From Chloroflexota bacterium (GTDB lineage Bacteria; Chloroflexota; Dehalococcoidia; Lucifugimonadales; Lucifugimonadaceae): 36,654 bases of DNA. The notes under the pieces were generated by a model, which saw nothing but the letters and a program-made list of their open reading frames with translations, was not told the DNA's origin and did no database searches. The translations under genes were made by a program, and so were the position numbers. Location of the stretch: assembly GCA_002721675.1 (NCBI GenBank), contig PBLC01000016.1, forward strand, positions 1 to 36,654, in the 5' to 3' direction. Shown piece by piece: positions 1 to 36,654 of this stretch (position 1 is the first letter of the stretch; each line of letters starts with the position of its first letter).

Positions 1-81
1 GGAAGAGCAGATGAGGATGGAGAAGGAAGAGCAGATGAGGATGGAGAAGGAAGAGCAGATGAGGATGGAGAAGGAAGAGCA
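1..81 (+). repeat. Perfect 24-bp tandem repeat inside a coding region
   Basis: Three perfect copies of a 24-bp unit start at bases 1, 25 and 49, followed by a 9-base partial copy at 73. The array certainly continues to the left of the window. The unit is a multiple of three, so in the reading frame of the downstream binding protein each copy adds eight residues (Met-Arg-Met-Glu-Lys-Glu-Glu-Gln). The lack of substitutions between copies suggests recent expansion by slippage or unequal recombination. Confidence 0.95.
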
Positions 82-1069
82 TGAACACGAAAGATCTAAA
101 TTTTCACATTACGTAGAAGAATTTGGAACTAAAGGAATAATTGATTTAGATAATCTAGGTAACAATGATTTAAGTTGGCCTAGAGAAGTTGAGGCTATGA
201 ATGGAAAAATTATAATAGAAGATAAACCAGAAAGGATTCTCACTATTTCTGTAGGACATGATGAAATGCTTTTTGGTTTTGCTGATATTGATACTATCGT
301 TGCAGTGTCATCGTTTTCTCAAAATGAAAATGGGAATATTTATGACCTAACAAAGAATTTGCCTACAATTTCATCTGAAGTAGAGACTATAATTGCTCAA
401 GAACCTGATTTAGTTTTTGCTGATCCATATGCAAATCCTAGTTTATTAGAATCATTGAAAGATGTAGGTATTTCTGTTGTTCAGACTCAATTAAATAATG
501 ATTATACTGGAAGAATTAACGACATATTGTTTACATCCTATGTTATAGGTCAGACAGAAAATGTTTTTGAGTTAATTAATGTTATAGAAGAGAAAATTTC
601 TGTTATTGATGAATTCAAGAAAAAATTTGATTACATGCCTAAGGTATTATCTGTTACTTATTATGATGCCTATTGGGCAGCAGGCGAAGGTTCTACAGAG
701 GGCAGTATTATTGAGCTTGCTGGCGGAATAAATATTGCTGGAGAGAATGGCGTAGTATCAAATAACATGATTACTAAGGAAGCTTTAATTGATATGAACC
801 CAGAATATATTATTATCCCTCAATCGGTAGCATGGGGTGGTCAAGATTTCTATGACTCATTGTTTGCTGACGAATCTTTTTCATCTATTGATGCAATTAT
901 AAATAAGAATGTTTTTATGGTTGATACAAATTACTTCACAACACTTTCGCATTGGAATATTGTTGGTGTAGAAAAATTGATGCAAATACTCTGGGATGAA
1001 GAATGGGCTAAAATTGTTAATGTTTTACCAGAATTTTATGCTTGCATGAACTGTGATATTTATAATTAG
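2..1069 (+). CDS. ABC transporter substrate-binding protein, iron-siderophore/cobalamin type (5'-truncated)
   Basis: This is the periplasmic-binding-protein component of an importer of the FecB/BtuF class (Peripla_BP_2 fold). After a highly charged repeat linker the sequence shows the family pattern: a PERILTISVGHDEMLF strand-helix start, a VETIIAQEPDLVFADPY segment, and a C-terminal lobe with an LAGGINIA segment and a TKEALIDMNPEYIIIP segment. The frame is open to the window edge, so the Met at base 11 is an internal repeat Met; the real start, and presumably a signal peptide or lipobox, lies upstream. The protein ends in an unusual Cys-x-x-Cys tail (CMNCDIYN). The ATPase gene follows after 6 bp, with no permease between them, so the permease should lie upstream. 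The ligand cannot be read from sequence; iron chelate, haem or corrinoid are possible. Confidence 0.85.
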   Translation, partial: EEQMRMEKEEQMRMEKEEQMRMEKEEHEHERSKFSHYVEEFGTKGIIDLDNLGNNDLSWPREVEAMNGKIIIEDKPERILTISVGHDEMLFGFADIDTIVAVSSFSQNENGNIYDLTKNLPTISSEVETIIAQEPDLVFADPYANPSLLESLKDVGISVVQTQLNNDYTGRINDILFTSYVIGQTENVFELINVIEEKISVIDEFKKKFDYMPKVLSVTYYDAYWAAGEGSTEGSIIELAGGINIAGENGVVSNNMITKEALIDMNPEYIIIPQSVAWGGQDFYDSLFADESFSSIDAIINKNVFMVDTNYFTTLSHWNIVGVEKLMQILWDEEWAKIVNVLPEFYACMNCDIYN

Positions 1070-1075
1070 TTAATT

Positions 1076-1819
1076 TTGAGTATTGAAATTAAAAGATTAA
1101 GTTATTTGCCTGAGAACTTTTATGTAATTAATAATGTTTCATTGGTTATTAATGAAGGGATTAGTACCTTTCTTGGTCAAAACGGATCAGGCAAGACAAC
1201 TTTAATGAAATTGATCTCAAAATTAATCGATCCTACTAATGGTGAAGTTTTAATTAATCATATAAATGTTAAAGATATAAAAAAATATGACTTATCAAAA
1301 ATAATAACTTATATCTCACAAGATAGAGAGAATATCCAAGGCTTTACTGTATTTGAATATGCAGAAATGGGGAGATTTCCATACCAAAACTTTTATGGAA
1401 AATATGATAATAAAAGTCTTGAAATAATAGAAAATTCTCTAAGTTTAGTTAACTTATATGAAAAAAGAGATGATCTTGTTAATAATTTATCTGGAGGTGA
1501 AATGCAGATTCTTAGGATTGCAAGAGCCCTAATTCAAGATACTGAGATTATATTATTTGATGAGCCCACATCCAACTTAGATATCAAAAACACAAAGAGA
1601 GTTAAAGATTTAATATTTAAACTAAAGGATTTAGGCAAACAGATACTAATTTCAACTCATGATATAAATTATGCTGAATCAATTTCTGATTTCATTTTTA
1701 TGATTAAAGCAGGAAAATTAATTTATTCAGGAAAAAAAGAAAAAGTTTTAAATAAAGAAAATATTATAGATTGTTATGATTTGGAAACTTACGAAGGTAA
1801 TGAAATTAAACTTTTTTAA
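1076..1819 (+). CDS. ABC transporter ATP-binding protein, FecE/FhuC/BtuD type
   Basis: This is the cytoplasmic ATPase that powers the importer whose binding protein is encoded just upstream. All nucleotide-binding motifs are present: Walker A GQNGSGKTT at residues 34-42, the LSGGE signature, Walker B ILFDEP, and the STHD switch histidine. The length of 247 aa is normal for the iron-siderophore/B12 ATPase family. The only sensible start is TTG, six bases after the preceding stop and without a clear Shine-Dalgarno, so translational coupling is likely. The 3' end overlaps the convergent DUF971 gene by 14 bp. Function as an import ATPase is secure; the substrate is not. Confidence 0.93.
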   Translation: MSIEIKRLSYLPENFYVINNVSLVINEGISTFLGQNGSGKTTLMKLISKLIDPTNGEVLINHINVKDIKKYDLSKIITYISQDRENIQGFTVFEYAEMGRFPYQNFYGKYDNKSLEIIENSLSLVNLYEKRDDLVNNLSGGEMQILRIARALIQDTEIILFDEPTSNLDIKNTKRVKDLIFKLKDLGKQILISTHDINYAESISDFIFMIKAGKLIYSGKKEKVLNKENIIDCYDLETYEGNEIKLF

Positions 1820-2123
1820 CCGCTTTATCATTTTTTGCTAATAATTCTAAGAGTTCGTATGTATATATTCCTGTCGTAGAGCATGGGTCAGCATTTGACC
1901 AAAGAAATTGATATGCATAATTACCAATTATTAAATAATCAACTATAAATATATCCTCAGGTATTGAATTTACATTTAGTAATTTTCTACCTGTCATTTC
2001 TTCTACGCAATTTGCACAAGGGCACTGTAATCTAAGATATTTATATGGGAATAAATATTTAATATTTTCAAACTCAAGCAAAAGACCATTATCTTCAAGT
2101 TGAATTAATGTTGGAATGTTCAT
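1806..2123 (-). CDS. DUF971 / gamma-butyrobetaine hydroxylase N-terminal-like domain protein
   Basis: A small 105-aa stand-alone protein matching the DUF971 (GBBH-like_N) pattern: an N-terminal strand pair, then LRLQCPCANCVEE with Cys34, Cys36 and Cys39 as probable zinc ligands, and a conserved aromatic/aspartate C-terminal segment. In eukaryotic carnitine enzymes this domain precedes the dioxygenase domain. In bacteria it usually occurs alone, often near Fe-S biogenesis or P-loop genes, and its biochemical role is not established. The gene converges on and overlaps the ABC ATPase, so it is not part of that operon. Confidence 0.8.
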   Translation of the reverse strand: MNIPTLIQLEDNGLLLEFENIKYLFPYKYLRLQCPCANCVEEMTGRKLLNVNSIPEDIFIVDYLIIGNYAYQFLWSNADPCSTTGIYTYELLELLAKNDKAVKKV

Positions 2124-2177
2124 ATTCTTATTTTAACTTATAAATTATTATTAATTAAATTAACTGAAGGGAATGTT

Positions 2178-3353
2178 ATGACCAACAAATATACAGTAGC
2201 CGTTGTTGGCGCCGGATCTATATCCCAAGCACACATGAATGGCTACAACATTAATGACAAAAATATTTCAGTAGAGGCTGTAGTTGATCCAGTAGAAAAT
2301 GCTAGAAAAATTTTTATGGATCAATATGATGTTAAAAAATCTTATTCATCTATGAAAGAATTGTTTCAAGACTTTACGCCCGATATTGTAAGTATATGCA
2401 CTTGGCATGCTCTACATCATGAACAAACTGTAGAGGCTGCTAAAGCAGGTGTAAAAGCAATAATATGTGAAAAACCTATGGCTATAGGTTCTGGACCAGC
2501 GCAATCTATGCTCGATGCATGCCAGGAGAATAATGTAAAGCTTGTTATTTCTCACCAAAGAAGATTTACACCTGGCTGGGAGAAAGCAAAAGAAATAGTC
2601 GAAAACGGATTAATTGGTAATCCATTGTTTGTTGAATTAAAAGCATTAGAAGGCTTACTTAATTGGGCAACTCATAATATTGATGGGTCGCGGTATATTA
2701 TTGGTGATCCTGATACAGAATGGGTTTTTGGTTCAGTAGAAAGAACTACTAATAAATTTGAACGAGATACAAGAATTGAGGACTCTTGCATGGGTCTTAT
2801 TCAATATAAAAATGGTATCCAATCTTTTGTTCAATCAGATTTGGCTCAATATGATTATGAATCTCAATGGAAAACTAACCATCCAATATTCATAAGAGGT
2901 GAAATTGGAGCCCTAGATATTACTGAATATGAAGTTAAGTTTTTAGGCGGTAATAATCGTGGGTGGGAAACAATTCCTGCTGATATCCCTAAAGAAAAAA
3001 TTGATCCTATTGGAGGAGATACAAATGGAAAATTAGTCAAAGAACTAGTTGATTGGCTTAATGGTGGTGATGATCATAGATGTTCTGGAGATAAAGCAAA
3101 ACAGACTTTAGACATAATGATGTCTATTTACCAATCAGCAAGAATTAATGAGAAAGTTTTTTTTCCAGTTAGTGAGGATTCTTACCCTCTAGACCTAATG
3201 TTTGATGAAGGAAAGATACCCCTTAATAAACCTGAAAGATACGATATTAGAGGCTTTCTTGATCGATCAGATATCGATGAAGATGATTATAATAGATTAA
3301 AAAAACAAGGTATCCCTCATCATCAGATAATGCAAAAGGTTAAAAGGGTATAA
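2178..3353 (+). CDS. Gfo/Idh/MocA family NAD(P)-dependent oxidoreductase
   Basis: A predicted sugar or cyclitol dehydrogenase. The N-terminal Rossmann motif is VVGAGSISQAHMNG (residues 10-22), the family signature EKP is at 98-100, and the C-terminal alpha/beta domain with RRFTPGWEKA follows. At 391 aa it is slightly longer than typical members and has a charged C-terminal tail. The ATG is preceded by a GAAGGGA ribosome-binding site at suitable spacing. It converges with an aldo/keto reductase gene with one base between the stop codons, and sits beside L-rhamnose mutarotase and an SDR, so a role in sugar catabolism is likely. The exact substrate cannot be deduced. Confidence 0.9.
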   Translation: MTNKYTVAVVGAGSISQAHMNGYNINDKNISVEAVVDPVENARKIFMDQYDVKKSYSSMKELFQDFTPDIVSICTWHALHHEQTVEAAKAGVKAIICEKPMAIGSGPAQSMLDACQENNVKLVISHQRRFTPGWEKAKEIVENGLIGNPLFVELKALEGLLNWATHNIDGSRYIIGDPDTEWVFGSVERTTNKFERDTRIEDSCMGLIQYKNGIQSFVQSDLAQYDYESQWKTNHPIFIRGEIGALDITEYEVKFLGGNNRGWETIPADIPKEKIDPIGGDTNGKLVKELVDWLNGGDDHRCSGDKAKQTLDIMMSIYQSARINEKVFFPVSEDSYPLDLMFDEGKIPLNKPERYDIRGFLDRSDIDEDDYNRLKKQGIPHHQIMQKVKRV

Positions 3354-3354
3354 T

Positions 3355-4347
3355 TTATCTATACTCTGAAATTGCATTCCACATATCTGGGTTATCCCCA
3401 ATATGATTTTTTATAGGTTCTGTGATTTCATTATATAAATTTGAAATTTCATCAGAAATTTCTTTTTCAAAGGAAGATTTATTTAATATTACTTCCTTCT
3501 TATTTCTTGCGCCTACTAACATTGAAATTACACCTTTCTGTTTTTTTAACCAGCATAAAGACATTACAGCAGGGTCTATTTCGTAGGTATTTGATAAATT
3601 AATTAATTTATCAATACAATCAAATAGTAAACTTTCGCAGCCAGAATCCTTATGTCTGCAAAGCTTGGATGTATCTTTTGAAAAAAGCCTACTTCTAGAA
3701 ACACCATCTGGAACATCTTCTACTTTTCTATACCTCCCTGTTAGCAATCCTTGTGCTAATGGGCTATAACATATTATGCCGCTTCCTTTTAAAACACATA
3801 AAGGTTTAATTTCAAACTCAATTGCCCTCCAAAAACCATTATACGGCAATTGATTTGTTACTACTTCTGTTAGTTCTGATATTTCTGTAAAGTCCTTTTT
3901 ACCAAAGTTACTCACCCCAATAGTCAATATTTTTCCTTCTTCTTTTAATTTTTTTAATTCATTTACAGAATCATTAATTGGTAAATCATGATTAGGCCAG
4001 TGAATTTGATAGAGATCTATATAATCTGTTTTAAGTCTTTTAAGGCTGTCCTCGCACGCTTTTCTGATATTTTTAGGAGATAAATCACTTGGGGGTACTT
4101 TAGTTCCAATTATATTTGATTGCCTTTTATTTAGAAGGGCTGTGCCTAATACTTCTTCTGATCTTCCTTCACCATATCCTGGCGCAGTATCAAAGAAATT
4201 TATTCCATTTTCAATAGACTCATTAACTGCATCTATTGAATCAGAATCATCTTGTTTTCCCCATAATTCTCCGCCAGCAAAAGGCCAGCAGCCTAAAGCA
4301 AATTGAGAAATATTAATTTTACTTTGACCTAATTCTGTATATTTCAA
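3355..4347 (-). CDS. Aldo/keto reductase
   Basis: An NADPH-dependent (beta/alpha)8-barrel oxidoreductase. The catalytic tetrad is visible as Asp53, Tyr58 (DTAPGYGEGRSEE), Lys83 (IGTKV) and His116 (YQIHWPN). The barrel continues with the GVSNFG and YSPLAQGLLTGRY segments typical of the family. The length of 330 aa is normal. The start is TTG, supported by an AAGGA ribosome-binding site eight bases upstream. It is divergent from L-rhamnose mutarotase across 62 bp, and the surrounding sugar-linked genes suggest it oxidises or reduces an aldose or sugar lactone. Many aldo/keto reductases are promiscuous, so this is an inference. Confidence 0.92.
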   Translation of the reverse strand: MKYTELGQSKINISQFALGCWPFAGGELWGKQDDSDSIDAVNESIENGINFFDTAPGYGEGRSEEVLGTALLNKRQSNIIGTKVPPSDLSPKNIRKACEDSLKRLKTDYIDLYQIHWPNHDLPINDSVNELKKLKEEGKILTIGVSNFGKKDFTEISELTEVVTNQLPYNGFWRAIEFEIKPLCVLKGSGIICYSPLAQGLLTGRYRKVEDVPDGVSRSRLFSKDTSKLCRHKDSGCESLLFDCIDKLINLSNTYEIDPAVMSLCWLKKQKGVISMLVGARNKKEVILNKSSFEKEISDEISNLYNEITEPIKNHIGDNPDMWNAISEYR

Positions 4348-4380
4348 AACTTATATCCTTTTTATTTACTTTAAAACAAC

Positions 4381-4386
4381 TATAAT
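4381..4386 (+). promoter_or_regulatory. Probable -10 box for the L-rhamnose mutarotase gene
   Basis: A perfect TATAAT lies 23 bp before the ATG in a 62-bp divergent gap. No convincing -35 element is present. The context TATAATTAAA recurs before the CCA-adding enzyme gene. The inferred leader would be about 15-17 bases and contains no Shine-Dalgarno. Confidence 0.5.
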
Positions 4387-4409
4387 TAAATTTCTAATAA
4401 TTTATACAT

Positions 4410-4748
4410 ATGAAATTTTATGCACAAGCATTAGATCTAAAAGATGATAAGGATCTAATAGCAGAATATGAAAATTATCATAAAAACGTCTGGCCTGAGA
4501 CTCTTGAAGGTCTTAAAAATGTTGGCGTATTAAGAATGCGTATCTGGAGAGTTAATAATAGGTTATTTATGCTTATGGAGACATCAGATAAATTTAATAT
4601 TAAAAAATTTCAAGAATATGCAGATCAAAATCCTAGAGCCAGAGAGTGGAATGATTTAATGATGAATTTTCAACAGCAAATTCCTTCTCCTACTGGAGAA
4701 TGGTGGAGCCCTATGTCTTTAGCATTTGATTCAGAATGGTTCGACTAA
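4410..4748 (+). CDS. rhaM: L-rhamnose mutarotase
   Basis: This enzyme interconverts the anomers of L-rhamnose and related sugars such as L-fucose, feeding the correct anomer into catabolism. The 112-aa sequence has the dimeric alpha/beta-barrel pattern of the RhaM family (PF05336). His24 in EYENYHKNVWPE matches the catalytic histidine of the E. coli enzyme, and the conserved PSPTGEWWSPM segment near the C-terminus is present. No rhaA, rhaB or rhaD is nearby. The surrounding genes are oxidoreductases, and L-fuconate dehydratase and an SMP-30 lactonase occur elsewhere in the window. It therefore more likely serves a non-phosphorylative 6-deoxyhexose pathway. The stop overlaps the convergent SDR stop in a 4-base CTAA. 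Confidence 0.92.
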   Translation: MKFYAQALDLKDDKDLIAEYENYHKNVWPETLEGLKNVGVLRMRIWRVNNRLFMLMETSDKFNIKKFQEYADQNPRAREWNDLMMNFQQQIPSPTGEWWSPMSLAFDSEWFD

Positions 4749-5527
4749 AAAAGACTTCTGCCCTGCCCTGCATCAATATTTATGCATGCCCCAGTGATTG
4801 TAAATGCCTGCGAAGAAGACAGGAATGCAACCATTGCACCAACTGGTTCTGGCGAACCAAAATCTCCCATTGGAAGATTCTCGTTAATAAAATCTTCAAC
4901 CTCTTCTTTTGAAGAGTTGTTTACAAATTTTTCCCATGATCCACCATCATGTTTAATTGATCCAGGGGCAATTGAATTTACAGTAATACCCAATTTTGCG
5001 GTTTCTATAGCCATGTGCTTAGTAGCAGCAATTAGACTTGCCTTAGAAGACATATAACTAGAACTTTTGCCACCATATTCTCTTCCAAATATAGATGCGA
5101 TATTTATTATCCTTCCCCATCTATTAGTTATCATTCCTTCAGACACTATTTTCATTAGTTTCAGAGAAGCCCAAAAATTTATATTAAAAACTCTTTCATA
5201 ATTTTCTAGTTCATCTTTTAGTAATGAATCTGAACCAAGTGACCCACCTACATTATTAACTAGGATATCAATGCTACCTATATTTTCTTCGACTTTTCCT
5301 ACTAAATCTTTTAATGAATCAAGATTATTTTTTATTTCATGCTTTATACCAAAGAATTTAATATCTTTTCCTTTTAGAAAATTATTTGTTTCTTTAATTC
5401 CATCAACTGACCTAGAACAATATGCAATATTGACTCCTTCGCTTGACAGTGATTTTAAAGATGCTAATCCAAGTCCTCTTGTACCACCGGTTATTAAAGC
5501 ATTTTTTCCTTTTATTCCTAAATCCAT
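4745..5527 (-). CDS. SDR family oxidoreductase (last gene of the long minus-strand run)
   Basis: A classical short-chain dehydrogenase/reductase with TGGTRGLG at 13-20, NNVGG at 91-95, catalytic Ser145, Tyr158 and Lys162 (YMSSK), and a C-terminal GACINIDAGQGRSLF segment. The length of 260 aa is standard. Its start overlaps the preceding membrane-protein gene by 10 bp, so it is translated from the same message. Close relatives include 3-oxoacyl-ACP reductase-like and sugar-alcohol dehydrogenases. The convergent rhamnose mutarotase may hint at a sugar substrate, but that gene is on the opposite strand and the operon partners are redox genes. Confidence 0.9.
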   Translation of the reverse strand: MDLGIKGKNALITGGTRGLGLASLKSLSSEGVNIAYCSRSVDGIKETNNFLKGKDIKFFGIKHEIKNNLDSLKDLVGKVEENIGSIDILVNNVGGSLGSDSLLKDELENYERVFNINFWASLKLMKIVSEGMITNRWGRIINIASIFGREYGGKSSSYMSSKASLIAATKHMAIETAKLGITVNSIAPGSIKHDGGSWEKFVNNSSKEEVEDFINENLPMGDFGSPEPVGAMVAFLSSSQAFTITGACINIDAGQGRSLF

Positions 5528-6165
5528 AATTCAACAACTCCTTTAATCAATCCAGATATAAATAATTGAAATATCATTGTACTTGGAATGTATGTAAATA
5601 TAACTATCAAAAATGATTTTAAGTATCTTAGTTGTAAAGAATCTTTAATTTCTAAATTGTACCCATATAAAACAAAAATGGCTTTAATTATTAATGTATA
5701 TAGCCATAGTGTACAAATAAATATAATGATATCCGATAAAGTTTTTATTTCTCTTATTACTGGCAGAACTGAAATCATTCCAATTAACACTGGAATTTGA
5801 ATTAATGCTAATAAATTCAAATGTTTTTTGAATGTTAGGATATTTTTTTTATCTATTTTTGGTTTATTCTGACTCGTTATCCCTGCTCTTATTGAACTAG
5901 CAAAAAAGGTAATACCTAAAAAATATAATCCAGCAATAATAAATAGGTTTTGGCTAAGTAAACCAATAAATTTTATTATAAATTCTGATATGACGAAATC
6001 TAAATTTGAATCATATTCCAAAAATGGATAAATGGATCCACAAATACAGGAAACTATCAAAATTAATAATGAAATGATTATATTTTTTTCCGAATGAAAT
6101 AATCTTTCAAATGGAGCTCTTTTAATTGAGAGATTAAAAATAACCCCGTTAATCCATGAAAACAT
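5518..6165 (-). CDS. Multi-pass membrane protein, Yip1-like
   Basis: A 215-aa integral membrane protein with about five hydrophobic segments, approximately at residues 28-48, 63-90, 116-136, 145-168 and 185-207. An N-terminal amphipathic segment carries PFERLF. The pattern of five helices with a FICTLWLYTLIIKAIFVLYG segment resembles the bacterial Yip1 (PF04893) fold, but the match is by eye only. Its ATG shares one base with the thioredoxin stop (TAATG), indicating tight translational coupling, and its own end overlaps the downstream SDR. No function is assigned. Confidence 0.7.
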   Translation of the reverse strand: MFSWINGVIFNLSIKRAPFERLFHSEKNIIISLLILIVSCICGSIYPFLEYDSNLDFVISEFIIKFIGLLSQNLFIIAGLYFLGITFFASSIRAGITSQNKPKIDKKNILTFKKHLNLLALIQIPVLIGMISVLPVIREIKTLSDIIIFICTLWLYTLIIKAIFVLYGYNLEIKDSLQLRYLKSFLIVIFTYIPSTMIFQLFISGLIKGVVELWI

Positions 6166-6488
6166 TAAATATGATTATCTATTTTCGATTCAATAACATT
6201 CTGTCCCACTGCACCAACTATTTGATCTACAGGAGCACCATTTTTAAAAATTAGCAATGTAGGTATGGATCTTATGCCATATGTAGATGATACATTAGGA
6301 TTTGAGTCAACATCTAATTTTCCAACCTTTAATTTGCCTGCATATTCAGTGCTTATATTTTCAACTGAAGGTGCAATCATTTTACATGGTCCGCACCATT
6401 CTGCCCAAAAATCAACTAATACAGTCTCACTAGATTTTATTACTTCTTCGTCAAAATTATTATCATTTAACTCTATTACATTGCTCAT
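6165..6488 (-). CDS. trxA: Thioredoxin
   Basis: A classical cytoplasmic thioredoxin of 107 aa that reduces disulfides in target proteins. The active site is WCGPCK with Cys32 and Cys35, the buried Asp26 is present, and the cis-proline is Pro76 in RSIPTL. The gene lies eight bases downstream of the NuoG-like subunit gene, so it is probably co-transcribed with the NADH-oxidising module. No thioredoxin reductase gene is present in the window. Whether it takes electrons from, or protects the many cysteines of, the Fe-S subunits upstream is an open inference. Confidence 0.96.
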   Translation of the reverse strand: MSNVIELNDNNFDEEVIKSSETVLVDFWAEWCGPCKMIAPSVENISTEYAGKLKVGKLDVDSNPNVSSTYGIRSIPTLLIFKNGAPVDQIVGAVGQNVIESKIDNHI

Positions 6489-6496
6489 TATCTCTA

Positions 6497-9094
6497 TTAT
6501 CCTTTTTTTATATTATCTATTATTTTGTAATTTAATTTTGGTATGCGCATTGACCAGTCTTTATCATTAGAATTTTGCATTTCGATTGCCATTTCACCAA
6601 AAAGATTAGTTATGGAAATTGAATTTCTTAAATTATCTAAAATTGTAACTTCACCTTTAATTTCTCGGCGATCTGACTCAGAAATTAATGTTACCAATGC
6701 CCCCTCTTTAATTCCAAACTTTTCTAGAATATCATCACTCATTTCTATCTTAGTATTGATGTTAACTTCATTCATTCCCTCATTATTTATAACCTCTATG
6801 TTCTCAGAATCTTTTATTAATACCCTACCTTCATATAGTCGAATGTCGCTGATTGATTCATCAGATGAATAGTCCTGATTTATAAATGCTGGATCAATAT
6901 CATTATTTATAATCAATGATTCTTTCTTTAAATTATCGTAATCAATTAAACTAAAACCCTTTATATTTTTTGCTAATGATCCAAATACTTCTTTTTTACT
7001 TTTGAAATTTATTTCATCGATTTTTAATTCCCTAGAAAGATCATTAATAATTTGCCAAACTTCTTTCGTGTCACCTTTAGGGGCAATAGATGAATCTGTA
7101 TATTGAATTCTATTTTCTATATTAATGTATGTTCCAGATCTAGTAGAAAAATCAGTAACAGGAAATATAAGATCAAAGTCTTTATCTTTGTATTTGTTTT
7201 TATTTGTAAAAAGAACTTTTATCTTTGCATTATTAATAGCATCATTATCTTCTATCATATTAGGATTCGCGCCATCTTCAAAAATTAAGCAAAATTCAGG
7301 GTTATTATTTTCTATTTTATTTTTACTTAACCTATCAATTCCATCTAAATTTTTATCAAACCCCATATACATAGCACCTATTTGATTCGCCCCATTAATA
7401 AGTGGTATTAAAGAACTTTTTTCACTATTTGTATTTCCTGTAAGATGATATAAATTTAACAAACTAGATAGGTATTTATTTTTTTCAATTTTGCTATCCA
7501 ATAAATCTGTGCCAAATATGAACGATGTGTCTCCACTAATCAATATATTTGCTAAATCTTTTATTTCTTGTTCTTCAACACCAATTTCTTTTGCAATTTT
7601 TAATGCATCATAAGAAGAAAATTCTGCAATTGATAAGTCCAAATTAGGATAATTAACAGTTTCTGGAGCTTCTTTTGCTTGATCTATTATGATTTTGGAT
7701 ATCGCGTTAATTAATTTAAAAATATCTTCTGGCTGAATCCTTATCCAGTTGCTAGAATACCTCGTCATTTCTGTCTCTCTTGGATCTATTACTATTAGTT
7801 TTTTGCCAGATCTTGCAGCTTGTTTTGCATACATTGCAACAATATTTTGCATTTCTGAAGGATTTCCTAAGGTCAATAAAATATTGTCCGTATTTTTTAA
7901 TATTGGTAAATTCCCTTTTCCTGTTGAATTACCTGTTGCTGAAATGAGTGACTCAAAAATTTCTCTATCATTATCTGCTAATAAACTTAAATTTTCTATA
8001 CCTAGATTATCTTTGAATAAGACTTTTGATAAATATAAATCTTCATTTGTGCTTCTAGGACTTCCAAATATCTCAATTGATTTTCTGTCAAACTTCTTAA
8101 TTAAAGATGACAACTCTTTTAATCCCTCTTCATAAGATATTTTTTCATTATTTTTATACACAGAGTTTAATTTTTTTTCATTTACATAATCATATGCAAA
8201 CTTACCTCTCATGCATGTTTGCCCTTGATTTGCTTCACCTGCTAAATCTCCAATTAATCTTATTACTTTATTAAATTTATTAGATTCAGAGATTAATTGG
8301 CATCCTACTGGGCAATTTGAACAAACTGTCGTTGCCTTCTTTTCCATTTTTTCCCACTTATAATCTCTTTCAACCAGTGCCCCAGTTGGGCACATATCAA
8401 TACAAGCACCACAAAATTCACATCCAGATTCTAGAAGTGAATTACCAGATGCAGTCCCAACTATTGCGATCCCAGATCTTTGTTTTAAGGTTAATGCATT
8501 ATCAACCCTTACTTCATCGCAAACCCTTACACACCTTACGCACACGATGCACAAGTTATAGTCCCTGTCATAAAAAGGATCATCAGAATGAATAGGAAGA
8601 TTTCTTCTGTTATATGTTAATGGAGTCCTCATATCTAATTCCGTACTCCTAATAGTGTCTTTTAGTTCGCATCTTTCATTTTTTGGGCATGTTGTGCATC
8701 TGTCAGTAACAGATACATGTCTTTGGCAAACATCTTGAGGTCCGCACAATTCTATTCTGTGGCATGTTAAACAGCCATGAGGATGTTCGGTAATAAGAAG
8801 GTCCATTATGCCTTGTCTTAAGTCCTTTATATCATCTTGTGTTGATGTAACAATCATTCCATCCGTAACTGGAGTAGTACATGAAGCTTGGATTGATTTC
8901 CTTCCATTAACCTCCGTTTCTACTACACACATTCTGCATGCTCCATAAGGATCTAGGCCAGGGTGATAACAAAGGTATGGTATATAAACACCATGATCCA
9001 TTGCGGCCTGTATGATAGTTTGGCCAGGCTTAGCATTTATATATGTACCATTCAAATTTAATGTGGTCAGTTTATTTTTATCTGTTGTAGTCAT
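6497..9094 (-). CDS. nuoG: NADH dehydrogenase/formate dehydrogenase-type Fe-S subunit G (NuoG-like, molybdopterin fold)
   Basis: An 865-aa electron-transfer subunit. Domains in order: a [2Fe-2S] ferredoxin domain (Cys42, 53, 56, 72); a His-Cys cluster site (His104, Cys108, Cys111, Cys117); an inserted second Cys-x2-Cys-x5-Cys (133, 136, 142); two [4Fe-4S] ferredoxin motifs (182, 185, 188, 192 and 225, 228, 231, 235); a further cluster at 258, 261, 265 and 294; then a molybdopterin-oxidoreductase-like domain. The HCxxC/U-type active-site segment of formate dehydrogenases is not present around residues 340-400, where no cysteine occurs, so formate oxidation is unlikely and a NuoG role is favoured. 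Its ATG overlaps the stop of the NuoF gene (TAATG). The diaphorase partners lie directly upstream. Confidence 0.88.
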   Translation of the reverse strand: MTTTDKNKLTTLNLNGTYINAKPGQTIIQAAMDHGVYIPYLCYHPGLDPYGACRMCVVETEVNGRKSIQASCTTPVTDGMIVTSTQDDIKDLRQGIMDLLITEHPHGCLTCHRIELCGPQDVCQRHVSVTDRCTTCPKNERCELKDTIRSTELDMRTPLTYNRRNLPIHSDDPFYDRDYNLCIVCVRCVRVCDEVRVDNALTLKQRSGIAIVGTASGNSLLESGCEFCGACIDMCPTGALVERDYKWEKMEKKATTVCSNCPVGCQLISESNKFNKVIRLIGDLAGEANQGQTCMRGKFAYDYVNEKKLNSVYKNNEKISYEEGLKELSSLIKKFDRKSIEIFGSPRSTNEDLYLSKVLFKDNLGIENLSLLADNDREIFESLISATGNSTGKGNLPILKNTDNILLTLGNPSEMQNIVAMYAKQAARSGKKLIVIDPRETEMTRYSSNWIRIQPEDIFKLINAISKIIIDQAKEAPETVNYPNLDLSIAEFSSYDALKIAKEIGVEEQEIKDLANILISGDTSFIFGTDLLDSKIEKNKYLSSLLNLYHLTGNTNSEKSSLIPLINGANQIGAMYMGFDKNLDGIDRLSKNKIENNNPEFCLIFEDGANPNMIEDNDAINNAKIKVLFTNKNKYKDKDFDLIFPVTDFSTRSGTYINIENRIQYTDSSIAPKGDTKEVWQIINDLSRELKIDEINFKSKKEVFGSLAKNIKGFSLIDYDNLKKESLIINNDIDPAFINQDYSSDESISDIRLYEGRVLIKDSENIEVINNEGMNEVNINTKIEMSDDILEKFGIKEGALVTLISESDRREIKGEVTILDNLRNSISITNLFGEMAIEMQNSNDKDWSMRIPKLNYKIIDNIKKG

Positions 9095-10803
9095 TAGGGT
9101 CTTGTCCTTGTTGGTAAAATCATTTCTTCAATATCTGAATCTACTGGATGATTAGCAGACAAAGCAAGATCGAATTCTTCCTTAAAATATTTAATAGCTG
9201 ATGCTATGGGGCTATATCCTAATTGCCCGTGGCCACATAAAGATCCTGTCTTCATGCTATTTCCAATTTTCTTTATTACATCCATATCATTTTCATTAGG
9301 CTTAGAATTACAAATCCTATTAAGTATATCAAGCATATGGGTATTTCCTAATCTGCAAGGAAAACATTTACCACAACTTTCAAATTGATTGAATGCAACT
9401 AATGTTCTAATCAGGTCAACAACATCAGTTGTAGTATCAGCAACAATAATACCGCCAGACCCCAGAATAGCCCCCGCTTTAGACATTTCATCAAAGTCTA
9501 TTTTTACGTCAAAGTCTTCTTTTCCTAGAACTCCACCCAAAGGTCCTCCGGTTTGCAAAAGCTTTATTTCATTTTCAGTTGAAGATCCTCCTCCAATATT
9601 TTTTAATAAATCGTTAATTGTCATTCCCATCTCTATTTCATACATGCCTGGCCTTTTTATATGACCTGAGAGGCAAACGATTGCTGTCCCTGAACTACTT
9701 TCTGAACCAACTTTCTTATATTCTTCATTACCTTCTTTTATAATGTAAGGAACATAAGAAAGAGTCTTAACATTATTTATATTGCTTGGTTTTCCCCATA
9801 ATCCATAAACAGCCGGGAATGGCGGCTTAAATCTTGGCATTGACCTCTTGCCTTCAATAGCTTCCATTAATGCTGTCTCCTCTCCAGCAACATATGAATC
9901 ACCAGTTAATGAAACTTCAACATCATAATTAAATCCTGTTCCAAGTATATTTTCACCTAATAAATTTAGTTCGTAAGCCTGATCTATAGCCTTTCTTGAA
10001 TTTTCTATAGGAATTTCATGACCATCTCTTATAAAAATATGCCCATTGCTTGCCCCGGTTGCATATCCTGCTAAAATTAAACCTTCCAAGAGCATATGAG
10101 GGTCATTTTCTAATATACCTTTATCGTTAAAAGCGCCAGGATCACCTTCTTCACAATTACATAATATATATTTAACATTGCTATTATTTCCAGCCAAAAA
10201 ACTCCATTTTATTCCTGTAGAAAATGCTGCTCCACCACGACCTCTTAAACCTGAATCTTTAACTTGATTTAAAGTTTTATCAGGATCAAGTTCATCTAAC
10301 GCTCTATTCAAAGCTTCATATCCACCATTTGCTACATAATGGTTTATTTTCGTTGGAGATATATTTCCAAAATTCTTTGTAGCTATTTGTTTAGTAAATT
10401 TCAGGGGTTCACTTTTATCAAGTTCAATTATTCCCTGAACTGGATTCTTACCTTTTGGTACAATTTGACCAAAAATATATTTTAATAATGGCGTATTATT
10501 TTTAATATGCGAATTAAATATTTCTTCTGCAATACTAGGGTTAACATTATTGTAAAATATTCTTATGCCGCTACTGTCCTTTATATCAATCAAAGGCTCC
10601 GCATAACTTAATCCCATTGAACCCACTAGTGTTGTGGTTACATTTTTCATAGATAAAGAACGTTTATTAAATATATCAAAAATTTCTTGTGCTCCAGATG
10701 CTTGCCCGGAAGCTCCATAACCAACCCTAATCCAAGTGTTATCGTCTGAATTCAGACTGTCCCATTCGTTAATTGCTATATTTCTTATTTCATTAAATTC
10801 CAT
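9094..10803 (-). CDS. nuoF: NADH-oxidising flavoprotein subunit (NuoF/HoxF type)
   Basis: This subunit oxidises NADH through FMN and passes electrons to an N3-type [4Fe-4S] cluster. Residues 1-110 form a thioredoxin-like N-terminal extension as in HoxF and formate-dehydrogenase beta subunits. The FMN/NADH sites follow (GLRGRGGAAF at 185-194, CNCEEGDPGAFND at 215-227), then an SLBB-like region and the cluster ligands Cys477, Cys480, Cys483 and Cys523. It lacks the C-terminal double ferredoxin domain seen in electron-bifurcating hydrogenase subunits. At 569 aa it is longer than E. coli NuoF because of the extension. One base separates it from nuoE and one base is shared with nuoG, indicating stoichiometric expression. 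Confidence 0.93.
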   Translation of the reverse strand: MEFNEIRNIAINEWDSLNSDDNTWIRVGYGASGQASGAQEIFDIFNKRSLSMKNVTTTLVGSMGLSYAEPLIDIKDSSGIRIFYNNVNPSIAEEIFNSHIKNNTPLLKYIFGQIVPKGKNPVQGIIELDKSEPLKFTKQIATKNFGNISPTKINHYVANGGYEALNRALDELDPDKTLNQVKDSGLRGRGGAAFSTGIKWSFLAGNNSNVKYILCNCEEGDPGAFNDKGILENDPHMLLEGLILAGYATGASNGHIFIRDGHEIPIENSRKAIDQAYELNLLGENILGTGFNYDVEVSLTGDSYVAGEETALMEAIEGKRSMPRFKPPFPAVYGLWGKPSNINNVKTLSYVPYIIKEGNEEYKKVGSESSSGTAIVCLSGHIKRPGMYEIEMGMTINDLLKNIGGGSSTENEIKLLQTGGPLGGVLGKEDFDVKIDFDEMSKAGAILGSGGIIVADTTTDVVDLIRTLVAFNQFESCGKCFPCRLGNTHMLDILNRICNSKPNENDMDVIKKIGNSMKTGSLCGHGQLGYSPIASAIKYFKEEFDLALSANHPVDSDIEEMILPTRTRP

Positions 10804-10804
10804 T

Positions 10805-11275
10805 TTATATATCAGATATTTTTTCTTTAATTTTACCTATAGAGGCATTGCCAAATAATTTATGGTCAATGGCAAATACTGGCCCTTGAGAGCAGGCGCC
10901 GAGACAAGTGCTATATCGTAAAGTAATCTTGCCATCCTTAGTCTCTCCTTCCTTCTCTATTCCTAGGAAACTATGAACGTCTTTAAGTATCTTTTGAGAT
11001 CCCAATATATGGCATGTTGGTCCCCAGCATATATCTAAAGTAATATCTCCTGGAGGTGTAAATCTAAAATTTGTATAAAAAGAGGCAACGCCCCATACGT
11101 CATTAATTGTTTTATCAGTATACTTCGCAACAATTTCAACAGCATTTTTAGGAATATAATGAAACTTATTACTTATAGCCAGCAAAGAGGACAGGACAGT
11201 TATTTTAGATATTTTTGGCTGATTGTCTATCGCGTCCAAAATCTCATTATCTGTTGGTTCTTTATGATTAGTCAT
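10805..11275 (-). CDS. nuoE: NADH dehydrogenase [2Fe-2S] subunit E
   Basis: A 156-aa thioredoxin-fold subunit carrying the N1a-type [2Fe-2S] cluster. Ligands are Cys83 and Cys88 (CWGPTC) and Cys124 and Cys128 (CLGAC), preceded by the helical YIPKNAVEIVAKY region and the conserved VWGVASFYTNFRF segment. It is the first gene of the E-F-G trio and starts 27 bp after an SDR gene. No membrane (NuoA, H, J-N) or hydrogenase-connecting (NuoB, C, D, I) subunits occur in the window. The trio could dock onto a complex I encoded elsewhere or act as a soluble diaphorase. Confidence 0.94.
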   Translation of the reverse strand: MTNHKEPTDNEILDAIDNQPKISKITVLSSLLAISNKFHYIPKNAVEIVAKYTDKTINDVWGVASFYTNFRFTPPGDITLDICWGPTCHILGSQKILKDVHSFLGIEKEGETKDGKITLRYSTCLGACSQGPVFAIDHKLFGNASIGKIKEKISDI

Positions 11276-11302
11276 CTTTAAGGTCTTATTAGTTTCATAT
11301 AT

Positions 11303-12070
11303 TTATTCAGTCTTATTGCTTGCAGCTTTTAGATCTTCTGAAAGATCTCTTTTAATTGTTGGTTTCATTACAATAGTTTCAACAGTTGTTCTATTATCAA
11401 TAGAAGCCACAGTAAAAATTATCTCTGCTAAATCTTCAGGCTGCATCATTGTTGACCTTGCATTTTTATCTGGAATTAATGCTCTATTTTTTAATATTGG
11501 AGTATCTACTTCAGCAGGCATTACCGCAGTTGCTCTTATGCCCATATTAGAAAATTCAGCATTTATATCGCCCATTAAATTGGTTACTGCTGCTTTTGCT
11601 GCGCTATAGGCAGATCCACCGAGTAATCCAGGATTTAAAGCCGCCATTGATGAAACTGTAATAATTGTGCCTCTTTTTTTATTAAGCATATCTTTGAGGA
11701 ATTCTTGGCAAATTCTATAAACAGATTTCAAATTAACATTAAGTACATTGTCCCATTGATCTGTTGGTATATGCGCTATACTTCTAACCTGGCTACTCGC
11801 ACCAGCATTATTTATCAATATAGATACAGACCCAAAATCAGCCTCTACTTCTTCTCTCAATCTTATTATTTCTGAATCTTTAGATATATCACATTGGAAA
11901 AGAGCGATATTTTCCCCATACTTTCCAGCTAAATCTATAGTTTCTGCTAAAGCTTCTTCTCTTCGGCCTACAATTATCGTTTTAAAATTATTAGATGCAA
12001 ATTTAATTGCAGTAGCTCTACCTATTCCACTTCCACCGCCAGTAATTAAGCATAAGTCTTTAGGGCTCAT
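11303..12070 (-). CDS. SDR family oxidoreductase upstream of the NuoEFG genes
   Basis: A classical SDR with TGGGSGIG at 10-17, Asp61, NNAG at 87-90, Asn113, Ser140, Tyr155 and Lys159 (YSAAK). The length of 255 aa is normal. The start is supported by an AAGGAG ribosome-binding site six bases upstream and overlaps the end of the FAD-oxidoreductase gene by 11 bp. The C-terminal part (ETIVMKPTIKRDL) resembles serine/3-hydroxyacid dehydrogenase-type SDRs (YdfG-like), but the substrate is not clear. Its position between the membrane glycan/lipid genes and nuoE makes its pathway ambiguous. Confidence 0.9.
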   Translation of the reverse strand: MSPKDLCLITGGGSGIGRATAIKFASNNFKTIIVGRREEALAETIDLAGKYGENIALFQCDISKDSEIIRLREEVEADFGSVSILINNAGASSQVRSIAHIPTDQWDNVLNVNLKSVYRICQEFLKDMLNKKRGTIITVSSMAALNPGLLGGSAYSAAKAAVTNLMGDINAEFSNMGIRATAVMPAEVDTPILKNRALIPDKNARSTMMQPEDLAEIIFTVASIDNRTTVETIVMKPTIKRDLSEDLKAASNKTE

Positions 12071-13385
12071 CAGTTTCTCCTTTTTTTTTCATTATTAAAG
12101 ATACTATTTCTCCAGCAATTTTTACACTGTAATTTGTTCCTCTATCTTCAGGATAAATTTGTGTTGTATTTCCAATTAATAAGTTTACTATAGGTGACTC
12201 TATTTCTGGGATTAAGGACGAATAGTTTTTTGGAATAACTGGCTGAGCAGCACTGACAGAATTATAATAGTATTTTTTTATCCACTTTTTATTAAATTTA
12301 GGATTAATTTTAATTAAACTATTTATATAAATATCTAATAATTCATCTTTATTTTTCTGAAAAATTTCGTCTGTGTGCGATAAATAATTTGTTATATATA
12401 AAATATGATTACCTCCATATCTATCTTTACTAACTAAATTTGTGTGCTCTATTAATCCTAGGAAAGGTATTTCGTTGTCAATTATATTCATCCAATAATA
12501 AGGAGAGAATTGCTTTTTAAGACTCAATATAAATACACTTGCTCCTAAATATTTTGCTGCTGAAAGTTTTTCTGTATATTTTTTCTCAAAATTTATGAGT
12601 TTTTTTATTTCATATGATGGAGCTGTGCAAATTACTAGATCCGTATCTATTTTTTCTTTAATGCCATCATGAACATATTCGATGTTTTCTACTACCCCAT
12701 CATGATGACCGATAGATGTAACCTTATGATTTAACTTTACTTTGCTTCCGTTTCTTTCAATATTGTAAATTAAGGAATTTATTAATTCTTCGAATGAATA
12801 TCTAAGATAACCTAGTATTTCATCACCTTTTTTATTCCTTGAAGCAAATCTTGTTTTCATTTTTGACCAAAACCAAGGCATAGCAATCTCTTTATGATAT
12901 ATACCAAATTTTGCCCTTAACAAAGGCCCCCATACCCTATTATAGATTTCTTTGCCTGCATATTTTAATATCCAGTCATTTGCTGATATTGATTCGTATA
13001 CTTTCCAATCTTTTTTCTTCTGAAGATATAGACTTAAAAATCCTAGCCTTATCCTATTAATTAGACTTATAGGTTTATATTTTAAAAGATCAATTGGTGT
13101 AGAAAATCTATATAAAGATTGGTCAGCATACATTCCCACAGATGATTTATGCCATTCTAAAGATTTGCTTAGCCCTAATTCATTGATCAAATCAATTATT
13201 TCGTAATCATTTCTAAATATATGGTGGTAACCCCTTTCAACTTCATAACCATCTATCTTAATAGTTGAGGCTTGTCCTCCAAAAAAATATGAAGATTCAT
13301 ATACGGTCACATCAAAACCTTCTTTAGAAAGATAGTATGCTGCAGAAAGGCCTGTTATTCCACCTCCTATTATTGAAATTTTCAT
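12060..13385 (-). CDS. FAD-dependent oxidoreductase, amine oxidase/protoporphyrinogen oxidase-like
   Basis: A flavoprotein with an N-terminal dinucleotide-binding motif GGGITG at residues 7-12, an acidic FAD-ribose ligand at Glu30, a FGGQAS segment at 35-40, and a C-terminal FAD-closing segment (LLIGNTTQIYPEDRGTNYS). It resembles the NAD(P)/FAD-dependent phytoene desaturase, HemY and UDP-galactopyranose mutase-like superfamily. The frame is open 63 bases further upstream, but MKISIIGGG is the natural start: it places the Rossmann strand at residue 2 and creates an ATGA overlap with the preceding stop. The gene is coupled to a flippase-like membrane protein, so oxidation of a lipid or lipid-linked glycan, or sugar-ring rearrangement, are possible roles. 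Not haem synthesis on current evidence. Confidence 0.85.
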   Translation of the reverse strand: MKISIIGGGITGLSAAYYLSKEGFDVTVYESSYFFGGQASTIKIDGYEVERGYHHIFRNDYEIIDLINELGLSKSLEWHKSSVGMYADQSLYRFSTPIDLLKYKPISLINRIRLGFLSLYLQKKKDWKVYESISANDWILKYAGKEIYNRVWGPLLRAKFGIYHKEIAMPWFWSKMKTRFASRNKKGDEILGYLRYSFEELINSLIYNIERNGSKVKLNHKVTSIGHHDGVVENIEYVHDGIKEKIDTDLVICTAPSYEIKKLINFEKKYTEKLSAAKYLGASVFILSLKKQFSPYYWMNIIDNEIPFLGLIEHTNLVSKDRYGGNHILYITNYLSHTDEIFQKNKDELLDIYINSLIKINPKFNKKWIKKYYYNSVSAAQPVIPKNYSSLIPEIESPIVNLLIGNTTQIYPEDRGTNYSVKIAGEIVSLIMKKKGETDEP

Positions 13386-14392
13386 ATTTTTGATTTCCTG
13401 AAATCTACTATAAAAGTTCCTAACCCTAATATAGAAATCGGTAACCATAGTATTAGATGTACTAGTATTGTAAATGCTGCTGCCTCATTACTGTTTACGC
13501 CAAATGATGTAAGCACAATAGTTCCAATAACTTCAAAAGGCCCCCACCCACCAGAAGTTGATGGGATTATTCCTCCTAAATTAGAAAAAATTCCGAAAAA
13601 TAATATAGCGATGAATAAGTTTTCTATTCCAAAATTAAATTGGATACTAATTAAATAAAACATCGAAAATTCTACAGCCCATAAACACAAAGCCATCAAT
13701 GTAACATTTATAAGTCTTAAATTACTAATCGAAAAGGCACCTTCAGTGAAACTTTCTATGTATCTATCTGGATTAAAGTTTGACTTAAATTTTTTAATAA
13801 ATAGCATTAATTTATTAGTTATTGGCCTCCAAATGCCAGTGATAATAATAAAAACAAATAATATAGTCGCAACTAATAAAGTTAATATTGATGTGTAGAT
13901 TATACCTATTGATAAATTTAGATTATTAGAAAATTTCTCTATGAACTCTAAAGGTATAAATATAAAACCTACTATCAAAAAAAGAATTAATGCTATTACA
14001 TCAGTAATTCTCTCTGTCAAAATTGTTCCCAATGTGAATGATTTATTAATTTTTTTTACTAAATTGAGATGATAAATTCTTGCAAATTCGCCTAATCTTG
14101 CGGGTAATAAATTGTTAAACATGTATCCAGAAATAACCACTTTAAATAAAGATATAAATTTTAAATTTTTTACTTGTTCATTTAAAAGAATTTTCCACCT
14201 AATAGTTCTTATAAACAATGATATAAAGTAAATAAAGAAACCTAAGCTGACATATAATAATGGAATACTTTTTAAGGACTCTAGAGTTTTATCAAAATTA
14301 TCAATTATTCTAATCATTAGAAATAAACAAACTATTGAGATAAAGGTTCCTATTAAAATCTTATAAATATTCTTTTTAATTAAAATAAACAT
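13382..14392 (-). CDS. Lysylphosphatidylglycerol synthase/flippase-like membrane protein (UPF0104)
   Basis: A 336-aa multi-pass membrane protein with about eight hydrophobic helices, matching the LPG_synthase_TM (PF03706, TIGR00374) family. It shows an IRTIRWKILL segment after helix 2, LPARLGEFARIYHL after helix 3, and IPSTSGGWGPFEVIG in the C-terminal half. The family includes the flippase half of MprF and many stand-alone proteins of unknown substrate next to glycosyltransferases. No soluble aminoacyltransferase domain is present, so lysyl transfer is unlikely and lipid translocation is the reasonable guess. It sits two bases after the TIGR03663 gene. Confidence 0.87.
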   Translation of the reverse strand: MFILIKKNIYKILIGTFISIVCLFLMIRIIDNFDKTLESLKSIPLLYVSLGFFIYFISLFIRTIRWKILLNEQVKNLKFISLFKVVISGYMFNNLLPARLGEFARIYHLNLVKKINKSFTLGTILTERITDVIALILFLIVGFIFIPLEFIEKFSNNLNLSIGIIYTSILTLLVATILFVFIIITGIWRPITNKLMLFIKKFKSNFNPDRYIESFTEGAFSISNLRLINVTLMALCLWAVEFSMFYLISIQFNFGIENLFIAILFFGIFSNLGGIIPSTSGGWGPFEVIGTIVLTSFGVNSNEAAAFTILVHLILWLPISILGLGTFIVDFRKSKI

Positions 14393-14394
14393 TA

Positions 14395-16404
14395 TTATTT
14401 TCTTATTACAGTCATATCAACAGTGCCTATCTCTCCAGAAAAATCTTTAAAAATAACATGCCTCATTAGGTAATTTATATTATTAATATTAAATGAATAT
14501 TCCATAAATTCGTTTAATGAATTAAATCTATAATCTTCTGGAAACCACATGCGAAAAGGCACTTGATTCAAATTTTCATATAGATCACTACTTGTAACGT
14601 TAGAATTAAATTTTAAAAAATTTCTGCTATTCACTATTATGTAATCGAATTTATCAAAATCTTTATCCTTCATAGTCTCTTCATTTGTTGAATCAAAATA
14701 TATAACATCATGATGCCTTAAATACCATGCCCACGGCCATTGATATCCACCTGAGATATCAACTGCTATAGATGCGGTATTATTTATTAATTTATAATTC
14801 TCAATCTCTTTAACTAAATTATGGACGTTAGGTGAGGTTTGAGTATATACAATTATCTCATCAGGTATATCAGAATTATAAAAGGATGAATTAATTGAAA
14901 TTTTTAATGTAAATATAATTAATATAACCAGAATAAGGCCATATATAACTTTTGCTAGATCAATAATTTTAGGCTTATTAGAGGTTAAATTCTTTAATTT
15001 ATTAAATATAATTAAGATTAAAAACCATGAAGTAATAAACGACAAAATAAGAGTATTTAATGCAGTGCTATTAAGAAATAATGAAAAAATTAACGCAAAA
15101 TAGCCAATAAATAATAAATATTTTAGATATGAATAAATATTTATTTTAGAAATATTTTTTGTAATTTCTGAGATAGTTATTCCTGAATATAACAACAAAG
15201 GGAGAATTATATTAACCGATAACCATGGCATTTTTTCACTTGCTATTCCGTAAATTAACATATTAAACAGAAACCAAATAATTAGAAAAACTTCAAAAAC
15301 TCTTAACTTTTTCCTCAAAAATATAATAGAAGAAATACTTATAAATATTAGTAAGAATTCGTAACTAAATATAACTAAGAAAAAATAAAACCAAGGTTGT
15401 GATCCTCTGGCCACATCTTGCTGAGCTATCCAGTACCCTAGGGACTGCCAAATTCCTGTATAAATTCCATCAGGATTTGATCCTAAGGATGAAAAAAAGG
15501 TAATAAAAACTATCCAAAATACACTAAATAATACAATCCATTTCTTCTTAAACCAATATATTCCTACCGAAAATGATATAAAAAAGGTAATAAATATAGC
15601 CACATATGAAACTACTAAAGATATATTATCTGAAGGGTACCCAATCCTAGATGATTCAGATGCACCAGGAATCATATTTAAATTAAATAAATTGCCTATA
15701 ATTCCTATTAGAGGAGAAGCTAAAGGAATTGTTAATGCAAAAATTAATACAAATATATCAGAAAATTTTTCTGAAACTTTGTTATTTTTTGGTTTAACTA
15801 GGAAATTTAAATGTGAAATCGCAAATGAAAAAACACCAATAAAGAAAACTGTCATATAGTGAGTTTCTTTAATGCAAAAGCCTAGACTTAATAATAATGA
15901 AAAAATAAATAAATAATTATTCCTTTTGGATGCATATACATAGGAAAATAACGAATAAACTAATAAAAGAGTTATAGTGGCTATAATAATGTCATTTCTT
16001 GCAAACCTGCTGTAATAGAGAATTGTTGGAGACAATAAAATAATGAATGAAGAGAAGAAGGCAGCCCTTTTACCTATAAACTTAATAAATAGCATAGGAG
16101 TGAAAGTTAGTATGCATCCAAAAATTGCTGGTACTACTCTTGAAATATAATCACTGTCTCCAAATATAAAAAATAACAAAGCATTCAAGTGGAATAATAA
16201 CGGTCCATGCATTAGGGGATTATGAGTAAACCCATTTCCGTTTGAATAAGCCCAAGAATAATATGCATGAAGAGACTCATCATGATGTATTGATCTGGCG
16301 TCTAAAAGTAAAAATTTAGATAATAAAGAAATAAAAAATATTGCTGATATAAAGTAGATATCACTGTTGTTTTTATTAATAATAGATTTTAGTTTCAGAT
16401 ACAT
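14395..16404 (-). CDS. TIGR03663 family GT-C-type membrane protein
   Basis: A 669-aa multi-pass membrane protein. Helix 1 is followed by a loop with SIHHDESLHAYYSW; Asp42 and Glu43 correspond to the acidic catalytic motif of GT-C glycosyltransferases that use polyprenyl-linked sugars. A second conserved segment, SRFARNDI, follows. The C-terminal soluble part has a GGYQWPWAWYLRHHD motif typical of the TIGR03663 family. Members are known mainly from Chloroflexota and archaea, commonly beside DUF2298 proteins as here. Probable role: transfer of a sugar to a lipid or protein on the outer membrane face. The precise substrate is unknown. Confidence 0.88.
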   Translation of the reverse strand: MYLKLKSIINKNNSDIYFISAIFFISLLSKFLLLDARSIHHDESLHAYYSWAYSNGNGFTHNPLMHGPLLFHLNALLFFIFGDSDYISRVVPAIFGCILTFTPMLFIKFIGKRAAFFSSFIILLSPTILYYSRFARNDIIIATITLLLVYSLFSYVYASKRNNYLFIFSLLLSLGFCIKETHYMTVFFIGVFSFAISHLNFLVKPKNNKVSEKFSDIFVLIFALTIPLASPLIGIIGNLFNLNMIPGASESSRIGYPSDNISLVVSYVAIFITFFISFSVGIYWFKKKWIVLFSVFWIVFITFFSSLGSNPDGIYTGIWQSLGYWIAQQDVARGSQPWFYFFLVIFSYEFLLIFISISSIIFLRKKLRVFEVFLIIWFLFNMLIYGIASEKMPWLSVNIILPLLLYSGITISEITKNISKINIYSYLKYLLFIGYFALIFSLFLNSTALNTLILSFITSWFLILIIFNKLKNLTSNKPKIIDLAKVIYGLILVILIIFTLKISINSSFYNSDIPDEIIVYTQTSPNVHNLVKEIENYKLINNTASIAVDISGGYQWPWAWYLRHHDVIYFDSTNEETMKDKDFDKFDYIIVNSRNFLKFNSNVTSSDLYENLNQVPFRMWFPEDYRFNSLNEFMEYSFNINNINYLMRHVIFKDFSGEIGTVDMTVIRK

Positions 16405-16406
16405 AT

Positions 16407-18602
16407 TTACTTGGTTATATATACATCACACAAACCAGATGAATATATTTTATTGTATATATTAAATAAATAAGAATTATTATTCTTATAATTAATAATG
16501 TAGGAAATATTATACTTCTTTATAATATCGTTAATCTCGTTGTCATTTTCAGAATTAAATAACTTGAATAAGTCAGTTTTTCTTTCATTAATTTCAGGCA
16601 TATTGCCTCTCCATTGGCTTTCATGCCCTGGCCACCCAATAGGGGTTTCTCTTCCAGAGAATACTGAAAAATATGAACTCAATTGATAATCATTTCCGAC
16701 TCCTGAAAATATTACATCAGTAGGATCAGTATTTTGTCCTATCCATTTGATAACATCAAAAGATCCAGGGTACCTTCTCTCTATTTCCAATGATGTATCA
16801 ATTGTATAATTTTTTGATAAATTATTCGTATTATCTAGAAATGTGGACAAATTTTGTATTGAACTGATTGCAATCAATGGCAATATAAAAAGCAGTAAGT
16901 ATTTTTTTCTAGGAAAACTTTTAATAAGAAAAATAGGGAACACTATCGATGCTAAAATCCAAACCTGATAATAAGATTTAAATATTGTATTCATTCTGTT
17001 GCCAAATAAATCTATAAGGTGAACATGTTCTACTATGAGCAAAATAAACAGAATAGTTAGGGAAATACTATAAAACATATGGTCTCTCAGGAATAGCTTT
17101 TCTTTTAAAATAATAAGTATAGGAATAATTAAAACTAATGTTGAAAAAAAACTTAATAAATAGTTCATATAAATTTCGTTATTAAGTTCTGAAATAAAAA
17201 ATATACCCTTTATAGCAAATAAAAAAATAGAAACAATAAAAGAAAAAGATACAACTTTAAAAGAGTTTATTTCCCTAATATTTATATTTCTAAAAATACT
17301 GGTGTAGATAATGATTAAAGGTAACCCCATAACGATTAATAAGTGAATTATGCTTGTAGAATACAAATTTAATGCAACAAATGGGATCTCTGTCTGTCCG
17401 CCTAAAGTATCAAAATAATATTTACTTAAGATTAACATGCTAATAATAAAAGCAATAAAGAAAAAGCTTATTTCAAATAAATAATTTTTATCTTTATTTC
17501 TTAAATAGCTTAATAAATAACAAATTAAAAAAAAGAATATAAAAAATGGAAGATCCCAAATGTTAATAAAACCCATTATCGGGATTATGATTCCTATGGC
17601 AAAAAATATAATATTTCTACTCTTGATGCCTCTCTCATTGATATAAGAAGTAAGTGAAATTATTAGATAGGAAACGCTTAAAAAGAAAGGTATGCTCAAC
17701 ACGTGTGGATGCAAATCGCCTAGTATAAAAGAAAAGGAGGGGTATTCTTGTATTGTATAATCAAGACTTTTACCTTCTACCAAATTATCAATCACTCTTG
17801 TTGATCTCCAACCACTACCAAATAGAAAATTGTGATCAGGATCACCTAGGCCTTTTATTTTAACTAAACTGGATAATATGCTTCCCAATAATGGAATTCT
17901 TACAAACAAATCAATCAATATGTAAAAATTTGTCAGAAATAATAAATACAAAGGACTTAAGATTGATGTTAAATATAAAGTATATTTTGGCATATCAATT
18001 CTTTTCAATAAACTTAAAGATATAGCCCAAGATGTCATCAACGAAAGAGAAAATGTAGTTGAAAGTGAAAGGTTATATCCAATTGTTAAATGTATTCCAG
18101 ATAATTTTATAAACCCTCCATATATCCAATAAGCAAAATAATAGTAGGGGTTTTGATAGCCTGAGAACCAAAGATCTGGTACTGATCCATTACTAGAATA
18201 AAAAGCAGAAGAAAGCATCATCTGGTCCATTAATTTTTCAGTACCGATTAAATCTCCATTAAAACCTCTTATAGATATAAATAAGAGGTGCGTAATAATC
18301 AAAAATATTAAAAAAAATAGTAATTTATAGTTAAAAATAGAAAAAAAATCATGCCTATTTTTGTATAACCAAAATAGGAAAATAATTGTTATAGCAGTTA
18401 TAGAAAACAAATAAGATATATAAATTTCTTTTAAAACAAAAAATGCTAACCATGAAACTATACCTATAATAATTAATGATATAGGAGCACCTAGTGATAA
18501 TTTTATTAAAATATTATCTTTAAATAGAAAAGAATATATAGGGAGGCAAATTAAACTAATAAAGGCAATAAATAATATCCATAATAATACATCTAATAAC
18601 AT
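16407..18602 (-). CDS. DUF2298 / Chlor_Arch_YYY domain membrane protein
   Basis: A 731-aa protein with more than a dozen hydrophobic segments. It carries the family tyrosine block NPYYYFAYWIYGGFIKL and the GDLHPHVLSIPF loop that define the Chlor_Arch_YYY (TIGR03662, DUF2298) family. A C-terminal soluble portion has EIERRYPGSFDVIKWI followed by a GVGNDYQLSSYFSVFSG segment, reminiscent of the C-terminal domains of oligosaccharyltransferase-like GT-C enzymes. The family is described from Chloroflexota and archaea and its biochemical activity is not established. It is two bases downstream of rnc and two upstream of the TIGR03663 gene, so the proteins are likely to act together. Confidence 0.88.
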   Translation of the reverse strand: MLLDVLLWILFIAFISLICLPIYSFLFKDNILIKLSLGAPISLIIIGIVSWLAFFVLKEIYISYLFSITAITIIFLFWLYKNRHDFFSIFNYKLLFFLIFLIITHLLFISIRGFNGDLIGTEKLMDQMMLSSAFYSSNGSVPDLWFSGYQNPYYYFAYWIYGGFIKLSGIHLTIGYNLSLSTTFSLSLMTSWAISLSLLKRIDMPKYTLYLTSILSPLYLLFLTNFYILIDLFVRIPLLGSILSSLVKIKGLGDPDHNFLFGSGWRSTRVIDNLVEGKSLDYTIQEYPSFSFILGDLHPHVLSIPFFLSVSYLIISLTSYINERGIKSRNIIFFAIGIIIPIMGFINIWDLPFFIFFFLICYLLSYLRNKDKNYLFEISFFFIAFIISMLILSKYYFDTLGGQTEIPFVALNLYSTSIIHLLIVMGLPLIIIYTSIFRNINIREINSFKVVSFSFIVSIFLFAIKGIFFISELNNEIYMNYLLSFFSTLVLIIPILIILKEKLFLRDHMFYSISLTILFILLIVEHVHLIDLFGNRMNTIFKSYYQVWILASIVFPIFLIKSFPRKKYLLLFILPLIAISSIQNLSTFLDNTNNLSKNYTIDTSLEIERRYPGSFDVIKWIGQNTDPTDVIFSGVGNDYQLSSYFSVFSGRETPIGWPGHESQWRGNMPEINERKTDLFKLFNSENDNEINDIIKKYNISYIINYKNNNSYLFNIYNKIYSSGLCDVYITK

Positions 18603-18604
18603 TA

Positions 18605-19354
18605 TTACCTAAAACTATTAAGAACTTTTTTAAAGAATGATTTTTTAGTTTTTATACTATTAAAATTATTTTTATTTATATAATCAATTGCCTTCTCTGC
18701 TGCTCTTTGTTCAGAAATTATTTTTTTAGGACCTTCTGAGGTACTTATTTTGTAATTGTTTATGTATAGATCTGTTTTAAAAATTGGATTATGTGAAGGG
18801 CCAGAAACATTAGATAAAATATATTTTGGGGGATCAAGTGATTCTGCTTGAACCAATTCCTGTAGCATTGATTTAGAATCCTTGTAATTCTTTAATTTCT
18901 CTAAATCTTCTAAAGAATTTTTTAATAAATTAAGTGTAAATTTTTTAACATATTCATAACCTTTATCTAAAAACACAGCACCAATAAATGCTTCCATAGC
19001 GTCAGCCAATGCTGATTCTCTTAGATTTCCGCCTCTATCTAACTCCTCTTTACTCATCCTGATAAAATCATTAAGATTCAAATCTTTTGCTATCTTAGAT
19101 AATGCACTCTCATCAACCAATAATGATCTCTTAGAAGTAAGAATGCCTTCGTTATCGTCTTGATATTTAGAATAAAGATATTCTGAAATTATTAAATCAA
19201 GGATCGAATCCCCCAAAAACTCTAATCGTTGATTATAGTCTTTAATTCTTTTATTTTTTTTCACAAAAAAGGATTTATGTGTAAATGCGCTTTCCAGTAA
19301 ATTTATGTTATTAAAATCAACATTAAGGTTTGATTGGATTTCTTCTAAATTCAT
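18605..19354 (-). CDS. rnc: Ribonuclease III
   Basis: A double-strand-specific endoribonuclease for rRNA and mRNA processing. The catalytic domain has RLEFLGDS with Glu45 and Asp49, and ADAMEAFIGAVFLDKGY with Asp118 and Glu121. A double-stranded-RNA-binding domain covers about residues 155-228 (SKSMLQELVQ through EQRAAEKAIDYI). The length of 249 aa is slightly longer than E. coli RNase III because of a short basic C-terminal tail. An AGGA ribosome-binding site precedes the ATG. It is the first gene of the twelve-gene minus-strand run and is divergent from the CCA-adding enzyme gene. Confidence 0.96.
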   Translation of the reverse strand: MNLEEIQSNLNVDFNNINLLESAFTHKSFFVKKNKRIKDYNQRLEFLGDSILDLIISEYLYSKYQDDNEGILTSKRSLLVDESALSKIAKDLNLNDFIRMSKEELDRGGNLRESALADAMEAFIGAVFLDKGYEYVKKFTLNLLKNSLEDLEKLKNYKDSKSMLQELVQAESLDPPKYILSNVSGPSHNPIFKTDLYINNYKISTSEGPKKIISEQRAAEKAIDYINKNNFNSIKTKKSFFKKVLNSFR

Positions 19355-19387
19355 CTTTATATATCCTAATTAATTTATACATATTAA

Positions 19388-19393
19388 TATAAT
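19388..19393 (+). promoter_or_regulatory. Probable -10 box for the CCA-adding enzyme gene
   Basis: TATAAT within TATAATTAAA lies only 14 bases before the ATG, in a 53-bp divergent gap with rnc. Standard spacing would place the transcript start about 7-9 bases before the start codon, giving an almost leaderless message with no Shine-Dalgarno. No clear -35 element was seen. Confidence 0.45.
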
Positions 19394-19407
19394 TAAAATC
19401 ATACACT

Positions 19408-20616
19408 ATGGAAATAAATAAACTTATAGATAAATATTTACCTGAAATTGAGAAAGAATTCGTTTCAGTCTTGAGTACTTTTGATAGTAATTTATTTGAA
19501 GTTTACTTAGTGGGTGGATCATTAAGAGATATCATTTTAAAAATATCTCCAAATGAAATTGATATATCAATAAAAGGAAACTTTGATTCATTCTTAGATA
19601 ATTTAAATGAAAATTTAAATATTAAAATTGCCCAAAAGACACAATTTGGAACTGCAAAAGTTATATATAAGAAGAAAGAGATTGATGTAGCTAATACAAG
19701 GACAGAGGCATATATACCAAAAGGATCACTTCCAAAAATAAATGAATTATCCGTTGATATAGAAAAAGATTTGGGGAGAAGGGATTTTACTATAAATTCT
19801 ATGGCATACAATTTAAATAATCCTACAAGTAACCAAGTTATAGACCCTTATAATGGATTATTTGATATTAAAAATAAATTAATAAGAAGTATTCACAAAG
19901 ATAGTTTTTCTGATGACCCAACAAGAATATTTAGGGCAATTAAATATTCGTCGAGATTAAGTTTTATTATAGAAAAAGAAACTCTTAAAGAGTTGAAATC
20001 TAAATCAAATTTAATAAATGATTTAACAAGTTCTAGGATTCTTAATGAAATAAAAAAAACATTAGATGAGCCAAATCCGAATCATCTAATCAACAATTTA
20101 ATCAAATTTAATATATTTAAGTACTTCTTTGATGTTAATGACATCAATGTTAATTTCAAAAAAGTACCTCATTCAATATCAAATTACGATTATTTAATAC
20201 TATATTTCACTTATACAAAAGAAGACGGTTTATCAGAATATTTAAATAAATTTGATAATTCTAAATCCTTAAAACTGAAAGTTGATCAGATTAAAAATAT
20301 CAAAGCAGCTATTAATCATATAACTATTAATGAATACAAAAATTTTCCAGAAGATATATATATGAGTATAAAGAATATTCCTACATCGATATTTGAAGTT
20401 TATAAAACTTTTGGTAAATACAAAGAAGTTTTAGCTAATATAATGGAAAAATTATCTAAATCAAAGCCTCAGTTAGATTTTAATGATATGAAAAATTTAG
20501 GTTTTACAAATCCTGCAGAAATTGGAAAATTATTAATAAAAATTGAAATAGCTAAATTTAAAGGGTTAATAGATACAAGATTAGATGAAGAGAATTTTAT
20601 AAAATTAACTAACTAG
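19408..20616 (+). CDS. cca: CCA tRNA nucleotidyltransferase (class II poly(A) polymerase family), with an E-x-D catalytic motif
   Basis: This enzyme adds or repairs the tRNA 3' CCA end. Motifs: YLVGGSLRD at 33-41, catalytic acidic motif at 50-52, third acidic motif EIDVANTRTEAY, RRDFTINSMAYNL, a DPYNGLFDI segment, and DDPTRIFRAIKYSSRL. The first catalytic aspartate of the usual D-x-D is glutamate here (Glu50-Ile-Asp52), and the usual Gly of the LLLG turn is Lys. Together with the degenerate neck region this suggests a fast-evolving or functionally shifted enzyme. The C-terminal half is poorly conserved and shows no clear HD phosphohydrolase motif. A poly(A) polymerase-type activity is an alternative. 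The 402-aa length fits the family. Confidence 0.87.
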   Translation: MEINKLIDKYLPEIEKEFVSVLSTFDSNLFEVYLVGGSLRDIILKISPNEIDISIKGNFDSFLDNLNENLNIKIAQKTQFGTAKVIYKKKEIDVANTRTEAYIPKGSLPKINELSVDIEKDLGRRDFTINSMAYNLNNPTSNQVIDPYNGLFDIKNKLIRSIHKDSFSDDPTRIFRAIKYSSRLSFIIEKETLKELKSKSNLINDLTSSRILNEIKKTLDEPNPNHLINNLIKFNIFKYFFDVNDINVNFKKVPHSISNYDYLILYFTYTKEDGLSEYLNKFDNSKSLKLKVDQIKNIKAAINHITINEYKNFPEDIYMSIKNIPTSIFEVYKTFGKYKEVLANIMEKLSKSKPQLDFNDMKNLGFTNPAEIGKLLIKIEIAKFKGLIDTRLDEENFIKLTN

Positions 20617-21451
20617 TCTTTTCGCCATAAAAAATATACTGCTGCACATATGCTGAATCATTTTTAAATTTCTTTTGGGCTAACTCTGAAAGTTTATCGT
20701 TAGATAATGCAGGATTATATCCAAGATTATCAATTAGACCTTTTCTTACCCACCTATCAACTGGGAATGAATCTCTTCTTCCATATCCATATGTCATAAT
20801 ACAGTCTGCTACTTTTCTACCTACGCCTTTTATATTAGTTAATTCAGATAGTTTATCGTCATATTTATCATTTTTTGAATTCATATTAATTTTATTATCT
20901 AAACTCTTCATGGCAGCATCTATCAAATATGGAGCCCTAAATCCAAATCCTATCTTTCTTAATTCGATTTCTCCTATTTGAATTATTTCTACATCATTAG
21001 GAAATATATAATCATATTCACCATCTCCTATTTTTTTTCCATTTAATATGCATAATTCATTTATATTTTTTTTTATTTTTGAAATATTTGAGACACTCGA
21101 AGTTATAAATGAAACTATAGATTCCCAAGGATCTTGTTTTAATATTCTTAATCCTTGATTCTGTTTTATTAATTTATAAATGTATTCATTTTTTTTATAT
21201 TTTTTTTTAAAATTATCTAAATTAAAATCTATACCTAAATATCTTTTAATTTTTAATAATTCAGCGCTATCTATTTTTGAATTTATACACTTTGCATTGA
21301 TCAGATTTTCTTCTCTAAAAATTATATAAACCTTATCTTCTATTACTCCTCTATAACTATCTTCTTTGCCATGCCATCTAAAAGCTTGCCCACCATCTAA
21401 AGTCGATTTCAAATTTATCTCATTTGCCTCACAGATAACTACATTATTCAT
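20609..21451 (-). CDS. ogg: 8-oxoguanine DNA glycosylase/AP lyase, OGG1 type
   Basis: A bifunctional base-excision-repair glycosylase. OGG1 hallmarks are an N-terminal DGGQAFRW at 19-26, a QDPWESIVSFITSS block at 106-119, and the helix-hairpin-helix GPD motif IKGVGRKVADC with catalytic Lys213, followed by FPVDRW with Asp232. The length of 280 aa is typical of clostridial/archaeal-type OGG1. This type is less common in bacteria than MutM (Fpg). Its start overlaps the end of the exonuclease-helicase gene by 8 bp, so the two repair genes are co-expressed. Its 3' end overlaps the convergent cca gene by 8 bp. Confidence 0.92.
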   Translation of the reverse strand: MNNVVICEANEINLKSTLDGGQAFRWHGKEDSYRGVIEDKVYIIFREENLINAKCINSKIDSAELLKIKRYLGIDFNLDNFKKKYKKNEYIYKLIKQNQGLRILKQDPWESIVSFITSSVSNISKIKKNINELCILNGKKIGDGEYDYIFPNDVEIIQIGEIELRKIGFGFRAPYLIDAAMKSLDNKINMNSKNDKYDDKLSELTNIKGVGRKVADCIMTYGYGRRDSFPVDRWVRKGLIDNLGYNPALSNDKLSELAQKKFKNDSAYVQQYIFYGEKTS

Positions 21452-24155
21452 GATTATCTATCCAATCTTTTATATAATTGCCAGAATCTATAATTAAGTC
21501 CTCATTAAAACTATATCCTGGCAAGCAATTCAAAAAACTTTCTCCATAGGTTTTTGTTATTATCCTGCTGTCTCCGCAAACGATTGCTCCAAAATCTCTA
21601 TTTGATCTTATTAATCTTCCTATTCCTTGTTTAAATCTCCTTACTGCATCTGGAACTAAATATTCATTGAATGGGTCTATATATTTAAGGCTCCTAGCAT
21701 TTATCAAAGGATCATTAGGAACCGCAAAAGGTAATTTAGAAATAATTAGGACTTTAATATCCACATCAAATCCAAAATCTACACCTTGCCATATAGGGCC
21801 TGTACCTAACAAAATTGACCCTTCTTTTTTAAATTTACTTATTACTCTTGCTGCTCTACCATCAACTCCTTGAGAAATTATTTTTTTATTTAATGTAGAT
21901 TCTTTTAACCTTTTTCTTACGCTATTAAGAGAAGAATAAGAAGTAAATAATACTAAAATTTTACCTAAATCCTTTTCAGAAATATTTACTATCAAGTCAG
22001 AAAGGTTTTGAATATATAAATCATTGTTAGGTTCTGGCATGTCTTTAGGAATATAGAACAATACATTATTCTCATAATCAAATTCAGAATCAAAAATTCT
22101 ATACTCGTCCAAATATACTAGGCCTATTTGATTACAGAACTCGTCTGGAGAATCAAATGAGGTAAGTGTAGCTCCTGTTAATATAACATTATTTTGATCT
22201 TTAAATATTGTTTCACGTAATTCATTTTTTACATTAATAGGGGAACTAATTAGTTCAAAATTTTCTTGGTTAAACATTTCAAACCATGCCACCATATTAT
22301 TGTCTTCGAGTGAAAAAATAGAGATCAATTTACTGATTTCGTTTTCAAGCATACTTATCGAATTAATAATATTTTGAAATAATGTTTCTTCTATTTCTTC
22401 ATAGTTCACGTAAACTCTTTCAAATAGATTTTCTGCCATAATTTCTTTAGCAAACTCATAAACATCAATCATTTCGATTGTAGAATTTAAAGAATTATCA
22501 TCAAAAATATATTTTCCATAATTTTTCTGATTATCAATATTTTCTTTCAAAAAAATGTTCAATATTTCTAATTTTTCAATAAATTTCTCTGATTTATTAA
22601 TAAAATTTATTAAATATTTAGTGTCATAATTAGGATTATTTTTTATAGAATCTAAATAATTCTTTATTGATTTATTCAAACTTAAAAATGTGTTTATCCT
22701 TACTTTCTTTGTAAAGGCATCTGTTGCGACATTCTGAATTTCATGAGCCTCATCTATTATCAAATAATTTATATCTTTCAATAGACTTCTATCAGTCACG
22801 GAGGTAGACATAGCCAAAGAATGATTAATCAATAGAATGTCTGATTCTTTGGCATTCTTTCTAGCAATATCTATATAGCATTTATTGCACTTTTTTATAC
22901 ATGATTCATTTGAAGAAGAAAATTTAGAAAATACATAATGGTCATTTTTTAAATCAACTTCACTTATATCACCTGAAAGTGTAAATTCGTCCCATTTCAG
23001 TAATTTAAATAAAACTCTTGCTTCTCTAAAATCATTAGGTTCATAATGTTTTATTATTTCTTTGCATAGATAATTTTTTCTTCCTTTTAATATTGAAATA
23101 TTTATATCTCCTAACTCCCCAGAATCTTCAAGATATGATCTAATCAAGGCCCAATCTTTATTAATTATCTGATCTTGAAGAGCAATTGTATTTGTAGCAA
23201 TAACAGCTTTAGAATTATTTTTTAATATGTCTATTACAATTGGTGCTAAATACCCTAACGTTTTACCTGTTCCAGGACTTGCTTCAATTAAATTTATTTT
23301 AGGTTTAGGTAATTTTTTTTCTATGAATTCAGACATTTCAATTTGATTGAGTCTTTTTTCATAGTTTTCTATATATCTTCCAATGCCATCATTACTAAAG
23401 AAATCAGAACATTTATCTGGAAATTTAATCTTTTTATTAATCTTTTTATTAATAATAACCTTTTCTTTATCTAATCTTTTTCCTTTTTCAATTGAATTTG
23501 ATTCTGAAATATAATTTGATATAAATTTTGGTGCAAACTTTATACCTGAATTTTCTTTTAAATGAATATCACTAAATTTACTATTTATAGAACCTAAATT
23601 TACCTGGACCTTTAATAATTCAATAAAAAGATTTAATGTAGCTTCTGCGTCATTTTTTGCTCTGTGAAATTTATCAACATTAATATTAAATAAACTTGAT
23701 AAAGCCTGAAGATTATATTCACCCTTGTCTAATAGCACGAAAGCTAAATCATATGTATCAATAATTGTTCCGGTAAATTTAAATCCATTTTTTCTTAAAA
23801 AATCAATATCAAAATTGGCATTATGGGCAATAATTAAATGTTGCTCCCCTTTTTCATTAGAATAAAAATCTGTGAATTCATCTTTAATTTCATCTATTGT
23901 AGGTACATTCGCTTGCTCTACATCATTGTTTGTTATCCCCGTGAGTTCAGTAATAAATTCCCCAATCCGTATCCCTGGGTTTATTAACTGAGAATAAGAT
24001 TCATAGCTTTGATCTTCAATATTTAACTTAGTGGCACCAACTTCAATAATCATATCTTCCTCTGGTCTTAAGCCAGTCGTCTCTACATCTAACGAAACAA
24101 CAGATCCTGATGGTGATAATAATTTAAGAATTTCTATAAGTTCTTTATGAATCAT
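21444..24155 (-). CDS. dinG: Exonuclease-DinG fusion: DnaQ-like 3'-5' exonuclease plus XPD/DinG superfamily 2 helicase
   Basis: A 903-aa two-part DNA-processing enzyme. Residues 18-185 are a DEDDh exonuclease (DVETTG at 23-28, AHNANFDIDFL at 110-120, HRAKNDAEAT at 164-173). Residues 250-900 are a DinG/XPD-type helicase with Walker A PGTGKT at 294-299, DEAH at 468-471 and motif VI QGIGRLIR. Four cysteines at 364, 419, 423 and 426 sit where XPD and E. coli DinG bind a [4Fe-4S] cluster. From memory, the Bacillus-type exonuclease fusion is often reported without the cluster, so this may be a mixed form. It heads a two-gene repair operon with ogg. Likely roles are processing of R-loops, D-loops or damaged DNA ends. 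Confidence 0.92.
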   Translation of the reverse strand: MIHKELIEILKLLSPSGSVVSLDVETTGLRPEEDMIIEVGATKLNIEDQSYESYSQLINPGIRIGEFITELTGITNNDVEQANVPTIDEIKDEFTDFYSNEKGEQHLIIAHNANFDIDFLRKNGFKFTGTIIDTYDLAFVLLDKGEYNLQALSSLFNINVDKFHRAKNDAEATLNLFIELLKVQVNLGSINSKFSDIHLKENSGIKFAPKFISNYISESNSIEKGKRLDKEKVIINKKINKKIKFPDKCSDFFSNDGIGRYIENYEKRLNQIEMSEFIEKKLPKPKINLIEASPGTGKTLGYLAPIVIDILKNNSKAVIATNTIALQDQIINKDWALIRSYLEDSGELGDINISILKGRKNYLCKEIIKHYEPNDFREARVLFKLLKWDEFTLSGDISEVDLKNDHYVFSKFSSSNESCIKKCNKCYIDIARKNAKESDILLINHSLAMSTSVTDRSLLKDINYLIIDEAHEIQNVATDAFTKKVRINTFLSLNKSIKNYLDSIKNNPNYDTKYLINFINKSEKFIEKLEILNIFLKENIDNQKNYGKYIFDDNSLNSTIEMIDVYEFAKEIMAENLFERVYVNYEEIEETLFQNIINSISMLENEISKLISIFSLEDNNMVAWFEMFNQENFELISSPINVKNELRETIFKDQNNVILTGATLTSFDSPDEFCNQIGLVYLDEYRIFDSEFDYENNVLFYIPKDMPEPNNDLYIQNLSDLIVNISEKDLGKILVLFTSYSSLNSVRKRLKESTLNKKIISQGVDGRAARVISKFKKEGSILLGTGPIWQGVDFGFDVDIKVLIISKLPFAVPNDPLINARSLKYIDPFNEYLVPDAVRRFKQGIGRLIRSNRDFGAIVCGDSRIITKTYGESFLNCLPGYSFNEDLIIDSGNYIKDWIDNHE

Positions 24156-24210
24156 TTGACTGAATTTATTCCTTTAGTTATCGTACCGTATCATAAACAA
24201 AAAAGTTACT

Positions 24211-25176
24211 ATGAAAGTTGCAAGATTAACTTCTAGAAAAAAAATAGAATTTACTGAATCGGATATTATTGAGCCAAGAGATGGCGAATGCTTGTTAAAA
24301 GTAAAGGTTGTTTCAATATGTGGAACTGACGTTAGAAGAGAATTCGACAAAGATCTTCCTGAAGATAATTACCCATTACCAATTGGTACTCCATGCCATG
24401 AGGTTGTAGGAGAAATATACAGATCTAGATCTAAGTTATTCAATGAAGGCGAAAGAGTACTGGCAGTCCCGACAGCTGATAATGGTTTACAAGAATATTT
24501 AACACTGAATGAAAATAGGTTTGTTAGGCTTCCTGATGAAGGACCACTAGATGAATGGGTAATGTGTCAACATAGCGGGACAGTTTTGTACGCTAGCAAA
24601 AAATGGGGTGATACTACAGGAAAAACTATAGCTGTATTAGGTCAAGGTGGAATTGGTATATCGTTTTCTATGATTGCATCAATGAAAGGTGCCAGTAAGG
24701 TAATTGGGATTGATTTGAATCAATCAAGATTAGATATAGCATCAAATTTGGGTACAACTCATAGTATAAACCCAGAAAATTCTGATCTTATTGAAAGTAT
24801 TTCAGAAATAACAAATGGAGATATGGCTGACATAGTGATTGAAGCCACAGGTAGGCCAGAGGGTTTAAATTCATGCGTCGATATAGTCAAAAAACATGGT
24901 ACTGTCATTTGTTTCGGACTAACTACAGAAGAATTTATCCCATTCAGCCAAAATAATTTTTTATCAAAAAATTGTACTATGATTTCAACTTTAATTGCAG
25001 GAACCTCTACACCATTAAAAGAGATAAAAGAAATGATTGAATTAAGGAAAAAAGGACTTATCGATCCAGGAAAATTAAAAACACACAACATGTCTTGGCT
25101 AAATGTTCAGGAGGCATTTGATCTTTACAGTTCACATTCTGAAGGCTTGGTAAAGATAGCCTTAAAAGTTAGTTAA
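24211..25176 (+). CDS. Zinc-type medium-chain alcohol dehydrogenase lacking the structural-zinc lobe
   Basis: An MDR-family NAD(P)-dependent dehydrogenase. The GroES-like domain carries catalytic zinc ligands Cys37, His63 and Glu64 (in PCHE rather than the usual GHE), with Cys119 as a likely fourth ligand. A Rossmann motif GQGGIG is at 144-149. The four-cysteine structural-zinc loop of classical alcohol dehydrogenases is missing, which explains the short 321-aa length. It is divergent from the dinG gene across 55 bp. The substrate is unknown; sugar-acid or polyol oxidation would fit the other catabolic genes in the window. Confidence 0.87.
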   Translation: MKVARLTSRKKIEFTESDIIEPRDGECLLKVKVVSICGTDVRREFDKDLPEDNYPLPIGTPCHEVVGEIYRSRSKLFNEGERVLAVPTADNGLQEYLTLNENRFVRLPDEGPLDEWVMCQHSGTVLYASKKWGDTTGKTIAVLGQGGIGISFSMIASMKGASKVIGIDLNQSRLDIASNLGTTHSINPENSDLIESISEITNGDMADIVIEATGRPEGLNSCVDIVKKHGTVICFGLTTEEFIPFSQNNFLSKNCTMISTLIAGTSTPLKEIKEMIELRKKGLIDPGKLKTHNMSWLNVQEAFDLYSSHSEGLVKIALKVS

Positions 25177-25567
25177 CAGTTCTTTCAATTAATTGAGGTA
25201 AAAGTAAAGAGGAAATTAAAACATAAAATAATATGTTACCAATTTTGTGAATATTAAAGCGCGCCCCTCTAATTAGTAAAAATATAATATATATAGAGGG
25301 AAAAGAAAGTGCTAAAAAGGAGTAATACACTAATCCTTTAGAATAGTTTCCAATAAAGTACAGATATCCAAAACCCAAAAAAATAAATATAAGCAAAGAG
25401 GATAAATTTATTATAAAAACTGCCAAAATATACACTTTTAAAATTGATATATCTTTATTAAGAAAAAATTTAAATAATGGTGAAGAAGTTTTTGTAAGTA
25501 CAATAGCTGAATATGCTGTCAATATAGAACTGTAAAAAAACGAAACTAAAAATACACTAATTATCAA
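25169..25567 (-). CDS. Small hypothetical membrane protein (four predicted helices)
   Basis: No family was recognised. The protein of about 132 aa is almost entirely hydrophobic, with four predicted membrane segments separated by short basic loops (KDISILK, RGARFNIHKIG). The frame also offers a TTG six bases further upstream. The TTG used here has an AGAGGG ribosome-binding site at ideal seven-base spacing, so it is preferred. It overlaps the end of ispE by 11 bp and is the last gene of the lepA-rsmA-ispE run. Its 3' end overlaps the convergent alcohol dehydrogenase gene by 8 bp. Confidence 0.65.
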   Translation of the reverse strand: MIISVFLVSFFYSSILTAYSAIVLTKTSSPLFKFFLNKDISILKVYILAVFIINLSSLLIFIFLGFGYLYFIGNYSKGLVYYSFLALSFPSIYIIFLLIRGARFNIHKIGNILFYVLISSLLLPQLIERTVN

Positions 25568-26384
25568 TATCAAACCCTCTATCTATTATTGAATATTTTT
25601 GAAAATTAGAAGAACTTACATCTTGATTACTAATTGAAACCAAAATCATGCCAGCGCCAGTAAGAAAACAATTTCCAAATTTTTCTGTCATTTCTTCATG
25701 CTTTATTGAGAGTTTTGGAAATTTTTTAAAGGCTATATTTTGAAAACAATTAAAGTAATCTCCTGATTTTAAGTATTCATTTTTTTGTATTTTTCTTTTA
25801 ACTTTTTGAGTCAAACATCCGTCTGTATAGTCAATCGAATCTATAGACCTAAACATTTTTTTAGTTTTATTTTTTATATCTATTTGGGGGTCATACAAAT
25901 AAACAAATTCATTTCTCAAATTATTTAATTTATAAACCCTTTCACCTAATCCTTCCACAAAACATGTGCCACCTTTAAAGAAAAAAGGCAGGTCTGAGCC
26001 TAATTTAGATGAAAATAACGATAATTCTTCTACTGGAATATTTAACTTTAGAATATTATTTATCCCCATAATTACTGAAGAAGCGTTACTCGAGCCGCCA
26101 CCAAGACCCGATGAAACAGGAATATTTTTAGAAATAACAACTTTAAACGAATCATTTAAGTTATAGGCACGTTTAAAATTCTTTATAGCTTTATAAACAA
26201 TATTATCTTCTTCAGCAATCAACCCGCTACCCATATCCACAGAGTCCTTATCTGATTCTTTTATGGTAATTTCATCTCTTAGGCTAATATTTTGATATAT
26301 ACCTCTAAGGTCATGATATCCATTTTTTAGTTTAGACAATATCTCAATTACTAAATTTATTTTTGCATAAGAATATATTTTCAT
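25557..26384 (-). CDS. ispE: 4-diphosphocytidyl-2-C-methyl-D-erythritol kinase
   Basis: This GHMP kinase phosphorylates CDP-methylerythritol in the non-mevalonate isoprenoid pathway. Visible signatures are the N-terminal AKINLVIEIL with Lys8, the ATP-binding glycine loop PVSSGLGGGSSNAS at 89-102, and the catalytic aspartate Asp131 in GSDLPFFF. The length of 275 aa is typical. It overlaps rsmA by four bases (ATGA), an rsmA-ispE order common in bacteria. It indicates that isoprenoids are made from pyruvate and glyceraldehyde phosphate in this organism. Confidence 0.95.
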   Translation of the reverse strand: MKIYSYAKINLVIEILSKLKNGYHDLRGIYQNISLRDEITIKESDKDSVDMGSGLIAEEDNIVYKAIKNFKRAYNLNDSFKVVISKNIPVSSGLGGGSSNASSVIMGINNILKLNIPVEELSLFSSKLGSDLPFFFKGGTCFVEGLGERVYKLNNLRNEFVYLYDPQIDIKNKTKKMFRSIDSIDYTDGCLTQKVKRKIQKNEYLKSGDYFNCFQNIAFKKFPKLSIKHEEMTEKFGNCFLTGAGMILVSISNQDVSSSNFQKYSIIDRGFDIDN

Positions 26385-27178
26385 AATTCATTAATTTTAT
26401 TGAATATTTTTTGCCAGTCATCAATCTCTATGTTTCCAGGTCTTAGGTCAGGATCAATACCTATCCCAATTAATTGACTTTTTAATATATCTTTTTCAAT
26501 TTTTAAAGACATTGATAGCGAATTTATTAATGTCTTTCTTGGCGCTTTATAACCTTTTTTTATAAAACTTAATAGTGTTTCAGGTTCATCTACTATTATA
26601 TTTTCTTCTTTGGTTTCTAGTAAAATTATCGATGAAATTACCTTTGGAATTGGTTCAAATGCTTCTTTTGGGACATCTATAATTTTTTTAACTTTTGAAT
26701 ACATTTGAATCGAGTGTCCAATAAATTTCATTTTTGGAATTACTGATAAATAATTATCTGCAACTTCTTTTTGTATCATTACAATTAAATATTTAGGTTT
26801 TTTTACAGAGGTAATGAAATTCCTTACAATCATATTTGCTGAATAATATGGCAAATTTCCTACTAATAAATACGGACCATTGAACATTTCATCTTCATCA
26901 TCTATTTTATATAGCGCTGCATCTATATTAAAAAATCTTACCTTATCTTCTTGATGTTTATTTATTAAATTTATATATAACTTTTTATCAAGTTCAATCC
27001 CTATAAATTCCTCAGAATATCTTATTAAGTCAGATGTTATTGACCCTGATCCAGGGCCAATCTCTAATATATTTTTTAATCCAAGATCCTTAACGCAATC
27101 AACAATTATTGCTTTATACTTTGGATCTACTAAAAAATGTTGTCCTAATTTAGGCTTCTTCGTACTACTTTGCTTCAT
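26381..27178 (-). CDS. rsmA: 16S rRNA (adenine(1518)-N(6)/adenine(1519)-N(6))-dimethyltransferase
   Basis: The KsgA/RsmA enzyme that dimethylates two adjacent adenines near the 3' end of 16S rRNA late in 30S assembly. The conserved start KPKLGQHFLVDP, the SAM-binding LEIGPGSGSIT (38-48) with acidic Glu62, and the catalytic NLPYYSA (108-114) are all present. A C-terminal helical domain follows. The length of 265 aa is typical. It overlaps the end of lepA by 14 bp and is coupled to ispE by an ATGA. Confidence 0.96.
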   Translation of the reverse strand: MKQSSTKKPKLGQHFLVDPKYKAIIVDCVKDLGLKNILEIGPGSGSITSDLIRYSEEFIGIELDKKLYINLINKHQEDKVRFFNIDAALYKIDDEDEMFNGPYLLVGNLPYYSANMIVRNFITSVKKPKYLIVMIQKEVADNYLSVIPKMKFIGHSIQMYSKVKKIIDVPKEAFEPIPKVISSIILLETKEENIIVDEPETLLSFIKKGYKAPRKTLINSLSMSLKIEKDILKSQLIGIGIDPDLRPGNIEIDDWQKIFNKINEL

Positions 27179-28991
27179 TTTTTAACACTGCCATAAAAGC
27201 TTCCTGAGGAACTTCAACAGAGCCGAGTTTCTTCATTCTTTTTTTTCCTTCAGCTTGCTTCTGTAATAATTTCCTTTTTCTAGATATATCTCCACCATAG
27301 CATTTTGCAGTAACGTTTTTCCTTAAAGCCTTAACAGTCTCTCTTGAAATAATCTTGCTCCCGACTGCTGCCTGAATTGGTATGTCAAATAATTGCCTTG
27401 GAATAAGTTCTTTTAATTTTGAAACTAATTGCCTACCTATTATCAGAGAATTTTCTGAATGAACTATGATAGAAAGGGCATCGACTTTCTCTTCATTAAC
27501 AAGAATTTGCAATTTAACTAATTTCTCATCTTTAGGATCGGTTAACTGGTAATCCATAGAAGCATATCCTTTTGTTGAAGATTTTAATTGGCTATGAAAA
27601 TCAGTTAGTATCTCAGCTAAAGGCATATTAAATTCTAATAAAACCCTTTGATTCTCTGAATTTGAACCTTCTCCTCCACCTTGTAACCATTCCATTTTTT
27701 TGTATTCACCTCTTTTAGAAACTACTATATCGATTACTGGACCTATAAATTTTGACGGACATAATATTGATAAATCCACAAATGGTTCTAATACTTTTTG
27801 AATCTTTTCATCTTCCGGCCATTTAGAAGGGTCATCAACATCGATTACTTTGCCTGATATAGTTTCTACAGTATATTTTACGGTAGGAGCAGTAACGATT
27901 AAATCAAGCCCATACTCTCTTTCCAGTCTTTCCTGAATAATATCCATATGCAGAAGACCCAAAAAACCACACCTAAACCCAAAACCTAGAGCACCAGAAC
28001 TTTCTGGTTCAAAAATCAATGAGGCATCATTTAGTTGAAGTTTACCCAACGCATCTCGTAAATCTGAATAGTCATCTCCGTCTGTAGGATAAAGCCCACT
28101 AAACACCATTGGTTTTGCCGACTCGTAACCTTTTAGTGCTTCGGTGGAGGGATTCTCTTTAATAGTTAATGTCTCTCCAACTCTGCAATCAGCAACATTT
28201 TTTAAACCAGTAGCAACATAACCTACTTCCCCAATAGTTAATTTATCTATCTCATTAAGATTTGGCTCAAAGATTCCTACCTCATTCGCCTCTACAATTT
28301 TATTCGTAGACATCAACATTAAATTGTCATCTTTTCTTAATTCGCCATTTACTAATCTTATATAAGCTATTACTCCTTTAAATTGATCATATTTTGAATC
28401 AAACACCAAGGCTTGCATAGGATTTTTAATATCTCCAGAAGGAGGAGGTATTTTTTTAATAACATGCTCTATTAAATCTTCTACACCTTCACCAGTTTTT
28501 GCAGATACTTTTAGTATCTCATTTTCACTAAAACCTAAAGATGAATTTATTTCACTCATGACCCTGTCGACTTGAGCGTTAGGTGAATCAATTTTATTAA
28601 GTACTGGAATAATTACCACATTTTGTTCTATTGCAAGATAAACGTTCGCTAATGTTTGTGCCTGAATTCCTTGAGTGCAATCAATTAATAAAAGTGCTCC
28701 TTCACATGCAGCAAGAGATCTTGATACTTCATAATTAAAATCCACATGGCCAGGTGTATCTATTAAATTTAACTGAAAGTTTGTAGGTCCTGACTTATAA
28801 TTCAACCTCATTGCCTGAGCTTTTATGGTAATTCCTCTTTCTTTTTCAAGATCCATAGTATCCAGCAATTGATCCTCAGTTTCTCCTCTTTTTTTACCTA
28901 ATGAAATATCAATGAGTCTATCAGCTAAAGTAGATTTGCCATGATCAATATGTGCAATAATTGAAAAATTTCTTATATATTTCTTATCCAT
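27165..28991 (-). CDS. lepA: Elongation factor 4 (LepA), translational GTPase
   Basis: A ribosome-associated GTPase implicated in back-translocation and ribosome assembly. From the chosen start it has G1 AHIDHGKST at 13-21, DTPGHVDF, NKID, elongation-factor domains II, III and V, and the LepA-specific C-terminal domain (KCYGGDISRKRKLLQKQAEG). The 608-aa length is standard. The frame stays open 45 bases further upstream, but those codons are the tRNA-Leu gene read through, so the ATG beginning MDKKYIRNFS is the true start. Only three bases separate it from the encoded CCA of the tRNA, leaving no room for a Shine-Dalgarno after tRNA processing. Confidence 0.97.
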   Translation of the reverse strand: MDKKYIRNFSIIAHIDHGKSTLADRLIDISLGKKRGETEDQLLDTMDLEKERGITIKAQAMRLNYKSGPTNFQLNLIDTPGHVDFNYEVSRSLAACEGALLLIDCTQGIQAQTLANVYLAIEQNVVIIPVLNKIDSPNAQVDRVMSEINSSLGFSENEILKVSAKTGEGVEDLIEHVIKKIPPPSGDIKNPMQALVFDSKYDQFKGVIAYIRLVNGELRKDDNLMLMSTNKIVEANEVGIFEPNLNEIDKLTIGEVGYVATGLKNVADCRVGETLTIKENPSTEALKGYESAKPMVFSGLYPTDGDDYSDLRDALGKLQLNDASLIFEPESSGALGFGFRCGFLGLLHMDIIQERLEREYGLDLIVTAPTVKYTVETISGKVIDVDDPSKWPEDEKIQKVLEPFVDLSILCPSKFIGPVIDIVVSKRGEYKKMEWLQGGGEGSNSENQRVLLEFNMPLAEILTDFHSQLKSSTKGYASMDYQLTDPKDEKLVKLQILVNEEKVDALSIIVHSENSLIIGRQLVSKLKELIPRQLFDIPIQAAVGSKIISRETVKALRKNVTAKCYGGDISRKRKLLQKQAEGKKRMKKLGSVEVPQEAFMAVLKNEAK

Positions 28992-28994
28992 AAA

Positions 28995-29078
28995 TGGTGG
29001 GGGAGAAAGGAGTCGAACCTTCACGCCTTGCGGCACATGCTCCTAAGGCATGCGTGTCTGCCATTTCACCACTCCCCC
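28995..29078 (-). tRNA. tRNA-Leu (anticodon UAG), CCA encoded
   Basis: A complete 84-nt class II tRNA. It has a perfect seven-pair acceptor stem (GGGGGAG with CTCCCCC), a three-pair D stem, a five-pair anticodon stem (CATGC/GCATG) around the loop CTTAGGA with anticodon UAG at 29043-29045, a 13-nt variable arm with a GCC-GCAA-GGC hairpin, a T arm with TTCGA, discriminator A73, and an encoded CCA. The long variable arm and A73 confirm leucine identity. It lies just upstream of lepA in the same direction. Confidence 0.97.
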
Positions 29079-29101
29079 ATTAATTACTTGTTTCCAATGG
29101 A

Positions 29102-29110
29102 ATTATAACA
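29102..29110 (-). promoter_or_regulatory. Extended -10 promoter of the tRNA-Leu-lepA run
   Basis: On the minus strand the sequence reads TGTTATAAT, a perfect extended -10 element (TG-N-TATAAT). It lies about 24 bases before the first tRNA nucleotide, in the short gap after the hypothetical 139-aa gene. No good -35 is visible, as expected for an extended -10 promoter. Initiation would fall near base 29095, giving a short tRNA 5' leader for RNase P. Confidence 0.7.
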
Positions 29111-29130
29111 GCACCTATTTATAATTTTCA

Positions 29131-29550
29131 TTATGGAAGGAAATCAAGTATATACAAAGTTTTTCCATTAGGGCCAATAAACTTTATAGATTCCTCGCTT
29201 TGAATATGAAATCTAGCCTTTTCAGTTAAATAAAATAAGGGGTCACCCTGAACATTTATCTCCTTTTTTATTATAGAAATATCTAATTCTGGGTACTTAA
29301 TGCTTACCAATTTGTTTGAAATTAATAATTCGAGCCCTTCTTCTAGTAATTGGCTAACCTGAAAATCTATATCTCTGGAATTTAAAATTTGATTATCTGG
29401 ATCGTATTTACTGTAAGTATTTTTAATTCTTGAAATAACGTTTTCTTTTATAATTATTGAGCCTATAGGTTCTTTTTGAAAAACTAAAAATTGAAGTATA
29501 GGCCTAAATAACTCATTGACTCTTAAAGGGTTGGAAAATTCGAAATTCAA
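29131..29550 (-). CDS. Hypothetical protein, possibly winged-helix-like
   Basis: A 139-aa protein of no recognised family. It has a helical N-terminal half (VNELFRPILQFLV), an acidic helix (QVSQLLEEGLELLISNKLVSI), and a C-terminal strand-turn-strand with DPLFYLTEKARFHIQ, reminiscent of the wing and final helix of a winged-helix domain. Its ATG overlaps the panB stop by four bases (ATGA), so it is translated with panB. A role in pantothenate metabolism is not implied by anything else in the sequence. Confidence 0.75.
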   Translation of the reverse strand: MNFEFSNPLRVNELFRPILQFLVFQKEPIGSIIIKENVISRIKNTYSKYDPDNQILNSRDIDFQVSQLLEEGLELLISNKLVSIKYPELDISIIKKEINVQGDPLFYLTEKARFHIQSEESIKFIGPNGKTLYILDFLP

Positions 29551-30413
29551 TCTTTAGAAAATTTATTGCTATATTCTACTATTTGCTTTAAGTCTTCTCC
29601 CTCTATTGAATAAAGATGTTTTTCTTCAGGGAAAAGGTTTTTCTCAATATCATCTTTATAGTTACTGAATGCTTTCTTGATTATTGATGATAGGTCTGCA
29701 TATTTTTTTACAAATTTTGGATCAACGTCACCAACAAATAGCCCCAACATATCATGAGAAATCACTAATTGACCATCTACATTTCTTCCAGACCCAATAC
29801 CATACAATGGGTTCTTTACATGTTTATATATTTCTGCAGTTACTTCTTCAGGAACACATTCTAACAAATGAAATACAGCACCAGCCTTTTCTACAGCCAA
29901 TATGTCTTTCAGCAATTTTTTAAATGAACTTAAACTTCTTCCTTGAATTCTGTACCCACCTATTTGCGCTAAACTCTGCGGGGTGAGACCTAAATGAGAA
30001 ACTACAGGAATTCCAGCATTTGAAATTGCAGTAATTCTTGATGACATTTCGTCCCCACCTTCAAGTTTAACTGCATCGCAACCTATTGCCATTAATCTTC
30101 CTGCATTTCTGACTGCATCTTCGTCGCTTATTTGATATGACATATAAGGCAAGTCACCAACAATAAAACAATGATCAGAACCTTTAACAACAGACTTGGT
30201 AAACATAATCATGTCTTCCATAGTTACTGAAATAGTTGAGGATTTCCCCATCATTGTCATGCCTCCAGAATCACCAACAAGTATCATGTCAATTCCGGCT
30301 TCATCTGCAAATCTAGCAGTTGCAAAATCATAAGCTGTCAGCCAAGAAATCTTTTTTTTATTTTTCTTTCTATTCCTAAGTACAGGAAGTGTTATCTTCT
30401 TTCTTTCTGTCAT
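29547..30413 (-). CDS. panB: 3-methyl-2-oxobutanoate hydroxymethyltransferase (ketopantoate hydroxymethyltransferase)
   Basis: Transfers a hydroxymethyl group from methylenetetrahydrofolate to ketoisovalerate, the first committed step of pantothenate and coenzyme A synthesis. Metal and substrate residues are visible: Asp48 in LVGDSGG, Asp87 in VGDLPYMSY, Lys116 and Glu118 in AVKLEGG, and the LLECVPEEV segment with the catalytic glutamate. The region DSGGMTMMGKSS departs from the usual DSLGM-x3-GYDS, so the active-site entry differs slightly. The length of 288 aa is normal. A strong AGGAG ribosome-binding site sits six bases before the ATG. No panC or panD is in the window. Confidence 0.9.
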   Translation of the reverse strand: MTERKKITLPVLRNRKKNKKKISWLTAYDFATARFADEAGIDMILVGDSGGMTMMGKSSTISVTMEDMIMFTKSVVKGSDHCFIVGDLPYMSYQISDEDAVRNAGRLMAIGCDAVKLEGGDEMSSRITAISNAGIPVVSHLGLTPQSLAQIGGYRIQGRSLSSFKKLLKDILAVEKAGAVFHLLECVPEEVTAEIYKHVKNPLYGIGSGRNVDGQLVISHDMLGLFVGDVDPKFVKKYADLSSIIKKAFSNYKDDIEKNLFPEEKHLYSIEGEDLKQIVEYSNKFSKD

Positions 30414-30419
30414 CTTCTT

Positions 30420-30424
30420 CTCCT
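30420..30424 (-). promoter_or_regulatory. Shine-Dalgarno site for panB
   Basis: AGGAG on the minus strand lies six bases upstream of the panB ATG. It fixes the start and is one of the stronger ribosome-binding sites in this window. Confidence 0.75.
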
Positions 30425-30459
30425 ATATATTTCAAGATAGCAATTTTAACTCATATTTT

Positions 30460-30465
30460 TATAAT
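30460..30465 (+). promoter_or_regulatory. Possible -10 box for the SMP-30 lactonase gene
   Basis: TATAAT lies about 50 bases before the ATG, in the 96-bp divergent gap between panB and the lactonase gene. No -35 element is obvious. A transcript starting near base 30472 would have a leader of about 38 bases. Confidence 0.4.
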
Positions 30466-30509
30466 AAAACAACTTGGCTAGTTTTGCGGTCATTGTTAGA
30501 ATTATATTT

Positions 30510-31394
30510 ATGTATAGTGTTTCAAAAATTATAGATGAACAAGCTAATGTTGGCGAAGGTCCGCTATGGGATGATGAAAATCAGTTACTTTATTGGGCTG
30601 ATATAAGATCGGGAAGACTTTTTAAATACGACCCAGAAACTAATGAGAATAAAACAATTTATAATGGGATTTTTGTTGGTGGTTTTTCAAAAAATTCTTA
30701 TGGCGGATTAACTTTAGGGACATGGAATGGTGTACTTTTATGGGAATCAGAAAGAAAAAAAAGATGGATCCATCAAGGTATGTATCAAGGAGAAAAACTA
30801 CAATTTAATGACTGCATTGCAGCTCCAGATGGATCTTTTTTGGCTGGAACTTTTTACCCATATCAAATTCATGGCTTTGAAAAATTAGGTAAACTTTATC
30901 GTTTTTATCCAGATGGAAAAATAGAAATCGTTTCTGAAAATCATGGATGTTCAAATGGAATGGGGTTTTCTCCATCCTTAGATTATTTTTACCATTCTGA
31001 TCCAAGCAAAAAATCTATAGTCAGGCATAAATATGATAACTCTACCCATGAAATTGGACCGGCTGAAGAATGGTATGTTCACGAGGGAGATGGAGCGCCA
31101 GATGGAATGACAGTTGACGCTGAAGGTTATGTTTGGTCTGCATTATGGGGAGGCATGGGTATTGTAAAAATTGATAATAACGCAAATATTGTTGATAAAA
31201 TAAATGTAGATGCATATCAAACATCTAGTTGTATGTTTGGAGGCAAAGATCTAACCGATTTATATATTACATCTGCATCAACTCCTGATGCTTTAGCTAA
31301 CGTTAAGCAAGGAACCTATTTAGGAGGCTCTTTGTTTAAAGCTGAAACAAATTCTGTAGGTAAAATTGAATTTGAAACAAATTTTGAATTTTAA
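30510..31394 (+). CDS. SMP-30/gluconolactonase/LRE family protein
   Basis: A six-bladed beta-propeller lactonase that hydrolyses sugar lactones using a divalent metal. Metal and catalytic residues of the family are visible: Glu16 (GEGPLWD), Asn100-Asp101 (FNDC), Asn149 (CSNGMGFSPS) and Asp198 (PDGMTVD). The frame continues 36 bases upstream to a TTG, but the ATG beginning MYSVSKIIDEQ gives the normal N-terminus and a 294-aa protein. In a 6-deoxyhexose pathway it would open the aldonolactone made by the sugar dehydrogenase and supply L-fuconate to the dehydratase encoded 1.3 kb downstream. That assignment is inference from context. Confidence 0.9.
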   Translation: MYSVSKIIDEQANVGEGPLWDDENQLLYWADIRSGRLFKYDPETNENKTIYNGIFVGGFSKNSYGGLTLGTWNGVLLWESERKKRWIHQGMYQGEKLQFNDCIAAPDGSFLAGTFYPYQIHGFEKLGKLYRFYPDGKIEIVSENHGCSNGMGFSPSLDYFYHSDPSKKSIVRHKYDNSTHEIGPAEEWYVHEGDGAPDGMTVDAEGYVWSALWGGMGIVKIDNNANIVDKINVDAYQTSSCMFGGKDLTDLYITSASTPDALANVKQGTYLGGSLFKAETNSVGKIEFETNFEF

Positions 31395-32059
31395 TTTATT
31401 TCTTCTGGTTGTTCTCTCCCAACCCAGTCTATAAAACCAGGGCTACCTATTCCACCACCAATAATGAATTTCATTGCTTTTTCTGCAGAAATATCTAAAT
31501 ATCTAATTTGATCTGTAGGAATAATTACCATCCAGCCAGTATTAGGTACAGGAGTAGAAGGCATGTATACAATTCCATGTTTTTTACCATTTTCAAAATC
31601 TACAACCTTAGTTAAAAATCCAATAGTCCAAACTCCATCTCTAGGATACTCAACAGCTACAACAGTACCGAAATCTCCACCACCAGAACCTCTAAATGCT
31701 CCGGCTATTTCTTTAGATGTTGTATATGTTGCTCCAACTACAGGTATTTTTTTTAATAAGTTTTCTATCCATCCAAACCTTCTTCGCGCAGATGCATAAT
31801 TTGCAAAGATTCCTAAAACTAAAACAATTATAATTATCAACAAGAAACTTATTCCTGGAAGAGATCTATTAAATAAAGTTTCTATATATGGCCTAAAAAT
31901 TCCATCAATAAGATTAAAAGCAAAAGTAAGAATAAAATAAGTAACTGCTAGCGGAAAGAAAACAAAAATTCCTGTTACAAATCTTGACCTAAGCCAAATT
32001 GCAAATCTTTTCTCTTTCCTTTCTGGAGGATTATTTTCTTGAGACGGATCAGTAGTCAT
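31391..32059 (-). CDS. DUF502 family membrane protein
   Basis: A 222-aa protein with two membrane helices, approximately residues 28-50 and 73-92. It carries the DUF502 motifs: FPLAVTYFILTF, a KKIPVVGATYTTSKEI loop, and the soluble core VAVEYPRDGVWTIGFLT followed by MPSTPVPNTGWM. The family is widespread in bacteria and plants (the plant members are the LCV/COV type) but its biochemical function is not defined. Its stop codon and that of the lactonase gene share a 4-base TTAA. Confidence 0.9.
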   Translation of the reverse strand: MTTDPSQENNPPERKEKRFAIWLRSRFVTGIFVFFPLAVTYFILTFAFNLIDGIFRPYIETLFNRSLPGISFLLIIIIVLVLGIFANYASARRRFGWIENLLKKIPVVGATYTTSKEIAGAFRGSGGGDFGTVVAVEYPRDGVWTIGFLTKVVDFENGKKHGIVYMPSTPVPNTGWMVIIPTDQIRYLDISAEKAMKFIIGGGIGSPGFIDWVGREQPEEIN

Positions 32060-32159
32060 AAATATTAATATAAAGTAAGTTTTTAAATTTTCATAGTTAA
32101 ATTAGTAAGTTGCTATTAATATATGTACTATATTTATTTAACAACGAATTTACATAACT

Positions 32160-32744
32160 ATGAAAAAAAATAAATTTACTCCATACATTCTTCTAACAGT
32201 AGCCTTTTTGTTTTTGGTGTCTTGCGGTTCTCAACAAGATGATCTTCCTGGTGCTAATATTGAAAAAATATCAAATCCTGATAAAAATCTTACTCTTGAT
32301 GATATTACAGCAGTTGGATACAAGAAAAACAAAACATATAAAGTAAATGATCTTCCTGAAGCTAAGTCTGCTTATTATGGTTTTTTAAAGATACCAAAAG
32401 AAAAGATAACAATTGATTACGAACTTAGATTCTATGAAAATCAAGAAAAAGCCAAAACTATAGGTGTTGATTGGGTTACAGAAAGAATTGGGAAAGATGC
32501 AATTTTAACTAAAGGGGATGCGACTTGGAAGGAAGGTGTAAAGGATGCTAGGACATGTGGAGGTGATTCAGGTCATGGGAAAGGCTACTCTCTAGTTGTT
32601 GCTTCATCTACTTGTAATCTTGCTAAATATTTTGATTATTTTATTTATGGAAATATGATTATTCTTTGTCAAGGAAAGGATATCGAACAGTCAGTTAATA
32701 ATTGTAGGTTGATTTTAAGCAAACTTGAACCAGCAGCGGAGTAA
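32160..32744 (+). CDS. Putative lipoprotein of unknown function
   Basis: A 194-aa exported protein. The N-terminus has a basic start (MKKNK), a hydrophobic stretch and the lipobox LVSC with Cys22, so it should be lipid-anchored on the outer face of the cytoplasmic membrane. The mature part has no recognised domain. It contains three further cysteines, TCGGDSGHG, TCNLAKYF and CQGKDIEQ-type segments, that could form disulfides. The fuconate dehydratase gene begins one base after its stop, so the two are probably co-transcribed, though a functional link is not evident. Confidence 0.8.
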   Translation: MKKNKFTPYILLTVAFLFLVSCGSQQDDLPGANIEKISNPDKNLTLDDITAVGYKKNKTYKVNDLPEAKSAYYGFLKIPKEKITIDYELRFYENQEKAKTIGVDWVTERIGKDAILTKGDATWKEGVKDARTCGGDSGHGKGYSLVVASSTCNLAKYFDYFIYGNMIILCQGKDIEQSVNNCRLILSKLEPAAE

Positions 32745-32745
32745 A

Positions 32746-34074
32746 ATGCCCTTAAGCATAACAAGTTATCAGGTATCAGACATAAGAGTCCCGACATCTG
32801 ATACATTATTAGGATCAGATCCATTCCACAAGAAGCCTAACTATTCTTGTGTCTATACAACTTTAGAACTTTCAAATGGTGTTTCAGGTAATTCAGTTTG
32901 TTTTACATCAGGCGCCGGTAATGATTGGATAGCGTACGGCGTTAAAGATATATTAAAACTTCTCGAAAATTATAATTTCAATGATTTTATAGATAATCCC
33001 GGCAAAGTATACAAAATGATCAATGATCATCATCAATTAAGGTGGCTAGCAGACGGAGTAAATAGAATGGCTCTTGGTTGTGTAATTAATTCTATGTGGG
33101 ATTGTTGGGCAAAAATTGAGAAAAAACCCTTATGGAAACTTTTAGTAGATTTAGAACCTGAAAAAATTGTTAATTCTATTGATTGGAGATATTTAAAAGA
33201 CGCAATATTACCTGAAGAAGCAATAGATATTTTAAATAGCGATTTAAAAAATCATAACAATCTAGAAAAAAATCTTTCTGAGTCAGGACCTAAAGCATAT
33301 TCCACCGCAGGTTGGCTAGGCTTAACAGACGAACAAATAACTGACACTATAAATGAAATGAAAGCAGAAGGATTTGATTGCTTCAAAATGAAAGTTGGGC
33401 AAGATATAAATCATGACATGGAGAGACTTTCTTTTATAAGAGATCAAATTGGGTATGATGCAAAATTAATGCTTGACTGCAACCAAGTTTGGGGAGTTGA
33501 TGAAGCAATAGAGTATATGAATAAACTTGCAAAATTTAAACCTACTTGGATAGAAGAGCCAACAGCCAGAGATGATGTTCAAGGGCACTTAAAAATAGCA
33601 AAAGCAATAGAACCTTTGGGAATAAAAGTGGCTACAGGAGAACAAGTCCCTTCGCCGGTTATTTTTAAACAAATGTTGCAATCTGGTGCAATTGGTTTTT
33701 GTCAGATTGATGCTAGTAGGCTTGGAGGAGTAAATGATGTGATTGCAGTCATCTTGCTAGCAAAGAAATATAATGTACCTGTATGTCCTCATGGTGGAGG
33801 AATAGGATTATGCAATATGATTGTTCATTATTCATTATGGGATCAAATTAAAGTTTCAAGTCATTCAGAAAATCAACTAGTTGAATACCTTAATTTCCTT
33901 CAAGATGATGTCTTTGTTTCTCCAATCACAGTGAAAAATGGGCGTTACGTAACACCTAAAACATATGGATGGGGGCTAGAAATGAAAAAAGATTTCTTTG
34001 AATCTCATATTTACCCTAGCGGAAGTATTTGGAAAGACCGAGTTGCATCTGGAAGTATTACCTTCACTGCTTAG
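32746..34074 (+). CDS. fucD: L-fuconate dehydratase-type enolase superfamily enzyme
   Basis: Predicted to dehydrate L-fuconate (or a related 6-deoxy-aldonate) to the 2-keto-3-deoxy acid. The N-terminal capping domain has the FucD-type DIRVPTSDTLLGSD. The barrel shows the K-x-K base pair Lys214 and Lys216 (FKMKVG), metal ligands Asp244, Glu270 (WIEEPT) and Glu299 (ATGEQ), and catalytic His349 in CPHGGGIG. The 442-aa start is an ATG with a GCGGAG ribosome-binding site. An in-frame TTG seven codons upstream lies inside the lipoprotein gene and is rejected. L-fuconate is the best substrate guess; L-rhamnonate or D-arabinonate are alternatives. Confidence 0.88.
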   Translation: MPLSITSYQVSDIRVPTSDTLLGSDPFHKKPNYSCVYTTLELSNGVSGNSVCFTSGAGNDWIAYGVKDILKLLENYNFNDFIDNPGKVYKMINDHHQLRWLADGVNRMALGCVINSMWDCWAKIEKKPLWKLLVDLEPEKIVNSIDWRYLKDAILPEEAIDILNSDLKNHNNLEKNLSESGPKAYSTAGWLGLTDEQITDTINEMKAEGFDCFKMKVGQDINHDMERLSFIRDQIGYDAKLMLDCNQVWGVDEAIEYMNKLAKFKPTWIEEPTARDDVQGHLKIAKAIEPLGIKVATGEQVPSPVIFKQMLQSGAIGFCQIDASRLGGVNDVIAVILLAKKYNVPVCPHGGGIGLCNMIVHYSLWDQIKVSSHSENQLVEYLNFLQDDVFVSPITVKNGRYVTPKTYGWGLEMKKDFFESHIYPSGSIWKDRVASGSITFTA

Positions 34075-34075
34075 A

Positions 34076-34234
34076 GTGTTATTTAAATCTAAAAATATTT
34101 TAATTATTTTGGTAGTAATTTTTATAATTTCTTTCTTAGTCTCTTATTTTTTTACAGATATTGAGGACGATAATAAAAAAAATAAATCTAGTTTACCTGA
34201 CTATGGAGAGGCTTATAGTGATCACGGATTTTAA
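34076..34234 (+). CDS. Small single-pass membrane protein (tentative)
   Basis: A 52-aa reading frame beginning with GTG one base after the fucD stop. It has a basic start, one strong hydrophobic helix (about residues 8-27, ILIILVVIFIISFLVSYFF) and an acidic/basic tail ending SLPDYGEAYSDHGF. There is no clear Shine-Dalgarno, so the start is uncertain. It could depend on reinitiation after fucD. The 3' end overlaps the next lipoprotein gene by 17 bp. No family was recognised. Confidence 0.5.
   Translation: MLFKSKNILIILVVIFIISFLVSYFFTDIEDDNKKNKSSLPDYGEAYSDHGF
34205..34211 (+). promoter_or_regulatory. Shine-Dalgarno that sets a GTG start
   Basis: GGAGAGG lies six bases before the GTG at 34218, inside the end of the preceding small gene. 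An in-frame ATG at 34203 overlaps this motif and would have no ribosome-binding site, so the GTG start is preferred. Confidence 0.65.
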
Positions 34235-34574
34235 AAAAATCATAATTTTTTTACTTCTTTTGTTAGCAATATCATCCTGTAGCACAAACAATGATATTGA
34301 ATATCAAACAAAGCTAGAAAATTGTGTCTCTGCACTTACAACCATAATACTAAGTCACAATCATGACGTAACCGCTTTAACTCCTAGATCGATAAAGACG
34401 CTGCCTCCTAGGCATTACTATCCAGAGTTCCCAGATCCTATGGTAGAAGCTGATGAATATTGGAACCCAGGTGCAAAAAGAACATTTAAGATTATTGAAG
34501 AAAATTGTCCTTCAAAATATTATAATGAACAGGTTTTAGAAGAAAGTAGATCATTTATTAATTATGGAAACTAA
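34218..34574 (+). CDS. Small putative lipoprotein of unknown function
   Basis: A 118-aa exported protein. From the GTG start it has a short basic N-region (TDFKK), a hydrophobic core (IIIFLLLLLAISS) and lipobox Cys21, so lipid anchoring is expected. The mature part has two further cysteines (ENCVSAL and ENCPSKYYN), a possible disulfide, and a proline/aromatic-rich centre (LPPRHYYPEFPDPM). No domain was recognised. It overlaps both neighbours and belongs to a small same-strand cluster after fucD. Confidence 0.7.
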   Translation: MITDFKKIIIFLLLLLAISSCSTNNDIEYQTKLENCVSALTTIILSHNHDVTALTPRSIKTLPPRHYYPEFPDPMVEADEYWNPGAKRTFKIIEENCPSKYYNEQVLEESRSFINYGN

Positions 34575-34800
34575 AAATATAAATCAAGAAATCCAAAGCT
34601 ATATACTTAAAATTATAAACGATCAGTTTATGTATTCTGACGAAATTGTAGACAAGTGTCTAGAGTTTTTCGAAGATAAAATATCAACACCAAACCCAAA
34701 ACTTAGTATAAAAAATCAGATTAAAATTTTGAGTGATGAGAAATTAATTGCTTATTATCATGGTTATAAAATAACTGCTAAAGGGAAAGCTCATCTTTAA
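34564..34800 (+). CDS. Small winged-helix-like hypothetical protein
   Basis: A 78-aa soluble protein. The C-terminal segment (IKILSDEKLIAYYHGYKITAKGKAHL) fits the recognition helix, wing and last strand of a winged-helix DNA-binding domain, with the GYKITAKGKAHL wing especially characteristic. The N-terminal half is helical. It overlaps the preceding lipoprotein gene by 11 bp. It could be a small transcription factor or a wHTH protein with another role; the assignment rests on pattern only. Its stop shares TTAA with the trhO stop. Confidence 0.65.
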   Translation: METKNINQEIQSYILKIINDQFMYSDEIVDKCLEFFEDKISTPNPKLSIKNQIKILSDEKLIAYYHGYKITAKGKAHL

Positions 34801-35735
34801 AATCCTGACTCAAAATATTCATCTGCAGAAACTTCTAAATATGGGTAATTTTTTCCTCTTTCTTGGGCTAACTTAGTTTGTTTAGCTCTTTCCCTTAATC
34901 CATTTTTTTTTGCATCAGAAGTAGTTTTATAGCATTTTTTACAAGAAACTCCCTCTTCAAAAAACTCTGACTTTTTATCTTTATCATTTATTGGATTTCT
35001 ACAGCCAGAGCAAATTTTATAAGTACCTTCTTTAAGTCCAGATTTTAGAGAAACTCTTCTATCAAAAACAAAGCATTCACCATTCCATTTACTTTTGCTT
35101 ACATCCACTTTTTCCAGATAACTTAAAATTCCTCCTTTAAGTTGGAATACGTTTTTCATTCCATTGCCTACAAGATATGAACTAGCCTTTTCACATCGTA
35201 TACCTCCGGTGCAAAACATTGCTACCTTAGAATCTTTATTCTTTAATAAATTCTCTTCTGCATATTTTTTAAAGTCAGTAAAACTCTTTGTATCTGGATT
35301 TTTTGCATTTTCAAAAGTCCCCATCTGTACTTCAAAATCATTCCTAACATCTATAAGTATTAATTCAGGATCATCAATTAAATCATTCCATTTATCTGGG
35401 TCTACATGCTTTCCTTTATTTTTCATAATGTTCAATTCTTCTTTAAAGGTGACTATTTCTTTTTTTATTCTTACTTTTAATCTAGGAAAGGGTTGAAATT
35501 TAGAATAGGATATTTTTTGATTCAAATCATCAAAACCAATTTCTTTTAAATAGGAACTTAATTCTGAAATTGATCTTTCTGAGCCTGAAACTGTTCCGTT
35601 TATACCTTCAGCAGACAGAAGTATTGTTCCCTTTATTTTAGAAAAAACACACTTCTTCTTTAATAAAGATTCAATTTCGCTTAAATTTTTTCTTTCTATA
35701 AACTGATAAAATGCTAAAACTGAAAAACTACTCAA
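34797..35735 (-). CDS. trhO: tRNA uridine(34) hydroxylase, rhodanese-like (TrhO/YceA)
   Basis: Catalyses oxygen-dependent hydroxylation of U34 in a subset of tRNAs, a step toward 5-methoxyuridine or cmo5U. Residues 1-95 form the N-terminal acylphosphatase-like domain (GTILLSAEGINGTVSG). The rhodanese domain follows with LIDVRNDFEV and active loop CTGGIRCEKAS (Cys175, Cys181). A C-terminal zinc-ribbon-like pair follows (Cys242, Cys245 and Cys265, Cys268). The start is TTG with an AGGAA ribosome-binding site seven bases upstream. The length of 312 aa is normal. Only 17 bp separate it from the divergent small membrane-protein gene. Confidence 0.93.
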   Translation of the reverse strand: MSSFSVLAFYQFIERKNLSEIESLLKKKCVFSKIKGTILLSAEGINGTVSGSERSISELSSYLKEIGFDDLNQKISYSKFQPFPRLKVRIKKEIVTFKEELNIMKNKGKHVDPDKWNDLIDDPELILIDVRNDFEVQMGTFENAKNPDTKSFTDFKKYAEENLLKNKDSKVAMFCTGGIRCEKASSYLVGNGMKNVFQLKGGILSYLEKVDVSKSKWNGECFVFDRRVSLKSGLKEGTYKICSGCRNPINDKDKKSEFFEEGVSCKKCYKTTSDAKKNGLRERAKQTKLAQERGKNYPYLEVSADEYFESGF

Positions 35736-35742
35736 TCAAAGG

Positions 35743-35747
35743 TTCCT
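35743..35747 (-). promoter_or_regulatory. Shine-Dalgarno for trhO (TTG start)
   Basis: AGGAA on the minus strand lies seven bases upstream of the trhO TTG and supports that unusual start. It falls within the 17-bp gap shared with the divergent gene. Confidence 0.55.
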
Positions 35748-35752
35748 AATAT

Positions 35753-35938
35753 ATGTCGTTGATAACTAAAATTTTGATATTTATAACTATATCTCTAATG
35801 ATGATATCAATATCTCGCATTTTCAGGAAAGCTGAAAATGAAAAAAATAATAATGAAAAATCTATCGCTTTATCTTTAAGAGATATAATTTTTGTATTAA
35901 CTTTAGGATTAATTATAATAATGTTATCTAATTTTTAG
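35753..35938 (+). CDS. Small membrane protein, two helices
   Basis: A 61-aa protein with hydrophobic segments at about residues 4-20 and 44-60, separated by a charged linker (RIFRKAENEKNNNEKS). No family was recognised. The DinB-fold gene follows after eight bases with a strong ribosome-binding site that overlaps this gene's stop, so the two are probably co-transcribed. Small size and low-complexity composition limit confidence, but the position, hydrophobic pattern and lack of any competing frame support a real gene. Confidence 0.55.
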   Translation: MSLITKILIFITISLMMISISRIFRKAENEKNNNEKSIALSLRDIIFVLTLGLIIIMLSNF

Positions 35939-35943
35939 GAGGA
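35937..35943 (+). promoter_or_regulatory. Shine-Dalgarno for the DinB-fold gene
   Basis: AGGAGGA overlaps the last two bases of the preceding stop codon and lies three to four bases before the ATG. It is the best match to the anti-Shine-Dalgarno seen in the window. Confidence 0.75.
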
Positions 35944-35946
35944 ATT

Positions 35947-36435
35947 ATGTCATCACATATATTATCTGGTTACTATGAATTATCTATAGACCAAATGAAT
36001 AACTATTACAAAGACTTATCTGATAGTGATGTAAAAAAAGTATTCCCGCCACTTAATTCCATTGGATGGCTAATGGGTCATTCGGCTGTCTATAATTACG
36101 AAATAGCAAACAAAATAAAGGAAATAGAAATTCCTGAAGAAGCCGATAAGTATAGGAATGGACAACCTCACTCAACTCCAGACTTGGATAATATTGTCAA
36201 CTTATGGGAAGACTCAGTTTCAGTAGTAAAAGGTTCATTAAAATTGCTTACAGACGAAGATCTTTCTTCTAAAATTACTTGGATAAAAGATGGAGAGGAA
36301 ATTAACCTAGGAACTGATATATCTAGAATGACCTTCCATTATTGGAATCATTTAGGAGAAATAGCATCTGTAAGACAATTGTTAGGCAAAGACCCAGGAA
36401 ACCCAGGGTATGGGTCATGGACTTGGAGATATTAA
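35947..36435 (+). CDS. DinB-fold (DUF664-like) protein
   Basis: A 162-aa four-helix-bundle protein of the DinB/YfiT superfamily. The metal-binding histidines are in the expected places: His45 in IGWLMGHSAVYN, and His131 and His135 in FHYWNHLGE. Family members include bacillithiol, mycothiol and glutathione-dependent transferases and many proteins of unknown role. A thiol-transferase function cannot be decided from sequence. The gene has a near-perfect ribosome-binding site and probably shares a message with the small membrane-protein gene before it. Confidence 0.83.
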   Translation: MSSHILSGYYELSIDQMNNYYKDLSDSDVKKVFPPLNSIGWLMGHSAVYNYEIANKIKEIEIPEEADKYRNGQPHSTPDLDNIVNLWEDSVSVVKGSLKLLTDEDLSSKITWIKDGEEINLGTDISRMTFHYWNHLGEIASVRQLLGKDPGNPGYGSWTWRY

Positions 36436-36654
36436 TTACCTCTGAACATTTGTAGTAATGTTGTCCCCAAAGTTACAAATAATCCTAGCATAGCAAGTTT
36501 TGTAGGGTCTGAAGCAATATCTTCAAAACCTCCTCCAGTTTTTTCAGTACCTGCCTTTGGCTTAGAAAAGAAACCTCTGTCATCTTCTGAAAAGAATTCT
36601 TTGTTGTTTGCTCGCATATTTTCTTGATCTTCTAAATTTTGCCTTTCTATTTCA
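36432..36654 (-). CDS. Small tail-anchored membrane protein (5' end outside the window)
   Basis: The visible part ends in one hydrophobic helix (KLAMLGLFVTLGTTLLQMF) followed by RGN. It is preceded by a charged, glycine-rich stretch (FFSKPKAGTEKTGGGFEDI). An internal ATG at 36617 could start a 61-aa product, but the frame stays open through EIERQNLEDQEN to the window edge, so the protein is probably longer. No family was recognised. The stop shares TTAA with the stop of the DinB-fold gene. Confidence 0.55.
   Translation of the reverse strand, partial: EIERQNLEDQENMRANNKEFFSEDDRGFFSKPKAGTEKTGGGFEDIASDPTKLAMLGLFVTLGTTLLQMFRGN

Follow-up and report, generated by a model that had tools for sequence, protein, structure and literature searches.

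In tRNA-mRNA operons of the E. coli type, such as thrU-tyrU-glyT-thrT-tufB, the message keeps a leader carrying a Shine-Dalgarno (SD) sequence after the tRNAs are removed. In animal mitochondria, tRNA genes abut start codons, and excision of the tRNAs yields near-leaderless messages that are read without an SD. Leaderless mRNAs can also be made by promoters, as in Actinobacteria, Deinococcus-Thermus, and some Chloroflexi, with no SD and with a 5' end that lies at the AUG or close to it (PMC3160421). By the usual definition, an mRNA is leaderless when its leader is 8 to 10 nt or less (PMC4247193, PMC4681348), and a survey of 12 Chloroflexi genomes found leaderless genes in 4 of them, at 4 to 6% (PMC3160421).

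The junction described here lies between tRNA-Leu(UAG) and lepA on the minus strand of a 36,654-nt stretch of DNA (the window) from a streamlined marine SAR202 Chloroflexota MAG. It resembles E. coli-type operons in that a tRNA and a translation-factor gene would share one transcript, but it has no room for an SD leader. It resembles promoter-made leaderless mRNAs, an arrangement also found at lepA of related SAR202 members, in having no SD and a predicted 5' end at or close to the AUG, but in this genus that end would come from RNA processing. By analogy, the closest working parallel is mitochondrial tRNA punctuation, although here only a handful of bacterial chromosomal genes are involved, CCA is encoded, no canonical RNase Z was found, and the processing is predicted. 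In the open-access literature we found no report of tRNA-processed leaderless mRNAs in bacteria and none of leaderless genes in SAR202, and the term tRNA punctuation appeared in one paper on bacteria, within the title of a reference; such silence is weak evidence of novelty.

The tRNA-Leu/lepA junction

The window belongs to an assembly of 981 kb that is 77% complete (33% GC over the stretches fetched), and its closest relatives are MAGs of Dehalococcoidia/SAR202. The minus strand runs ...CTCCCCCACCA at the end of the tRNA, then TTT, then ATGGATAAG at the start of lepA. An earlier sequence-only reading had placed the CCA of tRNA-Leu three bases from the lepA ATG, and this proved exact: positions 28985-29078 span the whole tRNA plus the spacer and the opening codons of lepA, with the two genes on the same strand (Table 1). 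ARAGORN found this tRNA as the single one in the window and, when run on loci of the genus, read its anticodon as UAG. The lepA start call is sound because of the N-terminal sequence (MDKKYIRNFSIIAHIDHGKS; the protein starts MDKKYIRNFSIIAHIDHG) and because relatives use the same ATG. A LepA with extra N-terminal residues, begun at a GTG or ATG of the same frame within the tRNA, is very improbable: the frame is open from a GTG at 29036, and an AGGAG in the anticodon arm lies about 3 nt before it, but that spacing is too short, the tRNA has other constraints on its sequence, and the extension is missing from relatives that lack the tRNA.

Table 1. Features at and around the tRNA-Leu/lepA junction, in window coordinates
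Feature	Position	Strand	Evidence or remark
Upstream co-directional ORF	29131..29550	-	No family match
Extended -10 element TGTTATAAT (TATAAT 29107-29102)	29102..29110	-	Sequence motif; kept in L021 and L022
tRNA-Leu(UAG)	28995..29078	-	ARAGORN; Rfam RF00005, 55.9 bits
Encoded CCA of tRNA-Leu(UAG)	28997-28995	-	
TTT spacer, 3 nt, CCA to ATG	28992..28994	-	Leaves no room for a Shine-Dalgarno
ATG of lepA	28991-28989	-	
lepA (elongation factor 4), 608 aa	27165..28991	-	NCBIfam TIGR01393, full-length match, 911.6 bits (cut-off 533.9)
ksgA/rsmA-like gene	26381..27178	-	Best family TIGR00755, 163.2 bits (cut-off 171)
ispE	25557..26384	-	TIGR00154, 150.8 bits (above cut-off 138.7)

An extended -10 promoter had also been proposed for the tRNA and lepA together. 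The motif itself stood up, as TGTTATAAT sits 23 nt upstream of tRNA-Leu and is retained in the two closest relatives, but its standing as a promoter is less secure: lone matches are weak evidence because the genome has 33% GC, and the search found 7 promoter matches where shuffles gave 5.2. On the basis of this one conserved motif, we regard TGTTATAAT as the probable promoter of a tRNA-Leu/lepA transcript. The co-directional ORF upstream terminates 52 nt before tRNA-Leu. Downstream, the ksgA-like gene shares 14 nt with the 3' end of lepA, in an order conserved in L050 and L051, and ispE, which overlaps the ksgA-like gene by 4 nt, is apparently in the same operon. Given these overlaps, tRNA-Leu appears to head a compact operon, and the tRNA would be transcribed as one unit with lepA, ksgA, and ispE.

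Among five members of the genus, whose LepA identity ranges between 67 and 100%, the gap between tRNA and lepA is 3, 3, 3, 9, and 9 nt. The 3-nt spacer is CTT in G002 and G006 (90 to 92% LepA identity), and the 9-nt gaps belong to G007 and G008 (67%). Outside the genus, tRNA-Leu(UAG) stands 82 to 111 nt before the aligned lepA start in L058, L059, and L061 and at a comparable distance, about 80 to 110 nt, in L049 from another family of the order. No tRNA precedes lepA at the other 24 lepA loci from relatives outside the genus (flank normally 1.5 kb) or within 700 nt upstream in the distant bacterial loci L062-L129. A longer gap in relatives, named beforehand as evidence against the reading, thus turns up only outside the genus, and the tight joint characterizes this genus.

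Neighboring genes lie close together throughout this genome, which counts against the explanation by tRNA processing that we develop below. With about 480 genes whose starts lie 60 nt or less from a gene of the same direction, the short gap could simply result from genome compaction and leave lepA expression unaffected. We consider this improbable, since a protein-coding neighbor can hold an SD but the 3' end of a tRNA cannot, and the joint forces a non-SD start.

Initiation signals at lepA

Across the five genus members, no SD-like motif lies nearer than about -37 of the lepA ATG, as predicted from the window and as is typical of leaderless mRNAs. Nor does any of the five have a TANNNT in the 60 nt upstream of the ATG, which leaves them without the -10 element 6 to 9 nt before the start that marks promoter-made leaderless genes; a promoter scan of the minus strand of the window also found no promoter in the last 60 nt before lepA. 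These results bear on one rival in particular. A lepA promoter inside the tRNA gene would make the message leaderless by transcription, independently of tRNA processing, and most relatives do appear to have a promoter-made leaderless lepA. With no -10 within 60 nt in five species and none in the scan, such an internal promoter is, if anything, slightly less probable than the compaction account.

Other members of the order already show a lepA that looks leaderless. At order lepA starts without an abutting tRNA, TANNNT begins at -15 to -13 in 23 of 36 (shuffle control: mean 2.6, maximum 10 in 2,000) and an SD-like motif is present in 2 of 36, in a set whose effective number is somewhat lower because of near-duplicates (L025/L053, L055/L056). 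The simplest reading seems to be that a leaderless lepA predates the tRNA joint and that a promoter-made leaderless end was replaced by a tRNA end in this genus. Relatives would make lepA leaderless from its own promoter; here that promoter would be gone, with the tRNA end as its substitute.

Genome-wide signals are less clear. Based on crude start calls, TANNNT at -15 to -12 occurs 125 times in G000 against a background of 121, a weak signal that counts against the processing explanation, and the leaderless signal in G036 is moderate (21 against 11). We therefore do not extend the leaderless reading to the majority of genes. GGAG-type SDs precede 196 of 678 G000 genes, and many genes have no SD.

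Processing of the precursor

In G002, a more complete sister genome (89%), the UAG anticodon occurs on a single tRNA-Leu, and none of the 31 tRNAs found is a CAG isoacceptor, so the precursor must be processed. The enzyme named beforehand, RNase Z, found no backing in these genomes: 0 of 60 from the order (31 near-complete) have a protein over the TIGR02651 cut-off, compared to 9 of 14 controls. Some members encode divergent metallo-beta-lactamase proteins scoring 120 to 137 bits against the RNase Z cut-off of 293; such paralogues, about 290 aa long (L240, L242), are the only RNase Z candidates, and an unusual RNase Z could be among them. RNase E/G exceeds its cut-off in 0 of 10 genus members, RNase PH is found in 5 of 10, and RNase Y is present in G000. 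The window encodes RNase III and a CCA-adding-enzyme-like protein (147 bits, cut-off 290), whose genes adjoin divergently at 18605-20616. Of the tRNAs examined across the order, a single one does not encode CCA, and it is truncated by a contig end.

We lean toward a lepA message made leaderless by tRNA processing as the best explanation of this locus. An enzyme distinct from canonical RNase Z would cut in or beside the spacer, which would free the tRNA and leave lepA with a leader of about 0 to 5 nt. P. acnes, which has no obvious RNase Z, cuts a few nucleotides downstream of the CCA or within it (PMC3848588). Here, cleavage right after the CCA would produce UUUAUG, and one inside the CCA, as in P. 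acnes, would leave at most 5 nt; with either cut site, lepA would be leaderless by the usual definition, and its message would be translated as a leaderless mRNA. That lepA is leaderless, by whatever route, appears likely from its sequence context.

According to pairing probabilities, the 5' end of the processed lepA message is open, unlike that of the unprocessed RNA, where nucleotides -14 to -8 from the AUG lie in the acceptor stem with an unpaired probability of 0.02 or less. These positions fall inside the expected 30S footprint, and a 30S subunit would presumably be unable to bind there before the tRNA has been excised or its fold opened.

An alternative that we rate as unlikely, yet well ahead of the other rivals, is that each transcript serves either as tRNA or as message. 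The nuclease that releases the tRNA would cut slightly downstream of it, inside lepA, and RNase PH would trim the tRNA, so that LepA would be made only from precursors that escape; the tRNA would then act as a structured leader, with AU-rich, SD-independent initiation at lepA. Because canonical RNase Z and RNase E/G were not found and RNase Y and RNase PH are present, 3' maturation may consist of an imprecise cut followed by trimming, a route that does not guarantee an intact 5' end for lepA and so counts against the processing explanation. The P. acnes cuts and the many G000 genes without an SD fit this alternative as well. It is opposed by the acceptor stem, which would lie inside the 30S footprint in the unprocessed RNA; by the cost of a lost 5' end, which would extend to ksgA and ispE downstream of lepA; and by the intact ATGs that both lepA and thrS keep right at a tRNA end across several species.

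The same joint at other genes

The gap between tRNA-Val(GAC) and thrS is 2 to 6 nt in seven genus members. It is about 77 nt in the deeper-branching G007, and in several larger-genome relatives tRNA-Val stands 226 to 374 nt before a coding motif near the thrS start; GGAG-type SDs are found on a number of larger-genome relatives' thrS genes. The thrS start mode varies between genera, with SDs in larger-genome genera and a leaderless-type -10 (TAGAAT/TAAAAT) 9 nt before the ATG in genus g5 (L256, L259, L260).

Gaps between tRNA-Glu(UUC) and an amidohydrolase gene are 3, 6, 3, 6, and 8 nt in the genus. An identical tRNA-Glu(UUC)/CCAAATATG junction occurs at the left ends of G000 contigs C9 and C20, which suggests one locus split or duplicated by assembly. 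G002 adds tRNA-Arg(UCU) and tRNA-Ser(UGA), each 10 nt before an ORF (aminotransferase-like and epimerase-like, respectively, named by eye). When all tRNA-gene pairs of G000 and G002 with gaps of 3 to 10 nt are taken together, no SD is present in any case, and at gaps of 20 to 32 nt a GGAG/AGGA-type SD lies in the spacer in 6 of 6. Start codons of genes other than lepA and thrS are taken from sequence only, and the genomes are incomplete MAGs.

Another genus of the family, g10, has a gap of exactly 10 nt between tRNA-Arg(CCG) and the ATG of a large ORF, seen in 7 of 7 genomes (L336-L340, L135, L136). The spacers are fixed in length and unrelated in sequence (average identity, 35%), and the ORF, nuclease-like by eye, spans at least 501 codons at loci of sufficient length.

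Raw counts of the pattern tRNA 3' end, CCA, N0-12, and ATG in 76 genomes gave many matches and were set aside as evidence, because chance ATGs are expected (about 45 tRNAs in AT-rich genomes) and tRNA-tRNA spacers contribute. Only matches with a real ORF were retained; a G010 match with a 1-nt gap was discarded, as it opens just 45 codons.

The arrangement is shared by thrS, the amidohydrolase gene, and other genes, which argues against the dedicated link between tRNA maturation and LepA synthesis that the sequence-only reading had suggested. If the joint between a tRNA and a start codon arose at several other genes of the genus, it would reflect genome streamlining together with tolerance of leaderless initiation, not a switch built for LepA. 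More tentatively, and at somewhat less than even confidence, we propose that these are free-living bacteria with mitochondria-like tRNA punctuation, in which a cut by an enzyme other than RNase Z sets the leaderless 5' ends of several genes, including lepA and thrS, and in which the promoter or SD-bearing leader was lost at those genes.

If true, this proposal would pose the problem of how a group without a recognizable RNase Z forms the 3' ends of its tRNAs, and it would tie the supply of a single-copy tRNA to the expression of an operon of translation and isoprenoid genes. It would also provide a bacterial parallel of mitochondrial tRNA punctuation, reached via genome streamlining, and would mean that leaderless 5' ends can move from promoter control to RNA processing while the mode of translation stays unchanged.
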